Assembly (NCBI RefSeq): GCF_009834875.1
Contig: NZ_WVHT01000009.1
Span: 1-64,000 of the forward strand
DNA from: Hufsiella arboris
GTDB lineage: Bacteria; Bacteroidota; Bacteroidia; Sphingobacteriales; Sphingobacteriaceae
DNA: 64,000 nucleotides
Reading direction: 5' to 3'
Shown here: positions 1 through 64,000 of the stretch, piece by piece
How the letters are laid out: each line of letters starts with the position of its first letter
How positions within the stretch are numbered: the stretch's first letter is position 1
Notes under the pieces: generated by a model
Told to the model about the DNA's origin: nothing
The model's input: only the letters and a program-made list of their open reading frames with translations
Databases searched by the model: none
Made by a program: the position numbers and the translations under genes

Positions 1-1
1 G

Positions 2-2083
2 CTAACCTCCCAACCAATCGTTGGCTCTAACCAAGGCCCTTTAAATGCTACCCAAACCTCCTTGCATGCTGAGCAACCAGCTGTGGGTACCGGAGAATGG
101 TCACAGCAATCCGGACCATCAAATGCTGTTTATAATGCGAACGACAGGAATACAACTGTATCAAGTCTGATTCCAGGCACTTATGTGTTTACATGGACTA
201 TAACAGGCTTTTGTGGCCCAACTTCAAAGGATGTGACGATTATTATCAACGCAACTCCTTCCACATCAACTGGCAATACCTCAACTACGGAAGATACTCC
301 GGTTCCTGGCGACCTTAAACAAAACACCAATGATCCGGACGGTGATCCTTTAACATTTACAACTGATACACCACCAACACACGGGACTGTAACGATCGAT
401 CCTGACGGATCTTACACCTACACTCCAGATCCAAATTACAACGGCCCGGATCAATTTACTTACCAGGTTTGCGATGATCACAGCGCATGTACAACAGGAA
501 CGATCGTAATCAATGTCACACCTGTCAATGATCCGCCTATTGCCAACAACGGCACCAATAGAACTAATGAGGATACGCCTGTAACCGGTACACTCACACC
601 AGGAAACAGCGACCCTGATGGCGATCCATTGACCTATACAACGGGATCGCCGCCGACTCATGGAACGGTCGATATTCATCCGGACGGATCATATACCTAT
701 ACTCCAGATCCGAATTACCATGGCCCCGACGAGTTTACTTACAATGTATGTGACAATAACGGGGCATGTACGCCGGCTACTGTAATAATTGACGTTACGC
801 CGGTCAATGATCCTCCTATCATCAGTGATGGCAGTAACACAACTCCGGAGGATACACCGGTAAGAGGCGACTTAACTCCGGGAACTTCTGATCCCGACGG
901 CGATCCATTAATATACACCGAGGTTACGCCACCTACTCACGGCACCGTCGTTATAAACCCGGACGGATCTTATACCTACACCCCGGATTCGGACTACAAT
1001 GGACCAGACCAGTTTACCTACAACGTTTGCGACAATAATGGCGCCTGTACACCTGCAACCGTCATAATCACCGTTACCCCGGTAAATGATCCTCCGGTTG
1101 CTAATACCGGAACGAACACGACCAACGAGGACACCCAGGTACCTGGTTCGCTTAATCCGATCACTTCAGATCCTGACGGTGACCCACTGACTTATACCAA
1201 AGTTACGGATGGAGATCATGGTACAGTCGTTATTAATCCGGATGGCACGTATGTGTATACACCAAATCCTGATTATTATGGCACTGACCAATTCGAGTAC
1301 AAGGTTTGTGACGGCAATGTCTGCAGTACATCAACGATTACCATCACCGTTGATCCTGTCGCTATTGTAAGTCTTACTCCTGCTGTTTCGACCGTACTAG
1401 AGGGCTTTAAGACATCCGTATATGCCAGATTAGATAAACCGGTGAAAAATGATGTACTCGTACGACTAAGTTATACCGGCGATGCAGTAAGTGAATTCAC
1501 TGACAACCGGCAGGGTGCATCAAATCCGGATTATCAGCTTCAGGATAATCATGAAACCATCCTGATTCCTAAGGGTAAAATAATAAGTACACAAAAGCTA
1601 ACAGTTTACGCGATTGCAGACAACATCAAGGAACCAGATGAATCTGTTTTTGCCAGTATCGACCAAGTGATAACAGCCTCTACAGTAAATATCGGCAGCG
1701 GCGCACAGGTAATCATCAAAGATGTAACTCCTGACAAACCCGCGGTTGTTGAAGAAAACAACAATCCGGACATTCTCCCCGACCCTTACTTATCGCCAAA
1801 TGGTGATGGCCAGGGCAATGAGGTTTTCACCGTCAGGAATATCAATAAATACCCGGACAATGAAGTACTTATTTATAACCGATGGGGCAACCTTGTATTT
1901 AAACTTAAAAACTACGACAACGATATCAATTCTTTTAAAGGCAGAGCGAATACAGGGATTTTAACGAATACCAATGACGAGCTGATTGATGGTGTCTACT
2001 ACTACATCATTTATACAAAAACGGGTAACAGCGATCGTAAAATGAACAAGGGCTATATCATTTTAAAACGAAAAGAGGGATAA
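2..2083 (+). CDS. T9SS-exported surface adhesin with four Ig-like repeats (5' end outside window)
   Basis: The frame is open from base 2, so the true start lies to the left; 693 residues are visible. Residues about 82-453 are four tandem Ig/cadherin-like repeats (Big_9 / tandem-95 type) with the recurring pattern DPDGDPLT, HGTV, DGSYTYTP and DxFTYxVCD, each ending near PVNDPP. A Calx-beta-like segment follows (about 455-580). The last 100 residues (from about 592) carry the gliding-motility-associated type-B C-terminal domain: YLSPNGDG, LIYNRWGNLVFK, DGVYYYIIYT and a KGYIILKR tail. In this family that domain directs export by the type IX secretion system and attachment at the outer membrane. 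The next gene, 3 bases downstream, encodes a PorP/SprF protein, the usual partner of type-B substrates. The protein is probably a cell-surface adhesin; its ligand is unknown. Confidence 0.9.
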   Translation, partial: LTSQPIVGSNQGPLNATQTSLHAEQPAVGTGEWSQQSGPSNAVYNANDRNTTVSSLIPGTYVFTWTITGFCGPTSKDVTIIINATPSTSTGNTSTTEDTPVPGDLKQNTNDPDGDPLTFTTDTPPTHGTVTIDPDGSYTYTPDPNYNGPDQFTYQVCDDHSACTTGTIVINVTPVNDPPIANNGTNRTNEDTPVTGTLTPGNSDPDGDPLTYTTGSPPTHGTVDIHPDGSYTYTPDPNYHGPDEFTYNVCDNNGACTPATVIIDVTPVNDPPIISDGSNTTPEDTPVRGDLTPGTSDPDGDPLIYTEVTPPTHGTVVINPDGSYTYTPDSDYNGPDQFTYNVCDNNGACTPATVIITVTPVNDPPVANTGTNTTNEDTQVPGSLNPITSDPDGDPLTYTKVTDGDHGTVVINPDGTYVYTPNPDYYGTDQFEYKVCDGNVCSTSTITITVDPVAIVSLTPAVSTVLEGFKTSVYARLDKPVKNDVLVRLSYTGDAVSEFTDNRQGASNPDYQLQDNHETILIPKGKIISTQKLTVYAIADNIKEPDESVFASIDQVITASTVNIGSGAQVIIKDVTPDKPAVVEENNNPDILPDPYLSPNGDGQGNEVFTVRNINKYPDNEVLIYNRWGNLVFKLKNYDNDINSFKGRANTGILTNTNDELIDGVYYYIIYTKTGNSDRKMNKGYIILKRKEG
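245..1360 (+). repeat. Four in-frame tandem coding repeats of 279 bp
   Basis: The segment coding for PVNDPP recurs at 524, 803 and 1082, an exact 279-base (93-codon) period. The units have diverged at synonymous positions but keep length perfectly, and the fourth unit is the most divergent. These are the Ig-like domains of the adhesin. Expansion or contraction by recombination is plausible. Confidence 0.9.
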
Positions 2084-2086
2084 GAA

Positions 2087-3031
2087 ATGAAATGCCTTAG
2101 CAAGACAATTTTCAGGATTTTTTGTGTCATACTTCTTTCTCTACACTGCTTTGTTAAAAAGAGTAATGCCCAGCAGAAAGCTATGTATACGCAATACATG
2201 TTTAATGGCCTTGCTATTAACCCGGCCTATTCGGCGATGGACGAAGCGTTGACAATAACCGCTCTTTCACGCCATCAATGGGTTGGTTTTAAAGGTGCCC
2301 CAAACACACAAACCTTCTCCATCCACACACCGATCAAGGAATCGAACACATCTGTCGGCGCATTGATCATGCGCGACCAGATTGGTGAAGTGATTACCGA
2401 AAAAGGTGCTTATTTAACGCTTGCACAGCGTGTTCCTATTGGTGAGAACTCATATCTCGCCGTTGGATTTAACGGCGGATTGAGCTCCTACCAGGCGAAT
2501 TTTTCAGACAACTTCGGCAGCAGCCCGCTTTCAATAAATGATCCGGTTTTTAACAATCAAAATAACTGGCGCGGAAATTTTGGTGCCGGAGTGATTTTCT
2601 TTACCAAACAGTTTTTTGTCGGCCTGTCATCTCCGCATTTTTACTACCGTGATTTCGGCTCGTTCAACGAAGGTAACTCGACGACGTATCGTCCACATTA
2701 CTTGCTTCAGTCAGCTTACCTGATCCCTGTCTCCGAGCAATTAAAAGTCAAACCTAATCTGCTGATTAAATATGTAAACGGTTCACCCATCCAGTTTGAT
2801 ATGAATGTAAACGTACTGCTTTACGAAACACTTTGGGTGGGTGCGTCCTATCGCTCTCTTGATTCGTTTGACGCATTGGCCCAGATTTTTATAACGCCTA
2901 CGCTGGCCCTGGGATATTCTTACGATTTCGCCGCTACCGACCTGGCAAAAGTGCAGCAGGGAACGCACGAAATCAGTCTTCAGTTCAGGCTTCCCGTTAA
3001 AGGAAGGGACTTTCCGAGATGTTACTTTTAA
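2087..3031 (+). CDS. PorP/SprF family type IX secretion system membrane protein
   Basis: This 314-residue protein starts at ATG 2087, 3 bases after the adhesin stop, so the two are almost certainly cotranscribed; a GAGGG stretch sits about 8 bases upstream. Residues 1-29 form a signal peptide ending at SNAQ. The mature start (QQKAMYTQYMFNGLAINPAYS) is the hallmark of the PorP/SprF family, outer-membrane beta-barrels of about 300 residues. SprF of Flavobacterium is needed for secretion of the SprB adhesin, and SprF-like genes commonly neighbour genes for type-B C-terminal-domain proteins. The likely role is export or anchoring of the upstream adhesin. The family call is secure; the pairing is inferred from adjacency. 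Confidence 0.92.
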   Translation: MKCLSKTIFRIFCVILLSLHCFVKKSNAQQKAMYTQYMFNGLAINPAYSAMDEALTITALSRHQWVGFKGAPNTQTFSIHTPIKESNTSVGALIMRDQIGEVITEKGAYLTLAQRVPIGENSYLAVGFNGGLSSYQANFSDNFGSSPLSINDPVFNNQNNWRGNFGAGVIFFTKQFFVGLSSPHFYYRDFGSFNEGNSTTYRPHYLLQSAYLIPVSEQLKVKPNLLIKYVNGSPIQFDMNVNVLLYETLWVGASYRSLDSFDALAQIFITPTLALGYSYDFAATDLAKVQQGTHEISLQFRLPVKGRDFPRCYF

Positions 3032-3242
3032 CACTTTCAGATAAACGTAAAATTACGGTTTCTGCTACGTGGCAATACGGAAAATCTTCCCGGCAACGTC
3101 TTGTAGTTGATTTCAATTAATTGATTTTCAATAGATTAACGATACGGACACCTTTCAAACAGGAGGTTAATACTTTGTCCAACAATTGTTTTCCGGCTGG
3201 AATATTATAACTTTAATAAACTTATCATAGTCAATAAATAAT

Positions 3243-3746
3243 ATGGAAGAGAACCAACAAAAACAAGAAAGGGCCTACATGCTTACCGGTCGCGAAGGTG
3301 ATGTTATTTCACTGAAAACAGCTGCTCAATGGACCAGGAATTACCGGGACCGGGAACCCAATGATACTATTTCCCATTTTTTCGGACAGGAAATATTGAA
3401 TCGTATTTTAAGTCAGGAAGAATGTGTCGGAATTCGCATTTATTACGCGTATGAAGAGCCATTAAACGGATTTCAAAGGCTTATGGTTATAATCGGAAAT
3501 TTCTTTTCAAAGACACTCGGCGGTACCAAAGGCACCAAGCATCTCATCCTGGCAGGAGCCGATAAGACCGGAACCGACCAGTTGCCTGATGCAGACGTAG
3601 TTGTTGAAACAAAAGCACTGAGCATGGCCCAGGCCCAACCGTTGATGGCGGTAGCAGGCAGCTCTTCCAACAACTTTGTATTAGGTGAGCAAGCCATGCC
3701 TTGTCCTGGTTCTGCAGGCTGTCCCACCAATGCGCTAACGCGGTAG
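3243..3746 (+). CDS. Uncharacterised 167-residue cytoplasmic protein, first gene of a signalling unit
   Basis: No known domain is recognised. The N-terminal half is charged and includes the segments REPNDTISHFFGQEILN and CVGIRIYYAY, followed by LILAGAD. The last 30 residues contain PCPGSAGCP, two cysteines in a small Pro/Gly-rich tail that could bind metal or be redox active (inference). There is no signal peptide or membrane helix. The gene lies 3 bases before a membrane-protein gene that itself overlaps the histidine-kinase gene, so it probably belongs to the same transcription unit. ATG 3243 is the only good start. Confidence 0.7.
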   Translation: MEENQQKQERAYMLTGREGDVISLKTAAQWTRNYRDREPNDTISHFFGQEILNRILSQEECVGIRIYYAYEEPLNGFQRLMVIIGNFFSKTLGGTKGTKHLILAGADKTGTDQLPDADVVVETKALSMAQAQPLMAVAGSSSNNFVLGEQAMPCPGSAGCPTNALTR

Positions 3747-3749
3747 TTC

Positions 3750-4394
3750 ATGGTGTCTAAACTGGTCATTATTAACTACCTTTCTTTTGCTTCTGGCTGG
3801 TTTCCTGTGCTTGCAGGTTTTTACAATTACAGGAAGCTGAGCGCAAACTTCAGGTTTATTTTATTGTTTTTTTCAATCTCTGCTTTATTCGACCTGGCTT
3901 TTTTACTTACTGAGAAGCTGGGCTACCGGAACAACCTACCCTTGCTTCATCTTTTTATCCTGACAGGTATTGTTTTTTTTTCAATTATTTATGTTCGGGA
4001 ATTTCATAAAACCTTTCTGAAACGGCTTTGCATTGTACTCGCCGCGGCGGCCCTGGGCTCGGCATCTTATTCGGCCATTTGGGGAAACGGTATTTGGGCT
4101 TATCCATCGCTGGGAAATACATTGTTCAGCATATTCATGATCACTATTTCCCTGTTTTATTTTTATGAAATGTTGCGAACGCAGGAGTTCGTTTATATCG
4201 AAAAGCAGGGCATGTTCTGGATTAACTCCGGCGTGCTGATATACTTCGCCATCAACATTTTCCTATTTATGTTATTCAGCAGGATAATGAAAGAAAACAT
4301 TAAGAACCTGTATGCAATTCATGATATAAGTAACATCATTGCCAACTGCCTATATTCAATCGGATTACTTTGCAAGCCCCCGAAAACAGCCTGA
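3750..4394 (+). CDS. Seven-helix integral membrane protein preceding a histidine kinase
   Basis: The 214-residue product is almost wholly hydrophobic, with about seven predicted membrane helices (for example near residues 8-25, 34-52, 63-80, 92-108, 121-140, 153-175 and 190-207). No catalytic motif is seen. Its 3' end overlaps the start of the histidine-kinase gene by 25 bases in another frame, implying translational coupling. Proteins of this layout beside short NarX/DesK-type kinases may be sensory membrane subunits; that is an inference from context. Start ATG 3750 follows the upstream stop by 3 bases. Confidence 0.7.
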   Translation: MVSKLVIINYLSFASGWFPVLAGFYNYRKLSANFRFILLFFSISALFDLAFLLTEKLGYRNNLPLLHLFILTGIVFFSIIYVREFHKTFLKRLCIVLAAAALGSASYSAIWGNGIWAYPSLGNTLFSIFMITISLFYFYEMLRTQEFVYIEKQGMFWINSGVLIYFAINIFLFMLFSRIMKENIKNLYAIHDISNIIANCLYSIGLLCKPPKTA

Positions 4395-5164
4395 TACCAA
4401 TATTGGTGACCGGAACACTCGTCGTTGTACTGTTACTGGTTTTCCTGTTCCTGTTCGTCATCTTTTACCAAAGAAAGATGATACGGAACCAGTTGGCCTT
4501 GCGAAATCTTCAAAATGAAAAGCAAGCCGAATTGCTAAACGCCATATTTGAAACGCAGGAAAATGAACGTAAACGGCTCGCCGAGGATTTGCATGACAGC
4601 GTTGGCCAGGTTCTGTCAGCTATCAAACTTAATTTGTACAGGTTAAACAAACAGCAGTTCGGCGAAGGCGAATTTCATCAGTTGCTTTCAGAATCAAGAT
4701 CGCTTGTTGACGAATCTATCCAGGAAATCAGGCATATTATCCATAATGTATTACCTCCGCTTCTTACAGATTTCGGCTTATCAGAAGCGCTCAAAGACCT
4801 TTGCGGTAAAGTGCAGCATTCTACAGGAATCGATGTAAGCTGCGAAAGCACCATTGAAAACAGCCGTTTCAAAAAAGAGATCGAAACCGCGTTATTTCGT
4901 GTGGTACAGGAACTTTTCAGTAATTCGATCAAATACTCGGAAGCGACGAATATTGTGCTTCATTTAAATTGCTCACCCGAAGAACTTAAACTTACATTTG
5001 AAGATAATGGCGTAGGATTTAACCTGGAAAAAGCGAAAAAAGGATTCGGTTTGAAAAACATGCAAAGCCGCATAAATTTCATCAACGGCCGGATCGAAAT
5101 AAACGCTAAACCCAAGAAAGGAATTTTCGTAAACATATTAGTCCCGCTAAAGGAATTTGATTAA
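4370..5164 (+). CDS. Membrane-anchored histidine kinase, NarX/DesK (HisKA_3) type
   Basis: The 264-residue protein has one N-terminal membrane helix (about 9-33), then a coiled coil, then the HisKA_3 dimerisation/phosphoacceptor motif ERKRLAEDLHDSVGQ with His75 as the likely phosphorylated residue. The HATPase_c domain follows, with its N-box (QELFSNSIKYSEA), G1-box (EDNGVGF) and GFGLKNM. No extracytoplasmic sensor domain is present, so sensing may use the adjacent membrane protein or a soluble partner. The start is a TTG inside the upstream gene. A GTG 12 codons later is an alternative; the first internal ATG would remove the helix. The cognate regulator follows 39 bases downstream. Confidence 0.88.
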   Translation: MQAPENSLIPILVTGTLVVVLLLVFLFLFVIFYQRKMIRNQLALRNLQNEKQAELLNAIFETQENERKRLAEDLHDSVGQVLSAIKLNLYRLNKQQFGEGEFHQLLSESRSLVDESIQEIRHIIHNVLPPLLTDFGLSEALKDLCGKVQHSTGIDVSCESTIENSRFKKEIETALFRVVQELFSNSIKYSEATNIVLHLNCSPEELKLTFEDNGVGFNLEKAKKGFGLKNMQSRINFINGRIEINAKPKKGIFVNILVPLKEFD

Positions 5165-5203
5165 TTCCGAAACCATCGTAATTTTACTAAACACACTTCC
5201 CTG

Positions 5204-5857
5204 ATGGAAAAAATTAACCTGGCGATTGCCGATGATCATAAGATCTTCAGGCAGGGTTTAAAAGCGATCTTACTTGACTGCGATCATCTTAATCTAGTGG
5301 CTGAAGCGTCAAACGGCAAGGAGTTGCTGGGACTTTTAAAGGAAAAAACGCCCGATGTAGTCCTGATCGATATAAAGATGCCTGAAATGGACGGAATGCA
5401 GGCAACCGCCGCTATCAGGCACACTTACCCTGGTATCCGGGTGCTGGCACTTTCTATGCATAATGAAGACAAATATATTGTTGACATGATGCGTGCCGGG
5501 GCTAATGGCTACCTGTTAAAAAACGCTGAACCAGAGGAGATCATCAGCGCCATTTCCACCGTTCACGAAAAAGGGTTTTACTTCAATGAACATCTTTCAG
5601 TAACACTGGTTAAACAACTGCTCGGACAAAACTCTTCCGGAACCGGAGAAGCACCCGACGCTGAATTAAACGAACGGGAGATTGAGGTATTGAAACTCAT
5701 TTGCCAGGAAATGACGAACGTAGAAATAGCTGATAAACTTTTTCTTAGTGTTCGCACCGTTGAAGGATATCGTACGCGGCTTTTTGAAAAGATCGGCTCC
5801 AAGAATATTGTCGGTTTGGTTATTTATGCCGCGAAAAAAGGAATTATAGAACTTTAA
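5204..5857 (+). CDS. NarL/FixJ-family response regulator (REC plus LuxR HTH)
   Basis: This is a 217-residue two-domain regulator. The receiver domain (residues 4-120) keeps the acidic pair D10/D11, the phosphoacceptor D56 in VVLIDIKMPEMDG, and the later K of LLKNAEP. The C-terminal LuxR-type HTH (about 150-210) reads LNEREIEVLKLICQEMTN and SVRTVEGYRTRLFEKI. It lies directly downstream of the HisKA_3 kinase and is almost certainly its partner. The target genes are not evident; autoregulation of the 3.2-5.9 kb unit is possible. Confidence 0.93.
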   Translation: MEKINLAIADDHKIFRQGLKAILLDCDHLNLVAEASNGKELLGLLKEKTPDVVLIDIKMPEMDGMQATAAIRHTYPGIRVLALSMHNEDKYIVDMMRAGANGYLLKNAEPEEIISAISTVHEKGFYFNEHLSVTLVKQLLGQNSSGTGEAPDAELNEREIEVLKLICQEMTNVEIADKLFLSVRTVEGYRTRLFEKIGSKNIVGLVIYAAKKGIIEL

Positions 5858-5860
5858 GAA

Positions 5861-5888
5861 CTCAGCACGACCAACTTGTCGCGCTGAG
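5861..5888. terminator. Stem-loop between convergent genes
   Basis: CTCAGCACGAC (5861-5871) pairs with GTCGCGCTGAG (5878-5888) with one mismatch and a 6-base loop. It lies 3 bases after the response-regulator stop and 36 bases from the end of uxuA on the other strand. The following T-tract is weak, so termination efficiency is uncertain. Confidence 0.5.
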
Positions 5889-5924
5889 AAATCAATTATC
5901 ATTAATCGGCAAGAAAACAGCTAA

Positions 5925-7118
5925 TCAGCCTTCCATCGACCTTTTTATTCCCAGCTCCAGGCCACGCAACTCTGCTAGTCCTTTCATCCTTCCTATTACC
6001 GAATAGCCGGGATAAGTATCGCGGTTGAAATCATCCAAAATTTTATGGCCATGATCAGGGCGCATTGGGATGGATACATCGGTTCTACCCTGCTCTTTCC
6101 GCTTTTTTTGCTCAAGAACTACGTTTCGCATCACGGCATACATATCGGTGCTGCCTTCAAGATGCTCGGCTTCATAGAAGCTGCCGTCGGGCTCGCGTTG
6201 TACGTTCCGCAGATGCAAAAAGTGGATGTGGCCGCCTAATCGTTCGATCATTCCCGGAAGATCATTGCCCGGGTTAGCACCAAGCGAGCCGGTGCAAAAC
6301 GTAATGCCATTACTCGGAGAAGGGCAAGCCTCCACCAGGAATTTTAAGTCTGCCTCGTTGGTCACCACTCGTGGCAACCCCAGGATAGGAAACGGCGGAT
6401 CATCCGGATGAATACACATTTTAATTCCAAGCTGCTCTGCGGTCGGTATGATCGCGTTAAGGAAAAAGGCCAGGTTTTCTTTCAATTTATCTGCACCCGT
6501 GTTCGCGTATTTTTCAAGGAATCCACGAAATTCTTCCACTGTAAAAACTTCATCCGTACCCGGAAGACCGGCCATGATGATGTTCGTTAACTTTTCTTGT
6601 TCAGCGACCGATAAACTTTCGAGGTACTCTTTCGCCCTAAGCTGCTGCCTGGGACTAAACTCCTTAAAAGCTTCTGTACGTTGAAGAATAAACAAATCAA
6701 AAGCAGCAAGAGCGGGTGCGTTGTACTTCAGGGCCGAGGCACCGTTAGGCAGGCGATAGTCGAGGTCGGTACGTGTCCAGTCGAGTACCGGCATAAAATT
6801 GTAGCAAACAATCTTAATACCTGCGATCGCCAGATTCTTTAAAGTTTCGATGTAATTATCGACAAACTTTTGCCTGTCGGGCGTGGCCAGTTTGATACTT
6901 TCATGAATATTAACGCTTTCCACCACGGCCCATCTCAACCCGGCGTTTTCAATTTCGTCTTTTCGTTTGCTGATCTCTTCAAGTGGCCACACATCGCCGC
7001 AAGGGATATGATGAAGGGCAGTCACAACACCAGTAGCTCCTGTTTGTCGTATATCAGCCAGCGTCACTTCATCTGAAGGACCGAACCAGCGGAAGGTTTG
7101 TTCTAAATTGGCTATCAT
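5925..7118 (-). CDS. uxuA: Mannonate dehydratase
   Basis: The 397-residue protein matches UxuA along its whole length: MIANLEQTFRWFGPSD at the start, GVVTALHHIPCGDVWP, KMCIHPDDPP, NGITFCTGSLGANP, HIHFLHLRNVQRE and MRPDHGHK near the end. The His/Cys/Asp residues of these motifs form the metal centre. The enzyme dehydrates D-mannonate to 2-keto-3-deoxygluconate in glucuronate/hexuronate breakdown. The gene is divergent from a LacI-type regulator gene with a LacI-like operator between them, so induction by a hexuronate intermediate is likely. No uxaC, uxuB or transporter is next to it, so the rest of the pathway is elsewhere. Confidence 0.96.
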   Translation of the reverse strand: MIANLEQTFRWFGPSDEVTLADIRQTGATGVVTALHHIPCGDVWPLEEISKRKDEIENAGLRWAVVESVNIHESIKLATPDRQKFVDNYIETLKNLAIAGIKIVCYNFMPVLDWTRTDLDYRLPNGASALKYNAPALAAFDLFILQRTEAFKEFSPRQQLRAKEYLESLSVAEQEKLTNIIMAGLPGTDEVFTVEEFRGFLEKYANTGADKLKENLAFFLNAIIPTAEQLGIKMCIHPDDPPFPILGLPRVVTNEADLKFLVEACPSPSNGITFCTGSLGANPGNDLPGMIERLGGHIHFLHLRNVQREPDGSFYEAEHLEGSTDMYAVMRNVVLEQKKRKEQGRTDVSIPMRPDHGHKILDDFNRDTYPGYSVIGRMKGLAELRGLELGIKRSMEG

Positions 7119-7203
7119 ATTATTTGGATATTCTTGAGTTGTTTGTGTCTGTCGAATACAGTTGATTTATCATCGCTGAAAGATAAAAACTATCTCGAAG
7201 TTA

Positions 7204-7217
7204 TGCAATCGGTTGCA
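7204..7217. promoter_or_regulatory. LacI-family operator in the uxuA-lacI intergenic region
   Basis: TGCAATCGGTTGCA is an inverted repeat with central CG; the half-sites TGCAATC and TGCAACC (complement of the right half) differ at one base. This is the classic LacI/GalR operator form. It sits 86 bases upstream of uxuA and 68 bases upstream of the regulator start, placing it to control both divergent promoters. Confidence 0.7.
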
Positions 7218-7285
7218 CGTTTGAAATGGCGATTAATTGTATATTTATCGAATGGTTGCCGCGGCGGCGGCCTATTAATGCAACA

Positions 7286-8311
7286 ATGAGTCAGAATAAA
7301 GAAATTACAATTTACGATATAGCCAAAAGTCTTAACATCTCCCCTGCAACGGTAAGCCGCGGCCTGAAAGATCATCCCGCCATCAATAAAGACACGAAAA
7401 AGAAAATTATTGATGCCGCTCAAAAGATGGGGTATCGCCATAATACGTTCGCCAGTAACCTCCGCCGGCAGCGCACTAATATCCTGGGGGTAATTGTACC
7501 GCGGCTTAACAGCAGTTTTACATCGGATGTGATTGCAGGTATGGAAAAAACCGCTAATGAAGCTGGTTTTAACCTGGTAATCAGCCAGTCGCTCGAAACC
7601 ATGAAGAAAGAGGTTGCCAATGCTAACACGATGTTTAACAATCGGGTGGATGGCTTGCTGGTGTCCCTGGCCTACGATACAACCGACATTCAACACCTGG
7701 AAAACTTTATCAACAAAAATATTCCTGTCATCTTTTTCGATCGTGTTTATGACCATGAAAAGTGCCCGAGCATTAAGATCGACAATTATAAAGCCGCCTA
7801 CGAAATAACTGCACATCTCATCAGTCAGGGTTGTAAAAAGATAGCGCACATTACGGGTAACCAGCTGCGGAACGTTTACCAGGATCGCTTCAACGGTTAT
7901 AAACAGGCGTTAGCTGATCACGCTATCCCGCTTAACGAAAAGCACGTATTCATTAACGACCTTTCCGGGAAAGCGGGCGCCGAAACCGCTGAGAAAATTT
8001 TATATATGAATGACCGCCCGGATGGCGTTTTTTCTGCCAATGATACCTGCGCTATTAATTGCATGCAAGTGCTGATGAAAAATGGCATTTCAATCCCACA
8101 GGACATTGCCTTTGCGGGTTTCAATAACGATCCAACATCTACCATTATTGAGCCCAACCTAACGTCAGTAAATTACAAAGGTTTTGAAATGGGAGAAGTA
8201 GCCGCCAGGATTTTGATCGGTCATTTAAACAACAATTACGATTTGCAGCTGACCCATACGCTGATGCTGAGGCATGAGTTGATTATGAGGGACTCGTCGT
8301 TGAGGAAGTAG
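7286..8311 (+). CDS. LacI-family transcriptional regulator, probably of hexuronate use
   Basis: ATG 7286 gives a 341-residue protein that begins MSQNKEITIYDIAKSLNISP, directly the LacI HTH (IYDIAKSLNISPATVSRGL, then the hinge helix NLRRQRTNILGVIVP). An in-frame ATG at 7226 would add 20 residues not seen in the family and overlap the operator region. The periplasmic-binding-protein-like effector domain follows (FFDRVYDHE, NGYKQAL, PDGVFSANDTCA, IAFAGFNNDP). Divergence from uxuA and the operator between them suggest it represses uxuA and itself, releasing on an uronate-derived ligand; the ligand is inferred from context only. Confidence 0.93.
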   Translation: MSQNKEITIYDIAKSLNISPATVSRGLKDHPAINKDTKKKIIDAAQKMGYRHNTFASNLRRQRTNILGVIVPRLNSSFTSDVIAGMEKTANEAGFNLVISQSLETMKKEVANANTMFNNRVDGLLVSLAYDTTDIQHLENFINKNIPVIFFDRVYDHEKCPSIKIDNYKAAYEITAHLISQGCKKIAHITGNQLRNVYQDRFNGYKQALADHAIPLNEKHVFINDLSGKAGAETAEKILYMNDRPDGVFSANDTCAINCMQVLMKNGISIPQDIAFAGFNNDPTSTIIEPNLTSVNYKGFEMGEVAARILIGHLNNNYDLQLTHTLMLRHELIMRDSSLRK

Positions 8312-8520
8312 GTGATAGTCGGGAAGACGGGACGTGGAGAGACGGAAAAAGCCAAAAGTCGGAAAGACCGAAAGCTGGGAGCCGAAGGAGTTAATTGTTC
8401 ATAGTGAATAGACCATACCGAATAGACCATAGCTTTGGGCGTTGACTGGCGGCTGCTTCATAGTTCATTGTCATTGCTCATCGCTGACCGCTGATACCTT
8501 AAACCTGCTAACCAAACCCC
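8312..8520. repeat. Gene-free spacer with purine-rich and low-complexity repeats
   Basis: Bases 8320-8390 are a nearly all-purine stretch built of degenerate GTCGGAAAGAC-like words. Bases 8406-8431 hold a direct repeat of GAATAGACCATA, and 8455-8500 resemble the TTCATAGTTCATTG/CTGACCGCTGAT words that recur at 10.34 kb and 44.58 kb. No gene is seen. Such low-complexity spacers appear to be a dispersed feature of this genome. Confidence 0.6.
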
Positions 8521-9663
8521 TTACAACAGCAACGTATCTATCCGGTGCGCCAGGACAATATTCCGGGTATCCGACCAGCTGAAAACAGTAAAATGCCCAT
8601 CCTGCGAGGCGACAAGAGCTATTGCGTCATGCTGATCGTGAATGAACTGCGCCGCCGCAAGGTGCCTGGTACCACCGTTTTGCGCGGGATGCAATTGCTT
8701 TTCTTCGTTTCCGACGATAGGTTCCGTAACGATCATCCGTTCAACCCGCGAGCCCCGTTCCGACCTTCCGATCTTCGCGCCGAACGCCAGCAGTTCATGT
8801 AATTCGGTGACGACGGTCGCTCCATCTACCGCGGTCAAACCCGCGAGATGTTCGATCTGCTTATTAAGCAATCCCTGCCACTGGCTTTGACTGCGCTCCG
8901 TTTTATCTTTCCGCAGCAAACCCGACAAACCGAAGAATGTGGGTTCGACGGCGTATTGAACAGGGTGAATAATCGATTCTTTCCAAACGTCCGTTGCGGC
9001 CGGGACGACAAGCAAGATGCCGCCGCGCTGGTGATTGCGCATGGATACCGCAAGCTGAATGAGCACGTTTACACTATCGTTAAAGCAGGTTGGATTACTC
9101 AAGCCTAGCAAAGATTTGACGATGGCTGGCGAGTCAGGCAGGTTGGCGCTTTTTTCATTGATAACCTTTACCTCATCCCCTTTCAGTACCAGCACGTTGG
9201 TAAATTTCCCGAAGCCATACAGCCTGCGGTGCTTAATCACGATCAATCCCGGTTCTGAAACATCCAGCACGAAACAGAAATTCGGTATCTGCAAAGTTGT
9301 GCCCCATATGCACAGTTCGCCATTCTCGATCCAAACGCCTAAATGTATACCAGGACGCTCAACCCCTGGCGCGACTTTCGTTAGTATAGAGGGACTTAAT
9401 GGCAGGGACTTTTCAAATACGAGCGGCTCTCCTGCCTGGGATGGCGGCAGGTAAGCAATAGAAATACGGGGCGAATGGCCTTCCTCTTTTCTCAAACTCG
9501 CCCAGAAAGCGGCATCGATGATGGACTCCGCTACTTTCGCGTCGGGAACCGGAGCAAGGTCTTTTTGTCCAGCCCGGCCTGCTTCATCAATATGACACGA
9601 AAAATGCTTTTCAACGATTTCGGCTACCGTCCGGCCTGTTTCATAAGTGGATTTATAAACCAT
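8521..9663 (-). CDS. Diadenylate-cyclase-like protein with DACNV-type sensor region
   Basis: The C-terminal third of this 380-residue protein aligns by eye with the DisA_N/CdaA diadenylate cyclase fold: RGGILLVVP, then TAVDGATVVTELHELLAFG with the catalytic DGA motif at D280-A282, then GGTRHLAAA at 331-339 and AIALVASQDGHFTVFSW. In active enzymes the second motif is RHR; here it is R333-H334-L335, so one phosphate-contacting Arg is lost. The N-terminal 200 residues match what I recall as the probable sensor domain DACNV. It may make c-di-AMP or a related nucleotide, or only bind one. No membrane helix or signal peptide is seen. The gene is 68 bases after a DUF4202 gene on the same strand. Confidence 0.7.
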   Translation of the reverse strand: MVYKSTYETGRTVAEIVEKHFSCHIDEAGRAGQKDLAPVPDAKVAESIIDAAFWASLRKEEGHSPRISIAYLPPSQAGEPLVFEKSLPLSPSILTKVAPGVERPGIHLGVWIENGELCIWGTTLQIPNFCFVLDVSEPGLIVIKHRRLYGFGKFTNVLVLKGDEVKVINEKSANLPDSPAIVKSLLGLSNPTCFNDSVNVLIQLAVSMRNHQRGGILLVVPAATDVWKESIIHPVQYAVEPTFFGLSGLLRKDKTERSQSQWQGLLNKQIEHLAGLTAVDGATVVTELHELLAFGAKIGRSERGSRVERMIVTEPIVGNEEKQLHPAQNGGTRHLAAAQFIHDQHDAIALVASQDGHFTVFSWSDTRNIVLAHRIDTLLL

Positions 9664-9731
9664 ACAGCCAAATTAGTGATTTAAACCAGCACACAAATGC
9701 TGTTCAGTATATTTTGACACTGGGAATAAAA

Positions 9732-10310
9732 TCAAGCCAGCGCCTGTTTGATAAGAGCCAAGGCTTTGTCGCTATAACTCAGCTGAAGCGCCGCGTTCCT
9801 ACCTTCTTCACTCATTTTCTTCCATGTTTTACGAACGATATTAATCAGCTTTTCATCGTCGTGCTTTTTAATGAAATCCTCGAACTGAAACTCGAGAAAT
9901 ACCAGGCATAAAGCGTTCTCGATAGTTTGCACTTCCGGGTCGAGTTTAATACGCTGCTTGAGGATAATCGGCTGTACGTGATCGATCATTTCCTGTCCGT
10001 AGCCAGCCAATTTCATCAGCTCTGATGCTTTCGCGGCGTGGAATTTGGCCAGGTCGCTGCGCCAGTTCAGGTAACCGGTTTTTCCAGGCGGATAGGTTTC
10101 CCGTTTTATCTCCCATCGGCCGATATGCTGACTGCGCGATGCGAGAAGCAATTCCTCAGCAGCGTCGGGATCAAGCTTTAACACCCATTCGTATAATTTG
10201 ATCGCGTAAAAATATTCTGCCGGATAAACTTCGCCGCCAAAATGCAGCGTTTCGGGATCCTGCCGGTTGTACCCGTCGAATAAGGTGAAGGCTTTTTGTA
10301 ACTCGTCCAT
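9732..10310 (-). CDS. DUF4202 family protein
   Basis: The ATG at 10310 gives 192 residues starting MDELQKAFTLFDGYN; an ORF extension of 25 codons upstream is encoded by low-complexity repeat DNA and is unlikely to be translated. Conserved DUF4202-like blocks are visible: RQDPETLHFGGEVYPAEYFYA, RSQHIGRWEIKRETYP, GYLNWRSDLAKFHA and ENALCLVFLEFQ. The family is widespread and cytoplasmic with no established function; the His/Asp pattern hints at metal binding (inference). It is probably cotranscribed with the downstream diadenylate-cyclase-like gene. Confidence 0.75.
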   Translation of the reverse strand: MDELQKAFTLFDGYNRQDPETLHFGGEVYPAEYFYAIKLYEWVLKLDPDAAEELLLASRSQHIGRWEIKRETYPPGKTGYLNWRSDLAKFHAAKASELMKLAGYGQEMIDHVQPIILKQRIKLDPEVQTIENALCLVFLEFQFEDFIKKHDDEKLINIVRKTWKKMSEEGRNAALQLSYSDKALALIKQALA

Positions 10311-10340
10311 AAGTATCGTTGAAGCAGTAAAGTTAAAATT

Positions 10341-10411
10341 CATAGTTGATGGTTCATAGTTGACAGTTGATAGTTCATGGCTCATATTTAATAGTCAAAG
10401 CCATAGTTGAT
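10341..10411. repeat. Low-complexity spacer of CATAGTTGAT/TTCATAGT words
   Basis: The words CATAGTTGAT, GGTTCATAG, TTGACAGTTGATAG and TTCATGGCTCAT repeat imperfectly for about 70 bases immediately upstream of the DUF4202 start. The same kind of sequence occurs in the 8.4-8.5 kb spacer. Confidence 0.6.
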
Positions 10412-10451
10412 ACCTGAACATTACCTATGATTACTTACCTTTCCGGGCGTT

Positions 10452-10534
10452 GCCCCGCGTTAGGGCTTTCTGTTGCAATCTTTTTCGCCCTGCGGGACGA
10501 AAAAGGATTTTCACTACAATCCCTAACGCGGGGC
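10452..10534. repeat. REP-like long palindrome
   Basis: GCCCCGCGTTAGGG (10452-10465) is exactly repeated in inverse at 10521-10534. Inside it, a second inverted pair (TTTTTCG and CGAAAAA) closes on a CCCTGCGGG hairpin tip, so the whole 83 bases can fold as one long arm. The flanking words CCGGGCGTTGCC and GGGCGAAGC recur near other spacers in this window (11.65 kb, 21.69 kb). The form is that of a repetitive extragenic palindrome. Confidence 0.75.
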
Positions 10535-10613
10535 GAAGCAGTTGGCAGCGGCTTCACTGAAGTGCCCGTTCATTGTAAACCGGGAAGTGGGTACCTACCA
10601 ATGTCATTCAGTT

Positions 10614-10713
10614 AAGCAAATTACGGTCGGGCTGAGGCGCTCGAAGTCCCGTAATTTGCTTGCTTCGTCTCATAAAAATGTCGCATTTCGAGTGCCTCAA
10701 TGTGACATTTTTA
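10614..10713. repeat. REP-like double hairpin
   Basis: Two hairpins lie back to back. The first has 13-bp arms AAGCAAATTACGG (10614-10626) and its inverse (10649-10661). The second has 13-bp arms TAAAAATGTCGCA (10673-10685) and TGTGACATTTTTA (10701-10713) with one mismatch. Their loops are themselves inverted copies (TGAGGCGCTCGAA against TTCGAGTGCCTCA). The loop resembles the GGCTGAGCCTGTCGAAG palindromes common in Bacteroidota spacers. No gene is seen between 10311 and 10942. Confidence 0.75.
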
Positions 10714-10942
10714 TTGGCATTCTCTTACCTTAATAACATTGGTATACCGGCTATCTGGCTAATGCCCGCGCGGTGTGAATTGAAGACAGTTTGCGCACCC
10801 GTTCCCGCTATAGTAAAATTAAACTGATTGTTTCAGCAAATGCTATTTACGATTATTTACAAAATTTACATTTTTATTTACAATCCAAATCACCCGGTAC
10901 CAAAAACATAACACTAGATTCGCTGAATCAATTTGAACGGAT

Positions 10943-11488
10943 ATGAAACACCTAAAAAAAACCATCTATGTGCTGATCTTGTCGCTGGTTGTGGTGAACG
11001 GGTTAGTATTTGCTAATCTTGAAACTAAAAATGAAACTAAGCCGTCCATTGCTGAAAGGAAAGCCCGCCTGGCGGATGACAAGAAAAAATGGGAGGCGTC
11101 TCCTGACGGTATAAAGTACAAAGAATGGGAGATTTCTCCTGCAGGTAAAAAAGTGCGTGCCAGTCATGATAAAATAGAAAAGTACATAAAGGCTTTCGCT
11201 AATATGGAGGCCGTGGTAAGCTCTGTTACTTTTCAGCGCGCAAACGGGAAATCATCGGGACCAAAATGGCTTATAGTCATGATTAATGACGAAGAATACC
11301 TGATGCAATTTGTTCCTAAGGAATTTCAGCAGTTAAAAAGCCTGAAAGTTGACGACAAAATAATTGTAAGAAGCCGCAGCGCAGGGTATTCGCCTAATCA
11401 TCCTTATTTGATTATATCGGGCGACTATATTGAGCAAAATAATAAGATACTTTTTAAACGTGACTTTAGTAAAAATAACGGTTGCTGA
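10943..11488 (+). CDS. Secreted or periplasmic protein of unknown function
   Basis: The 181-residue product has a clear signal peptide (MKHLKKTIYVLILSLVVV, cleavage near VFA). The mature part begins with a Lys-rich helical segment containing a duplicated motif (WEASPDGIKYKEWEISPAGKK), then a compact region with WLIVMINDEEYLMQFVP, VDDKIIVRSRSAG and YLIISGDYIEQ that looks like a small beta-barrel (OB-like, inference). No family is recognised. It is isolated, with repeat-rich spacers on both sides. Confidence 0.7.
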   Translation: MKHLKKTIYVLILSLVVVNGLVFANLETKNETKPSIAERKARLADDKKKWEASPDGIKYKEWEISPAGKKVRASHDKIEKYIKAFANMEAVVSSVTFQRANGKSSGPKWLIVMINDEEYLMQFVPKEFQQLKSLKVDDKIIVRSRSAGYSPNHPYLIISGDYIEQNNKILFKRDFSKNNGC

Positions 11489-11653
11489 GGACTAAGAGCC
11501 CAGCGACAATTGCAATATAACCGACTCTAACGTTTCAAAAAACGCTAATAAATATTAAAGATCTCCGGCAGGTCTACTGGAAACACCAGCAAAAAACCAT
11601 AAAAGCCTGCAAATCACCAATTACAGGCACCTGATTACTCACACTTTCCGGGC

Positions 11654-11767
11654 GTTGCCTGCGGCATCGTTGAAGAACAAAAAGATTATTTGTATGGCAG
11701 CGCTAAGGATTATTTTGGTAACGCGGAATTGGTTAAATTGAAATGGTCTGGTAGCGATACAATCGCC
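11654..11767 (+). pseudogene. Relic of a REP-associated (Y1) tyrosine transposase
   Basis: The reading frame from 11654 encodes VACGIVEEQKDYLYGSAKDY followed by FGNAELVKLKW. This matches the C-terminal end typical of Y1_Tnp/RAYT proteins (VRAGIV.....YxYSSAxDY..GxxGLxxL). No catalytic HUH or Tyr region is present upstream; the frame is preceded by REP-like sequence (CTTTCCGGGCGTTGCC). It looks like a decayed transposase end fused to a palindromic repeat. The rest of 11489-11841 shows nothing else coding. Confidence 0.6.
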
Positions 11768-11841
11768 GTTCCCGCACATCCGCGTTGCAAACGCGGACGA
11801 TTAGGCGATATAAACTATCTTAGCCCCGCAAAGAATTCAAA

Positions 11842-12030
11842 ATGCCATACCTTATCTTAACCATACTTAAATTTTTATTGATCGCTGCAGGATTTGCTCG
11901 TATTATATATTTGCTTGTTGCCGATTTGAAAAACAATAGAGGTTTTAAAAAAGCCCTGATAACATTTATCGGACTAGGAGTATTGCTAACGTTCATAACT
12001 GTCATTGAATTTTGGATTACCTCGGCTTGA
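11842..12030 (+). CDS. Small two-helix membrane protein
   Basis: The 62-residue protein has two hydrophobic helices (about 3-27 and 39-58) joined by a short basic loop (DLKNNRGFKK). There is no signal for cleavage and no recognised family. The regular amphipathic pattern and an ATG start support a real gene, though it lies right after a transposase relic. Confidence 0.5.
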   Translation: MPYLILTILKFLLIAAGFARIIYLLVADLKNNRGFKKALITFIGLGVLLTFITVIEFWITSA

Positions 12031-12363
12031 AAGTACGATTTTTAAGACCTTTATTCCGCTTGCCAGTGCAGAGGTGCCGCGTGTGATTCGACAATGACGA
12101 CACCATGTACAAAGTCAGACGCCCCATCTTACAACCTGAAATAGACCATATCATTCATAGCCGTTCGATATTTCTGCAGGGGCATGCCGAACATTAGATA
12201 AAAGGAATTTCAAATCCCATTTGTATTTTTCTTAAATACGTTCATCTTTGTCGCTCTCTGGGATGTTCCTCAGGATATCCCGAAGTCTGGATAATGCAGT
12301 TACAAAGGAATGCTTCCGCACGAATCTGCTTTCATTTAAACCTGAATACGACCAATTAAAAGA
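12031..12363. other. Spacer, no confident gene
   Basis: No gene or stable hairpin is evident. On the minus strand, 12332 to 12232 encodes a protein-like end (VRKHSFVTALSRLRDILRN, then IPESDKDERI and a stop), which could be a relic or a 30-codon peptide from a GTG. The rest is featureless. Confidence 0.4.
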
Positions 12364-13476
12364 ATGAACAATAACAAGCTTGGCACAAAGCCGCATTATC
12401 AAATATTAGACGGACTTCGGGGCGTAGCAGCCATTATCGTGGTATTTTTTCACCTTGCCGAACCGCTTTCCAGCAGCCACCTTGACAATGTTGTAAATCA
12501 CGGTTACCTGGCAGTTGATTTTTTCTTTCTCTTGTCCGGCTTTGTAATTGGTTACGCATATGACGACAGATGGGACAAATTAACCTTCGGCGGCTTTCTC
12601 AGGCGCCGGTTCGAGCGGCTGCAGCCACTCATCGTATTGGGAATGACGCTTGGCGCCATAGGCTTTTACTTTACCGACTCAACTATATGGCCGCTCATTT
12701 ATACAGTTCCGGTATGGAAGCTCATCGTTGTTATGCTCATCGGTTATACGATTTTACCCATCCCGCTTTCTATGGATATACGCGGCTGGGAGGAAATGCA
12801 TCCGCTTAATAGTGTTGGCTGGTCGTTATTTTTCGAGTATATAGCCAATATTCTCTACGCGCTGGGACTAAGGAAATTATCTAATAAAGCATTGGCTTGT
12901 TTTGTAGTTCTGGCAGGTGCTGTGCTTTTGCATTTTGCTGTTACCAACCCGAACGGAGACGTTACCGGTGGCTGGACATTGAATGCCGAACATATGCGTG
13001 TTGGAATAACGCGTACGATATTTCCATTTTTTGCCGGTTTGCTTTTGGTGCGGGTAGCACGGCCGGCCCGTATCAAAAATGCTTTCTTATGGTGCAGCCT
13101 GCTGGTTGTGGCTGTTTTGCTTATGCCAAGAATAGGCGGTAAAGAACATCTCTGGATGAATGGCTTGTACGAAGCTTTTTGCATCATCATTGTCTTTCCA
13201 CTGATTGTCTATATCGGTGCCAATGGTGTGGTACGTGGCCAAACGGAAGATAAAATTTGTAAGTTTCTCGGCAACCTTTCCTATCCCTTATATATGACGC
13301 ATTATGTGCTTGTCTATTTTTACGTAGCGTGGGTAAGCAATCACAGCGGCATCACATTGTCGCAGGCCTGGCCATATGCCCTGCTCACATTTTCGGGAGC
13401 TATCGTATTAGCTTATGCAAGCTTAAAGTTGTACGATGAACCGGTTAGAGCCTGGCTGCGAAAAAAGCTGAAGTAG
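12364..13476 (+). CDS. Acyltransferase family 3 (OafA/YrhL-type) membrane protein
   Basis: The 370-residue protein shows the family signature at its N terminus: ILDGLRGVAAIIVVFFHL with the essential His, then GYLAVDFFFLLSGFVIGYAY and a basic FLRRRFERLQP loop. About ten membrane helices follow. The family transfers acyl groups (often O-acetyl) to sugars of surface glycans or antibiotics at the inner membrane. Late motifs LGNLSYPLYMTHY and a C-terminal YDEPVRAWLRKKLK fit. The gene stands alone, so the acceptor is unknown. Confidence 0.93.
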   Translation: MNNNKLGTKPHYQILDGLRGVAAIIVVFFHLAEPLSSSHLDNVVNHGYLAVDFFFLLSGFVIGYAYDDRWDKLTFGGFLRRRFERLQPLIVLGMTLGAIGFYFTDSTIWPLIYTVPVWKLIVVMLIGYTILPIPLSMDIRGWEEMHPLNSVGWSLFFEYIANILYALGLRKLSNKALACFVVLAGAVLLHFAVTNPNGDVTGGWTLNAEHMRVGITRTIFPFFAGLLLVRVARPARIKNAFLWCSLLVVAVLLMPRIGGKEHLWMNGLYEAFCIIIVFPLIVYIGANGVVRGQTEDKICKFLGNLSYPLYMTHYVLVYFYVAWVSNHSGITLSQAWPYALLTFSGAIVLAYASLKLYDEPVRAWLRKKLK

Positions 13477-13621
13477 GGAATAGAAATGATATAATTGTGG
13501 TTCCCGGTATCCGCAAGCCAGGCATTTTTTCGTGGTCAGCCAGTAATAATGTCGCATTCACCCTGCCATGAAAACACATTTTTCAACGAGATTTGTAATA
13601 GAAATAACACATTAAGATCCT

Positions 13622-14212
13622 ATGAGAAAAATCATCGTCTTATCCATGATCACCCTGGACGGAGTCATGCAGGCACCCGGCGGACCGGAGGAAGATCCAT
13701 CAAACGGCTTCGAATACGGCGGTTGGATGGCACCATTCTCTGATGAAGTTTACAACAAGGTGGTGCAAAATGAACTGAAGCCTGCCGATTATCTTTTGGG
13801 CAGAAAAACCTTCCAGATCTGGGAAGATTACTGGCCTCATCATGCCGACTTCTGGCCAGGCATCAACGAAGGAACGAAATACGTTTTGTCCGGCACGCTG
13901 AAAAAGTCGGACTGGAAGAACTCCGTATTTCTCGAAAACCTGGAAGCTATCAAAGATCTCAAAAATTCGACGGGTTTAGACCTCCAGGTTTGGGGCAGCA
14001 GCGAGCTCGTTCAATTGCTCTTTGCGAACGATCTTGTCGACGAACTGCGGCTTAAAATCCATCCCCTGACTTTAGGTAATGGAAAAAAGCTTTTCAACGG
14101 AACGATTCCGGCGGCATTTACATTAACAGAAAGTATTGTTACACCAGGCGGAGTTATTATTGCCACCTTTAAGCGAGCCGGAGAAGTTGAAACGGGGACA
14201 GCCGGAGCCTAG
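13622..14212 (+). CDS. Dihydrofolate reductase-like (RibD_C) protein
   Basis: The 196-residue protein starts MRKIIVLSMITLDGVMQAPGG, the typical opening of the stand-alone RibD_C/DHFR-like family, then DYLLGRKTFQIWEDYWP, YVLSGTL, LQVWGSSELVQLLFANDLVD and LKIHPLTLGNGKKLF. These proteins have the NADPH-binding DHFR fold but their substrate is generally unknown. A cytoplasmic reductase role is likely. The gene is in its own small unit and convergent with the NamZ-like gene. Confidence 0.88.
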   Translation: MRKIIVLSMITLDGVMQAPGGPEEDPSNGFEYGGWMAPFSDEVYNKVVQNELKPADYLLGRKTFQIWEDYWPHHADFWPGINEGTKYVLSGTLKKSDWKNSVFLENLEAIKDLKNSTGLDLQVWGSSELVQLLFANDLVDELRLKIHPLTLGNGKKLFNGTIPAAFTLTESIVTPGGVIIATFKRAGEVETGTAGA

Positions 14213-14323
14213 TCAGAAACAATGATGCTCCTCAATCGTGTGCGTTCGCAGCCCGGATGTAGGAACCCTCAGTTCTTGGACATTTGGCACCAAACACGGA
14301 CTATGAAACGTATTCCGTAAAAG

Positions 14324-15556
14324 TCAGGGATAGATCAAATACTTCTTTCGCATTTCTTTATACCGGCTTAGCGCGGGTTCCCAACTTTTGCGGATTACTT
14401 CCTCCGGTACGTTATCTATAATCTGTTGTTTAAACCGAGAGTCGCCGGTACGAAAATCAATGTTACCCATTTCCGCGCTTTGCTCGTAATCGAAGAAACT
14501 CTTTTTATTTGGATAGGCTTTGTATAATTCTCTTACCCATTGAATGTTGATCTTACCTGTTTTACGCAACTTCCCGATATCATACTTGCGCAGGTCCAGG
14601 CCGTAGCAAACCTGGTTCATGTATAAGGGTGTTTCCGCCATGCCGGGAATGCTTACCGGTGTAAATGAAAAGGAATATTTGCCTTTCAGATCGGGACTGC
14701 CTAAAACCGTAAAAGGAAAATAAGTGCCGCGCCCATGATTAACGGCCACGCCTTCAAACAAACAGGTGGAAGGATAGAGCATAATTGCCTGCTGTGTGTT
14801 TAAATTCGGTGATGGTTTTACCGGCAGCGTATAAGGCATATCGTGATTATAATCAGCTACCGGAATAATCTTTATTCTACATTTCACACCGCCCTCTAAC
14901 CATCCTTCGCCATTAAGCATCTGGGCAAACTCGGCTACGGTAAGCCCATGCGACATAGGAATCGGAAACATACCGATCCCCGACCTGAGTTTCATGTCCA
15001 GGACAGGGCCGTCAATCAAATAACCATTGGGGTTGGGCCGGTCGAGAATAAGTAACTCCTTTCCACTTTCAGCGCAGGCCTCCATGAGTCTTGCCAATGC
15101 ATTAATGTTCGTATAGAATCGGCAACCTACATCCTGCGCATCATAAATCATCAGGTCTATATCAGCCAGATCCTTTTTAGACGGTTTTTGCTTAGCGCCG
15201 TATAACGATACTATGGGGATACCTGTGGCTTTATCTACTTCATCCTTCACCGCTACACCGGCGCTGGCATTACCACGGAAACCATGCTCCGGCCCGAATA
15301 CTTTAACAATGTTTACACCAAGCGTTTTTAAGCTATCTACCAAATGTGTTTTACCAACAATGGAAGTTTGGTTTCCAAGCAGGCCAATTCGTTTCCCTTT
15401 AAGATAAGGAAGGTATTTTTCGGTTTGATCGGCGCCGGTTTTAATCTCAGCCTTCCCAGCGGCAGCCTTAGATTTAATAACTGATACTAAAGGCCGCTGC
15501 AAACCAAAATAAGAAAACATCATCAGCAATACAGCAGCAACAGAGAATTTAATCAT
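14324..15556 (-). CDS. Exo-beta-N-acetylmuramidase NamZ-like protein (DUF1343)
   Basis: ATG 15556 gives 410 residues with a signal anchor (MIKFSVAAVLLMMFSYF); the upstream 23-codon extension lacks support. Family motifs: KGKRIGLLGNQTS, VKVFGPEHGFRG, DLMIYDAQDVGCRFYT, LLILDRPNPNG, GMFPIPMSHGLTVAEFA and LFEGVAVNHGRGT. The Glu of GPEHGF and the Asp residues of the DAQDVG block are conserved acidic positions in the family, which releases MurNAc from peptidoglycan chain ends (established for NamZ of Bacillus and Tannerella). It is probably periplasmic and used in wall recycling. No other recycling gene is nearby. Confidence 0.88.
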   Translation of the reverse strand: MIKFSVAAVLLMMFSYFGLQRPLVSVIKSKAAAGKAEIKTGADQTEKYLPYLKGKRIGLLGNQTSIVGKTHLVDSLKTLGVNIVKVFGPEHGFRGNASAGVAVKDEVDKATGIPIVSLYGAKQKPSKKDLADIDLMIYDAQDVGCRFYTNINALARLMEACAESGKELLILDRPNPNGYLIDGPVLDMKLRSGIGMFPIPMSHGLTVAEFAQMLNGEGWLEGGVKCRIKIIPVADYNHDMPYTLPVKPSPNLNTQQAIMLYPSTCLFEGVAVNHGRGTYFPFTVLGSPDLKGKYSFSFTPVSIPGMAETPLYMNQVCYGLDLRKYDIGKLRKTGKINIQWVRELYKAYPNKKSFFDYEQSAEMGNIDFRTGDSRFKQQIIDNVPEEVIRKSWEPALSRYKEMRKKYLIYP

Positions 15557-15810
15557 AGCTATGAGATAAAAGAAAAATAAATATAATAAAGAAACGCAAA
15601 GGCCGATGGGTTTGCGAGCGGGCAATTAGATAGGTGTTATGTGTTCATAATTAAGTGACAGATGGAGTGAATTAGCTATATATTTGGCCGCTAGAAATTA
15701 TAAGAAATGCGTGAAGCATGCTAACGGTAATGGAATTGAGGGATTGAAAAACACTCTTAAACCCGTTAGCTGCAAGGGTAAAAAGACTATTAAAAATAAA
15801 AGAATGATGA

Positions 15811-16947
15811 ATGGATAAAATTAATTTATTGGTTATAACCGCTGTAATAATCATATTCATTTCATTATTTCTTTCATTGTTTTTGGTTACAGTTAAAACA
15901 GAACATAAATTAAGTAATCGTCTTTTTGCTTTTTTCCTGCTTTTAAATGCAGTCGATATTGGCGAAAATCTAGGCTATTTGTTCGAAATCCCTTTGAATG
16001 CAAGAATCTTTGTAAGCTTAATTTTTTTCTTGCAACTCCCAACTTTTTATTTGTATGTTTTATCTGTATGCTATTCCGATTTCAAGCTAAAACCAAAACA
16101 TTTAATCCATATTACCCCCTTTTTAACAGCAAATTTTATTTTACTACCACGCTTTTATACCGTCAGCCTGGCTTCTAAAATTAGTTTTCTTGAACAAAGC
16201 AGTAGCAGGCCTGAAATACAATTCAATCATATTTTCATACATATTCAGATTGTATTATACATCATTGCAGCTTTCATGATCTTAAGAAAAGCAAAAACGA
16301 TATATCTTGAAAATTATGCTGGAGCAAGTATGGAATCACTTAATTGGTTATTCCAGTTTGCCGTGGCGCTATCGGTTTTTTTTACGATTGCCCTCTTGAA
16401 AAACATCTTTAAATTTACTGAGTACCCCTACATTTCTGGCTGGTTAAAAATCGGACTTATCTTACTTGAGCTGTTTATTATTAGTTGGTACCTATATAAA
16501 GCGTTAAATAATCCGGGCCTGTTTAAAAACGTTGATTCGAAATTAAAACTTGTAAAGAGTATAATTTCTGAAGAAAAAAACGGTCAGCAATCAGTTGCAA
16601 AAGAAAATGAGTATCATTCAGAGTTATTGAAATTAAAGAAGTATATGATTGAAGAAAGGCCATTTCTTAATCCTTCCTTAACAATTCAAGATATCTCTGA
16701 TGGTATTAAAATTCCTGTTCGCGACTTATCTATTTTAATCAATCACAAATTAGATCAGCATTTTTACGATTTCGTTAACAGCTATCGCATTGAGAATGCT
16801 ATGGATATTTTAAAAGATGCCACAAAAAACAAGGTAACTATTTTAGAAATTTTATACGAAGTAGGCTTTAATTCAAAATCTTCTTTTAATACCGCTTTTA
16901 AAAAACATACAGGCAACACACCAACTTTTTATCGTAAAAATCTGTAA
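15811..16947 (+). CDS. AraC-family regulator with membrane-embedded N-terminal domain
   Basis: The 378-residue protein has about seven hydrophobic helices in its first 235 residues, a short linker, and a C-terminal AraC-type double HTH (about 270-378; IQDISDGIKIPVRDLSILIN, then ILEILYEVGFNSKSSFNTAF and TGNTPTFYRK). Such 7TM-AraC proteins are common in Bacteroidota and probably sense a ligand at the membrane. The gene is very AT-rich, as is the serine-hydrolase gene 150 bases downstream, unlike both flanks. Two in-phase CGTAC repeats lie between the two genes and could be its binding site. Confidence 0.88.
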   Translation: MDKINLLVITAVIIIFISLFLSLFLVTVKTEHKLSNRLFAFFLLLNAVDIGENLGYLFEIPLNARIFVSLIFFLQLPTFYLYVLSVCYSDFKLKPKHLIHITPFLTANFILLPRFYTVSLASKISFLEQSSSRPEIQFNHIFIHIQIVLYIIAAFMILRKAKTIYLENYAGASMESLNWLFQFAVALSVFFTIALLKNIFKFTEYPYISGWLKIGLILLELFIISWYLYKALNNPGLFKNVDSKLKLVKSIISEEKNGQQSVAKENEYHSELLKLKKYMIEERPFLNPSLTIQDISDGIKIPVRDLSILINHKLDQHFYDFVNSYRIENAMDILKDATKNKVTILEILYEVGFNSKSSFNTAFKKHTGNTPTFYRKNL

Positions 16948-17097
16948 CACAAATTCTTGTAATTATTCGTACTTGCTCTTTTAAATACTCGTACGTATTT
17001 TCCAAAAGAAATGCGTTCGACTATTTTTATTCGGTCGCATAGCGTTGATTTCTTCCACATAATTGTATCGAAATAATTTTTAACCTAACACGGTACA

Positions 17098-18156
17098 ATG
17101 AAAACTACATTAAAATTTTTAGCAGCGCTATTATTAATAAGCAATATTTCTTTTGGACAAACCCTCTTCAATAAGATTGATTCAATCGTAAAGGATAATT
17201 ATAAAAAAAATCCTGAGGTAGGTATTAGCGTTGGTTTTATCAACGATAATCAAGAATACTATACAGCATACGGCAAGTTGAATAAAGAAAGTTCAATTAA
17301 CATTGACAAAAATTCCCTGTTTGAAATCGCTTCGATCACTAAAATTTTAACTTCTAATCTGATTGCGCAAGCGGTTATTGAGAATAAACTAAAGTTGAAT
17401 GATTATATAGATGATTACCTTCCAAAAGAGTATGTCTTACATAAAAATCTTAAAAACAAAATAAGAATATCAGATCTGGCATCTCATCAATCCGGCTTAC
17501 CTGATTTAGATTTTGGGAAGCTGATAGAGTTAAATCCACAACAACCAGTAAGCAGTGTAACTGAAAAAACATTAACTGCTATCATTAACAATTGTAGCGA
17601 ACTAATTGACTATGGCAAGTATCGTTATTCTACCATTGGCTATACATTACTCGGACAAATATTGGAAAAGGTGTATGGTAAGAGTTATGATGAAATTATC
17701 GGAGGTAAAATCATAAGGCCGTTAAAGATGAGAAATACATTAACTAAAAATTTTAATGTAAAAAACAGGACAACCGGTTACAATCCTAATGGTGGTATCC
17801 AGGAATTCTTTACATGGAATATTACAGCATCTGCCGGACTGGTAAAATCTGATGCTTCTGATATGGTTACGTTTCTAAAAGCGGTGCTGAATAAAGAGAC
17901 TACAATAGGTAAAGCAGCTATGATCACCGAAAAAATCTTTTACAAAGATGAAAAGAGAGAAATGGGTTTAGGAACAAACATCATAACGGATGATAAAAAT
18001 ACCCTTTATTCAAAATCGGGTGATTCCATGGGACAATCTTCGATTATATGTTATAACAGGACTAAAAATTGGGGCATTATTATACTTCTGAACCAAAGGA
18101 ACTCAAAAATGAGGCAAAACCTGTTGAATGAAATTTATGAAACAGTCTTGAAATAA
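17098..18156 (+). CDS. Exported serine hydrolase of the beta-lactamase/PBP4 fold
   Basis: The 352-residue protein has a signal peptide ending at SFGQ. The class C beta-lactamase-like motifs are S79-I-T-K82 (SxxK) in FEIASITKILTSNL, Tyr177-Ser-Thr179 (YxN position, with Thr instead of Asn) and a late KSGDSMG in place of KTG/HTG. Typical family members are esterases or D-aminopeptidases rather than resistance enzymes, and the changed third residue of YxN argues against classical beta-lactamase activity. The substrate is unknown. It is AT-rich, is probably controlled by the upstream AraC protein, and is followed by a strong terminator. Confidence 0.85.
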   Translation: MKTTLKFLAALLLISNISFGQTLFNKIDSIVKDNYKKNPEVGISVGFINDNQEYYTAYGKLNKESSINIDKNSLFEIASITKILTSNLIAQAVIENKLKLNDYIDDYLPKEYVLHKNLKNKIRISDLASHQSGLPDLDFGKLIELNPQQPVSSVTEKTLTAIINNCSELIDYGKYRYSTIGYTLLGQILEKVYGKSYDEIIGGKIIRPLKMRNTLTKNFNVKNRTTGYNPNGGIQEFFTWNITASAGLVKSDASDMVTFLKAVLNKETTIGKAAMITEKIFYKDEKREMGLGTNIITDDKNTLYSKSGDSMGQSSIICYNRTKNWGIIILLNQRNSKMRQNLLNEIYETVLK

Positions 18157-18196
18157 ATACAGGCACGTGCGCCAGGTGTGAGATAACTATAACCCC

Positions 18197-18224
18197 ACGG
18201 TCAACCATTCGGTTGACCGTTTTT
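18197..18224 (+). terminator. Intrinsic terminator of the serine hydrolase gene
   Basis: ACGGTCAACC and GGTTGACCGT form a perfect 10-bp stem with an ATTC loop, followed by TTTTT. It lies 40 bases after the serine hydrolase stop. Confidence 0.87.
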
Positions 18225-18308
18225 ACAAGGCAAGTTTACATTGAAATCATACGGTAAAGTCATCAGTATTTAAAACAGCTGTTCGGCCCCGATTCGCAAG
18301 GTGTGGCT

Positions 18309-18743
18309 TCAACTATTGGTTGGTTCCAATTGCATGAACATCCATCGCTGTCCTTCGAGATCGGCAGCGCGATAACGTTTACCGGGACCGCCGGTTTCTA
18401 TAACCGACAGGATTTCCGCGCCGCCAGCTTTTGCGTTGGCGAAGTGTACCTCAATATCGTCGACATACACCAACACCCCATTTATGACATAAGATACATT
18501 TAACCACTTGTCGGCTTGCCGGCAAACTTTTCGGTGATGATTTGGGCCAAGATAATCTGGTGAAGGTTCAGACAGCATGACGAGATTTCCCCCTATACTG
18601 ATTTCACCATGTGACAGCCTGCCGTTATCGCCCAGCCAGCGGGTCACCTCCTTAAAGCCAAAAACCTTACATAACCACTCCAATGCTTTTACGCCATCTT
18701 CGTAAGCCAGCATCGGCACAATCCGTTGAGTTTGATCTGTCAT
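18309..18743 (-). CDS. VOC-superfamily (glyoxalase/PhnB-like) protein
   Basis: The 144-residue protein begins TQRIVPMLAYEDGVKALEWL, has HGEISIGGNLVMLSEP, GVLVYVDDIEVHFANAKAGG and a terminal GKRYRAADLEGQRWMFMQ. This is the VOC betaalphabetabetabeta pattern of PhnB/bleomycin-resistance-like proteins. The putative metal-site residues (His, Glu) are present but the substrate cannot be told. Cytoplasmic; it stands alone. Confidence 0.85.
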   Translation of the reverse strand: MTDQTQRIVPMLAYEDGVKALEWLCKVFGFKEVTRWLGDNGRLSHGEISIGGNLVMLSEPSPDYLGPNHHRKVCRQADKWLNVSYVINGVLVYVDDIEVHFANAKAGGAEILSVIETGGPGKRYRAADLEGQRWMFMQLEPTNS

Positions 18744-18810
18744 ATCATTTACACTAAATGGATAACAATTACAAATGTAATCAGGATTGCAATCGCTCGA
18801 TACAGGCGTA

Positions 18811-20859
18811 TTATCGCTCAGCTATCCATACCTGGTAAGGCGAGCCTGGCTCCCGGTTGCCAAGGGAGTAAAACGGTATAGCTTTAAAGTCTATTGCTTT
18901 TCCATTTGCGTCGACCGCTTTACCCGTTATTACGTTCACGCCGTTTAGCAAGCCTTTCTCATAGCTAATTTGCATGGGGCTATTGGCGCTCAGCGTCATT
19001 TGTTTCAGTTCAGGATTATCTATTGATTCAAAACTATATACCACCGGGCCGGATGCAATAGCTACCTTGCCTTTAACACTTTCCACGGCCGCATTAGCCG
19101 TTATTAGCCGCGGACTCATCGGCAAGGAGACATTAATCACGTCGCCCTTTTTCCATGTCCTGTTAATTGACAGGTAGCCATTTACCGGGTTGGCAGTTAT
19201 CGGGTTGCCGTTAACATTAACTGTGGCTTTTTGGCTTAAGTTAGAGTTATATAAGTCGTCTGGATTTTCTTTGCCCTGAGCCCAGCCCGGAATGCGGACA
19301 TTTATGGTAAACGATTTGACAACTGTTGGGTTAACCTCAATTTGAACGTCGCCCTTCCACGGGTAACCGGTAGTTTGCCGTAAGGAGATATCATTTCCTG
19401 ATAAACTTATATTGGCTTCGCTGCCTATGAAAAGATTAACATATAAACCAGCGTTATCCGACGCATAAATGTATTGAGGCAAAACGCCGATCATTTTAAG
19501 TATCATAGGAGGACAGCAAGGACAATCGTGCCACTGCCAGCGCTTGTTGCCGTTTCCGATAAGCGGGTTCTCATAAAAAAATTGATTGCCGCTTAACGAT
19601 ACACCGGAAAGTAAGTTGTTATAGGCTACACGCTCAAACTCGTCAATATACTTACCGTTTGCTTCCAGCTCATTTAAACGGGCGCTGAAAAAACCGGCGC
19701 CGATAGATGCACAGGTTTCGCCGTACGCCGATTCAGGCAGAAAGTAATCCGGGCCAAATTTTTCTTCCTCATGTACGGCACCCTCGCCACCGGTAATAAA
19801 AAGCTTTTTCCCTATCATGTTATCCCAAAGCCGGTCGGCTGTTTGAACATACCGCGGATCTTTACTTTCAAGCGCCGCCGTAGTTATGCCGGTAGCAAGT
19901 AAGGTTGCCCGTACCGCATGGCCTTCAATAGTCTTCTGCTCAAAAACAGATTTATCATCCTGGTCATAGGCTCCAAAACTTTCCCGCTTATGGTTGCCAT
20001 CCTTATCTCCATGGTTGCCACGATATTCAATCCAGAATTTAGCAAGATCAAGATAGGCTTGTTCGTTAACCGGGACGGTCATTTTTGTCTTTAAAGAAGG
20101 ATTGTCTTTAAACAGCCAATAGAGTTTTATCACGGCCTCTTCAGGGCCGCCATGCCCGGGGATAATATTCTTTTTGGGATAAGGTCCCATTTCCCGGGTC
20201 ATGTAATTGCCTATTCTTACGCCAGCATCTAATAATTTCATTTTGCCGGTAGCCTTATAATAATGTACGCCGGCTTCCACGAGCATTCCTGCATTATAAC
20301 AATCGTGCTGCCAGTTGTCGCTGCCGCCATTCGTACCCCAGCGCATATTTGGGCGCATAAGGGTCGTATAAGTGTTGATATACCCGTCAGGGTCGGCCGC
20401 CTGTGCAGCCGCAATACGATCGATATATCCATCGATTTTGACTTCTAACGCTTTATCCGGATATTCTTCAAGCAGGTCAGAAGCTCCCCTGATTGTTTCG
20501 TAAACTAAGCCATCATACCAGGGCGGGCCATCGTGAGTTTTAATGTCCTTTTTTCCTTGCGCTACCAGGTCAAAGTTTAAGAAGGCATTTCTTGTTCTGC
20601 CCAACTTTTCTTTTTCAGCAATGATATCCGGCCGGTCGGGTTCATATTTACCTTCCAGCTTGTCAAAAACGTCGTAAACGGTTTTGGAAGTCCAAACGGT
20701 AAGCTTCGGACTCCAGAATTTATCATCGATCCTTACCTGCGAAAAATTTAATGGAGTGATAATATGTGTTTCCGCGGAGGTTTGTGCCATGGCCTTAACA
20801 GAGATTAAAGCAAGCTGCCCCAGCAACAAAACAGCACGACGTCTTTTAGAAATTGCCAT
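18811..20859 (-). CDS. Glycoside hydrolase family 127 (beta-L-arabinofuranosidase-like)
   Basis: The 682-residue protein has a signal peptide (cleaved after KAMA-Q) and the whole GH127/DUF1680 architecture: VRIDDKFWSPKL, GPPWYDGLVYETIRGASDLL, then an (alpha/alpha)6 barrel, ITGGEGAVHEEEKFGPDYFL, SAYGETCASIGAGFF and WHDCPCCPPM, then a beta-sandwich C terminus. The ETC and paired-Cys motifs are the zinc/cysteine centre; in characterised members one of the paired cysteines is the nucleophile. It probably releases L-arabinofuranose from plant glycans in the periplasm. No SusCD pair is adjacent. A 22-base palindrome 136 bases upstream may control it. Confidence 0.92.
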   Translation of the reverse strand: MAISKRRRAVLLLGQLALISVKAMAQTSAETHIITPLNFSQVRIDDKFWSPKLTVWTSKTVYDVFDKLEGKYEPDRPDIIAEKEKLGRTRNAFLNFDLVAQGKKDIKTHDGPPWYDGLVYETIRGASDLLEEYPDKALEVKIDGYIDRIAAAQAADPDGYINTYTTLMRPNMRWGTNGGSDNWQHDCYNAGMLVEAGVHYYKATGKMKLLDAGVRIGNYMTREMGPYPKKNIIPGHGGPEEAVIKLYWLFKDNPSLKTKMTVPVNEQAYLDLAKFWIEYRGNHGDKDGNHKRESFGAYDQDDKSVFEQKTIEGHAVRATLLATGITTAALESKDPRYVQTADRLWDNMIGKKLFITGGEGAVHEEEKFGPDYFLPESAYGETCASIGAGFFSARLNELEANGKYIDEFERVAYNNLLSGVSLSGNQFFYENPLIGNGNKRWQWHDCPCCPPMILKMIGVLPQYIYASDNAGLYVNLFIGSEANISLSGNDISLRQTTGYPWKGDVQIEVNPTVVKSFTINVRIPGWAQGKENPDDLYNSNLSQKATVNVNGNPITANPVNGYLSINRTWKKGDVINVSLPMSPRLITANAAVESVKGKVAIASGPVVYSFESIDNPELKQMTLSANSPMQISYEKGLLNGVNVITGKAVDANGKAIDFKAIPFYSLGNREPGSPYQVWIAER

Positions 20860-20994
20860 TGAATAAAAGATGATTTAGAATTGGTTCGATGATTTTGCAA
20901 AACTTACTAACTGCGGCTTGCTATTCACGATTTGCCGGGTTAATAAAAGCTTTACGCCAATTAAGGGAAATGGTATTAAAAATCAAAGAACAAT

Positions 20995-21016
20995 CGTTCG
21001 TTTATCGTAACGAACG
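20995..21016. promoter_or_regulatory. Palindrome upstream of the GH127 gene
   Basis: CGTTCG (20995-21000) and CGAACG (21011-21016) are perfect inverted arms around a 10-base spacer (TTTATCGTAA) that is itself partly symmetric. It lies in the 258-base spacer between the GH127 and OmpA genes, 136 bases before the GH127 start. It could be an operator; the regulator is unknown. Confidence 0.4.
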
Positions 21017-21117
21017 GGTGCGGCATGTAAAGTATAGAAACAAGTAGTCCGGCAGATTCTTAATAAGATGCCGGACTACCTTGCGCTGACGATAATAAGA
21101 GTCTGTCTAAATTATTC

Positions 21118-21654
21118 TTAGTTCTGCTTTTTGATCTCCACGCGCCTGTTCTTCATACGGCCCGCTTCAGACGTATTATCCGCTACCGGCTTACTCTCAC
21201 CAAAGCCTTTAACCAGTAAACGATCTGCAGCAATACCGCTGTTCACCAGGAACGTTTTCACTGAATTCGCCCGCTGCGTAGAAAGCGACATGTTATGTTC
21301 GTCGTTTCCTTCGGCAGATGAATGCCCTGCCAGCAAAAACGATACGCTCTCGTCTTTTTTCATTTCCGCGGAGGCTTTTTCCAGTATAGGATAAGAATCA
21401 GTTTTCAATACACCCGAATCATATTCAAACTGAATATTGCTGAAGTTATAGTCGGGTGGTGCAGGCGTCGTCGCCTGTTCTGCCGGTTCAGACTTAACCG
21501 TTTCGGTAGCTTCCTGTGCCGGCGGCGCAGACGGAGCTGCCGCGGCGGGCGGAGGTGTAGGTTTTGCAAGTTCTTTTTTTGCCTTACATGCTGGTAACAT
21601 CCATACAGATACCACGGTAAGAGCCGTGAGAGAAGTTAACTTAATAAAATTCAT
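21118..21654 (-). CDS. OmpA-family peptidoglycan-binding lipoprotein
   Basis: The 178-residue protein has a lipoprotein signal (TVVSVWMLPAC, Cys at residue 23), a Pro/Ala/Glu-rich linker (about 30-68) and a C-terminal OmpA domain. That domain keeps FSNIQFEYDSGVLK, LAGHSSAEGNDEHNMSLSTQRA, VKTFLVNSGI, LLVKGFGESKPVADN and the NRRVEI ending. The conserved Asp and Arg bind diaminopimelate of peptidoglycan in this family. It probably tethers the outer membrane to the wall. Confidence 0.93.
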   Translation of the reverse strand: MNFIKLTSLTALTVVSVWMLPACKAKKELAKPTPPPAAAAPSAPPAQEATETVKSEPAEQATTPAPPDYNFSNIQFEYDSGVLKTDSYPILEKASAEMKKDESVSFLLAGHSSAEGNDEHNMSLSTQRANSVKTFLVNSGIAADRLLVKGFGESKPVADNTSEAGRMKNRRVEIKKQN

Positions 21655-21895
21655 AATGCACTAAACGGATTAGGGTTAAAGGTTATTGCTTTTCCGGGCT
21701 TCGCTCATAACGCTGTTGCCAGGTTGCGGTCGTAAATGTATAGTAAAAATGTTTGTTCTCCAGCGCGGCAGAGTGGAATAGACGTTTTACTGGTCTTAAA
21801 AATCAGCGTGTAGGTTTAATAGTATTGCAATCGCTGGTCTTGGGGTATCCGGATTGTTCTGAACGAATGCGTTTGGCACAAACGTGGCCAATGAC
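21655..21895. other. Spacer with a REP-like fragment
   Basis: The only recognisable feature is the fragment TTTTCCGGGCTTCGCTC near 21689-21706, matching the ends of the REP-like palindrome at 10.45 kb. No gene is supported. Confidence 0.4.
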
Positions 21896-22348
21896 TCAGG
21901 ATTGCTCATCCTTTTCATTTCCGATAAACAACCTGATCAGGTGATAGGAAGGCGATAGCAGATCCCAAAAAATGCGATTGCTGTCAATTTCCCGTTCACC
22001 GCAGTCGATCACACCGGTGCGGTTAACAACGAAATTCGCAATCTTATTAACCAGTTCAATGTCGGATAAGTTCCGCTGAACAAACAGTGTAAATTCCTCC
22101 GCGTACATATGGCCCCAAAGCTCTACAGCAAAGGATTGGTAAGAAATATCCAGGTCGCGGCCGAAGTATTTATTGTAATCCGCCTGGATATATTCATATA
22201 GCATTTCGGTATGTCCGGCCATATTATGTTCGATGACATGGTGAAGGCTTGCGTTGCTTAAAATGTGAACAAGCCGCTCTTCGAATTCGACTTGCACGGA
22301 TAAGTCATTGAACAAATAAGTTTTTAAGGTTTTGATTTTTTCGGGCAT
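21896..22348 (-). CDS. Uncharacterised 150-residue protein
   Basis: It is a soluble, acidic, helix-rich protein (LFNDLSVQVEFEERLVHILS, SFAVELWGHMYAEEFTLF, LVNKIANFVVNRTGVIDCGE) without signal peptide or recognisable family. It is divergent from the DUF6624 gene, sharing a 69-base intergenic region. Codon pattern and an ATG start support a real gene. Confidence 0.65.
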   Translation of the reverse strand: MPEKIKTLKTYLFNDLSVQVEFEERLVHILSNASLHHVIEHNMAGHTEMLYEYIQADYNKYFGRDLDISYQSFAVELWGHMYAEEFTLFVQRNLSDIELVNKIANFVVNRTGVIDCGEREIDSNRIFWDLLSPSYHLIRLFIGNEKDEQS

Positions 22349-22417
22349 GCTGAAATAAGTACTTTGTAAGAGTATTGTTTGAACGAAATGTTACGATCCA
22401 TAATTATCTTTAATCCC

Positions 22418-23104
22418 ATGAGAAAACTCATACTTCTTTTGATGTCGTTCGCTTTTCTTCATTCAAACGCGCAAACAACATTTAATCAAAAGCTGCAAAA
22501 GGAACTTGACAGCATTTTGGTTGCCGATCAAAAATATCGCGAAGTCCTGAGCAATACGACTTCAGCCATGTCCGATTCTCTGGCCTCCGTTTACCATCAA
22601 AGCAAAACAAATATCAATTATTACATCTGGACGCTGCAAACGAAAATTGATTCGGCTAATATTATCCGCATAAAACAGATCATTGATCAGCACGGCTATC
22701 CCGGAAAATCACTTGTAGGAACACCCGCAAATGAAGCGGCATTTTATGTTATCCAGCACTCTTTGGTGATTGATACCTATCTTCCAATAGTAAAAAAAGC
22801 AGCAGAGGCAGATGAATTGCCATTCCGGCTTTACGCGATGATGCTTGACCGGTCGTTAATGGAACATAACCAGGAACAAATTTACGGTACACAAGCCTCG
22901 GGATTTATGGCGACTAACAACGAAACGGGCAAGAAACAATGGACGGTGGTAATTTGGCCCATTAAAGATGCAAAGCTGGTTAATCAACGGCGTAAACAAG
23001 CTGGTTTCGACCAAACTGTTGAGGAAAATGCTAAACGACTCGGCGTAGATTATAAGGTACTCACTTTGCAGGACGTTAAAAAACTAAAAACGGAGATTAA
23101 ATAA
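22418..23104 (+). CDS. Exported DUF6624-type protein
   Basis: ATG 22418 gives 228 residues with a signal peptide (MRKLILLLMSFAFLHSNAQ); a TTG 13 codons earlier is less likely. The body has the pattern IIDQHGYPGKSLVGTPANEA followed by AFYVIQHS, LYAMMLDRSLMEHNQEQIYG and WPIKDAKLVNQRRKQAGF, which I recognise as the DUF6624 pattern (HGxP, VG..A..A..xxQH, DR....GxxQxYGTQ). Function is unknown. Probably periplasmic. Confidence 0.75.
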   Translation: MRKLILLLMSFAFLHSNAQTTFNQKLQKELDSILVADQKYREVLSNTTSAMSDSLASVYHQSKTNINYYIWTLQTKIDSANIIRIKQIIDQHGYPGKSLVGTPANEAAFYVIQHSLVIDTYLPIVKKAAEADELPFRLYAMMLDRSLMEHNQEQIYGTQASGFMATNNETGKKQWTVVIWPIKDAKLVNQRRKQAGFDQTVEENAKRLGVDYKVLTLQDVKKLKTEIK

Positions 23105-23161
23105 TTCACATCGCCAATGGAAATTTAAGCAAATACAATTCCGCGACGATACCTGAATCGG

Positions 23162-23776
23162 CTATATCCTTAAAGTAAACTGCGCCAAACCATCAAGTTC
23201 TGCCGGATGATGTGTAACGATCAGGCAAGTCGTTTTGATTTCCTGTAGTAATTGCTTTAAATCCGCAATGAGCGCTATTCTCAGCTCCTCATCCAGTGCT
23301 GAAAACGGTTCATCCATCAGCAAAACACCGGGTTCTGTTGCCAGCGCCCTCAATATTGCCAGGCGCTGCTGCTGCCCGCCCGATAGATGCGCCGGTCTGT
23401 GATTGACGAATGACTGCATATTTCCTGTCGCGAGCAGCTTATGTATAAGTGGTTTATTTTGCGAAGCATAAGTCAGATGTTCCATCACGGTCATGTTCGG
23501 AAAAAGCGCATAATCCTGGAAAACGAAACCTGCACGGCGCTTTTGCGGGGACAGGTTAATCTTCTGCTTACTGTCAAACCATGTTTTTTCACCAACTGTA
23601 ATCGTTCCTGAATCAGGTTTAATGAGTCCTGCAATCAATTTAAGGAATGTTGTTTTCCCCGAACCAGACGGGCCGGTAATTCGCGTGATGCTTAAATCAG
23701 CAAATGAATGTGAAACGACCAGATCACGGTTGCCATCATACGTTTTAATTTTCCTGGAAATATCAACTTTTATCAT
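23162..23776 (-). CDS. modC: Molybdate ABC transporter ATP-binding protein
   Basis: The 204-residue ATPase has Walker A GPSGSGKTT, Q-loop QDYALFPNMTV, signature LSGGQQQR, Walker B GVLLMDEPFSALD and an H-loop VTHHPAE. It lacks the C-terminal molybdate-binding (MOP) domain of long ModC proteins, so it is a short form. Its ATG overlaps the stop of the permease gene by 4 bases (ATGA), so it is translationally coupled as third gene of modABC. Transport substrate is inferred from ModA and ModB. Confidence 0.88.
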   Translation of the reverse strand: MIKVDISRKIKTYDGNRDLVVSHSFADLSITRITGPSGSGKTTFLKLIAGLIKPDSGTITVGEKTWFDSKQKINLSPQKRRAGFVFQDYALFPNMTVMEHLTYASQNKPLIHKLLATGNMQSFVNHRPAHLSGGQQQRLAILRALATEPGVLLMDEPFSALDEELRIALIADLKQLLQEIKTTCLIVTHHPAELDGLAQFTLRI

Positions 23777-24444
23777 TCAAGAGGACTTTTAACGGAAACT
23801 TTGTTTAGAATGAAAACTGAGACAACGATTACGAATGTAAGCGCAAACAAAAAAAGCGAATAAATATTTGCTAAAGGGTAATTCATTTGTTCAACTGCAT
23901 CATACACGGCAATAGAAGCCACCCTGGTAACTCCAGGAATATTACCTCCAATCATTAATACGACGCCAAATTCGCCGATCGTATGGGCAAATGTCAAAAC
24001 AATAGCGGTTAAAACCGACGAGCGGATGTTTGGCATCAGGACGTAAAAAAATGTTTGAACCTCAGACTTTCCCATGGTGAATGACGCCTGCTTTAGAGAA
24101 ACCGGCAAATGGTTAAGAGCTGACCGAACCGGCCCGATCATAAAAGGTAAACTGTAAATAACTGATGCCAGCACCAGTCCTTCAAATGAAAATACAAATT
24201 GAATATTCAGCGCTTCCTGGAGCCATTTCCCAAAGCTGTTTTGAGGACTAAACGCAAGCAACAGGTAAAAACCGAGCACCGAAGGTGGCAGGACCAGCGG
24301 CATAGTTATTATCGCCTCAATAAAAAGTTTAGGAATCGACCGGCTTTTAGAAAGCCAGTAAGCAATCGGCAAACCAATTATTAACAGGATAATCGTGGTG
24401 ATCAGAGCCAATTTTACGGTGAGCCAAAGGGGACCAAGTTCCAT
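23773..24444 (-). CDS. modB: Molybdate ABC transporter permease
   Basis: ATG 24444 gives 223 residues (MELGPLWLTVKLALITTIIL); longer upstream starts overlap modA. Five or six membrane helices and the permease EAA-type loop (ASFTMGKSEVQTFFYVLMPN) are visible, with PLVLPPSVLGFYLL and FAHTIGEFGVVLMIGGNIPG, both characteristic of ModB. It sits 19 bases after modA and overlaps modC. Confidence 0.92.
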   Translation of the reverse strand: MELGPLWLTVKLALITTIILLIIGLPIAYWLSKSRSIPKLFIEAIITMPLVLPPSVLGFYLLLAFSPQNSFGKWLQEALNIQFVFSFEGLVLASVIYSLPFMIGPVRSALNHLPVSLKQASFTMGKSEVQTFFYVLMPNIRSSVLTAIVLTFAHTIGEFGVVLMIGGNIPGVTRVASIAVYDAVEQMNYPLANIYSLFLFALTFVIVVSVFILNKVSVKSPLE

Positions 24445-24463
24445 CTGGTAATTATAAAAAAAA

Positions 24464-25228
24464 TCAGATACGATAGCCGTAACGTTTAAACAAGGCCTTT
24501 GCATCAGCGCTGAATAAATAGTCATAAAAACGTTTGGCATGCAGGTCACTTCGTTTCTGTGAGCTTTTCAGTATAATCGCTCCCTGAATTATTTCGCTGT
24601 ATGATGCCGGGTCAATTTTAAACCAATTCAACTTTTTGTCCTTCAGCTCATAAACCAGTGCCTCTGTCGTAAATCCTAGCTGAACCGTCTGAGTTGTAAT
24701 ATAGGTGTTAACCTGCGAAATGCTTTCTCCAAACACAAGCTTTCTTTTTGCCTGCGGAAATAACTTGTAGTAAGTTAACGCCTGTTCGGCAGCTTTACCA
24801 TACGGCGCCAGTTGAGCATTTGCAATGGCAATTTTCGAAATTTTATCCGAAACCAGTAACTGCTTCCAATTGTTCTCAGTTAGCGTTTCACTCATACTAC
24901 AAACTATTAAGCTGCCGGAAGCGTATCGTTCTGGCTCAGAAAGTCCAAATCCATCCTTATACAGCTTTTGAGGATTTTCCATATCTGCCGACAAAAAAAT
25001 ATCAAACGGCGCCCCATTTTCAATTTGCGCCCTTAGTTTACCAGATGATCCAACGATCAGTTGAATATCAATTCCGCTTTTCTTTTTAAAATCCTTTTGC
25101 AATTCTTTCATTACGAACTGCGCATTTGCAGCAACGGCCACCTTTACAGGCTGCGCGGCAACCGTACTGCTAAAAAAAACTGCGATTAAAATATAAAAGA
25201 GATACTTTGAAGCTGCGTGAAAAATCAT
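24464..25228 (-). CDS. modA: Molybdate-binding periplasmic protein
   Basis: ATG 25228 gives 254 residues with a signal peptide ending at VAAQ. ModA motifs: VKVAVAANAQFVMKEL, VGSSGKLRAQIENGAPFDIF with LSADMENP, AIANAQLAPYG, and GFTTEALVYE. The Ser of GSSGK and the AD/AP segments bind the oxyanion. The three mod genes form one unit. Neither a modE-like regulator nor a recognisable molybdenum-cofactor riboswitch is seen in the 115-base upstream spacer. Confidence 0.92.
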   Translation of the reverse strand: MIFHAASKYLFYILIAVFFSSTVAAQPVKVAVAANAQFVMKELQKDFKKKSGIDIQLIVGSSGKLRAQIENGAPFDIFLSADMENPQKLYKDGFGLSEPERYASGSLIVCSMSETLTENNWKQLLVSDKISKIAIANAQLAPYGKAAEQALTYYKLFPQAKRKLVFGESISQVNTYITTQTVQLGFTTEALVYELKDKKLNWFKIDPASYSEIIQGAIILKSSQKRSDLHAKRFYDYLFSADAKALFKRYGYRI

Positions 25229-25362
25229 TGTTTTTACTCTTTGGCCGGTTATCTGTTGCATTACGCAGAAATAAAGCAAAGTGACCAGAATTGTTTCATT
25301 GCGCAGTTCGATTTGTTAAAATAAAAGAACAATTTAAAATTTGAATGAGTAGCTGCAACTCG

Positions 25363-26547
25363 TTAAGCCTTCTGAGGGATAACTGCAGTGAAGCAAGTCT
25401 CATTGTCATCGGAAACGACATCTATCCTGCCGCCATGTGCCCTTGCAATTTCGGATGCTATGTAAAGTCCCAATCCCAATCCTTTATGGCCGGGTTTTAC
25501 ATCACCTCGAACAAATGGCTGAAACAATCGTTCGATATTTTCAGGGGTAATCTTTTTACCCGTATTCGCTATTGAGATTCTAAACTCTCCGCCGGTGGTC
25601 GTCGCCTTTACATTTACTTCACTTTCGGCAGGACTGTAACTAAGTGCATTGCCCAATAAATTTGACAACATTTGTGCTATCCGGGAACTGTCAACATAAA
25701 CAGGGTTGCTAACCTGCAGGTCAGCATCTATCTTACGGGATTGCCATACCAGCTGTAACTCGTCGATTACATGTTTTATAGTCGCCTCCAGCTGATCATC
25801 TTCCCTGCGGTTCAACTGAACCCCCTGCCCTAATCTGCCACTTGCGAAATCCATGATATTGTTAATCAAACCCTTCATCCGGTAAGTGGAGTTATGAATA
25901 ATGTCTGCGAACCGGACCGCGGCGTCATCCAGCGACATCCTTTTTAAAATTTGTACGGCATTATCAATTGCTCCGATGGGGTTACGCAGATCGTGCCCAA
26001 GCACCGCGATAAAAAGCTCACGCAGTTCGGCCATCTGCCGTTCTTCCGAAAGACTTTGTTCCGAACGGCTAACACGTTCAACCGCCTCGAGATGAAAAGC
26101 GATCAGATCAGTGTAAAGCTTAAACATGTTTATGATTTCCTCGTTGTTTAATTTCGCCGGCTTCGGATCAATTGCGCAAAGAGTGCCGAAGAATGTTCCG
26201 TCTTTCCGGAAAATAGGTAAGGAAATATAACTCTGAAAACCGTACATGGCCGGCGTATGATGATTAGCAAATTGCTCATCAAGAGCCACATGATCAATTA
26301 TTACCCCACTGCCCGACTGCCGTATTTCATGACAAATTGTTGTTTCAAGCTTTAACTCTTCGCCGGGTTTCAGACCGAAGTTAATTTCATCGCGTACACT
26401 GCATGCTATCCACTGCTTATCCGTGACGCGTGCGACGGCTGCGAATCCCATACCTGTTGTTCGGCAAATGACGTTTAAAATGGTCGGAACAACCGAAATA
26501 CTGTTAATCGCCTCAATATCGGCGTTTATGTTTTGTTCTTGTTTCAA
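25363..26547 (-). CDS. Soluble GAF-domain sensor histidine kinase
   Basis: The protein has an N-terminal GAF domain (about 15-160; TTGMGFAAVARVTDKQWIAC, TPAMYGFQSYISLPI, GTLCAIDPKP), a coiled-coil link, a HisKA domain with the phosphoacceptor His in LFIAVLGHDLRNPIGAI, and a HATPase_c domain (NLLGNALSYSP, IANTGKKI, GLGLGLYIASEIARAHGG). It has no membrane segment. No ATG gives the full GAF domain; TTG 26547 (MKQEQNINAD) matches the usual family start, while another TTG at 26631 would add 28 unlikely residues. No response regulator is adjacent. The GAF ligand is unknown. Confidence 0.88.
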   Translation of the reverse strand: MKQEQNINADIEAINSISVVPTILNVICRTTGMGFAAVARVTDKQWIACSVRDEINFGLKPGEELKLETTICHEIRQSGSGVIIDHVALDEQFANHHTPAMYGFQSYISLPIFRKDGTFFGTLCAIDPKPAKLNNEEIINMFKLYTDLIAFHLEAVERVSRSEQSLSEERQMAELRELFIAVLGHDLRNPIGAIDNAVQILKRMSLDDAAVRFADIIHNSTYRMKGLINNIMDFASGRLGQGVQLNRREDDQLEATIKHVIDELQLVWQSRKIDADLQVSNPVYVDSSRIAQMLSNLLGNALSYSPAESEVNVKATTTGGEFRISIANTGKKITPENIERLFQPFVRGDVKPGHKGLGLGLYIASEIARAHGGRIDVVSDDNETCFTAVIPQKA

Positions 26548-26658
26548 AAGGGGTACTAAACCAATTATATCTGCTCTAAGATAAATATTTTCGCCGTTCC
26601 AATGAAGGTTTACCCCCTGCAGGTGTAGCAAAGCGGTTATGACAATTATCAGCTATGG

Positions 26659-27387
26659 CTATCTTGTCTTCTCGTAAACCAGGAAATGCTGCATAGGTAA
26701 AAATTCTTTTCGGTCGTAAAGTCTGTAGCCGTTGGCTATCATTTCTTTGTTAAGCTGGCCGACGCTCATTTTATGAAGTTCTTTAATAGCGACATCTGGA
26801 TCCTCAGCCCGGTACTCGAGCAATAACAGCTTACCCGTTGGCTTCAACGCTTTAGACAAGGCCTGCAGCAGCTCATGAGGATATTCCACTTCGTGATAAA
26901 CATCTACCATAATCGCCAGGTCGATGGTATTTTCTGGCAAATTGGGCGAAAACGGTGATCCTTTAATCACCTCTACATTTCGGAAATTACCGGCTTTTTT
27001 GTTATCGTTCAGCATGCGGATAAATTCATCCTGTATCTCGACGGCGTAAACCTTTCCCTGCTGAACCTTTTTAGCGATGCGGAAGGTATAATAGCCGCTC
27101 CCTGCGCCAATGTCTGCAATCACACTATTTTTCGTGATAGGTAGCGAACTGATTGCTTTAGATGTATTCTCTTCCTGGTTCCTGTTATTCCGTTCGAGCC
27201 ATGCGGCGCCGGAGGCATCCATAAAGCGGGCGATCTCCCGGCCCATATAAAACTTGCCAGTGCCGCCGCTTCCCGGGGTATTGTACTGATATACCGAATC
27301 CTTGAAATTTTGTTGTTTCTCTGGGATTTGTCCACAGGCCGCCTGACAGTATATTACAAAAACACAGAGGCTTCTGATCATCTTCAT
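26659..27387 (-). CDS. Putatively exported class I SAM-dependent methyltransferase
   Basis: ATG 27387 overlaps the upstream YdeI stop by 4 bases (ATGA) and gives 242 residues. The N terminus (MKMIRSLCVFVIYCQAACGQ) looks like a signal or lipoprotein peptide. The body is a Rossmann methyltransferase: IADIGAGSGYYTFRIA (SAM motif I), VYAVEIQDEFI, LAIMVDVYHEVEYPHE and GKLLLLEYRAE. Export of a SAM enzyme would be odd since SAM is cytoplasmic, yet this signal-plus-methyltransferase layout also occurs in other Bacteroidota and Proteobacteria as I recall. The substrate is unknown. Confidence 0.8.
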   Translation of the reverse strand: MKMIRSLCVFVIYCQAACGQIPEKQQNFKDSVYQYNTPGSGGTGKFYMGREIARFMDASGAAWLERNNRNQEENTSKAISSLPITKNSVIADIGAGSGYYTFRIAKKVQQGKVYAVEIQDEFIRMLNDNKKAGNFRNVEVIKGSPFSPNLPENTIDLAIMVDVYHEVEYPHELLQALSKALKPTGKLLLLEYRAEDPDVAIKELHKMSVGQLNKEMIANGYRLYDRKEFLPMQHFLVYEKTR

Positions 27388-27989
27388 GATTTTGGTTTCC
27401 ATTCATTAGCCTTGACATTCTGTTCCGCCAGTCTTACCGTTTCTTCGATTCTTTTCTGTCGGGTCGCGGCTTGTTTCGCGTTCAGGATCCATTGCAAAAT
27501 CGCTTTCTTTGAGGACGCTGAAAATGCATCCCAGTTAGCGTTAGCGGTTTTGTTTAACGATAGCAACTTAGCCAGATCAGCTGGCAGAGCTAAGTTATCA
27601 ACCTCTTCTAAGGCTGTCCAGGTACCGGTTTGTTTAGCAAGTTTTATCATTTCCATCCCGGCATCTGTCATCAGGCCTTTTTTAATCAGCTGCTCCACAC
27701 GTTCTTTGTTCACCTTGCTCCACTTACTTGCAGGTTTACGTTTGGCAAATGACAGGTAAAAACTTTGATCGTCGCGTTTGTTGGCTTTACTGTCAATCCA
27801 GCCGTAGCAAAGGGCTTCCTCCACAGCTTCCGGGTAATATACGCTGGGTACGCCGGATTCCTTTTTATAGATTACCAACCATACAAAGCTTTCCGAGCGA
27901 CAATGCTCGTCCAGCCATTTTCGCCAATCAGCCCTGGATGCAGCTTCTATCGCACGCTGATCTTTGTACGTTTGCATCTGATGAATCAT
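27384..27989 (-). CDS. YdeI/OmpD-associated family protein
   Basis: The 201-residue protein has the YdeI pattern: WRKWLDEHCRSESFVWLVIY, the YYPEAVEEALCYGWIDSKAN block, FYLSFAKRKPASKWSKVN, and a helical C terminus ending in WDAFSASSKKAILQWI with the basic AKQAATRQKRIEET motif. The family is cytoplasmic; function is not settled. It starts just after the ankyrin gene stop and overlaps the methyltransferase gene by 4 bases, so the three form an operon. Confidence 0.88.
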   Translation of the reverse strand: MIHQMQTYKDQRAIEAASRADWRKWLDEHCRSESFVWLVIYKKESGVPSVYYPEAVEEALCYGWIDSKANKRDDQSFYLSFAKRKPASKWSKVNKERVEQLIKKGLMTDAGMEMIKLAKQTGTWTALEEVDNLALPADLAKLLSLNKTANANWDAFSASSKKAILQWILNAKQAATRQKRIEETVRLAEQNVKANEWKPKS

Positions 27990-28463
27990 TTATGTCGTCA
28001 GCAATTCCAACCCTTCCACATTTCCCTGTTGCACCGCCAGATCCATAGCTGTTAGCCCCCGGCTTTCCCTCACGTATTTATCGGCGCCATGCTTTATCAG
28101 AATTTTCACCAGGGCGTTTCGGCCGAACATCGTAGCAAACATCAAAGCCGTACCTCCGTTGCCATGCTGCAAATTCAGATCAGCACCGTTTTCTATCAGC
28201 AGTTCTGCGATTTCCGGATAGCCTTTAAAGCAGACACCCATCAAGGCGGTATTGCCACCGGCATCCTGGGCGTTAACATCCGCACCGGCGTAGAGCAGCA
28301 TTCGGGTCGCTTCAAGCTGTCCGTTGTAGGCAGCAATGATCAGCGGTGTATATCCTTTCTGATCGCGAATGTTTAATCCAGTTTTTTGTTCAATAAGTTC
28401 TTTTAAAAGTTCGAGATCGCCCGTCCGGGAAGCGTTGAATAGTGAATTCTCTTGTTCGTTCAT
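27990..28463 (-). CDS. Ankyrin-repeat protein
   Basis: The 157-residue protein is made of four to five ankyrin repeats (GYTPLIIAAYNGQLEATRML, GNTALMGVCFKGYPEIAELL, GGTALMFATMFGRNALVKIL, GLTAMDLAVQQGNVEGLELL), each about 33 residues. No signal peptide is visible. Ankyrin genes next to catalase genes are a known arrangement (AnkB is needed for full KatB activity in Pseudomonas), and katG is 1.1 kb upstream here on the same strand. A truncated second copy of this gene's start lies between the two. It heads the operon with the YdeI and methyltransferase genes. Confidence 0.92.
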   Translation of the reverse strand: MNEQENSLFNASRTGDLELLKELIEQKTGLNIRDQKGYTPLIIAAYNGQLEATRMLLYAGADVNAQDAGGNTALMGVCFKGYPEIAELLIENGADLNLQHGNGGTALMFATMFGRNALVKILIKHGADKYVRESRGLTAMDLAVQQGNVEGLELLTT

Positions 28464-28912
28464 AGTATGAGTAAAGGGTTATTGATCTGTTCAAATAACT
28501 CAAATACACAGATATGGTTTCATTTCGAGCTGACCCGGTACCAGGTTTGGCAAAAAATGAACATAGTTGATCAATGTATTGGAACTAGCTGCGGGATTTG
28601 CTTATTGAAATTTGTACGAGGATAATAGTCAGGATTTGAAACGTGCCTTAGTGTGCTTTTGGCAATTCGAGAAATTTGCTTAAACGAATGAGTACGATTT
28701 GGAAACGTGCGGCAGGTTCTTTTCGGCAAATGTAGTCCTTCTCCGCGTTTCAATTTTTGTGAACGCTCCGTATGGATTGACGGGGGGCTGCAACAAAAAT
28801 TTCCTCTTCGATCAGGTTTATTGCACTCAAGCCTGCGTTTCATCGGTGAAAGGGATCGTGCTGTTCCGCAAAATAGTAGTAATATTCCAACGGTTATAAA
28901 CCCGATATAAGT
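28452..28912 (-). repeat. Duplicated upstream region of the ankyrin gene, unit 1
   Basis: Unit 1 runs from the ankyrin start codon upstream. It matches unit 2 (29057-29412) in the start region (CATAGTATGA, TTATTGATCTGTTCAAATA), in a middle block (AATAGTC/TAG...TTTGAAACGTGC) and in a near-identical block of about 100 bases at its far end. It is longer than unit 2 because of an internal insertion that repeats the ACGTGCGGCAG block. Confidence 0.75.
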
Positions 28913-29030
28913 GAAAAGCTTTAAAGATGCACGAACATTCGGCTACCTGTAACAATCACTTTAAGCTTGCAACGTTAGCGGGACTATCGGAACCGACCAG
29001 CACAGGAACCTGCTTTCCAAAAATTAAAAC
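28812..29030 (-). repeat. Dispersed degenerate repeat, copy A
   Basis: This element shares blocks with 32066-32187 and 45058-45285: TTTATTGCACTCA, GATATAAGTGAAAAGCTTTAAAG, CACTTTAAGCTTGCA, GGGACTATCGGAA and CTGCTTTCCAAAAA. Read on the minus strand, copies A and D keep one reading frame with the ending SDSPANxASLK and a stop, suggesting a decayed gene end. It abuts the truncated ankyrin start. Confidence 0.65.
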
Positions 29031-29069
29031 TCATACATCTACAAATAATGAGTTGCCTTGTTGGTTCAT
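29031..29069 (-). pseudogene. Truncated second copy of the ankyrin gene start
   Basis: ATG 29069 reads MNQQGNSLFVDV and a stop. The first nine codons match the intact ankyrin gene (MNEQENSLF) at protein and DNA level, then sequence switches to the dispersed repeat. The copy is clearly broken after about ten codons. Confidence 0.7.
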
Positions 29070-29412
29070 AGTATGATAAGGATTATTGATCTGTTCAAAT
29101 ACTTCTATTAAACAGTTATGGTTTCGTTTCTGGTTGATTCCGTCAATAACAGATAATAGCTGTTGAGAATTACTTATAAAAATCGCACGCAGAAATAATA
29201 GTTAGATTTGAAAACGTGCGGCAGTGTATTTTGGCAATTGCAGTCCTGCCATCCGTTACAAGTCCTCACTCCACCGCACCTCCATAGCTTCGTTCCGGGC
29301 TTTGCACTGTTGTCAGGTTTATTGCACTCAAGCCTGCGTTTCATCGGTGAAAGGGATCGTGCTGTTTGGCAAATAGTAGTAATATTCCAACGGTTATAAA
29401 CCCGATATAAGT
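29057..29412 (-). repeat. Duplicated upstream region of the ankyrin gene, unit 2
   Basis: This unit pairs with 28452-28912. The last 100 bases (29313-29412) are nearly identical to 28812-28912 (TTTATTGCACTCAAGCCTGC ... CGGTTATAAACCCGATATAA), with a few substitutions and one indel. Small frames inside both units are repeat-derived and are not called as genes. Confidence 0.75.
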
Positions 29413-29491
29413 TCACGCAAATAGTTAATCTAACCATCTGCGTTTGCTCTTCAACCCTTTCATTTTCGCCAGACACAAAGCTTCATAAAAC

Positions 29492-29523
29492 AAAAAACCG
29501 CCCCATATCGAAATATGAGACGG
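29492..29523 (-). terminator. Intrinsic terminator of katG
   Basis: On the minus strand GCCGTCTCATAT, a TTCG loop and ATATGGGGCGG form an imperfect stem followed by TTTTTT. It lies 33 bases after the katG stop. Confidence 0.8.
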
Positions 29524-29555
29524 CTTTCTTATTTTATGCCTCAATGAGAATGAAC

Positions 29556-31907
<2,352 letters not shown>

Positions 31908-31962
31908 TTATAAAATTAGAACATTAAGGAATCAATTACCAATCAATTAATTTTATAAGAGG

Positions 31963-31977
31963 ATAGTTTTAAACTAT
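31963..31977. promoter_or_regulatory. OxyR-type motif upstream of katG
   Basis: ATAGTTTTAAACTAT fits the OxyR dyad ATAG-N7-CTAT exactly and is a perfect inverted repeat apart from its central base. It lies 137 bases upstream of katG. A second dyad at the usual 22-base phase is not clear, so only half of the classical tetramer site is seen. Confidence 0.45.
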
Positions 31978-32065
31978 TGTGTCTGAAAGTATTTATAGTT
32001 GTGTTCTATAGACAATCAGGAGTGTTTCGAATAGTTTGATTGTAAAGGGTTATTCATTTCTGTCG

Positions 32066-32187
32066 CGTTTATTACACTCAGGCCTGCCTTTAATCGGGCA
32101 AAAGAAGGAACTGTGCTATTAGACAAAATAGAAGCAATGTCTTAAAAGGTTGTAAAGCCGACATATCGAAAAGCTTTAAAGGTGCAC
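32066..32187 (-). repeat. Dispersed degenerate repeat, copy C (upstream of katG)
   Basis: This shares, in order, TTTATTACACTCAGGCCTGC, CATTTAATCGG-like, GTGCTATTAGACAAAATAG, TTGTAAAGCCGACATAT and GAAAAGCTTTAAAGGTGCAC with the copies at 28.8 and 29.3 kb, but is more diverged. The surrounding 31827-32331 spacer has no gene. Confidence 0.55.
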
Positions 32188-32331
32188 CTCCGCGAAACGA
32201 CGCGAAATATTAAATAACAAGGAAACAAACCATAATTAATGCGGGTTTATGAGCCATTGCTGCACTGGTGATTCGTTCGCCTGCTTGAGTAATTATGGCA
32301 ACAAATAATACAATTCAAACTCAAAGCAAAA

Positions 32332-32676
32332 ATGGACAAACAACAAATATTAGTTAAAAAGAGCCTGAAAGAGATTAGCGACAAGGTTGACCAATCCTAT
32401 GACAATTTTATTCTTGAAAATGTAAATGACCATTGTTTACGTATGGCAGTTATGCAGGGAGAATACCGATGGCATTACCATAAAAACACCGACGAGTTAT
32501 TTATTGTGCTGGAAGGCGAGCTGAAAATTGAAATAAAAGACAGTGATACTGTGTTCTTAAAACCGGGTGAGTTTATTAAAATCCCCGCTAACACTATTCA
32601 CAAAACAAGCGTTGCTTCGAGAACGGTAAATCTATGTTTTGAGCGAAATGCAGAAGATACGGTTTTTGTTGATTAA
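32332..32676 (+). CDS. Small cupin-domain protein
   Basis: The 114-residue protein is a single cupin: YRWHYHKNTDELFIVLEGEL (motif 1 with His, His, Glu) and LKPGEFIKIPANTIHKT (motif 2 with His). The three His and one Glu are the usual metal ligands. Stand-alone mini-cupins of this type have many roles; none can be assigned. Cytoplasmic. Confidence 0.88.
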   Translation: MDKQQILVKKSLKEISDKVDQSYDNFILENVNDHCLRMAVMQGEYRWHYHKNTDELFIVLEGELKIEIKDSDTVFLKPGEFIKIPANTIHKTSVASRTVNLCFERNAEDTVFVD

Positions 32677-32771
32677 AGCCTTATTTTTTCATTTCTTGTA
32701 GTAGCTTCGTTTGTTATTGGGCTAGAGTTGTCAAGGCTAAAACCATTTTTTGTTCCTATATAAGTAAAACG

Positions 32772-33218
32772 ATGTTCTCAACAAAAAACGATTCCGTAAC
32801 GCTGGAAATGATATTCCGGGTTCCTATTGAAAAGGTTTGGCAAGCGTGGACCGATCCCAGGCTATTGTTGCTTTGGTTTGGCTCGGACCCAAATGGCAAG
32901 GGTTTAAAAGCTGAGCTCGACGTGCGTCCCGGAGGATCATTTGAAATAACTTTTCGCGACTCCAATAATACCGAGCATACCTGTTTTGGTGTTTACTCAG
33001 ATGTAAACAAATTCAGCCATCTTGCCTTCAGCTGGACCTGGAAAAGTGAACCGGGAGTCGAATCATCCGTCACTGTCGAACTAAGTTCCGATGGAGATAA
33101 TACAAGAATGCATTTTAGGCATGCTGACCTCGGTTTTTCGTCTGCTCATGATTACCAGGAAGGCTGGAAAACTACTTTTCAAAAGCTCGAAAAGGTTCTG
33201 ACAAACGACCGCCTTTGA
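32772..33218 (+). CDS. SRPBCC/AHSA1-family protein
   Basis: The 148-residue protein has the START-like AHSA1 pattern: FRVPIEKVWQAWTDPRLLLLWF, LDVRPGGSFEITFRD, HLAFSWTWKSEP, VTVELSSDGDNTRMHFRHAD and GWKTTFQKLE near the end. These small proteins bind hydrophobic ligands; function is unassigned. A second paralogue follows at 33.3 kb. Confidence 0.88.
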   Translation: MFSTKNDSVTLEMIFRVPIEKVWQAWTDPRLLLLWFGSDPNGKGLKAELDVRPGGSFEITFRDSNNTEHTCFGVYSDVNKFSHLAFSWTWKSEPGVESSVTVELSSDGDNTRMHFRHADLGFSSAHDYQEGWKTTFQKLEKVLTNDRL

Positions 33219-33322
33219 TCTCCGCTTGCCCTGCTGCCTAGATAATAAAACTGATACATTTTAATTCAGGCAAATATGCTGTAGATTAGCATTAATCACC
33301 CCCCAATTAATACCTGAAGAAA

Positions 33323-33802
33323 ATGGAACAGCCAAAAATTGCTCCTACAAACAAAGGAATTAGTATTAAAAAAACGCTGAACGCAGCTATCGATTTGGTT
33401 TGGGAAGTATGGACAAATCCTGGGCATATCGCAAATTGGTGGGGACCAACAGGATTTACCAGTACCATTCATAAGATGGAAGTAATAGCAGGTGGCGAAT
33501 GGCGTTTGACCATGCACGGCGCCGACGGAAAAAAATACCCTAACAGAAGTGTTTTCAAAGAAATTATTCTGTTTGAGAAAATCGTCTTTGATCACTTTAA
33601 CCCTAATTATGTTGCCACGATTGTTTTTACGTCAAAAGAAAACGAAACGTTAATCGAATGGACAATGGAATTTGAAACAGCTGAACTATTTGAAACCGTG
33701 GTTAAAGTTTTCAAAGCCGATGAAGGTTTAAACCAAAGTGTAGAAAAGCTGGAAGGCTACCTTTCTAAACTATTGCGTCAGTCTGCAATGGAAGACTCCT
33801 AG
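33323..33802 (+). CDS. SRPBCC/AHSA1-family protein
   Basis: The 159-residue protein shows the same fold as its upstream neighbour (LNAAIDLVWEVWTNPGHIAN followed by WWGP, MEVIAGGEWRLTMHGADGK, IEWTMEFETAE, LEGYLSKLL), in the more common TNPxHIxxWWGP variant. It is a distant paralogue of the 32.8 kb gene. The methyltransferase gene follows immediately, probably in the same unit. Confidence 0.9.
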   Translation: MEQPKIAPTNKGISIKKTLNAAIDLVWEVWTNPGHIANWWGPTGFTSTIHKMEVIAGGEWRLTMHGADGKKYPNRSVFKEIILFEKIVFDHFNPNYVATIVFTSKENETLIEWTMEFETAELFETVVKVFKADEGLNQSVEKLEGYLSKLLRQSAMEDS

Positions 33803-33830
33803 TGTGAAAGCAAATCAACGCAGAACCACT

Positions 33831-34400
33831 ATGGGAAAAATTAAAAAACCACATCTGCATCCTGTTGAAAAATCCGGATCGCTGGAAAACATCTTCCGCT
33901 ATAAGCTGCAAAATCCCCAAAAAATATTGGCTCGATATATTAAACCGGGAATGACTGTATTGGACTTCGGTTGCGGCCCCGGCTTCTTTACAATTGCCAT
34001 AGCCGGCTTACTTAAAAATTCAGGAAAGATTATCGCCGCCGACTTACAATCTGGAATGCTTGAACAACTACGGTTAAAAATTAATGCTACAACCTTTAAA
34101 GATATTATTCAAGTCCATCAAACCCAAGAGCATACTCTTAACTTAACCGGAAAAGTAAACTTTGCAGTAGCGTTCTATTCTTTTCACGAGGTGGCTTACC
34201 TTGACAATATCATCGATGAAATCAAATCATTACTACAACCCGATGGAAAAATTTTCATCGCTGAACAAAGATTTCATGTTCCAAAGTCATCGTTTAACGC
34301 TATAGTAGATAAAATCAAAGAATATGGTTTCGAAATTACAGAAAGGCCAAAAGTCTTTTTTAGCCGCGCAGTCGTCATGAAATTGATAGAACAACATTAG
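33831..34400 (+). CDS. Class I SAM-dependent methyltransferase
   Basis: ATG 33831 gives 189 residues (MGKIKKPHLHPVEKSG); a GTG at 33804, one base after the upstream stop, would add nine residues. Motifs: MTVLDFGCGPGFFTIAIAG (SAM-binding), GKIIAADLQSGMLEQL, VAFYSFHEVAYLDN and PDGKIFIAEQRFHV. It is a Methyltransf_11/25-type enzyme with unknown substrate. It is linked to the two SRPBCC genes. Confidence 0.85.
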   Translation: MGKIKKPHLHPVEKSGSLENIFRYKLQNPQKILARYIKPGMTVLDFGCGPGFFTIAIAGLLKNSGKIIAADLQSGMLEQLRLKINATTFKDIIQVHQTQEHTLNLTGKVNFAVAFYSFHEVAYLDNIIDEIKSLLQPDGKIFIAEQRFHVPKSSFNAIVDKIKEYGFEITERPKVFFSRAVVMKLIEQH

Positions 34401-34436
34401 CCTTTACAGCAATAAAAAATATCACCAGAGAGCTAG

Positions 34437-36830
34437 CTACTCACTGCGCAAACTCTTCACCGGATTGGCTATCGCCGCTTTAATCGATTGAAAGCTGATA
34501 GTAACGAGCGCAATAAATACCGACAGCAGTGCGATAAAACCAAATACCAGCCAGCTAACCTCGATACGATAGGCAAAACCCTGCAGCCATTTGTTTACTG
34601 CCATCCACGCAAGCGGCCATGCGATGATATTAGCTATCATCACCAGTTTAATAAAATTCCCGGCCAGCATCATTACGATATTTTCAACCGAAGCGCCAAG
34701 CACTTTTCGCACACCGATTTCCTTCACCCGTTTTTCAGCCGAGAAGGAAGCCAGGCCGAATAAACCTAAACATGAAATGAAAATTGCCAGGCCAGCAAGC
34801 AGGCCCACGATTTTGCTTACCTGGTTATCGGCACGGTAAACTTCTTCAAAATGATCGTCTAAAAATTGATATTCAAAAGGAAATTCCGGGTTTATTGCCG
34901 CCCATTTGCTTTTCATCATCGACAGGGCATCATTAGCCTTACCTCCGCGAATTTTCACAGACATGTAACGGAAACCCCAGTCGGAGCGGTTAACCATAAA
35001 CATCGTTTCAATGGGATAATGCAGGGAATTAAAATTGAAATTTTTCGCAACACCGGTTATTGTTCCGGTCGAGTCGCCGCCGAAACGCTGGCCTATTAGT
35101 GAATTAACCGTCGCCTTCGGATGATCTTTAAGCAACTCTTTGGCAAGCGCTTCATTAATGATATATTCACGCCCGTTGGCGTTTTTATCTGCCGAGAAGT
35201 TCTTTCCTGAAATCAATTTTATTCCGTATAAATTCAGATAATCATGATCTACAACCAATTGCGTAGTAGCCATTTCCCGCAATGGATTGTCCTTATATTT
35301 AAATTGAACGCCGGTTTGGTCAAGATGACTTCCTAGATTATCGATTGATCCGGTTACGCCGGAAACCATGGAATTACCCTGAAATTCCTGTTTTAGTCGA
35401 TCGTAATTACGTGAAGTCATACCGTCAAGCGTTATAATAACGACCTGGTCGCGACTAAAGCCCGGATCCTGCTGTTTCATATATAATAATTGTCTGACAA
35501 CAAAAATGGTAGCGATCATCAGGAATATCGCACTGGCGAATTGTCCGATAACTAAAACGTTTCGCAGCGTACTTTTACCTTTCCCGGTGTCGATAGAGCC
35601 TTTAAGTACTTTAGCGGGTTTTACAGCCGATAAAAACAAGGAAGGGTAAATTCCGGAAAACACGCCAACAACTACAGCGCCGGATAAAGCAATCAGGATA
35701 AACGAAGGATCGTTAAGAGATAACTTTAGCGAACGCTCGCTAAGCTGGTTGATGTAAGGTAAAACCAAGGCAACGAGCCCGACTGCCAAAACCAGGCCTA
35801 TTAATGACAGGATGATTGTTTCGCCCAGAAACTGTACAACCAGCTGCAACCTGAACGCACCGATCGATTTACGCACACCTACTTCGCGTGCTCGATCTGC
35901 GGAACGGGCTGTAGATAAATTCATAAAGTTGATACAGGCAATTGCCAATACAATGCAGGCAATTATGGTAAAAAGACTGGTAGTTTTTTTATCGAACTTT
36001 TGATGATTAAGGTAATCCAACCCAATATCTGCGGAATTAGCATGAACCTCTTTAAACGGAAGAAGAAACAATTCATAAAATTTCCAACCGTCACCATTCA
36101 AATGTCTTTTAAGATAGGCCGGAAATTTCTTTTCCAGGGCGGCAGCATCAGTACCCTCCTTCAGATCGAAGTAAGTATTCAACCAATTACCTCCCCAGCT
36201 GTACATCCAACTTTTATAGATAGAGCTGAAACTGTAAATCCCGTCAAACTGCAGCTGCGAGTTTTGCGGAACGTTTGCCAGAACTCCCGTTACAATAAAA
36301 CTTACCGTATCGGTTCCGTAATGCGTGATCGTTTTTCCCATCGGATCCGTTTTGCCAAAAAGTTTTTCGGCTGTTTTATGTGTCAGAAGGATGCTGTTAG
36401 GCTTATTGAGTGCTGTTTTGCGGTCTCCTTTTAAAAGCGGAAAATCGAACAGCTCTAGGAAAGTTGAGTCGACAGCAAACACCTGCGGGAGAAATAGACG
36501 TTCATCTTTGTAGGTGATTTGATATTTATCATCCCATTTAACCCTTGAAAAATTCTTTATTTCGGGAAACTCGCTCTTGATCGTCGGCCCCATTGGATAC
36601 ATGGATAACGCCACTTTTTGAGAAGCCAGCATACCCGGAAACTTTTGTACCTCGTTTAACCGGTAGATATTTTTTGTATGAAAACTGTCGAAGCTCTTTT
36701 CGTACGAAACAAATAGAAATATTACAATGCAGGCGGCCATTCCGACGGCCAGGCCAATAATATTAATAGCAGAAAAGACTTTGTTTTTACGGATGTTCCG
36801 CAAAGCGATTTTAAAGTAGTTTTTTAACAT
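34437..36830 (-). CDS. ABC transporter permease with MacB-type periplasmic domains
   Basis: The 797-residue protein has the duplicated MacB_PCD-FtsX layout of Bacteroidota permeases: an N-terminal helix (MLKNYFKIALRNIRKNKVFS, AINIIGLAVGMAACIVIFLF), a periplasmic domain (about 45-280), three helices, then KPAKVLKG, a second periplasmic domain and a final FtsX block (GLFGLASFSAEKRVKEIGVR, KVLGASVENIVMML). No ATPase is adjacent. Such proteins act in efflux or lipoprotein release; here the substrate is unknown. Confidence 0.92.
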   Translation of the reverse strand: MLKNYFKIALRNIRKNKVFSAINIIGLAVGMAACIVIFLFVSYEKSFDSFHTKNIYRLNEVQKFPGMLASQKVALSMYPMGPTIKSEFPEIKNFSRVKWDDKYQITYKDERLFLPQVFAVDSTFLELFDFPLLKGDRKTALNKPNSILLTHKTAEKLFGKTDPMGKTITHYGTDTVSFIVTGVLANVPQNSQLQFDGIYSFSSIYKSWMYSWGGNWLNTYFDLKEGTDAAALEKKFPAYLKRHLNGDGWKFYELFLLPFKEVHANSADIGLDYLNHQKFDKKTTSLFTIIACIVLAIACINFMNLSTARSADRAREVGVRKSIGAFRLQLVVQFLGETIILSLIGLVLAVGLVALVLPYINQLSERSLKLSLNDPSFILIALSGAVVVGVFSGIYPSLFLSAVKPAKVLKGSIDTGKGKSTLRNVLVIGQFASAIFLMIATIFVVRQLLYMKQQDPGFSRDQVVIITLDGMTSRNYDRLKQEFQGNSMVSGVTGSIDNLGSHLDQTGVQFKYKDNPLREMATTQLVVDHDYLNLYGIKLISGKNFSADKNANGREYIINEALAKELLKDHPKATVNSLIGQRFGGDSTGTITGVAKNFNFNSLHYPIETMFMVNRSDWGFRYMSVKIRGGKANDALSMMKSKWAAINPEFPFEYQFLDDHFEEVYRADNQVSKIVGLLAGLAIFISCLGLFGLASFSAEKRVKEIGVRKVLGASVENIVMMLAGNFIKLVMIANIIAWPLAWMAVNKWLQGFAYRIEVSWLVFGFIALLSVFIALVTISFQSIKAAIANPVKSLRSE

Positions 36831-36999
36831 GGTTTGCCGTTAACGATCAGCAAATGCCTGCCAAACTTATACCACATTAAAAAAACACTGATTGAGAGCG
36901 ATTTAGACGCAGCAACTTTATACAGCGTTCGAAACCGGACAGTAATTGTTCGGTTTTATTACCGGAAAAGCGTATTGTTAATGAGATTATGAATTATAT

Positions 37000-37506
37000 T
37001 CAGCTATCAAAATAATCCGGCGGAAAGAATTTTTGTCCGTACTTTTCTCCAATAGATTTTAATTTCTCCATATCCTCCTCGCTCATGGTTTTGGGTGGGG
37101 ATAGAAAGGTTTCATTCTCTACCGGCACACCAATTTCCTCAAACATCTCTTCCATCCCGGCAGGTGTAATGATGCACAGCATATGGGCAAGCGTATCCGA
37201 TTTATTTTTGAACTGATGTATCAAGCCGCCAAGAGGAATGTTAACAAACGAGCCCTTGATTGCGGTAATTTTCTCGCCCTCCAACCTTACCTCCACTTCG
37301 CCGTCCACTACATAGAAGGCTTCCTGGAAACCGGCGTGGGAATGCGGGCCCGGACCGCCGTTGGGAGGGACAAGCATATCGACAATTGCGTAGGCGCCGC
37401 CGGTTTGCTTGCCTGAAATGATAATGCGATAAGTGTTACCTGCCACAGAAAGACTTTTACCCTCACTCGCAGATACAACGGTCAGCTTATTATCCGGATT
37501 TTCCAT
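37000..37506 (-). CDS. Cupin-domain protein
   Basis: ATG 37506 gives 168 residues (MENPDNKLTVVS). The cupin motifs are GPHSHAGFQEAFYVVDGEVE (His, His, Glu) and FVNIPLGGLIHQFKN (His). A helical tail (EEDMEKLKSIGEKYGQKFFP) follows. The pattern resembles quercetinase-like/AraC-type cupins, but no activity can be assigned. The upstream in-frame ATG would add only seven residues. Confidence 0.85.
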   Translation of the reverse strand: MENPDNKLTVVSASEGKSLSVAGNTYRIIISGKQTGGAYAIVDMLVPPNGGPGPHSHAGFQEAFYVVDGEVEVRLEGEKITAIKGSFVNIPLGGLIHQFKNKSDTLAHMLCIITPAGMEEMFEEIGVPVENETFLSPPKTMSEEDMEKLKSIGEKYGQKFFPPDYFDS

Positions 37507-37642
37507 CGGATGAATTGATCGCGGCAACAGCGCCGCTATTCTTTTAAATAAAATTGCTGGAAATTGGTTTTATAAATTCAGAGCCGCGTTAATTTTTTCA
37601 TTAATTAGCTGGCTCAATACGTCGTTATAGGCGTATAACAAA

Positions 37643-37664
37643 AAAACCAGCCAAGGCTGGTTTT
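37643..37664. terminator. Intrinsic terminator after the 41-residue protein gene
   Basis: AAAACCAGCC-AA-GGCTGGTTTT is a perfect 10-bp stem with a T-tract on either strand (TTTTTT on the minus strand). It lies 4 bases after the small protein's stop and can serve the minus strand gene. Confidence 0.88.
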
Positions 37665-37668
37665 AATA

Positions 37669-37794
37669 TTAGTTACATCCGCTGTGGCCGAGCAGCCAGT
37701 AAACAATGACGAAAATAGCTATTGTTCCAAGGCATCCTCCGCCCCATTTCCAGGCGGCAAAGCCGGCGATCAGTGTTCTGAAAAAGTTGTTCAT
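37669..37794 (-). CDS. 41-residue membrane microprotein
   Basis: ATG 37794 to TAA 37669 encodes MNNFFRTLIAGFAAWKWGGG, then a hydrophobic helix (CLGTIAIFVIVYWLLGH) and SGCN. The KWGGGCLGT block looks familiar from small proteins I recall in other Sphingobacteriaceae; conservation needs a search. One transmembrane helix and two Cys are visible. A perfect terminator follows 4 bases after the stop. Function unknown. Confidence 0.7.
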   Translation of the reverse strand: MNNFFRTLIAGFAAWKWGGGCLGTIAIFVIVYWLLGHSGCN

Positions 37795-37899
37795 CTTAAT
37801 TTAAGTTTAGTTTGCATTAATTTTTCTTATACAGGCAGACGGTTTTTCTCCCATCGTTCTTACCTTATTTAAATCGTCAAAATTTACGTCGATGAAATA

Positions 37900-38127
37900 T
37901 TATTTTTTATTCATCACGTAGGTATCAATAAACCACAACATTGCTTTTAGGTTTTCAAAAAATGGCGAAACCGAAACTTTTGCATTCCGGCCGTCGAATA
38001 TGAAAAGCAACAGGTATTGGTTTATATAAAAAATGAGCAGTAAAACGCGAACAGTGTGTTTGAAATATTTTTTTAAAAAGATGTTGTGAGCTGGAATAAA
38101 TTTTATGCATTTTAGTTTGTTTTCCAA
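37900..38127 (-). CDS. Possible small protein or gene relic
   Basis: A 75-codon frame starts MENKLKCIKFIPAHNIF and ends SVSPFFENLKAMLWFIDTYV with a basic tail. The ending looks protein-like, but the middle is low-complexity hydrophobic sequence and the region is AT-rich. It could be a relic. It is divergent from the ThuA gene with a 60-base gap. Confidence 0.28.
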   Translation of the reverse strand: MENKLKCIKFIPAHNIFLKKYFKHTVRVLLLIFYINQYLLLFIFDGRNAKVSVSPFFENLKAMLWFIDTYVMNKK

Positions 38128-38187
38128 TCATCAGCGCAACAACAGGTGCTGAAGAAAGTTTAACGCTAACCATTTTACAAAACTGAA

Positions 38188-38928
38188 ATGATATCAATTA
38201 TTAAAAGTGTTACGATCGTTTTAGCAGCAGTATCCTTTTCATGTTCTGAGAAAAACCCTGAGGCGGTTAAACCGAGAGTTTTAGTGTTTACGAAAACAGC
38301 AGGTTTTCATCATCAATCCATTCCGGCAGGTGCCGCGGCTATTTTTAAATTGGCCGGTGAAAACAGCTTTTCCGCAGATTCTACATCCGACGCGACAAAG
38401 TTTACTCCGGACAACCTGAGTCAATACGCAGCAGTTGTATTTTTAAACACAACAGGCGATGTGCTAAACGACACCCAACAGGATGCTTTAAAAAAATTCA
38501 TTGAATCGAAAAAAGGATTTGTAGGCGTACATGCGGCTACCGATACGGAATACGACTGGCCATGGTACGGCAATCTTGTTGGCGCATATTTCAGTAAACA
38601 CCCGCAACAGCAGCAGGCTACTTTAAATGTAATTGACCGCAATTTTATTGCCACAAAACACCTCCCCGAAAAATGGTCACGCTGGGATGAATGGTACAAT
38701 TACAAATGGATCGCCAGTGATCTTCATGTACTGATTACCATCGATGAGACGAGTTATACCGGCGGCGAAAACGGACCAAATCACCCAATGAGCTGGTATC
38801 ACGATTATGACGGCGGACGGGCGTTCTATACCGAATTAGGCCATACTGACGAATCATATGCTGATCCCCTGTATCTCAAACATTTGCTTGGCGGCATTCA
38901 GTATGCGATAAGTGGGAAAATGAAGTAA
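38188..38928 (+). CDS. ThuA-domain lipoprotein (sugar-related)
   Basis: The 246-residue protein has a lipoprotein signal (VLAAVSFSC, Cys at residue 19) and a single ThuA domain: RVLVFTKTAGFHHQSIPAG, AVVFLNTTGDVLN, KKGFVGVHAATDTEYDWPWY, GAYFSKHPQQQ, PMSWYHDYDGGRAFYTELGH and a final LLGGIQYA. The glutamine-amidotransferase-like fold is typical; in Bacteroidota such proteins occur with glycan-degradation genes. Location is probably periplasmic or outer-membrane anchored. Confidence 0.92.
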   Translation: MISIIKSVTIVLAAVSFSCSEKNPEAVKPRVLVFTKTAGFHHQSIPAGAAAIFKLAGENSFSADSTSDATKFTPDNLSQYAAVVFLNTTGDVLNDTQQDALKKFIESKKGFVGVHAATDTEYDWPWYGNLVGAYFSKHPQQQQATLNVIDRNFIATKHLPEKWSRWDEWYNYKWIASDLHVLITIDETSYTGGENGPNHPMSWYHDYDGGRAFYTELGHTDESYADPLYLKHLLGGIQYAISGKMK

Positions 38929-38931
38929 AGT

Positions 38932-38979
38932 AAATCATCCGATGATTATTAGCGCTGAATATTAGTCATCGGATGACTT
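38932..38979. terminator. Long inverted repeat between convergent genes
   Basis: AAATCATCCGATGA (38932-38945) pairs with TCATCGGATGACTT (38966-38979), 14 bp with one mismatch, around a 20-base loop. It lies directly after the ThuA gene and before the end of the convergent dehydrogenase gene, so it may terminate both. The T-tract is weak. Confidence 0.5.
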
Positions 38980-38994
38980 ATAAACCGTCGGTTA

Positions 38995-40089
38995 TCAAAT
39001 CTGCTGTTTTAACAGACTAACCCCCAATTTTCCGGCAAGCTCATTCAAATCCTTCACCACCGGCTCAACTAATGGAATACCATTTTCCCTTCGGTAAACT
39101 TCAGCTTCCAGCTCCGGCTCTCCGGGAATGACAACCGGCTGATCAGCACTGATTGGCTTAGCCGATTTGAATCGCTCAATCCATTTATCCATGTGCTGCT
39201 TAAATTCATCAACCGGCCTGAACCCGTCAACACGCATGGCGCCAAAGAAATGGCCAATACCCGCGCCAGGCAGATCCGGTAATGGATCGATAAACGAAAC
39301 GAACGGCGGCACCCATGGACCATAATTCGCGCCAGAAAGTACCGCAGAAAGTATATCAACTGTAGCTCCCAATCCAAAACCCTTGTGACTCCCATGATCG
39401 CGATCGCTGCCCAACGGTAGCAATGAACCTCCTGATTTCAACGCGTGAGCATCTGTTGTTAACTGCCCGTCTGATGTCTGAACCCAGCCGTCGGGAACTG
39501 GTTTATTTTTTCGCTGAGCGATTTCGAGCTTGCCGTTCGCAGCAGCCGAAGTTGCCATATCTACAATTACCGGAGGATAATTTCCGGCAGGAAAACCGTA
39601 GCACATCGGGTTGGTTCCGAGCAGCCTTTCCGTAGTAAAAGTTGGCGCCACCAGCGGACTTGCATTCGTCATTGCGAAGCCAATCATATCCTTTTCCACG
39701 GCCATTAATGCGTGATAACCGGCAATGCCAAAATGATTGGAGTTACGGACGGCCACCCATCCCGAACCAAACTTTTCAGCTTTTTCAAGAGCCACTTTCA
39801 TAGCAAATGGAGCCACAACCAAACCAAGTCCGGCATCACCGTCCACTGTCGCGGTAGTTGGCGTTTCATGAACAATTTTTATATCAGGCGTCGCATTGAT
39901 CCTTTTCTTTTCCCACAAACGCACATAACCGCTTAACCGGGCAACGCCATGAGAATCAATTCCGCGAAGGTCCGATTTCAACAGCACATCAGCAGCCAGG
40001 ACAGCGTGTTCATCCGGGCAACCAATTTTTTTAAATACTGATTCTGTAAAGTTTCGTAAATAAGCTTCTTGAAATATAAGTTCGTTCAT
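38995..40089 (-). CDS. Malate/L-lactate/ureidoglycolate dehydrogenase-family oxidoreductase
   Basis: The 364-residue protein is an Ldh_2/YlbC-type NAD(P)-dependent dehydrogenase: LKSDLRGIDSHGVARL (conserved catalytic His), VDGDAGLGLVVAPFAM, VRNSNHFGIAGYHAL, GTNPMCYGFPAG, PVIVDMATSAAANGKLEIA and LPLGSDRDHGSHKGFGLG. The substrate (malate, lactate, sulfolactate, ureidoglycolate) cannot be told. It is 22 bases after bshC on the same strand, so perhaps cotranscribed. Confidence 0.9.
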   Translation of the reverse strand: MNELIFQEAYLRNFTESVFKKIGCPDEHAVLAADVLLKSDLRGIDSHGVARLSGYVRLWEKKRINATPDIKIVHETPTTATVDGDAGLGLVVAPFAMKVALEKAEKFGSGWVAVRNSNHFGIAGYHALMAVEKDMIGFAMTNASPLVAPTFTTERLLGTNPMCYGFPAGNYPPVIVDMATSAAANGKLEIAQRKNKPVPDGWVQTSDGQLTTDAHALKSGGSLLPLGSDRDHGSHKGFGLGATVDILSAVLSGANYGPWVPPFVSFIDPLPDLPGAGIGHFFGAMRVDGFRPVDEFKQHMDKWIERFKSAKPISADQPVVIPGEPELEAEVYRRENGIPLVEPVVKDLNELAGKLGVSLLKQQI

Positions 40090-40111
40090 GGATTAACTTG
40101 CGAAAAACCGC

Positions 40112-41695
40112 TTAGTAAAGTATGGTAAATTTAAAATCGAGCGGATGTAAATTCTTGATTAGCCCGCCGATCAGATCGTCACCGTATTTTACGTATAGCG
40201 AACCAAAATTCTCTACTCGTTCCTGCAAAACACCATTCGGAAAAAGCTTTTCTTTTATTGCATCAATCTGGGATAATGCGGTCGAATAATTCCGCTTTTC
40301 GGCTTTCACCAGTTTTTTTTCCAGATTTTGAATATTGTGGTGAAGTCGCTCGCGAACAGCTTCTGTACTGGGCGCTAAGGTTGAATCAATTTTATAAGCC
40401 CGCAGCTTTATTTTTTCGAAAATACATCGAAGCTCCTGCCACTCATCAACCAGGTTTAAACTATGGTTACTATTTTGTTTGACCCAGTCTGCTTTCAGCT
40501 TGTCGATATCACCAAACAGGTCGATAAAGTTAAGATTTAGTCTTTTCAGTTTCGCCTCCGTCGATTCATCCGCGATCAGCGCTGAGTTACGCAGAAACAA
40601 TATCGGAAAATCAACCTCGTAAAAATCGAAATTCTGCTTCAGCTGCAGCCAGTAAACTAATTCTGCTCCGCCACCAATATAAGCGAGATTAGGCAAAATA
40701 ACTTCCTGGTAAAGCGGCCGCATCATAACGTTAGGACTGAAACGCTCGGGGTGACCGTCAATCTCTGCCTCAAGCTCTCCCGGCGAAAAAGAGAGATCAG
40801 AATTCAATACGAAATATTTCTGGTTTTCGAAGACAAGGCGTTCGCGAAAGTTTTCTTTTACATAAAAGAAATTGATTTCACGGGCATGCACCTGGCTTTC
40901 AAAGCCGGCTTTATGCAGCTTTTCACTTCCTTCGTTAATCTCCCTGAAACTGTTTTGTTCGAGGATGTCCTTTTTTATAATTGACGAGAATTGCTTTTTG
41001 AACCGAACATCGTCGGCATCGATGATTACCAGGCCATATTGCCCGAACAATTCATTAACCAGGTATCGTGTGGCATAAGCAAGAGTCGACTGCGCATAAG
41101 CCGCTTTGACAATTTCTGAAAGCTTCAGCGCATTTTCTGAAATCCCCAGAATACCCGCATACTGCCGGACTGTTTCTGAAATAGTTTCGGTAGAAATTTT
41201 TCCGGTAGGGCCTGCAGCATCATAGTCCCAGGATATTTTTTTTCCGTGTAAATTGGTGTGATTGATCTCAGCAAAATCGTGATCTTCCGTGGCCATCCAG
41301 TAAACCGGAACAAAATTCTTATCCGGAAATTCAGCGCTAAGCTGTTTAGCCAGATTGATCGCATGTACAATCTTGAAAAGAAAAAATAATGGCCCGGTAA
41401 AAATATTTAGTTGGTGGCCCGTTGTTACAGTAAAAGTATTGTTGTTTGCGAGACTTTTGATGTTACCGCTTACTTTCTCAAACGCTGTCGTTTTTCCGTT
41501 GTATTGCTCCCTCAAAACTTCGACCAGGATTTTCCGGTCAGCGAGAACCTTTTTTTTAGAAAGAAGATTTTTAAATCCGTTTAGATCCGCCCGTTCATTG
41601 ATAAACGGATCCAGACGATCGTCGCCGTTGAGGTAACTGATCACCGTTTTTGAAAAGGCCTGCGTTTGATCGTAATTGATGTAAGCTGCTTTCAT
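40112..41695 (-). CDS. bshC: Bacillithiol biosynthesis cysteine-adding enzyme
   Basis: The 527-residue protein matches BshC: FTVTTGHQLNIFTGPLFFLF (the HQ and GP core), FVPVYWMATEDHDFAEINH, LVIIDADDVRFKKQFSSII and LPNLAYIGGGAELVYWLQLK, then a long coiled coil. BshC adds Cys to GlcN-malate, the last step of bacillithiol synthesis, a low-molecular-weight thiol. bshA and bshB are not in the window. Confidence 0.95.
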   Translation of the reverse strand: MKAAYINYDQTQAFSKTVISYLNGDDRLDPFINERADLNGFKNLLSKKKVLADRKILVEVLREQYNGKTTAFEKVSGNIKSLANNNTFTVTTGHQLNIFTGPLFFLFKIVHAINLAKQLSAEFPDKNFVPVYWMATEDHDFAEINHTNLHGKKISWDYDAAGPTGKISTETISETVRQYAGILGISENALKLSEIVKAAYAQSTLAYATRYLVNELFGQYGLVIIDADDVRFKKQFSSIIKKDILEQNSFREINEGSEKLHKAGFESQVHAREINFFYVKENFRERLVFENQKYFVLNSDLSFSPGELEAEIDGHPERFSPNVMMRPLYQEVILPNLAYIGGGAELVYWLQLKQNFDFYEVDFPILFLRNSALIADESTEAKLKRLNLNFIDLFGDIDKLKADWVKQNSNHSLNLVDEWQELRCIFEKIKLRAYKIDSTLAPSTEAVRERLHHNIQNLEKKLVKAEKRNYSTALSQIDAIKEKLFPNGVLQERVENFGSLYVKYGDDLIGGLIKNLHPLDFKFTILY

Positions 41696-41742
41696 CGCGA
41701 ACGAAAATAGCGCTATTTAATCAATAAGCTAAATGAGCATTT

Positions 41743-43077
41743 TTATTTGACAATATGTCCATATAAATCGAAGTCTTCAGCCCGGTCTATTTCGACGTTT
41801 ACAAACCCACCCGGTGAGATATAGTCATTGGTTGCTTCAACAAGCACTTCATTGTCCACCTCCGGCGAATCATATTCTGTACGGCCTACCAGGTAGTCGC
41901 CTTCCTTTTTATCTATTAAAACCTTGAACGTTTTGCCAATTTTCAGCTGATTGATATCGAAAGAAATTCCTTGCTGAACTTCCATAATGGCATCTACCCG
42001 ATCCTCCTTAACTTGTTGAGGAACATCGTCCACCAGCGAATGCGCGTGAGTTTTTTCTTCGTGAGAGTAGGTAAAGCATCCAAGACGGTCGAAACGTGTT
42101 TCTTCCACCCAGTTACGCATGTCATCAAAGTCTTGTTCGGTTTCACCCGGATAACCGCAAATCAATGTCGTGCGCAAGGCAATATCAGGCACTTTATCAC
42201 GAATGGCTTTCACTAAATCCGTGGTCTTTTCCTTTGTTATACCTCTCCGCATAGATTTCAGCATGTTATCCGAAATATGCTGCAAAGGCATGTCAAGATA
42301 TTTGCAAATATTTGAACGCTCATTCATCACATCCAGAATTTCCATCGGAAAGCCTGAAGGGTAAGCATATTGCAAACGAATCCAGTCGATTCCGTCAACA
42401 TCAGAAAGATGTTTCATCAGATCAGCAAGATTGCGTTTTCCGTAAAGATCCAAGCCATAATAGGTTAGATCCTGCGCTATTAAAATCAATTCCTTTGTCC
42501 CGTTCTTCGCAAGCGTTTTTGCTTCTTTTACCAAATCTTCGATTGATTTTGAAACGTGCTTACCTCGCATCAGCGGAATTGCACAAAACGAGCATGGGCG
42601 ATTACAGCCTTCGGCGATCTTAAAGTAAGCGAAATGTGACGGAGTGGTTAGTAAACGCTCACCGATCAGCTCATGACGGTAATTAACGCCTAAGGTCGAA
42701 AGAATCTGCGGCAGGTCATTCGTGCCAAACCAGGAGTCTACATTCGTGATTTCCGCTTCCAGTTCAGGCTTATAACGTTCAGAAAGGCATCCGGTAACGA
42801 TTACTTTCCCGACTTTGCCCTGATCTTTTAACTCACTGTATTGTAAAATGGTATCGATCGATTCCTGTTTGGCATTATCAATAAAACCGCAAGTGTTGAT
42901 AACGATAATATCATTTTGCCCAACTTTTTCAGCTTCATGGACTACGTCGATGGCATTACCACGAAGTTGTCCCATCAAAACTTCCGAATCGTATATGTTT
43001 TTTGAGCATCCAAGCGTAACAACGTTTACCCGTGGTTTAGAAATTACAGCTGGCTGTTCTTTAAATTTAGTTTTCAT
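41743..43077 (-). CDS. rimO: Ribosomal protein uS12 methylthiotransferase
   Basis: The 444-residue protein has the UPF0004 domain (C24, C63, C97 for the auxiliary cluster), the radical-SAM cysteines in EGCNRPCSFCAIPLMRG (C158, C162, C165) and a C-terminal TRAM domain (VLVEATNDYISPGGFVNV, ending DLYGHIVK). RimO adds a methylthio group to an Asp of S12. It is 33 bases after ftsY. Confidence 0.96.
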   Translation of the reverse strand: MKTKFKEQPAVISKPRVNVVTLGCSKNIYDSEVLMGQLRGNAIDVVHEAEKVGQNDIIVINTCGFIDNAKQESIDTILQYSELKDQGKVGKVIVTGCLSERYKPELEAEITNVDSWFGTNDLPQILSTLGVNYRHELIGERLLTTPSHFAYFKIAEGCNRPCSFCAIPLMRGKHVSKSIEDLVKEAKTLAKNGTKELILIAQDLTYYGLDLYGKRNLADLMKHLSDVDGIDWIRLQYAYPSGFPMEILDVMNERSNICKYLDMPLQHISDNMLKSMRRGITKEKTTDLVKAIRDKVPDIALRTTLICGYPGETEQDFDDMRNWVEETRFDRLGCFTYSHEEKTHAHSLVDDVPQQVKEDRVDAIMEVQQGISFDINQLKIGKTFKVLIDKKEGDYLVGRTEYDSPEVDNEVLVEATNDYISPGGFVNVEIDRAEDFDLYGHIVK

Positions 43078-43110
43078 TTCAATCGCACTTTTCGTTCTTG
43101 TTCTGGCTGA

Positions 43111-44079
43111 TTATTCCTGCTTAAATAATGAATCAACAAATGCTTTACGGTCAAATAACTGCAGATCGTTTACGCTTTCACCTACCCCGATATATTTAAC
43201 AGGAATTTTAAATTGGTCAGAGATGCCTATTACAACACCGCCTTTTGCTGTGCCGTCCAATTTAGTTAGTGCCAGCGCATTTACATCAGTTGCCTGTGTA
43301 AACTGCCTACATTGTTCGATAGCATTTTGACCGGTAGAGGCATCGAGAACCAATAAAATCTCATGTGGCGCACCCGGAACAACTTTTTGCATTACATTTT
43401 TGATCTTGCTCAGCTCATTCATTAGCGCAACCTTGTTGTGCAGGCGACCGGCGGTATCTATAACTGCTACATCGTCGCCATTTGCCACAGCAGATTGCAA
43501 GGTATCAAAAGCTACAGAAGCCGGATCCGAACCCATCGCCTGAGCTACGACACGAACATCCACACGTTCGCCCCAAAGTTTTAACTGATCGACAGCTGCC
43601 GCACGAAATGTATCAGCTGCGCCTAAAACGACTTTATTCCCGGCGGCCTTCAGCTTGCTTGCCAGCTTGCCGATTGTAGTTGTTTTGCCCACTCCGTTCA
43701 CACCAACCACCATGATCACATAAGGCTTATGACTGCCATATTCGAAGTTTTCGAAATCGCTGCTATTATTTTCGGCAAGGAGATTTTGAATTTCCTGGCG
43801 GAGAATGCCATTTAATTCTGTGGTATTAATGTACTTATCCCGGGCAACCCGCTCTTCAATTCGTTGGATTATCTTAAGGGTTGTGTTAACGCCGACATCC
43901 GACGTTACCAATATTTCTTCCAGTTCATCCAGCACATCATCGTCAACCGTAGCTTTCCCGACAACAGCTTTCGTAATTTTAGAAAACAGACCTTCTTTGG
44001 TTTTTTCCAAGCCTTTATCAAGGGCTTCCTGTTCCTGAACAGATGTTTCCTTTTTCTTGAAGAAATCGAATAATCCCAT
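43111..44079 (-). CDS. ftsY: Signal recognition particle receptor FtsY
   Basis: The 322-residue GTPase has a short acidic/helical N terminus, then the NG domain with G1 GVNGVGKTT (about 126-134), DTFRAAAVDQL, G3 DTAGRLHN, the TKLDGTAKGG block and GVGESVNDLQLF. It receives SRP-bound ribosomes at the membrane for co-translational insertion. It follows the DUF4295 gene on the same strand. Confidence 0.97.
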   Translation of the reverse strand: MGLFDFFKKKETSVQEQEALDKGLEKTKEGLFSKITKAVVGKATVDDDVLDELEEILVTSDVGVNTTLKIIQRIEERVARDKYINTTELNGILRQEIQNLLAENNSSDFENFEYGSHKPYVIMVVGVNGVGKTTTIGKLASKLKAAGNKVVLGAADTFRAAAVDQLKLWGERVDVRVVAQAMGSDPASVAFDTLQSAVANGDDVAVIDTAGRLHNKVALMNELSKIKNVMQKVVPGAPHEILLVLDASTGQNAIEQCRQFTQATDVNALALTKLDGTAKGGVVIGISDQFKIPVKYIGVGESVNDLQLFDRKAFVDSLFKQE

Positions 44080-44147
44080 AATCCTTATAAAATAAAAGCC
44101 CTCCTGATCATCTCGGGACGGCTCCTTTAAACTATTTTGAAGTACAA

Positions 44148-44309
44148 TTACGCTTTTGAAGCAGCGATAGCATCTTTGATGTGATCGTTATGTACAATTG
44201 CTTCTTTAAAAGAGTAAGCACCAGTTTTTGGTGATTTCACCATGGTAACAACTTTTGAGTATTCTTTACCTTTACCGGTTTTCAGGGTTGCAACTACTTT
44301 CTTTGCCAT
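44148..44309 (-). CDS. DUF4295 small protein linked to ribosomal genes
   Basis: ATG 44309 to TAA 44148 encodes 53 residues starting MAKKVVATLKTGKGKEYSKV and ending KDAIAASKA. It is the DUF4295 protein found in Bacteroidota between rpmG and ftsY, very basic and presumably ribosome-associated. Spacing to rpmG is 45 bases. Confidence 0.92.
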   Translation of the reverse strand: MAKKVVATLKTGKGKEYSKVVTMVKSPKTGAYSFKEAIVHNDHIKDAIAASKA

Positions 44310-44354
44310 GTTATTTAAAAATTAGATTTTAACGTTGGAAAAACCAGGTTAAAA

Positions 44355-44537
44355 TTATTTAATCTCTTTGTGAACAGTTACCTTTTTCAGAACAGGATTG
44401 TATTTTTTCAACTCCAAACGCTCTGTGGTATTCTTTTTATTTTTCTTGGTGATGTAACGAGACATACCAGGTAAGCCACTTTCTTTGTGCTCAGTACATT
44501 CTAGAATAACCTGAACTCTATTACCTTTCTTAGCCAT
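44355..44537 (-). CDS. rpmG: 50S ribosomal protein L33
   Basis: The 60-residue basic protein starts [20 protein letters not shown] and contains [20 protein letters not shown] and [14 protein letters not shown], as in L33. It has lost most of the zinc-binding Cys pairs (only one Cys remains), a zinc-independent C- form. It lies between rpmB and the DUF4295 gene. Confidence 0.97.
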
Positions 44538-44578
44538 TTTCTTATTTTTTACGCTTTAGCTTAACACTGTTAGCAACG

Positions 44579-44602
44579 AGCTATCAGCTATCAGCTATCA
44601 GC
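44579..44602. repeat. Short tandem repeat (AGCTATC)x3
   Basis: Three perfect 7-base units lie in the rpmG-rpmB spacer, next to GTTAGCAACGAG. It resembles the low-complexity spacers at 8.4 and 10.3 kb. Confidence 0.8.
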
Positions 44603-44606
44603 AGAT

Positions 44607-44840
44607 TTATACGTATCCTTTTTTCAAAAATTTATCAATCACAGCACTGATGCCATTTTTATTGATGGTTTTGATTGCTGATGTAGAAACCTTCAGCGTA
44701 ATCCATTTACCTTCCTCAGGAATATAAAATTTCTTTACCTGAAGGTTAGGGTAAAATCTGCGCTTGGTTTTCACGTTTGAGTTAGAAACGTGGTTACCTT
44801 TGATAGGCGCTTTTCCTGTTAAATCACAAATTCTCGACAT
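44607..44840 (-). CDS. rpmB: 50S ribosomal protein L28
   Basis: The 77-residue protein starts MSRICDLTGKAPIKGNHVSN, then KTKRRFYPNLQVKKFYIP and TLKVSTSAIKTINKNG. This is L28 of the Bacteroidota length. It heads the rpmB-rpmG-DUF4295-ftsY-rimO unit. Confidence 0.97.
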   Translation of the reverse strand: MSRICDLTGKAPIKGNHVSNSNVKTKRRFYPNLQVKKFYIPEEGKWITLKVSTSAIKTINKNGISAVIDKFLKKGYV

Positions 44841-44891
44841 GACTTATGTTGTGTTTCGTTATCTTTTATCTACAGCCTCTTAAAGAGTTTG

Positions 44892-44922
44892 CAAATATCT
44901 GAATAAAAATTCTAATACACAA
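44892..44922 (-). promoter_or_regulatory. Possible promoter of the rpmB unit
   Basis: On the minus strand GTTG, then 20 bases, then GATATTTG approximates the Bacteroidota promoter (TTTG-N19-TAnnTTTG), 52 bases upstream of the rpmB start. One base of the -7 box deviates (G for T). Confidence 0.4.
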
Positions 44923-45057
44923 CAGGATATTGAAAAATATATTGAGGAATTTATGATATTACGTTAATTGGTAATATGAATAAATGTATCATTTTCAATA
45001 AGTATCAAATTCAACTATCAGAAGCGAAAAGATCAGAACATCCAATAGCTAACGGAT

Positions 45058-45285
45058 CAGATTTATTGCACAACGTTTTGTTTTCATCGGTTTTAACGGC
45101 ACGTGCCCGGATTCGGAAATAGCAACAGTGATTGAACGGTAATAAACCTGACATACGCGAAAAGCTTGAAGGCGCAGTAGCTTGCCAACGGCAATTCCCT
45201 TCACTTTAAGCTTGCAGCATTGGCAGGGCTATCGGAAACCAAAAGTTCGGAACCCTGCTTTCCAAAAAATAATCATAGCACTTCT
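45058..45285 (-). repeat. Dispersed degenerate repeat, copy D
   Basis: It matches copy A: ATTTATTGCAC, ATAAACCTGACATACG, GAAAAGCTT, CACTTTAAGCTTGCAGC, GGGCTATCGGAA and CCCTGCTTTCCAAAAA. The minus-strand frame again ends SDSPANAASLK and a stop. The 44841-45482 spacer has no gene; a plus-strand frame at 45182-45424 lies inside the repeat and was rejected. Confidence 0.6.
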
Positions 45286-45482
45286 ATGCTCCTACCTGCT
45301 CTGTAAAGGCTTGACGTACACAAAATTTCAGTCATTTAAATCATTTGAGATGATATACCGTTTGCCCCGGTTTGTCTCTTCTCAAACCGAAAAACGAGTA
45401 AATATAAAACATCAATCACCTTGAATTTTTTGAGATTGTATTACTATGTTTATAGCAACCAAATAAACTTAAATCTGAAATA

Positions 45483-46076
45483 ATGAGCGAAAACACGTAT
45501 CACCTTTCGGTGAAAGATCAAACCGCCAACCCTGCACCACTTGGGCTCTTTGGCTTCGGAATGACAACCATCCTTCTAAACATTCACAACGCCGGAGTTT
45601 TTGAACTTAACTCAATGATCCTTGCAATGGGCCTTTTTTACGGCGGACTAGCGCAGATCATTGCCGGTATTATCGAAGCGAAAAAAAATAACACCTTCGG
45701 ATTAACCGCTTTTACATCTTACGGCTGCTTTTGGCTTACGCTTGTAGGTTTAATTGTTATGCCGAAATTAGGCTGGATTCCTGCGACATCTGAAACTGGT
45801 ATGGCTGCTTATCTCGGAATTTGGGGAATATTTACATTGTTACTGTTTATCGGAACCTTCCGGTTAAATAAAGCACTCCAGTTAGTTTTCGGAACACTCA
45901 CCGTTCTTTTCTTTATGCTGGCAATCGGCGATGCGACAGGCAACGCTCAGTTAAAACAATTTGCCGGCTATGAAGGCATTCTTTGCGGCTCGCTGGCTGT
46001 CTATACCGGAATCGCGAACGTTCTGAATGAACTTTATGGAAGGATTGTTTTACCATTAGGAGCTGTCAATAAATAA
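45483..46076 (+). CDS. satP: Acetate uptake transporter (SatP/GPR1/YaaH family)
   Basis: The 197-residue protein has the family motif NPAPLGLFGFGMTT and six membrane helices (FYGGLAQIIAGIIEAKKNNT, GLTAFTSYGCFW, LRLNKAL-like loop, YTGIANVLNELYGR). It is a proton-coupled acetate/succinate channel-like carrier. It is 63 bases upstream of acs, forming an acetate uptake and activation unit. Confidence 0.95.
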   Translation: MSENTYHLSVKDQTANPAPLGLFGFGMTTILLNIHNAGVFELNSMILAMGLFYGGLAQIIAGIIEAKKNNTFGLTAFTSYGCFWLTLVGLIVMPKLGWIPATSETGMAAYLGIWGIFTLLLFIGTFRLNKALQLVFGTLTVLFFMLAIGDATGNAQLKQFAGYEGILCGSLAVYTGIANVLNELYGRIVLPLGAVNK

Positions 46077-46139
46077 AATCCCTTGGTGAAACCTGTTAAT
46101 AGTTTATAAATTTACCAGCACAACCACCAAACTTAATTT

Positions 46140-48065
46140 ATGAACTTACAGGTTTCTTCATTCGAAGACTACAAAAAGACTTACGACTACAGCGTTAAAG
46201 AGCCAGAAAAATTTTGGGCAGAGATAGCTGAGAATTTCCAGTGGAAAAAGAAGTGGGATACTGTTTTAAACTGGAATTTTAAAGAACCAGCTATTAAATG
46301 GTTTGAAGGAGCGAAACTAAACATAACCGAAAATTGCCTGGATAGGCATTTGGATACTATTGGTGATAAACCTGCAATTATCTGGGAGCCAAACGATCCG
46401 GAAGAAAGCCATCGTGTGCTGACTTATAAACAACTGCATGATAAAGTTTGCCAGTTTGCCGTCGTTTTAAAAAATAACGGAATCCAAAAAGGCGACCGGA
46501 TATGTATCTACATGCCGATGATCCCTGAACTGGCAATAGCCGTTTTAGCATGTGCGCGTATCGGCGCTATCCACTCCGTTGTTTTCGGAGGATTTTCCGC
46601 ACAATCTATCGCCGATCGGATCCAGGACGCCTCATGCAACCTGGTAATTACAGCCGACGGCGGTTTCAGGGGAGGTAAAGATATCCCATTAAAATCAGTC
46701 ATAGACGACGCCCTGGTTCAATGCCCATCTGTAAAAAAAGTTATTGTTGTTACAAGAAGCCGCACGCCGGTTTCTATGATCAAAGGCCGTGACGTTTGGT
46801 GGGAAGATGAAATAAAAAAGGTGGAAACGATGGGTAATCCCGAATGCCCGGCTGAAGAAATGGACGCGGAGGATATGTTGTTCATTCTTTATACCTCAGG
46901 TTCGACAGGAAAACCTAAAGGTGTGGTTCACACCTGCGGAGGTTATATGGTTTATACCGGGTATACGTTTTCAAATGTATTTCAATATCAGCCGGGAGAA
47001 ATCTATTTCTGTACCGCCGACATTGGCTGGATAACAGGCCACTCTTATATAGTATACGGTCCATTATCACAGGGAGCGACCACGGTTCTTTTCGAAGGTG
47101 TGCCAACCTGGCCGAATGCATCAAGATTCTGGGATATCGTTGAAAAACATAAAGTAAACATTCTTTATACTGCGCCGACCGCAATCAGATCTTTAATGGG
47201 TTTTGGATTAGATCCGCTGAAAGGCAAGGATTTAAGCTCCTTAAAAAAGCTGGGTTCTGTTGGAGAACCAATCAATGAAGAGGCATGGCACTGGTTTGAT
47301 GAGCATATCGGGAATAAGGAATGTCCAATCGTTGATACCTGGTGGCAAACAGAAACAGGTGGAATCATGATATCGCCCATAGCTGACGTTACACCTACAA
47401 AACCGGGGTATGCAACTCTGCCCTTGCCGGGTATTCAACCAATACTGGTCGATGAAAATGGAAAGGAATTAGAGGGTAATGACGTAAGCGGGAATCTCTG
47501 CATAAAATTCCCATGGCCGGGAATGCTGAGAACAACTTATGGTGATCATGAACGCTGCCGGACAACCTATTTTGCAACTTATGAAAACTTGTATTTTACT
47601 GGGGACGGATGTTTGCGCGATGCAGATGGCTATTATCGCATCACCGGCCGGGTGGATGACGTATTAAACGTGTCCGGCCACCGGATTGGAACTGCTGAAG
47701 TTGAAAATGCTATAAACATGCACTCAAGCGTTGTTGAATCTGCGGTTGTCGGTTTCCCTCATGATATTAAAGGCCAGGGAGTTTACGCTTATGTAGTTTG
47801 CCCGGAACATCATAGTGACGAGGAACTTACACGTAAGGATATTATCATGACCGTTTCGCGAATTATCGGCCCGATCGCGAAACCTGACAAGATTCAGTTT
47901 GTAAGTGGTTTGCCTAAAACACGATCGGGAAAAATCATGCGCCGTATTCTTCGGAAAATTGCTGAAGGCGATACCTCTAATCTCGGCGACACCTCTACCC
48001 TGCTTGATCCGGGAGTTGTTGACGAGATAAAAATCGGATCGGAAAAAATGAAAGTACATCCCTGA
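46140..48065 (+). CDS. acs: Acetyl-CoA synthetase
   Basis: The 641-residue protein is full-length Acs: VFGGFSAQSIADRIQDA, YTSGSTGKPKGVVHT (AMP/phosphate loop), ADIGWITGHSYIVYGPL, DTWWQTETGG, YFTGDGCLRDADGYYRITGR and the acetylatable Lys598 in TRSGKIMRR. It converts acetate, ATP and CoA to acetyl-CoA. The upstream satP supplies acetate. A strong terminator follows. Confidence 0.97.
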   Translation: MNLQVSSFEDYKKTYDYSVKEPEKFWAEIAENFQWKKKWDTVLNWNFKEPAIKWFEGAKLNITENCLDRHLDTIGDKPAIIWEPNDPEESHRVLTYKQLHDKVCQFAVVLKNNGIQKGDRICIYMPMIPELAIAVLACARIGAIHSVVFGGFSAQSIADRIQDASCNLVITADGGFRGGKDIPLKSVIDDALVQCPSVKKVIVVTRSRTPVSMIKGRDVWWEDEIKKVETMGNPECPAEEMDAEDMLFILYTSGSTGKPKGVVHTCGGYMVYTGYTFSNVFQYQPGEIYFCTADIGWITGHSYIVYGPLSQGATTVLFEGVPTWPNASRFWDIVEKHKVNILYTAPTAIRSLMGFGLDPLKGKDLSSLKKLGSVGEPINEEAWHWFDEHIGNKECPIVDTWWQTETGGIMISPIADVTPTKPGYATLPLPGIQPILVDENGKELEGNDVSGNLCIKFPWPGMLRTTYGDHERCRTTYFATYENLYFTGDGCLRDADGYYRITGRVDDVLNVSGHRIGTAEVENAINMHSSVVESAVVGFPHDIKGQGVYAYVVCPEHHSDEELTRKDIIMTVSRIIGPIAKPDKIQFVSGLPKTRSGKIMRRILRKIAEGDTSNLGDTSTLLDPGVVDEIKIGSEKMKVHP

Positions 48066-48071
48066 TAATAT

Positions 48072-48109
48072 TTTAAAGGTCTGTCTCCCAACTTCGACAG
48101 ACCTTTAAA
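48072..48109 (+). terminator. Intrinsic terminator of satP-acs
   Basis: TTTAAAGGTCTGTC and GACAGACCTTTAAA form a perfect 14-bp stem with a 10-base loop, 7 bases after the acs stop. Also usable by the convergent gene. Confidence 0.85.
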
Positions 48110-48119
48110 GTATTATTTT

Positions 48120-49151
48120 TTACAAAGTGATTTTTCGGATCTTGGTGCTACGATAAAACTCTGTGAAATAAATGGCACTTTCATCTTTGGAAATTGCCAG
48201 TTTAAATGCGTGAACATCCGCGTCCCTTCCAACTCCGTCGCGGTCATCCGAATAAGTTTCGTTAGGACCGGCGATTACTTCCACAGTATTTTTCTTGAGA
48301 TCGATTTTTTTAATGAACTCGTTATCTGCGACATAGATGGCACTACCATCTCTTTTAGCAGTAATTCCGGTAACATCCGTAAAATGGTAGCTGATCGTAG
48401 CAGGTTTAATTACTTTGTTTTTATCCAAAATGTATAACTGGGGTTCGTCAACAGGGTTAACCGGGCCATATGTGCGTCCCATCAAATACTTAACGCCGTC
48501 CTTACAGGCAGCTATCAATTCAAACCTTATAGTAAGACTTACATCATCTATCTTTAATATTAGTGACAATGGAAGTCGCTTTAACGGTTCAATCTGATAT
48601 ACGAAAAAATTATCCTGGATGCGGGCTCTGTCTATTGCCCACACTAAGTTAAGCTGCGGATCTGCGCTTAAGCCTCCCTGATCAACCAGCTCGCGACTTA
48701 TCGGATGATCGCTGCTACCTGGTTTAAAACTTATAATTGAGGGAGAAGATCTGAAATCACCATTCTGGGAAAAAGTAATGGTGCCATCATTTGTAACAGC
48801 GATTTCTCCAGGTGCGAACAATGCAGGAAGGGAATTTTCCGGGTAGTGGATTGTTGTAACAATGCTGTCTGATTCAATTTTTCGAAGGCTCGATGCAATA
48901 GGATCCGTTATATAGATATTATTGCTCACGGCGGAAACTGCTATCCCATTTGGGCCGATAAAATATGCATTTTTACCAATTCCATCTTTCTGTTCTTCTG
49001 TGTTGTTTCCACCGGCAATGGTAGTTACTGTGTATTGTGAAGAAGTACCAAGCGTCTTGGGCTTTCCCAAATCATCCATGTTTTCGCTTTTGCAACCAAT
49101 TCCAAGCAACACGACTCCTGCCGCTACCTTGAATAAAATATCAGATTTCAT
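48120..49151 (-). CDS. NHL/beta-propeller-like lipoprotein
   Basis: The 343-residue protein has a lipoprotein signal (VVLLGIGCKSEN, Cys at about residue 20), then YTVTTIAGGNNTEE, GIGKNAYFIGPNGIAVSAVS and NNIYITDPIASSLRKIE, the pattern of NHL/SMP-30-type propellers. Later blades are more degenerate (TGITAKRDGSAIYVADNEFI, AISKDESAIYFTE). It is paralogous to the neighbouring gene at 49.2 kb. Function unknown; outer-membrane or periplasmic. Confidence 0.8.
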   Translation of the reverse strand: MKSDILFKVAAGVVLLGIGCKSENMDDLGKPKTLGTSSQYTVTTIAGGNNTEEQKDGIGKNAYFIGPNGIAVSAVSNNIYITDPIASSLRKIESDSIVTTIHYPENSLPALFAPGEIAVTNDGTITFSQNGDFRSSPSIISFKPGSSDHPISRELVDQGGLSADPQLNLVWAIDRARIQDNFFVYQIEPLKRLPLSLILKIDDVSLTIRFELIAACKDGVKYLMGRTYGPVNPVDEPQLYILDKNKVIKPATISYHFTDVTGITAKRDGSAIYVADNEFIKKIDLKKNTVEVIAGPNETYSDDRDGVGRDADVHAFKLAISKDESAIYFTEFYRSTKIRKITL

Positions 49152-49171
49152 AGTTCTTTGCTTAAGTTGCG

Positions 49172-50260
49172 TTAATGTCCTTTATAGCCGGGAAGCGTCA
49201 TCATTCTAACGCCATTGTTATTCCGGTCAGTGAAGTAAAGTATATGTCGTTTATCATCAATGGCTAATCCCCAGGCATTAATATCAGTTTCAATACCGGT
49301 TGTACTTGTTCTTCCGCGTGGGTAATAAATATTAGAGACTATACCATTTTCAACTTTTTTGATAGCTCCGTCACTTGCTAGAAAAATGGTTCTTCCATCT
49401 GCGGTAGCCGCAATATCAGTCGCATTAGGGAATACCTCCCCATAATTGTAAGGTGGTATAGTAAACACCGGCGCTATTTTGGTAAAAACACGTTCCTGGG
49501 TGAATTTGTAAAGCTGGTAAGCTGTAACCAAATACTTAACACCATTTGGGCCTGCGTAAATCGCGTTTGGATATTCCAAAGTAAAAAGTCCGCCACCCGG
49601 GCTTCGTATCGCAAGTGTATCTCTTGGAATAGTAAAATTCGGCAATTGTATATGGTCCGACCAGAACTTGCCGATACCGCCAGCGCCGGTGAACCAGAAA
49701 AATTCCTGATACGGATCCTGAGACATTCCAGACACGTTTAAATTAGATGTTTGAACCGTATAAATACTGCGACCAGGTTTATAAATTCTTCCGAATACGA
49801 TATTGTTCAGGGTATTAAAAAGAACGTTGATAGTACCATCATCGCTTACTCCGACGCGTAATGGTCGCAGCATTTTCAATCCGTTGGAACCAGTCGGAGT
49901 GTTTAAAGTTGTAACCGTGCCTACATATTGGATTGTTGAATTAGGCCCGGGCTTAAGTACAACTTTTCGAATCGCACTATTTCCTGCATCCGCAATGTAT
50001 AACGTGTCTTTATTTTTAAGTTGGATACCGGCAGGACCAGAAAAATGCGCATCCCTTCCCTCCCCGTCCCGAAACATCGGAGCAAGCGACGATCCGCCGG
50101 CAACCGTGTAAAGCGTATAGGGTGGAATGTTTACCATTGCCTTTACCTGATCTGTGGTACTAAGTTGAGCATCAGGTTCCGGGAAGTTTTCTTCCTTACA
50201 GGTAACAAATAAAAACGATGAAACAACAACCCAGGTGAGCGATGTAATTTTTAGATTCAT
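49172..50260 (-). CDS. NHL/beta-propeller-like lipoprotein
   Basis: ATG 50260 gives 362 residues with a lipoprotein signal (VVSSFLFVTCKEEN); an upstream start would add nine residues. The body has YTVAGGSSLAPMFRDGEGRD, AHFSGPAGIQLKNKDTLYIA and DAGNSAIRKV, then IAATADGRTIFLASDGAIKK and GLAIDDKRHILYFTDRNNNG. Similar order to the next gene at 48.1 kb, 20 bases downstream, so a tandem duplication. Typical of surface lipoproteins; substrate unknown. Confidence 0.8.
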   Translation of the reverse strand: MNLKITSLTWVVVSSFLFVTCKEENFPEPDAQLSTTDQVKAMVNIPPYTLYTVAGGSSLAPMFRDGEGRDAHFSGPAGIQLKNKDTLYIADAGNSAIRKVVLKPGPNSTIQYVGTVTTLNTPTGSNGLKMLRPLRVGVSDDGTINVLFNTLNNIVFGRIYKPGRSIYTVQTSNLNVSGMSQDPYQEFFWFTGAGGIGKFWSDHIQLPNFTIPRDTLAIRSPGGGLFTLEYPNAIYAGPNGVKYLVTAYQLYKFTQERVFTKIAPVFTIPPYNYGEVFPNATDIAATADGRTIFLASDGAIKKVENGIVSNIYYPRGRTSTTGIETDINAWGLAIDDKRHILYFTDRNNNGVRMMTLPGYKGH

Positions 50261-50414
50261 AATGCATAGGGTTAGTAAGAGTACCAAATTTACCTATGCG
50301 TACGTCCTTTATCATGAACACAGAATGATTGCCCATGAATTGTGATGTTATGAGAAATTTCAACCAGGCATGGACAGGTGGCGAATTTATGGTTTTCAAA
50401 ACCCATAAAATAAA

Positions 50415-50440
50415 AAAGCAATCGTTGTAACAACTGCTTT
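50415..50440. terminator. Orphan hairpin in a 390-base spacer
   Basis: AAAAGCA and TGCTTTT with inner GTTG/CAAC form a stem with a 3-base bulge, T-rich on both sides. It lies between the divergent starts at 50260 and 50650, where no gene needs it. The rest of the spacer is AT-rich without a gene. Confidence 0.4.
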
Positions 50441-50649
50441 TCTTCTAATTTCCCGGTGAACCGCGTCGTATCAGGATTCCCACACTTAAACGGCAGTTAT
50501 TTGCAATTTGTTACACATTGAAAATTTTTATTTTTTTTTCATGTTTTAGCGTAACAAATATCATTTCAAGTGGCGTATACAATTAAAAACTACACAGATT
50601 TTATCACAAGTAGTTCACACTCGATTGTTAAACTTTAATTGTAACACAC

Positions 50650-51249
50650 ATGAAAACTCTTTTAACAAGTAAAATTACGCTGGTAATATTATTTCTTTTA
50701 ACGTTCTCAACAGCTATGTGTAAAGAATCCGATTTCTACGTTAATGTAAAACAAGATACTGTATGGGGTTCTATTAAAGCAACAGATAATACCTGGATCA
50801 AATTCAAGGAAGAAAATAAAGCCGACTACGAAAAAATTTCTATCGACCAAATAAAAGAATATTATAAGAGTGAAGATAAAACACATTGCTACGCCATGAC
50901 GCTACCTGGTTCATCGAAACCAAAATTTTTAGCCTTACTCGAAGAAGGCGCTATTAATCTTTATGAAGTTTCCTCTTTCAGCAATGCATTTAACACAACT
51001 TCAAACATTGTGCAATGGTACACGTCAAAAAATAATTCAACATTAGAAGAAGTTAAAGCAAATCTATATTCAGTTAAAAAAAGCAAGGACGAACGCAATG
51101 AAGTGTTTTACGATCTTTTCAAAGACGACTATGAACTGTTTTACGACGTTAAAAAATTCGCGAATTTAGAATTTGGCCAAATGAGAGAGTGGATAAAAAA
51201 ATATAACGACAAGCAATATTCCAAAGACAGATTAATTGCTCAAAATTAG
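50650..51249 (+). CDS. Exported protein of unknown function
   Basis: The 199-residue protein has a signal peptide (MKTLLTSKITLVILFLLTFS, cleavage near TAMC; the Cys could be lipidated). The mature part has DFYVNVKQDTVWGSIKATDN, KISIDQIKEYYKSEDKTHCY and FLALLEEGAINLYEV, and a charged helical C terminus. It resembles no family I know. ATG 50650 follows an AT-rich leader. Confidence 0.65.
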   Translation: MKTLLTSKITLVILFLLTFSTAMCKESDFYVNVKQDTVWGSIKATDNTWIKFKEENKADYEKISIDQIKEYYKSEDKTHCYAMTLPGSSKPKFLALLEEGAINLYEVSSFSNAFNTTSNIVQWYTSKNNSTLEEVKANLYSVKKSKDERNEVFYDLFKDDYELFYDVKKFANLEFGQMREWIKKYNDKQYSKDRLIAQN

Positions 51250-51363
51250 TGTTTTAGTTTAAGATTGGTTAGGTGTAAAAGGTTCTCTTTGGGAGCCTTT
51301 TCTTTTTACAAACTTTCTAGCATACCGAGCGTTTATTTAAGTATAAATCAAATAAACACTACC

Positions 51364-51549
51364 ATGGATAAATTAGAGTTAAAAGGCAAATGGAACGAGC
51401 TGAAAGGCAAAGTTAAGCAAGCTTATGGCGATCTTACAGATGACGATTTGAAATATGAAGATGGCCAGGATGATGAATTATATGGCCGCCTTCAGCAGAA
51501 GACAGGAAAGACCCGGGAAGGCGTAATTGAATGGCTAAAAAGCTTATAA
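51364..51549 (+). CDS. CsbD-family stress protein
   Basis: ATG 51364 gives 61 residues: [20 protein letters not shown], then [34 protein letters not shown]. This is the CsbD-like fold, often induced by general stress; its biochemical role is unknown. Upstream in-frame codons are not plausible. A long palindromic terminator follows. Confidence 0.93.
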
Positions 51550-51561
51550 ATTTAAAGTAAC

Positions 51562-51593
51562 AAAAAAGTCCGGTCAATTGACCGGACTTTTTT
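51562..51593. terminator. Bidirectional terminator between csbD-like and M16 genes
   Basis: A perfect palindrome of 16 bases per side (AAAAAAGTCCGGTCAA and its inverse) serves both convergent genes, with A/T tracts on both ends. Confidence 0.9.
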
Positions 51594-51595
51594 GT

Positions 51596-54529
51596 TTAAT
51601 ATCCGAAGATGTCTTTTAGATCTAATTTGGTAAGCTCACCATATTTCTTCAGATCATCGTCTTTAACACGCTTTTCTGATGCGACAATACAATATGTGTA
51701 GGGCTTATTTTTAAGTTCCTGTTCATGGAACTTTTTCATGTCCGCAAAAGTCATCGTATTTACAGAATTGAAAATATCCTTCCTGTAATCATAATCAATG
51801 CCCCTGCGTTTGGCATTAAGATAACTCGTTAAAATTCCGTCCTGCGTAATTCGCTCAGTTTCTAACGATTTTTGAATATTATCTTTAGCCACCGCAAGTA
51901 CTTTTTCTGATTCCGGCAAATTATTAAGCAATTCATTCATGCTATTGATCGCTTCGTTCATTTTGTCTGCTTGTGTTCCAACATAGGCAATCATGGTATT
52001 TCGGTCGTTCTTTTTAACCGGTGTACTATAAAAAGCATAGGTAGAATAAGCCAAGGCTTTTGACTCGCGAATCGTCTGGAAAACGATCGCACTCATTCCG
52101 CTTCCGAAATAGTTATTGAATAATTCTACAGACGGAAGTTCCGAAGGTGCAAAATCATCAGTATTTCTTATCCAATCAATTTCTGCCTGAACCATATCAT
52201 AGTTTGCAAATAACACCTTGCTTTTATCCTGCGAGATTTTTACGAACTTTTTGGCTTCAGGAACATTCTTGAAAGACGCTGGTGTACGGTGAAGTGGTTG
52301 AAGTGTCGATCCAAGTTGTGTTGCTCCTAATGGACCATAATATAACACCTGATGTGAATAACTGGCAAGATCATGCAAGATTGCAACCAGGTCATCTGCT
52401 TTTAAAGCATTAAGTTCTTCATCACTCAGACTATTGTTAAATGGATTTTGGGGACCGTATTGTGCGTAACTTACCAATCCCTGCAGAATTGAGCTTTTAT
52501 TAAGCTTCGCGTTTTCACGGCTTTTCCTGAGTCGTGTTTTCAATCCTTCAAGTGCCTGTTCGTCAGGCTTGCAAGAAGTAATTAAAGATTCATAAAGGCT
52601 GACGGCTTTAGCAAAATTTTCCTGCAATCCGCTGATATTTACTGTTGTTATTTCACCGGTTGCCTGAATATTGAATGTGGAAGCGATTTTGTAAAACGCC
52701 TTGCTGATATCTTCCGCGGTCATCTTATCCGTTCCAAGATATTGAAGATATTGAGCTGCAACAGGCAAAAGTTTGTTGTTCCAGCTTCCCATATCGTATC
52801 GATATGACAATCTATAGATTGAATTATCCTTATTTTGAACGGCAAGAACATTGAGTGGGCCGGATTTAGCGCGCTGAATATCTTTGTCATAATCCAGCCA
52901 AACCGGATTAACCTTGTTGGCAGGAATCGCGTTAACTTTTTGTAAAAACGGCGATTGTGCCTCGCGATTCACTTCAACCGGAGTAATTGGCGGCTTCTCA
53001 ACTTTTACGATATTTTTGTCCTCACCCTGCCTTTTGTAAACAATCGCGTAATCATTAGCCCCGAGATATTTATTGGCGAAAGCGACGATTTGCGGCTTAC
53101 TGATTTTGGACAAGTCATTTACGTTTGCAACAACGGTTCTCCAGTCAACACCAGATGTAAAAGCATCCATCAAATTACTGGCCCTGTTGTAATAGCTTTC
53201 GTTATCTTCAATTGTGCTGCGTTTCAGATTGTTAACAATTGACGAGATGAGATCGTCAGAGAATTCGCCTTTTTTCAACTTTTCGATCTCCGTAAGCATT
53301 AATCCTTTTACATCATCAAGCGACTGGCCTTTTACAGGATTGCCTTGTAGCAGAAGAACGCTATAGTCTTTTAAGGTATAAGGACTTGCCGAAGCACTCA
53401 ACAATTTCTGTTTTTTAACAAGGTCGAGGTCAAATAAACCGGCTTTTCCGTTCGTCAAAATTTCGCCAACCAGGTTTAACATCTGGGCATCCTTTGTATT
53501 TGCTCCAGGGAAACGGTAACCAATCATAACATTTTCCGGATTCGGACCAAAAACTTCGCGGACGACAGGAGAAGTAATTGGTTTTTCCGGCGAAAAAGTA
53601 TAAGGAGGAATAGGCTTGTTTTTCATGTAGCTGAAGCTTTGATCAACTTTCTTGATCATTACATCAGGATTAAAATCGCCGGACATAATTACGCCCATAT
53701 TATTCGGTACGTAATAAGTGTAATAGTATTTCCTGATCTCTTTAAGCGAAGGATTTTTCAGGTGCTCAACAGTACCAATAGTGGTTTGCTTGCCATAATT
53801 GTTGTTCTGAAAAAGAGCGCCAAACATCGCTTCAAAAACTTTTCTGCCGTCGTTATCCAGACCACGATTTTTCTCTTCATAAACTGCTTCAAGTTCAGTA
53901 TGGAAAATTCGAAGCACCGGGTCACGGAAACGTTCTGACTGAAGCGCCAGATATTTATCAACAGCAGAGCTCGGAACATCGTCTGTATAAACCGTTTGCT
54001 CAAATGAGGTAAAAGCATTAGTTCCCTGTCCGCCCATCGCCGCCATCATCTTATCATATTCATTTGCTATCGCAAACTTTGCTGCTTGGCCCGAAACGCT
54101 ATCTATCTCTTTATATATCGCTTTGCGTTTAGCTTCGTCTGTTGTCGAATTGTACTCTTCGTACAGGTTATCGATCTTATCAAGAAGCGGCTTTTCTTTC
54201 GTCCAGTCAAGGGTTCCATATTTTTCAGTTCCTTTAAACATCATATGCTCAAGGTAGTGAGCCAGGCCAGTATGGTCAGCGGGATCTGTTTTACTGCCAG
54301 CTTTTACCGCAATAAACGATTGAATGCGCGGCTGCTTTGGTGTCGGGCTAAGAATAACCGTTAATCCATTTTTTAGCGTATAAAAACGCGAATTTGTGGG
54401 ATCGCCGGTTACATATTTGTAAGTGTAACCAGCAGATGTCGCCTGCTTCCATTCAAATTTGGTCTGCGCTATTATATTACTGGTGGAAGCTACCAGCAAA
54501 AACGCGACGATGAGTCGTAGTTTCTTCAT
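51596..54529 (-). CDS. M16-family (pitrilysin-like) zinc peptidase
   Basis: ATG 54529 gives 977 residues with a signal peptide (cleaved near NIIAQ). The first M16 domain has the HxxEH zinc site in GLAHYLEHMMFKGTEKYG and a downstream Glu in ELEAVYEEKNRGLDND. The second half is a non-catalytic M16_C-type domain pair (FGSGMSAIVFQTIRESKALA). Two-domain secreted M16 proteins are common in Bacteroidota and degrade peptides in the periplasm or outside. An 11-residue longer start is possible but less likely. Confidence 0.93.
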   Translation of the reverse strand: MKKLRLIVAFLLVASTSNIIAQTKFEWKQATSAGYTYKYVTGDPTNSRFYTLKNGLTVILSPTPKQPRIQSFIAVKAGSKTDPADHTGLAHYLEHMMFKGTEKYGTLDWTKEKPLLDKIDNLYEEYNSTTDEAKRKAIYKEIDSVSGQAAKFAIANEYDKMMAAMGGQGTNAFTSFEQTVYTDDVPSSAVDKYLALQSERFRDPVLRIFHTELEAVYEEKNRGLDNDGRKVFEAMFGALFQNNNYGKQTTIGTVEHLKNPSLKEIRKYYYTYYVPNNMGVIMSGDFNPDVMIKKVDQSFSYMKNKPIPPYTFSPEKPITSPVVREVFGPNPENVMIGYRFPGANTKDAQMLNLVGEILTNGKAGLFDLDLVKKQKLLSASASPYTLKDYSVLLLQGNPVKGQSLDDVKGLMLTEIEKLKKGEFSDDLISSIVNNLKRSTIEDNESYYNRASNLMDAFTSGVDWRTVVANVNDLSKISKPQIVAFANKYLGANDYAIVYKRQGEDKNIVKVEKPPITPVEVNREAQSPFLQKVNAIPANKVNPVWLDYDKDIQRAKSGPLNVLAVQNKDNSIYRLSYRYDMGSWNNKLLPVAAQYLQYLGTDKMTAEDISKAFYKIASTFNIQATGEITTVNISGLQENFAKAVSLYESLITSCKPDEQALEGLKTRLRKSRENAKLNKSSILQGLVSYAQYGPQNPFNNSLSDEELNALKADDLVAILHDLASYSHQVLYYGPLGATQLGSTLQPLHRTPASFKNVPEAKKFVKISQDKSKVLFANYDMVQAEIDWIRNTDDFAPSELPSVELFNNYFGSGMSAIVFQTIRESKALAYSTYAFYSTPVKKNDRNTMIAYVGTQADKMNEAINSMNELLNNLPESEKVLAVAKDNIQKSLETERITQDGILTSYLNAKRRGIDYDYRKDIFNSVNTMTFADMKKFHEQELKNKPYTYCIVASEKRVKDDDLKKYGELTKLDLKDIFGY

Positions 54530-54625
54530 ATTACTGACATTAAACTCTAAAAGTATCATTTTTTTACAGCTTTATTTATTGACCGATCTCAAAAGGCGGG
54601 TAAATCAAAAATTGTAATTTTGTGC

Positions 54626-55405
54626 ATGAAAAATCATAAGCCAACCATTCTGGTCGTAAATGATGACGACATCGATGCCCCGGGAATTCATGCGCTGATA
54701 AGTGTGATGAAAGAGCTAGGCAATGTTGTCGTTGTGGCACCGGATACTCCGCAGTCTGGAATGGGACATGCAATTACCATTGCGAAGCCGTTACGTTTAG
54801 ATAAAGTTGGCCTTTACGAAGGCGTTGAAATGTACAAGACCTCAGGCACGCCGGTGGATTGTGTTAAACTCGCAGTAAACAAAATTTTCAAAGGAAAGAA
54901 GCCCGACCTTTGCGTTTCGGGGATAAATCACGGTTTAAATCATTCAATAAACGTGATCTATTCCGGCACCATGTCAGCAGCCGTGGAAGGCGCCATTGAA
55001 AGCATCCCGTCAATCGGCTTTTCTTACGACGACTTCACATACGCTGCAGATTTCAGCAAATGCCTGCCTTTTGTTAAGGTGATTGCGCAAAGAGTGTTAG
55101 AGCATGGATTACCTGCCGGAACTTTATTAAATGTAAACTTTCCGAAAACAGATACTATCAAGGGAATTAAGATCTGCCGCCAGGCAAATGCAAAATACGC
55201 CGAGGAATTTGATGAGCGGCTTGATCCGCATAAAAGAAAATATTACTGGCTAACAGGAGTTTTTCAAAACGCCGACAAAGGCGAAGACACCGATGTTTGG
55301 GCTCTCGACAATTATTACGCATCGGTAGTACCTATTCAATTTGACATGACAGCGCATCACGCCATCCCTCTTTTAAACACCTGGAAATTTAATGAAGAAA
55401 AATAA
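54626..55405 (+). CDS. surE: 5'-nucleotidase SurE
   Basis: ATG 54626 gives 259 residues. Motifs: ILVVNDDDIDAPGIHAL (metal-binding Asp pair), VVVVAPDTPQSGMGHAIT, SGTPVDCVKLAV, PDLCVSGINHGLNH and SGTMSAAVEGA. It dephosphorylates nucleoside monophosphates. The next gene overlaps its end by 14 bases, and lpxB follows. Confidence 0.96.
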   Translation: MKNHKPTILVVNDDDIDAPGIHALISVMKELGNVVVVAPDTPQSGMGHAITIAKPLRLDKVGLYEGVEMYKTSGTPVDCVKLAVNKIFKGKKPDLCVSGINHGLNHSINVIYSGTMSAAVEGAIESIPSIGFSYDDFTYAADFSKCLPFVKVIAQRVLEHGLPAGTLLNVNFPKTDTIKGIKICRQANAKYAEEFDERLDPHKRKYYWLTGVFQNADKGEDTDVWALDNYYASVVPIQFDMTAHHAIPLLNTWKFNEEK

Positions 55406-55652
55406 CGTCTGGCTGGGAACATTTCTTGGCCTTTTATTACCTGCTACTGCCGCTTTCTTTGTAGGCTACTTAAAGAAAAACATTGTTATTTTAGGAAAAG
55501 CAGATTTACTGTACATCGGTTGCGTAGCGATTAATTTGTTTTTAGTGCGTTATTACTTTAAAAAAAACTGCGAAAATACTGCACGTGGAATTGTAGGCTC
55601 GACTTTTATTTGTGCGATGATTTTTTTCTGGTATAAAATGCACCAATCTTAA
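55392..55652 (+). CDS. Small membrane protein between surE and lpxB
   Basis: The 86-residue protein has three hydrophobic helices (about 5-24, 38-54 and 64-80) with basic loops (YLKKN, YYFKKNC). ATG 55392 overlaps surE by 14 bases, and lpxB begins 5 bases after its stop, so it is translationally coupled in the unit. No family is recognised. Confidence 0.8.
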   Translation: MKKNNVWLGTFLGLLLPATAAFFVGYLKKNIVILGKADLLYIGCVAINLFLVRYYFKKNCENTARGIVGSTFICAMIFFWYKMHQS

Positions 55653-55657
55653 AACGT

Positions 55658-56782
55658 ATGCGATTTTATTTAATAGCCGGCGAGGCCTCTGGAGATCTGC
55701 ATGGCTCCAACCTGATGAAATCCATCAAAAAGATAGCGCCTCAAACGGACTTCAGATATTTTGGCGGCGATTTAATGCAAGCTGAGGGTGGAACTCTCGT
55801 AAAGCACATTTCGACAATGGCGTTTATGGGATTTGTCGAGGTTGTCATGAACCTTCGGAAAATATTTCGGAATCTCAACGAAGCTAAACACGACATCCTT
55901 GCTTACAGGCCAGATGCCTTGATTTTAATCGATTTTCCGGGATTCAATTTAAAAATTGCCGAATTCGCCAAAGCTAACGGTATCAAAGTTTTTTATTATA
56001 TCTCACCCAAAGTTTGGGCATGGAATCAAAAGCGTGTTTTGAAAATTAAACGTGTTGTCGATTACATGCTGTGCATCCTTCCGTTTGAAGTTGATTTTTA
56101 CAAGAGCTGGGGTATGGAAGTTTTTTATGTGGGCAATCCTTTAATGGACGCCATAGAAAGCCACACCCTTAATCCAAATTTTGCTATTGAAAATAATCTC
56201 TCCGAAAAACCTATTGTTGCTTTATTGCCGGGTAGCCGGAAACAGGAAATCCAAAAGTTGTTGCCGGAGATGATAAAAACTATCAAACACTTTCCTGATT
56301 TTCAATTTGTGGTCGCTGGAGCTCCGAATTTCAATAAAGAATACTACCGTGAATTTCTAGCAGAGGCACCTGTTCCAATAGTATTTAATTCGACCTACGA
56401 TTTATTAAAGTATTCATCAGCAGCTGTCGTAGCGTCGGGAACCGCTACGCTCGAAACTGCGTTATTGCACATACCGGAAGTGGTGGTTTACAAAGGCAAT
56501 CCATTGTCAATTGCAATTGCAAGAATGCTAATAAAAATAAATTTTATTTCATTAGTCAATCTCATTATGAACAAAGAGGTAGTTAAGGAATTGATCCAAA
56601 ACGACGTAAATGAGGAAAAAATCACAAACGAACTGACTATAATTCTAAAAAACTCGTCATATCGAAGTGAAATGCTTAAAAACTTTCAAATATTAAGCGA
56701 AAAAGTTGGAAAAATTGGAGCTTCAGACAAAACAGCAAGTTTTATCGTTAAAACAATGACAGCAAATAGCAATTTAAAATAA
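55658..56782 (+). CDS. lpxB: Lipid-A-disaccharide synthase
   Basis: The 374-residue protein is full length: MRFYLIAGEASGDLHGSNLM, FRYFGGDLMQAEGG, ILIDFPGFNLKIA, VFYYISPKVWAWNQKR, LPFEVDFYKSWGM, VALLPGSRKQEIQKLLP and VASGTATLETALLHIPEVVV. LpxB joins UDP-2,3-diacylglucosamine with lipid X in lipid A synthesis. It is the last gene of surE-lpxB. Confidence 0.96.
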   Translation: MRFYLIAGEASGDLHGSNLMKSIKKIAPQTDFRYFGGDLMQAEGGTLVKHISTMAFMGFVEVVMNLRKIFRNLNEAKHDILAYRPDALILIDFPGFNLKIAEFAKANGIKVFYYISPKVWAWNQKRVLKIKRVVDYMLCILPFEVDFYKSWGMEVFYVGNPLMDAIESHTLNPNFAIENNLSEKPIVALLPGSRKQEIQKLLPEMIKTIKHFPDFQFVVAGAPNFNKEYYREFLAEAPVPIVFNSTYDLLKYSSAAVVASGTATLETALLHIPEVVVYKGNPLSIAIARMLIKINFISLVNLIMNKEVVKELIQNDVNEEKITNELTIILKNSSYRSEMLKNFQILSEKVGKIGASDKTASFIVKTMTANSNLK

Positions 56783-57097
56783 TTGTCAAATATGAAAACT
56801 GATTATTCTGCTAATTTTTATCCGTTAAGATAAAAAACACTCGAATTTTAAAAATATTTTCAAATATTTTTATTTATTTTTTTGTTTTTCATAAAAATAT
56901 CAGATATTTGTTCTGAAGATTTTATCAATCCTTTAGGAAAAAGCAAAATCTCACAAATGTTTTTTTAAATAATTGCACTTCATTTAATTAGGTTTATAAT
57001 TGGTTAGTTTGACTAGCTTCCTGCCCATCAGGAAGCTTTTCATTTTTATAACAAACCAAAAACCTAATAACAAATTGATTTCAACTTATATAGAAAA
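56783..57097. other. AT-rich spacer with a terminator
   Basis: The sequence after lpxB is very AT-rich (runs of T and A near 56868-56905) with no gene. The only structure seen is the hairpin at 57015-57037. Confidence 0.5.
57015..57037 (+). terminator. Intrinsic terminator-like hairpin
   Basis: AGCTTCCTG and CAGGAAGCT form a perfect 9-bp stem with a 5-base loop, followed by TTTTC. It lies 230 bases after lpxB, so it might end an untranslated tail or a small RNA. Confidence 0.7.
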
Positions 57098-57280
57098 CTA
57101 TACACCAAAAAATTCGCTGTATAATATTGCAGCCACAAAAGTTGCAACGAATAAAAATAGCATGACCAGCCTGTCCTGAATTACTTTGTCTTTATATGAT
57201 ATAGAAGTTGATTTCTCAGCTTTAGAAGCAGTTTTTACTGGAGCGTCTTCTGTAATGGGTGTTTGAAGGTGGATGATCAT
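57098..57280 (-). CDS. Small membrane protein
   Basis: ATG 57280 gives 60 residues: a soluble N terminus (MIIHLQTPITEDAPVKTASK) followed by one C-terminal hydrophobic helix (RLVMLFLFVATFVAAILYSE) and a FFGV end. A start 7 codons earlier is also possible. Tail-anchored topology is plausible. Family not recognised. It lies between lpxB and the tRNA gene. Confidence 0.5.
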   Translation of the reverse strand: MIIHLQTPITEDAPVKTASKAEKSTSISYKDKVIQDRLVMLFLFVATFVAAILYSEFFGV

Positions 57281-57366
57281 AGCGGTAATATTTAAGTACA
57301 TGCTATGTAAAACAATCAGAATGCCAAATTAAATTAAGTCCGTTTACAATAAACACCCACTAAATA

Positions 57367-57397
57367 TTTGCAGGTTTTCAATTTTTAATTAGTTTTG
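57367..57397 (+). promoter_or_regulatory. Bacteroidota-type promoter of the tRNA-Ala gene
   Basis: TTTG (57367-57370), 19 bases, then TAGTTTTG (57390-57397) exactly fits the Bacteroidota consensus TTTG-N19-TAnnTTTG. The start of transcription would be about 57404, just before the tRNA at 57412. Confidence 0.75.
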
Positions 57398-57411
57398 CCA
57401 ACCGCAGAAAA

Positions 57412-57485
57412 GGGGGATTAGCTCAGCTGGCTAGAGCGTTTGCATGGCATGCAAAAGGTCATCGGTTCGACTCCGATATTCTCCA
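57412..57485 (+). tRNA. tRNA-Ala (anticodon GGC)
   Basis: The 74 bases fold as a complete cloverleaf: acceptor GGGGGAT/ATTCTCC with the G3-U70 alanine identity pair, D arm GCTC/GAGC, anticodon stem TTTGC/GCAAA with loop ATGGCAT (anticodon GGC), T arm ATCGG/CCGAT with TTCGACT loop, and discriminator A. CCA is not encoded. The sequence after its 3' end is consistent with an integration junction. Confidence 0.95.
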
Positions 57486-57498
57486 CACATTGATTATC

Positions 57499-57526
57499 AG
57501 GCTTTTAGATGTATATCCAAAAGCCT
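57499..57526 (+). terminator. Terminator of the tRNA-Ala gene
   Basis: AGGCTTTT and AAAAGCCT pair around a 12-base loop and are followed by a run of T (57528-57537). Confidence 0.85.
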
Positions 57527-57689
57527 ATTTTTTTTTTCAGGTACAACATAGTTACAACATTTATTCTTATCATTTACTAACTTTAATTAGATCAAAAGGT
57601 CGGAAAATTTTGATCGGCTTAATTATTTTAGTCAATCTGATTATTAAAGCAAACAACAGACCTCTAATCTTTTCTTATCACGTTGTTTA

Positions 57690-57982
57690 CATGCAGGATC
57701 TGCAGATCGTTCAAAATGCCGCGCTCTACGACCAGCGTCAGCCGGAGGTACATCTGCTGTTCAATGATACCGTAAACATATAACTAAAAGATATTCGCTA
57801 AGATCTTCGCTTTTTCCGTTTCATCCAGGCGGTCAATTATAAGTAAAAGCTTTCCACTGATCTCTTGGCAAATTTACCGTCCGCATTTAATTTTTCTGTA
57901 AAAAACTCAATTCCAGATCCAGTAGGTCTTTGGAAAGTTCCTCTAATTCTTCGTCATTCAGCGCTTCAAGCGGATAATGCAT
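57690..57982 (-). pseudogene. Frameshifted gene relic downstream of the tRNA
   Basis: From ATG 57982 the minus strand reads MHYPLEALNDEELEELSKDL then a stop at 57887; a second frame gives FFTEKLNADGKFAKRSVESF, a third LIIDRLDETEKAKILANIF and a fourth GIIEQQMYLRLTLVVERGIL with NDLQIL. Joined, these form a plausible helical protein interrupted by three frameshifts. The family is unknown. The 97-codon plus-strand frame over this area is a by-product. Confidence 0.55.
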
Positions 57983-58102
57983 TGACTAAAATTTGAAAGT
58001 CTAAATTTAACAATTAGTATACATAACCCATTTTATTTACGCCGGTATAAGATTCTGTATTCCTTTCGATCGCCACCATTTCAGCGACCAACTTCGTCCC
58101 GC

Positions 58103-58897
58103 TCAAATAGCCTGATCTAATCTTTTATGGATAAATGATACGACATTCATCATATCCAACGCGGCTTCTTCATCGATGACAAAGGTAAGTTTGGGTTCGT
58201 GTGCCGTAGCGTTCCTGATCACACCAAACATCCCTTTGATCAAATTACAAAGACCGATATGTTCACTCCGGTCCGTCGCATTCTGCATGAGGTTGATCCT
58301 AATCAACGGCTTGTCGGTCGAAAATATGGTTTCGGCCAAGGCGTTGCCATCCGCATACAGACCTGTCATCGCCCTAAGCCGATCCGCTACACTTTTGGTC
58401 GCCTCGAATACGGCATGAAAATAATTATCCACCAGGAGCTCCGGTAAACAATACTTAAAGATAAATGCATGCGAATTCCTAAGCTCCAGTTTTTCTTTGA
58501 ACCGGCCTGCCCGCTGTTCGTCCTCAGAGATTGTCTGCGTCTTTTCAACCATCCGGTATTTGCCGGTTTCTAATAATTCCATACCCAGAAAAGACAGTCT
58601 TTTATTGACTTCAAACAAACGTGAGCGGTGCAATTCCTTGTTGCCGATATAACGGGCAGGTTGCAACGCATACTGAATAAATTTTAAGATATGGTTAGAG
58701 CATTGGTGTTGATTTTGCCAGCCGGCAAAAGCATTGAACAGGCGCCGCCTTTTGCTGTTCAGCGGATCAACATCGTTTATCCCGGAATTAACTAAAATAT
58801 GGCCGATCTCACTACCGGTCAAACCATTGTTTGTATCCGCAATTATATCACAGATAGCCTCCAATACAGGGCCGGGAATAGAAGCTTGTATTGTCAA
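58103..58897 (-). CDS. TIGR02391-type (Ymh) protein
   Basis: The 264-residue protein has a C-terminal half typical of the TIGR02391 family: AFIFKYCLPELLVDNYFHAV, FEATKSVADRLRAMTGLYAD, LIRINLMQNATDRSEHIGLC, MFGVIRNATAHEPK. The N-terminal half is helical and unassigned. TIGR02391 proteins are common in accessory regions, often near restriction or abortive-infection genes; their role is unknown. It may therefore be part of the island. Confidence 0.75.
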   Translation of the reverse strand: MTIQASIPGPVLEAICDIIADTNNGLTGSEIGHILVNSGINDVDPLNSKRRRLFNAFAGWQNQHQCSNHILKFIQYALQPARYIGNKELHRSRLFEVNKRLSFLGMELLETGKYRMVEKTQTISEDEQRAGRFKEKLELRNSHAFIFKYCLPELLVDNYFHAVFEATKSVADRLRAMTGLYADGNALAETIFSTDKPLIRINLMQNATDRSEHIGLCNLIKGMFGVIRNATAHEPKLTFVIDEEAALDMMNVVSFIHKRLDQAI

Positions 58898-59013
58898 TTT
58901 TGTCGGTTGTTTAAGTCCCTAAGCTACCGATAATCTTTAAAACCGACCTTTGGAAAATTGCTTTAATTTCTATATATTTGATCAGAGCTCAAAGCGGGAG
59001 CTTGCTACTTGTC

Positions 59014-59130
59014 TTAGCCAAGCTGTATCAGCGCCGCCTCCAAATCAATTCGACTATCGAAACCAATTTCCTGTTTCGAAAGGCGGTAGGCAAGTGACGT
59101 TTTTCCGGCAGGAGTTTGGATAACGATGGA
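59014..59130 (-). pseudogene. Possible 3' relic of a gene
   Basis: A minus-strand frame of 38 codons reads SIVIQTPAGKTSLAYRLSKQ then EIGFDSRIDLEAALIQLG and a stop. It looks protein-like but no start is seen and it overlaps the next plus-strand start by five bases. The rest of 58898-59125 is featureless. Confidence 0.3.
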
Positions 59131-59842
59131 TCAAACAACCAATGGCCATACTGAAGCCTATTTAAAAAGGCAGGCCAAAAATATCAAAAGAGAACTAGGG
59201 ATACCTTACCGTAAAGCACTCGAACAGGCAGCGATCGCAGCCGGGTTCACCAATTACCAGCATTTCCAAAATCAAAGTAAAACCTCGGTTAAACGGAAAC
59301 GCATCCGGATCAAACCGGCTCCCGATGCGCCCTCACCGCTGGTCATTAGTTTAAATACCTTCGGCTCCCGGAAACCCGTCGAGCGACCGAACGCAAAGAT
59401 GCCATTGGTTACACATATCGAACTGGGTACGATACTGAAAGAGGTCCGCGACGCGGCCGACGACTATAAACGGGTCAAAAATGCAATAGGCAACGTACGA
59501 TCTCGACTGGACGACTGGGTGGCCGGTGAATATCCACACCATACCGAATTACCGAATGAGGTGTTTTTTAATATATATTACGGTGATACGGGTACCCCGA
59601 CTGATTATTCACCTTCTGACAAGCGTAAAAACGAACTCATTGCACTTTGCCAAAAAGCCAAAACCATCCTTGGCCAGCATTACCATGACTGCCGTCCCTT
59701 ACGCGGACTTTATCAAAAATTGGATGCTACCGTCAAATGGATCAAACTCTGGCCCGAAGGACGCAAACCCAAAGGCTACAGCTCGCGCGGCCAGATCACA
59801 CCTGGCTCGCTGGTGTCATTAAAAGTAACCGTAAGCCCGTAA
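59126..59842 (+). CDS. Uncharacterised protein with an N-terminal motif of accessory-element proteins
   Basis: The 238-residue protein begins with a helical motif (AYLKRQAKNIKRELGIPYRK, ALEQAAIAAGFTNYQHFQNQ) shared with DUF5623-like and other proteins of mobile elements. A basic linker (KRKRIRIKPAP) and a helical body follow, ending WIKLWPEGRKPKGYSSRGQI and TPGSLVSLKVTV. Function unknown. Its stop overlaps the start of the next gene by one base (TAATG), so the two are coupled. Composition is visibly more GC-rich than the genes before the tRNA. Confidence 0.65.
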   Translation: MDQTTNGHTEAYLKRQAKNIKRELGIPYRKALEQAAIAAGFTNYQHFQNQSKTSVKRKRIRIKPAPDAPSPLVISLNTFGSRKPVERPNAKMPLVTHIELGTILKEVRDAADDYKRVKNAIGNVRSRLDDWVAGEYPHHTELPNEVFFNIYYGDTGTPTDYSPSDKRKNELIALCQKAKTILGQHYHDCRPLRGLYQKLDATVKWIKLWPEGRKPKGYSSRGQITPGSLVSLKVTVSP

Positions 59843-60336
59843 TGCTTATCAGGCACGAAACGAGGAAGGGAGTGGTGCATTGTTACGGAGACGGTGGCCC
59901 GATGACCGCCGCCCGAGACGAGGTCATCCTGACGAAAGACCAGTCAGCCTTAGCGGCCTTTAAACCCATGCGTCTCTGGCTGCCCTATGTCAGGTATAGG
60001 TACCCCGATGGTACCGAACTTCTGGTCAACCGCGACTACCGCCCGCTATGGGCTAGGAAGAATGGCAAGGTCTTTCCGGTAGACGCCGATGCCATCGCCC
60101 GGCATGACGGTGAGAGCGAATCACTTTTCAAAGATGGGAGCACGCCCTGGGGAGGCAATAAAAACACGCTGGCCGTCTGCCTCGCGGTGTTAAAAGAATG
60201 GGTTGTGGCCGACCGCATTCCCGGCCCGCTGGCTCCTTTTGCCACAGGCCATCGCCACCGGAGATTCGAAAGTACTGCGGCCCGAGAACAGCGACAAAGT
60301 GTTTCCGCCCCATCCATAAGTAAATTGCTATCTTGA
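59842..60336 (+). CDS. Uncharacterised protein coupled to the previous gene
   Basis: ATG 59842 (overlapping the previous stop) gives 164 residues: MLIRHETRKGVVHCYGDGGP, TKDQSALAAFKPMRLWLPYV, RYPDGTELLVNRDYRPLWAR and LKEWVVADRIPGPLAPF. It has no signal peptide or membrane helix. A longer frame starting at 59737 would lie inside the upstream gene and was not used. No family is recognised. It belongs to the island. Confidence 0.6.
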   Translation: MLIRHETRKGVVHCYGDGGPMTAARDEVILTKDQSALAAFKPMRLWLPYVRYRYPDGTELLVNRDYRPLWARKNGKVFPVDADAIARHDGESESLFKDGSTPWGGNKNTLAVCLAVLKEWVVADRIPGPLAPFATGHRHRRFESTAAREQRQSVSAPSISKLLS

Positions 60337-60447
60337 AGCGGCGATCGGACCGGTCGCCCGCTTTTCGCATGATGGATAAACTGAATTTCAACTACGCAGA
60401 TAGGCTGCGCAGCAGGGCTTATAATTTGTCATTCAATTCAACAAAAG

Positions 60448-60675
60448 ATGTTATTTAAAGAAATTTTAGACGAGAAATACCATACGCTCTGGCCGCAGTT
60501 CGAGAAATTGTACCAGGCCGTCCTGAAAAGCCAAACCCATGACACCGATCTCTTATTGGTCCATATCAACGCGTTTTATAATCCGTCCAATTGTGATAAT
60601 GTTAATAACAAGGGGGCCGGTAGATTATCTGCTGGGATTTTCGCTAATTTTAACCTTTTCCGATTATTCACCTGA
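60448..60675 (+). CDS. Short open frame just upstream of the protease-STAND gene
   Basis: The 75-codon frame starts MLFKEILDEKYHTLWPQFEK, then LYQAVLKSQTHDTDLLLVHI and NAFYNP, which looks like a real helical protein, while the last 25 residues look less constrained. It stops 12 bases before the next gene, suggesting cotranscription. It could be a small partner protein or the start of a truncated one. Confidence 0.4.
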   Translation: MLFKEILDEKYHTLWPQFEKLYQAVLKSQTHDTDLLLVHINAFYNPSNCDNVNNKGAGRLSAGIFANFNLFRLFT

Positions 60676-60687
60676 CCTTCGCATATC

Positions 60688-63600
60688 ATGTTACCTTATA
60701 ACGACGCTACCCTTTCACTGCTCACGGTTCGCTTTCGCCATGCGAATACTTTACAGCCGATCGGCAGCGGCGTGATCTATTATCATCCCCGGTTAAAGGA
60801 CCGGGTTTATATCCTCACGGCGGCGCATTGCCTGTTCGCGGATAAGGACGCTTTTACGCAGCCCCTAAATGCGGTCAAGATCGATATTTATGACCCTTCG
60901 GCTAATGCTTATGTCGAGTTCGACCATGCAGTGGATCACGAGTTGGTGAGTGCGCATACGGACCGGGATGTTGCGGTGCTGTTGCTAAATAAGACAGTGG
61001 TGGAGGCAGTCACGGGCCCGCTTCCGACAGTGGCAGCGGTAGCCGAAAGGCAGTCGGCAACGACCTTCGTGATAAAGGGGTTTCCAAATGCGACACAAGG
61101 CAGGGAGCTGGATTTGATCCAACCAACCTGGAAACAGGAAATGACGGCTGTCCGCAAATTCCAGCTCCAGTTGGAAGAAAGCTATTCGGCCTGGGCAACA
61201 GCGGGGTTTTCGGGCAGCGGAGTTTTTCTGCATACCCATAACCATCTTTACCTGTTCGGTTTGTTTGCGCGCTTCCGCGAGGAAGAAATGGGTAAAGTGG
61301 TCTATGCCCAATACCTGGAAACGGTCAACGAGGTGCTGGCAGCAGCTTACCTGCCGTTAATCAGTTTGACGTTTTTTGGGCAGCATGGTCTGAACTCGGC
61401 TTTTTTCAGGCAGCATGTAGATACGGCAATTAAGAACCTAGGGCCACGTTTCAATGAAAAACTGAACCTGCAAATGCCGGTCTCCAGACTGTTTAATGTG
61501 ATCGCGAAGGACGAGCGCTTCCGCAAGAGCGTACTGACGAGTTTTGATACTTACCTAAGTGCGACCGACCGTTCGACCTACGATGAAAAGAACGAAATTA
61601 TAAAATTTGTGAGTGAGACATACCGCGAGACACGGAAGCAGCTCAAAACATGGCTGGACCGGGCGGACTGGCACCCAGGTGGGGTCATGGATTTTGAGGT
61701 TCCGCTGCAATCGCTGAAAATGTTGAATGAAATAATCACGGATAAGAAAAGTGAGCTTTATCAACTACAACGGGAGAAACAAAAGGAGGAGCCTCGCAAA
61801 GAGCGGGATTATAGTTACCGTGCACCTTTTGAGGGGGAAATCGACCGTCTCTATGCCATCGGTTCGGACAACGATAACCTGATCCACGGAATCGAATCAG
61901 CGAATTTTGCGCTGACGGACGCGCCCTTCCTGCTCATCAAGGGAGAGGCAGGCTGCGGTAAGTCGCACCTGCTGGGCGATATTGCGACAGCGCGTTCCAA
62001 AGAGGGAAAGCCTTCCTTGCTGTTGTTGGGCCAGCTCTTTAAAAAAGAACAGGGAGTCTGGCCAAATATCCTTAGCCAGTTGTCACTTTCCTGCACAAAG
62101 GAGGAATTACTATTTACGCTGAATGATATTGGCCGGCAGATCGGCTCGCGCGTGCTGATCCTAATCGATGCGCTGAATGAGGGCGACGGCAAAGTAATAT
62201 GGTCGGCGGAGCAAGCGGGCTTTTTGGAAGAGATAGGAAATTACCCTTATATCGGGGTTGTGCTGACGGTACGTTCGGTATACTGGAATGCGGTGGTGCC
62301 GAAAACGGTTCAGTCCGATCCGAAGTTCACAAAAATTACTTATGAAGGGTTTAAGGGGAATGAGTATGCGGCTCTGCGTCTGTTTTGCGCCTATTACGGT
62401 TTACAGCAACCTAACTTCCCTATCCTGGCGCCAGAATATGCCAACCCGCTGTTTTTGCAGTTGGTTTGCGAGGGCGTAAAAGCATCGCCAGACAAACAAT
62501 TCCCGCAAGGTTTCCAGGGTTTCAGCCGCCTGTTCGGGTTCTACCTCCAGGCGGTCAACGAGAAGCTGAGTGCCAAACGAGAAGAGTATGCGTTGCGGAC
62601 AAAGTTGGCGGAAGAAGCGATCATAGAGCTAGCCGATGCATCCTTTGCTAAAAGTTCTCGTTCGCTGTCGCTGGAAGCGGCGGTGGCTCTGTTCGATGAA
62701 CGTTTCCCGAAGCACTTAAACCTGTTGAATGACCTGATTCAGGAGAATGTATTCATCCAGTCGCTCTGGCACAATTATGATACCAAGGCAGATGAAGACA
62801 TCGTTTATTTTTCCTATGAGCGCTTCGGCGATTTCTTTATCGCCCGGGAGTTGCTGAAGGACTTTGAAACGGCGGAACAGTTACGCGCATCTTTCCAAGA
62901 TGGGCAACGCCTTGGAGATCTGATAGCTGATCACTACCACGCGAACCATGGTATCCTGGAGGCGCTGGCGGTAATCTTGCCGGAAAAGTTCGGGTTGGAA
63001 ATCTTTGAAGTCTATGATTGGGCCTTTACTTCCGAGGACGAGAATATCCGCTGGAAGGCGTCGGAATGGATCAACCATTGGCTGCTGGGCAGCCTAAAGT
63101 GGCGCACCTCGCAAAGTATCCAAGATCCCAAGCTTGCGGATTGGTTCAATTCCGAACAGTTCACGGTCGATTTCGACCGCTTTCTCAACGCGATGTTAGA
63201 ACTAGTGCCGGTGGTGGGGCACCCTTATAACGGTGATCGTTTGCAGCGTTTTTTTATGCATAAAGACATGGCCGAAAGGGATAGTTTCTTGCAGCAGTTT
63301 CTTTATTATTATCAGGGTTACGATGAATATAAGAATCCTTTCCCGATACGTGGCCTGATCGAATGGGCTTGGCAACCGGGGATATCTGCCCGGATCGATG
63401 GAGAAACGGCTCGGCTGACCGGACAGTGCCTAGCCTGGGCGCTCTCGTCAACACACCGGAAACTGCGTGACCAAGCGACAAAGGCAATCGTGAATTTATT
63501 AGAGGAGCAGCCCGGAGCGTTGATTGCGGTGCTCAAAGCTTTTGAAAAAGTGGATGATGCGTATATCTCCGAGCGTTTGTATGCCGTAGCCTACGGCTGC

Positions 63601-64000
63601 GCTTTGCGGACGGGCGCTTCCAATGGGCTGCAAAGAATCGCGCAACATGTGTTTGATGTTTGTTTTGCGACCGGCGATCCGCCGCCACATTTGCTATTGC
63701 GGGATTATGCCAGGAATATCGTAGAGTATGCACTATACAAGGGTGTAACCATTCGCGGAGACATCGATCGGATCCGCCCGCCTTATCACAGCCCAATGCC
63801 GGAGATCTGGCCGAGCGAAGAAGATATCGCGGTCTACGAGATGGATTACAAGGCAGAAGGCTACAGGGAAAAATACGGGCATGCCTATAACCGGATTCAT
63901 CATTCGGTGATGGAATGGGATTTTAGCCGCTATACCATCAGTCATGCTTTTAGAGATTTTAGTCCTTTCAGTTTCCGCGTCGAGGAAGCGAAAAAGCAGT
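60688..64000 (+). CDS. Trypsin-like protease fused to an Avs-like STAND NTPase (3' end outside window)
   Basis: The frame is open from ATG 60688 to the right edge (1104 codons, no stop). Residues 1-190 are a trypsin-like serine protease: YILTAAHC with His47, TDRDVAVLLL with Asp94, and GFSGSGVF with Ser175 as likely nucleophile. A linker with a charged coiled coil (about 360-395) leads to a P-loop NTPase: Walker A GEAGCGKSH (419-427), Walker B VLILIDALNEG (489-499, Asp494), and LTVRSVYW with Arg529. NPLFLQLVCEG (586-596) and FSYERFGDFFIARELL (708-723) are typical of Avs/STAND defence ATPases. The rest is helical, as in sensor domains. In Avs proteins the C terminus binds a phage protein and the N-terminal effector is activated. 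It is probably a cytoplasmic defence protein; the target is unknown. Confidence 0.85.
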   Translation, partial: MLPYNDATLSLLTVRFRHANTLQPIGSGVIYYHPRLKDRVYILTAAHCLFADKDAFTQPLNAVKIDIYDPSANAYVEFDHAVDHELVSAHTDRDVAVLLLNKTVVEAVTGPLPTVAAVAERQSATTFVIKGFPNATQGRELDLIQPTWKQEMTAVRKFQLQLEESYSAWATAGFSGSGVFLHTHNHLYLFGLFARFREEEMGKVVYAQYLETVNEVLAAAYLPLISLTFFGQHGLNSAFFRQHVDTAIKNLGPRFNEKLNLQMPVSRLFNVIAKDERFRKSVLTSFDTYLSATDRSTYDEKNEIIKFVSETYRETRKQLKTWLDRADWHPGGVMDFEVPLQSLKMLNEIITDKKSELYQLQREKQKEEPRKERDYSYRAPFEGEIDRLYAIGSDNDNLIHGIESANFALTDAPFLLIKGEAGCGKSHLLGDIATARSKEGKPSLLLLGQLFKKEQGVWPNILSQLSLSCTKEELLFTLNDIGRQIGSRVLILIDALNEGDGKVIWSAEQAGFLEEIGNYPYIGVVLTVRSVYWNAVVPKTVQSDPKFTKITYEGFKGNEYAALRLFCAYYGLQQPNFPILAPEYANPLFLQLVCEGVKASPDKQFPQGFQGFSRLFGFYLQAVNEKLSAKREEYALRTKLAEEAIIELADASFAKSSRSLSLEAAVALFDERFPKHLNLLNDLIQENVFIQSLWHNYDTKADEDIVYFSYERFGDFFIARELLKDFETAEQLRASFQDGQRLGDLIADHYHANHGILEALAVILPEKFGLEIFEVYDWAFTSEDENIRWKASEWINHWLLGSLKWRTSQSIQDPKLADWFNSEQFTVDFDRFLNAMLELVPVVGHPYNGDRLQRFFMHKDMAERDSFLQQFLYYYQGYDEYKNPFPIRGLIEWAWQPGISARIDGETARLTGQCLAWALSSTHRKLRDQATKAIVNLLEEQPGALIAVLKAFEKVDDAYISERLYAVAYGCALRTGASNGLQRIAQHVFDVCFATGDPPPHLLLRDYARNIVEYALYKGVTIRGDIDRIRPPYHSPMPEIWPSEEDIAVYEMDYKAEGYREKYGHAYNRIHHSVMEWDFSRYTISHAFRDFSPFSFRVEEAKKQ

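Follow-up and report, generated by a model that had tools for sequence, protein, structure and literature searches.

The window, by which we mean the whole 64,000-nucleotide stretch of DNA analysed here, encodes a two-domain protein that combines a putative sensor domain, DACNV, with a C-terminal diadenylate cyclase (DAC) fold. The second Arg of the RHR motif has been replaced in this protein and in every relative read. The residues reported to hold ATP are mostly kept, and the protein is therefore possibly still a working, sensor-controlled signal maker. We give roughly an even chance to the reading that the DAC is gated by the sensor, has kept its use of ATP, and probably produces c-di-AMP alongside the CdaA that the genome also encodes. 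The c-di-AMP literature that was found centres on CdaA, DisA, CdaS, and their kin, and the DACNV-DAC protein is a second protein with the DAC fold. If active, it would give these Bacteroidota a second way, under sensor control, of feeding the c-di-AMP pool and would show that the RHR motif of the textbooks can do without its second Arg; if inactive, it would represent a widespread DAC-derived receptor.

The two halves of the protein

The gene lies on the minus strand at 8521-9663, as an open reading frame with an ATG start and a product of 380 amino acids, and it is assigned to type A of its family on the basis of the frame, Pfam, and 150 distinct orthologues. Its N-terminal half (residues 1-172; 9148-9663, minus strand) contains the DACNV domain (PF21751) at residues 35-123 (9295-9561, minus strand), which scores 113.3 bits against a cut-off of 27 (E 6e-33). 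The family is already named: Pfam describes DACNV as a "probable sensor domain", and the NCBI product name is "putative sensor domain DACNV-containing protein". A sensing role for this half is putative and follows from the Pfam name. DACN- domains were reportedly named by Burroughs et al. in 2015; within the library searched, no paper names DACNV, and Pedobacter was linked with c-di-AMP in one paper, on bacterial STING. In the sequence-only reading, the N-terminal half was held to be of neither the DisA nor the CdaA type, which is correct at the level of sequence, the family there being DACNV. This domain occupies the place of the N-terminal region of CdaA.

The C-terminal domain (residues about 177-380; 8524-9135, minus strand) is missed by conventional searches. 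The Pfam DAC family PF02457 matches residues 328-357 below threshold (17.4 bits against a cut-off of 27), and a relative from clade C (see below) with complete motifs likewise falls under this cut-off, at 24.9 bits. Sequences of solved structures gave no match to the 380-residue protein at E <= 1, NCBIfam returned a chance-level SmpB match and nothing else, and the PADLOC defence systems gave no match at E 1. Viral contigs, phage records, and viral structures (the last at E 0.001) contained no relative that would point to a virus or phage origin.

Structure comparison places the domain firmly. An AlphaFold model built from 44 orthologues reached a mean pLDDT of 89.2 and a pTM of 0.86. When it was compared with solved structures by Foldseek, all of the 50 best matches listed were DAC proteins by title or entry (CdaA/DacA, CdaM, and DisA). 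With VIA-align, the best match was DisA of Mycobacterium tuberculosis, which aligned within model range 177-377 with Z 14.8 and an rmsd of 2.2 over 132 residues; rows 1-40 were all DAC proteins with Z from 14.8 to 11.6, and the row after these had Z 3.3. One of the rows, 2fb5, is titled as a membrane-spanning protein and is identified as CdaS in a published passage (PMC8573169). A structural match to the N-terminal domain of DisA had been set beforehand as a test of the DAC proposal, and the match obtained is strong.

Profile comparison leads to the same family. A deep profile of 173 rows, comprising the 150 type-A proteins together with clades B and C, matched the profile of 31 CdaA proteins with E 9.3e-7 and a probability of 91%, aligning DGA with DGA, GTRHL with GLRHR, and SQD with SEE. 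In a column-shuffle control, none of 50 shuffles scored as high (49.7 against at most 22.1). A shallower profile of 44 rows matched CdaA weakly (E 0.033, probability 1.5%), as did the C-terminal half alone from the shallower profile (E 0.017). The model has DGA between helix 260-276 and strand 282-286, with RH opening helix 332-343 and SQDG between strands 348-352 and 358-364; according to the relevant part of a review (PMC7288161), elements of such kinds form the walls of the ATP cavity in Listeria CdaA. No sign was found that these residues lie far apart: their secondary-structure placement in the model, together with the profile alignment, assigns them to elements predicted to line the ATP pocket. 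Judged by comparison of the predicted structure and of the profiles, the C-terminal half has a genuine DAC fold, and the earlier description of a divergent DAC-like protein is borne out by both matches.

Relative to a canonical DAC, the protein has the fold and the DGA motif and lacks a PF02457 match over the cut-off, a full RHR, and (V/I)SEE. It resembles the N-terminal domain of DisA (PDB 9y9y and 3c1y) in fold (Z 14.8 and 13.8), DGA, and RH, but differs from DisA in carrying the DAC half at the C-terminus instead of the N-terminus and in lacking both the DisA tail and the second Arg. CdaA/DacA proteins share the fold, with the motifs in register; however, the CdaA of the window's bacterial family have HDGA and GLRHRA (31/31) and a recognisable SEET (29/31), where the window protein has VDGA, GTRHLA, and SQDG. 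Likewise, the resemblance to other DACNV proteins comprises an N-terminal domain far over the Pfam cut-off followed by a DAC-fold half, with the differences set out below. The protein is probably a soluble, two-domain signalling protein, in our reading.

The predicted ATP pocket and the replaced arginine

The conservation of the pocket was assessed in 150 distinct type-A orthologues, one of which does not cover the RH, 335, and SQDG sites, leaving 149 readable there. Within the DGA motif (residues 280-282; 8818-8826, minus strand), D280 and G281 are present in 150/150 and A282 in 148/150, with Val in the other 2. R333 and H334, which belong to GGTRHLAAA (residues 330-338, including L335) and to GTRHL (residues 331-335; 8659-8673, minus strand), the counterpart of GxRHR, are found in all 149. 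SQDG (residues 353-356; 8596-8607, minus strand), which the profile alignment places in register with the metal/phosphate-binding SEET(G) of CdaA, also occurs in all 149. The two motifs originally claimed at 280-282 and at R333/H334 are therefore where they were said to be, and their near-total conservation puts them beyond chance.

These residues can be set against an active site described for Listeria CdaA. In the part of the review that treats it, the site is formed by the side chains of L31, D71, T102, R103, H104, S122, and E124 and the main chains of L88, G101, and E123 (PMC7288161). Counterparts of seven of these ten contacts (D280, G331, T332, R333, H334, S353, and D355) are invariant or nearly so: in 44 aligned orthologues, D280, G331, R333, H334, S353, and D355 (as Asp for E124) do not vary, and T332 is Thr or Ser. 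For this contact set, which was picked after the alignment was seen, six of seven counterparts are invariant, compared with 49 of 380 columns overall (hypergeometric p 2e-5). When the loose counterpart of L31 is included, which may be L, I, A, T, or S, the figure is six of eight (p 8e-5), or p 1.4e-4 when the comparison is limited to the DAC half. An invariant Gln stands where CdaA has E123, and L88 falls outside the mapping. The adenine-side GALI motif is kept loosely. The metal/phosphate motif (V/I)SEE is replaced by SQDG with the carboxylate kept as Asp, and the metal ligand would therefore be Asp for Glu. As far as the aligned residues can tell, the ATP pocket looks maintained.

The last residue of the RHR motif, reported initially as Leu, is indeed L335 (codon 8659-8661, minus strand). 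Across the 149 readable orthologues, position 335 is L in 135, F in 6, M in 4, I in 3, and T in 1, and Arg in none. Loci from named genomes, the best 80 of at least 537, gave L 75, F 2, I 2, and T 1, so that 80/80 lack the Arg; these loci overlap with the 150 and were found by patterns that exclude position 335. The second Arg is kept in 31/31 CdaA of the window's family and therefore has some role.

What this role may be is addressed in part by published work. Changing RHR as a block kills activity, according to passages from three sources (PMC3328451, PMC4568413, PMC13022847). In Leptospira CdaA, Ala in place of the DGA Asp abolishes activity, as does Ala in place of R203 in GxRHRxA (PMC12974146); from its numbering, R203 looks like the first Arg of RHR. 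The passages cited here describe no mutant of the second Arg alone. In DisA-type enzymes the whole motif is said, in the passages concerned, to touch c-di-AMP or ATP, the residue being left unspecified (PMC3328451, PMC3900455), and the ligand contacts named in the corresponding passage on Staphylococcus aureus DacA are D176, G177, and the Thr preceding RHR (PMC6368335). Furthermore, the second Arg is absent from the ten ATP/metal contacts listed in the review for one structure of Listeria CdaA (PMC7288161).

The earlier phrase "lost active-site Arg" consequently stands in part. The replacement is real; the loss of an ATP-contacting Arg in one gene is not upheld, as the position is unlisted among those Listeria contacts and the change is fixed across relatives. 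In the alignments, the replacement is fixed in all relatives read and is no decay of a single copy. It may reflect altered local packing or an altered dimer contact. The suggestions that the protein works weakly or handles another nucleotide are not favoured by the residue comparison.

Type A is one of three clades of DACNV proteins. It carries RH-Leu/Phe/Met/Ile/Thr in place of RHR, whereas clade B has an altered DGA and clade C has both motifs complete. Leaving out four pieces of two split genes, clade B (13 full-length rows) has VDGV, VDGL, or IDGL for DGA, RHR in 11/13, and SQDG in 12/13; clade C (10 full-length rows) has VDGA, GTRHRAA, and SQDG in 10/10. Type A is not alone in varying at the last residue of RHR, which is Q or C in the remaining two clade-B proteins (RHQ and RHC, one each; L072 and L259). 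A maximum-likelihood tree was built from 66 rows: 35 of the 150 type A, 13 B, 10 C, and 8 of the 31 CdaA. A, B, C, and CdaA each lie on one side of a branch, with supports of 97/86, 100/99, 99/99, and 100/100, respectively. The root of this tree is not fixed, and the simplest reading is that the second Arg was probably lost once, at the base of clade A.

A proposed sensor-gated cyclase and its alternatives

The genome of the window encodes a canonical CdaA elsewhere (G000:C1:15829-16182), the gene that the sequence-only reading had proposed to look for, and a 7TM-HD protein of the PgpH type (PF07698). Therefore, c-di-AMP is probably both made and degraded there. A DAC match scoring above the cut-off was obtained in 58/61 of the genomes checked in the window's family. 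G008, G031, and G048 gave none, and one of them, G031, which is 92% complete, carries DACNV.

In the mechanism that we propose, the N-terminal DACNV domain would sense a cue and gate the C-terminal DAC domain. The latter would bind ATP and a metal ion at a pocket equivalent to that of CdaA and DisA, with D280 on the ribose side, G331-T332-R333-H334 where helix 332-343 begins, and S353 and D355 at the phosphates and the metal. Two DAC domains would face each other so that two ATP could be joined, most likely to c-di-AMP. The second Arg would have been swapped, nearly always for a hydrophobic residue and probably once, at the base of the clade. The comparisons establish the fold, the register of the motifs, the conservation of the pocket, and the fixation of the replacement in the relatives read; ATP binding, catalysis, the identity of the product, the sensing role, and the reason for the Arg change are what we infer for the protein.

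The main alternative, possible if less likely, is a receptor without catalytic activity, in which the DAC fold would bind either ATP or c-di-AMP supplied by CdaA, with the DACNV half relaying the bound state to a partner. Such a protein would account for a pocket that is strongly constrained and yet lacks, in every member read, a residue kept in 31/31 CdaA, and a CdaA is already present in the genome. However, D280 is invariant in 150/150, which a pure binder would not require, and catalysis by Leptospira CdaA depends on the equivalent residue (PMC12974146). Moreover, Pfam found no output domain, and there is no conserved partner gene beside type A.

A separate possibility, which we consider distinctly doubtful, concerns the origin of the sensor half: DACNV may be a degenerate DAC that has shed the RHR helix, so that each chain would be a tandem of pseudo-cyclase and cyclase. 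In such a tandem, the dead DACNV would dock on the living DAC within one chain, ligand sensing by DACNV would determine if a pair of living DAC domains could come face to face, and the replacement of the second Arg would have adapted the contact between the domains. Modelled alone, the N-terminal half gives a confident alpha/beta structure (pLDDT 91.6), and its order of helices and strands fits, in our reading, a DAC without the RHR helix. In VIA-align, the top 36 rows for this model are all DAC proteins (Z 7.3-6.0 over 105-110 residues, followed by Z 3.6), which as members of one family count as one observation, at a level near the Z of 7-8 that the tool warns is common as a best value. The best Foldseek match is also a DAC, but with E 0.3. 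Sequence comparison gave no sign of an internal duplication: a profile comparison of the two halves scored no better than column shuffles, 51/60 of which were as high, and with a deeper alignment 32/50 shuffles were as high. Since Z values of 7-8 are commonplace, the rows form one family, and sequence lends no support, we treat a DAC-like DACNV as conjecture.

It is improbable, in our estimate, that the protein is a working cyclase that forms a different product (a linear or mixed dinucleotide) or uses a different substrate (ADP), enabled by the changes to RH-Leu and SQDG. Two motif segments do differ fixedly from CdaA, and the adenine-side GALI motif is relaxed, as would suit this idea; on the other hand, SQDG is common to clade C, in which DGA and RHR are complete, and the ATP contacts listed for the reviewed Listeria structure do not include the changed Arg (PMC7288161). 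Finally, that the motifs match by chance and the protein is no DAC at all is hardly credible, as the low PF02457 score and the missing sequence match among solved structures are outweighed by a structure comparison that identifies DAC and by a shuffle-controlled profile comparison that does so too and also aligns the motifs in register.

Distribution and neighbouring genes

DACNV proteins are concentrated in some families and are not general in Bacteroidota. They were found in 99/151 genomes sampled from the window's family and in 124/150 genomes of another family (f9), which is probably Hymenobacteraceae because the tree groups its proteins with those of Rufibacter and Pontibacter. By comparison, a phylum-wide search found DACNV in 12/395 genomes (11 over the cut-off) and a class-wide search in 16/395. 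The named carriers, taken from the best 80 of at least 537 loci, include Pedobacter, Rufibacter, Pontibacter, Dyadobacter, Chitinophaga, and Arcticibacter. In the tree, type-A proteins of the window's family are interspersed among proteins from Hymenobacteraceae and Spirosomataceae (e.g., L038_A, L086_A, and L048_A); several inner branches are weak, and the pattern suggests that genes have been exchanged across families of Bacteroidota. Another type-A gene, with 61% identity to that of the window, occurs, among the best 80 of at least 537 loci, in a genome labelled Acidobacteria bacterium isolate MAG52 (L119), through either a binning error or transfer.

The gene directly upstream in the window, 68 bp away on the same strand, encodes a DUF4202 protein (PF13875, 228 bits; 9732-10385, minus strand), and on the other side a LacI-family regulator (7226-8311, plus strand) converges on the DACNV-DAC gene. 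DUF4202 is present in 17/60 relatives, and a literature search found no paper on it. Among the genomes compared, from which two of the 17 carriers (G545 and G546) were left out, it directly adjoins DACNV in the window's genome only; the distance is 5.5 kb in G006 and about 23 kb in G030, and elsewhere the two genes lie on different contigs or far apart. DUF4202 was rejected as a partner because the adjacency is not conserved, in agreement with the initial remark that this neighbour gives no clue.

A constant partner gene was likewise sought beside type A in 30 stretches, namely the window and 29 relatives, with reading frames overlapping the gene set aside. None was found, as no cluster of neighbours exceeded 7/30. 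The widest cluster, response-regulator-like, reached 7/30 stretches, followed by short-chain-dehydrogenase-like, ABC-ATPase-like, and 907-residue protein clusters at 4/30 each, with the others at three or fewer; cluster names were given by reading.

Several observations were made around clade-C genes. On a Hymenobacter monticola plasmid (L264:1-3527, NZ_CP094535.1; also L217), a clade-C gene with VDGA, GTRHRAA, and SQDG stands 68 bp behind a gene annotated as a patatin-like phospholipase on the same strand, an arrangement that suggested a CBASS-like pair. This candidate was dropped: relatives of the patatin were found neither in the other 24 clade B/C stretches nor in 41 type A/B stretches (the first 11 B stretches being common to both sets), and its N-terminus looks, in our reading, like a secretion signal. 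A search of 390 genomes with the plasmid protein P0002 gave three weak matches. Two other clade-C genes (L257:4860-6198 and L262:4211-5440) are each split into two adjacent reading frames, by decay or by assembly error. In three stretches (L251:3173-6160, L252:3882-6854, and L257:3246-6198), the clade-C gene, split in one of them, directly follows a response-regulator gene with a PglZ domain according to Pfam, a combination known from PorX.
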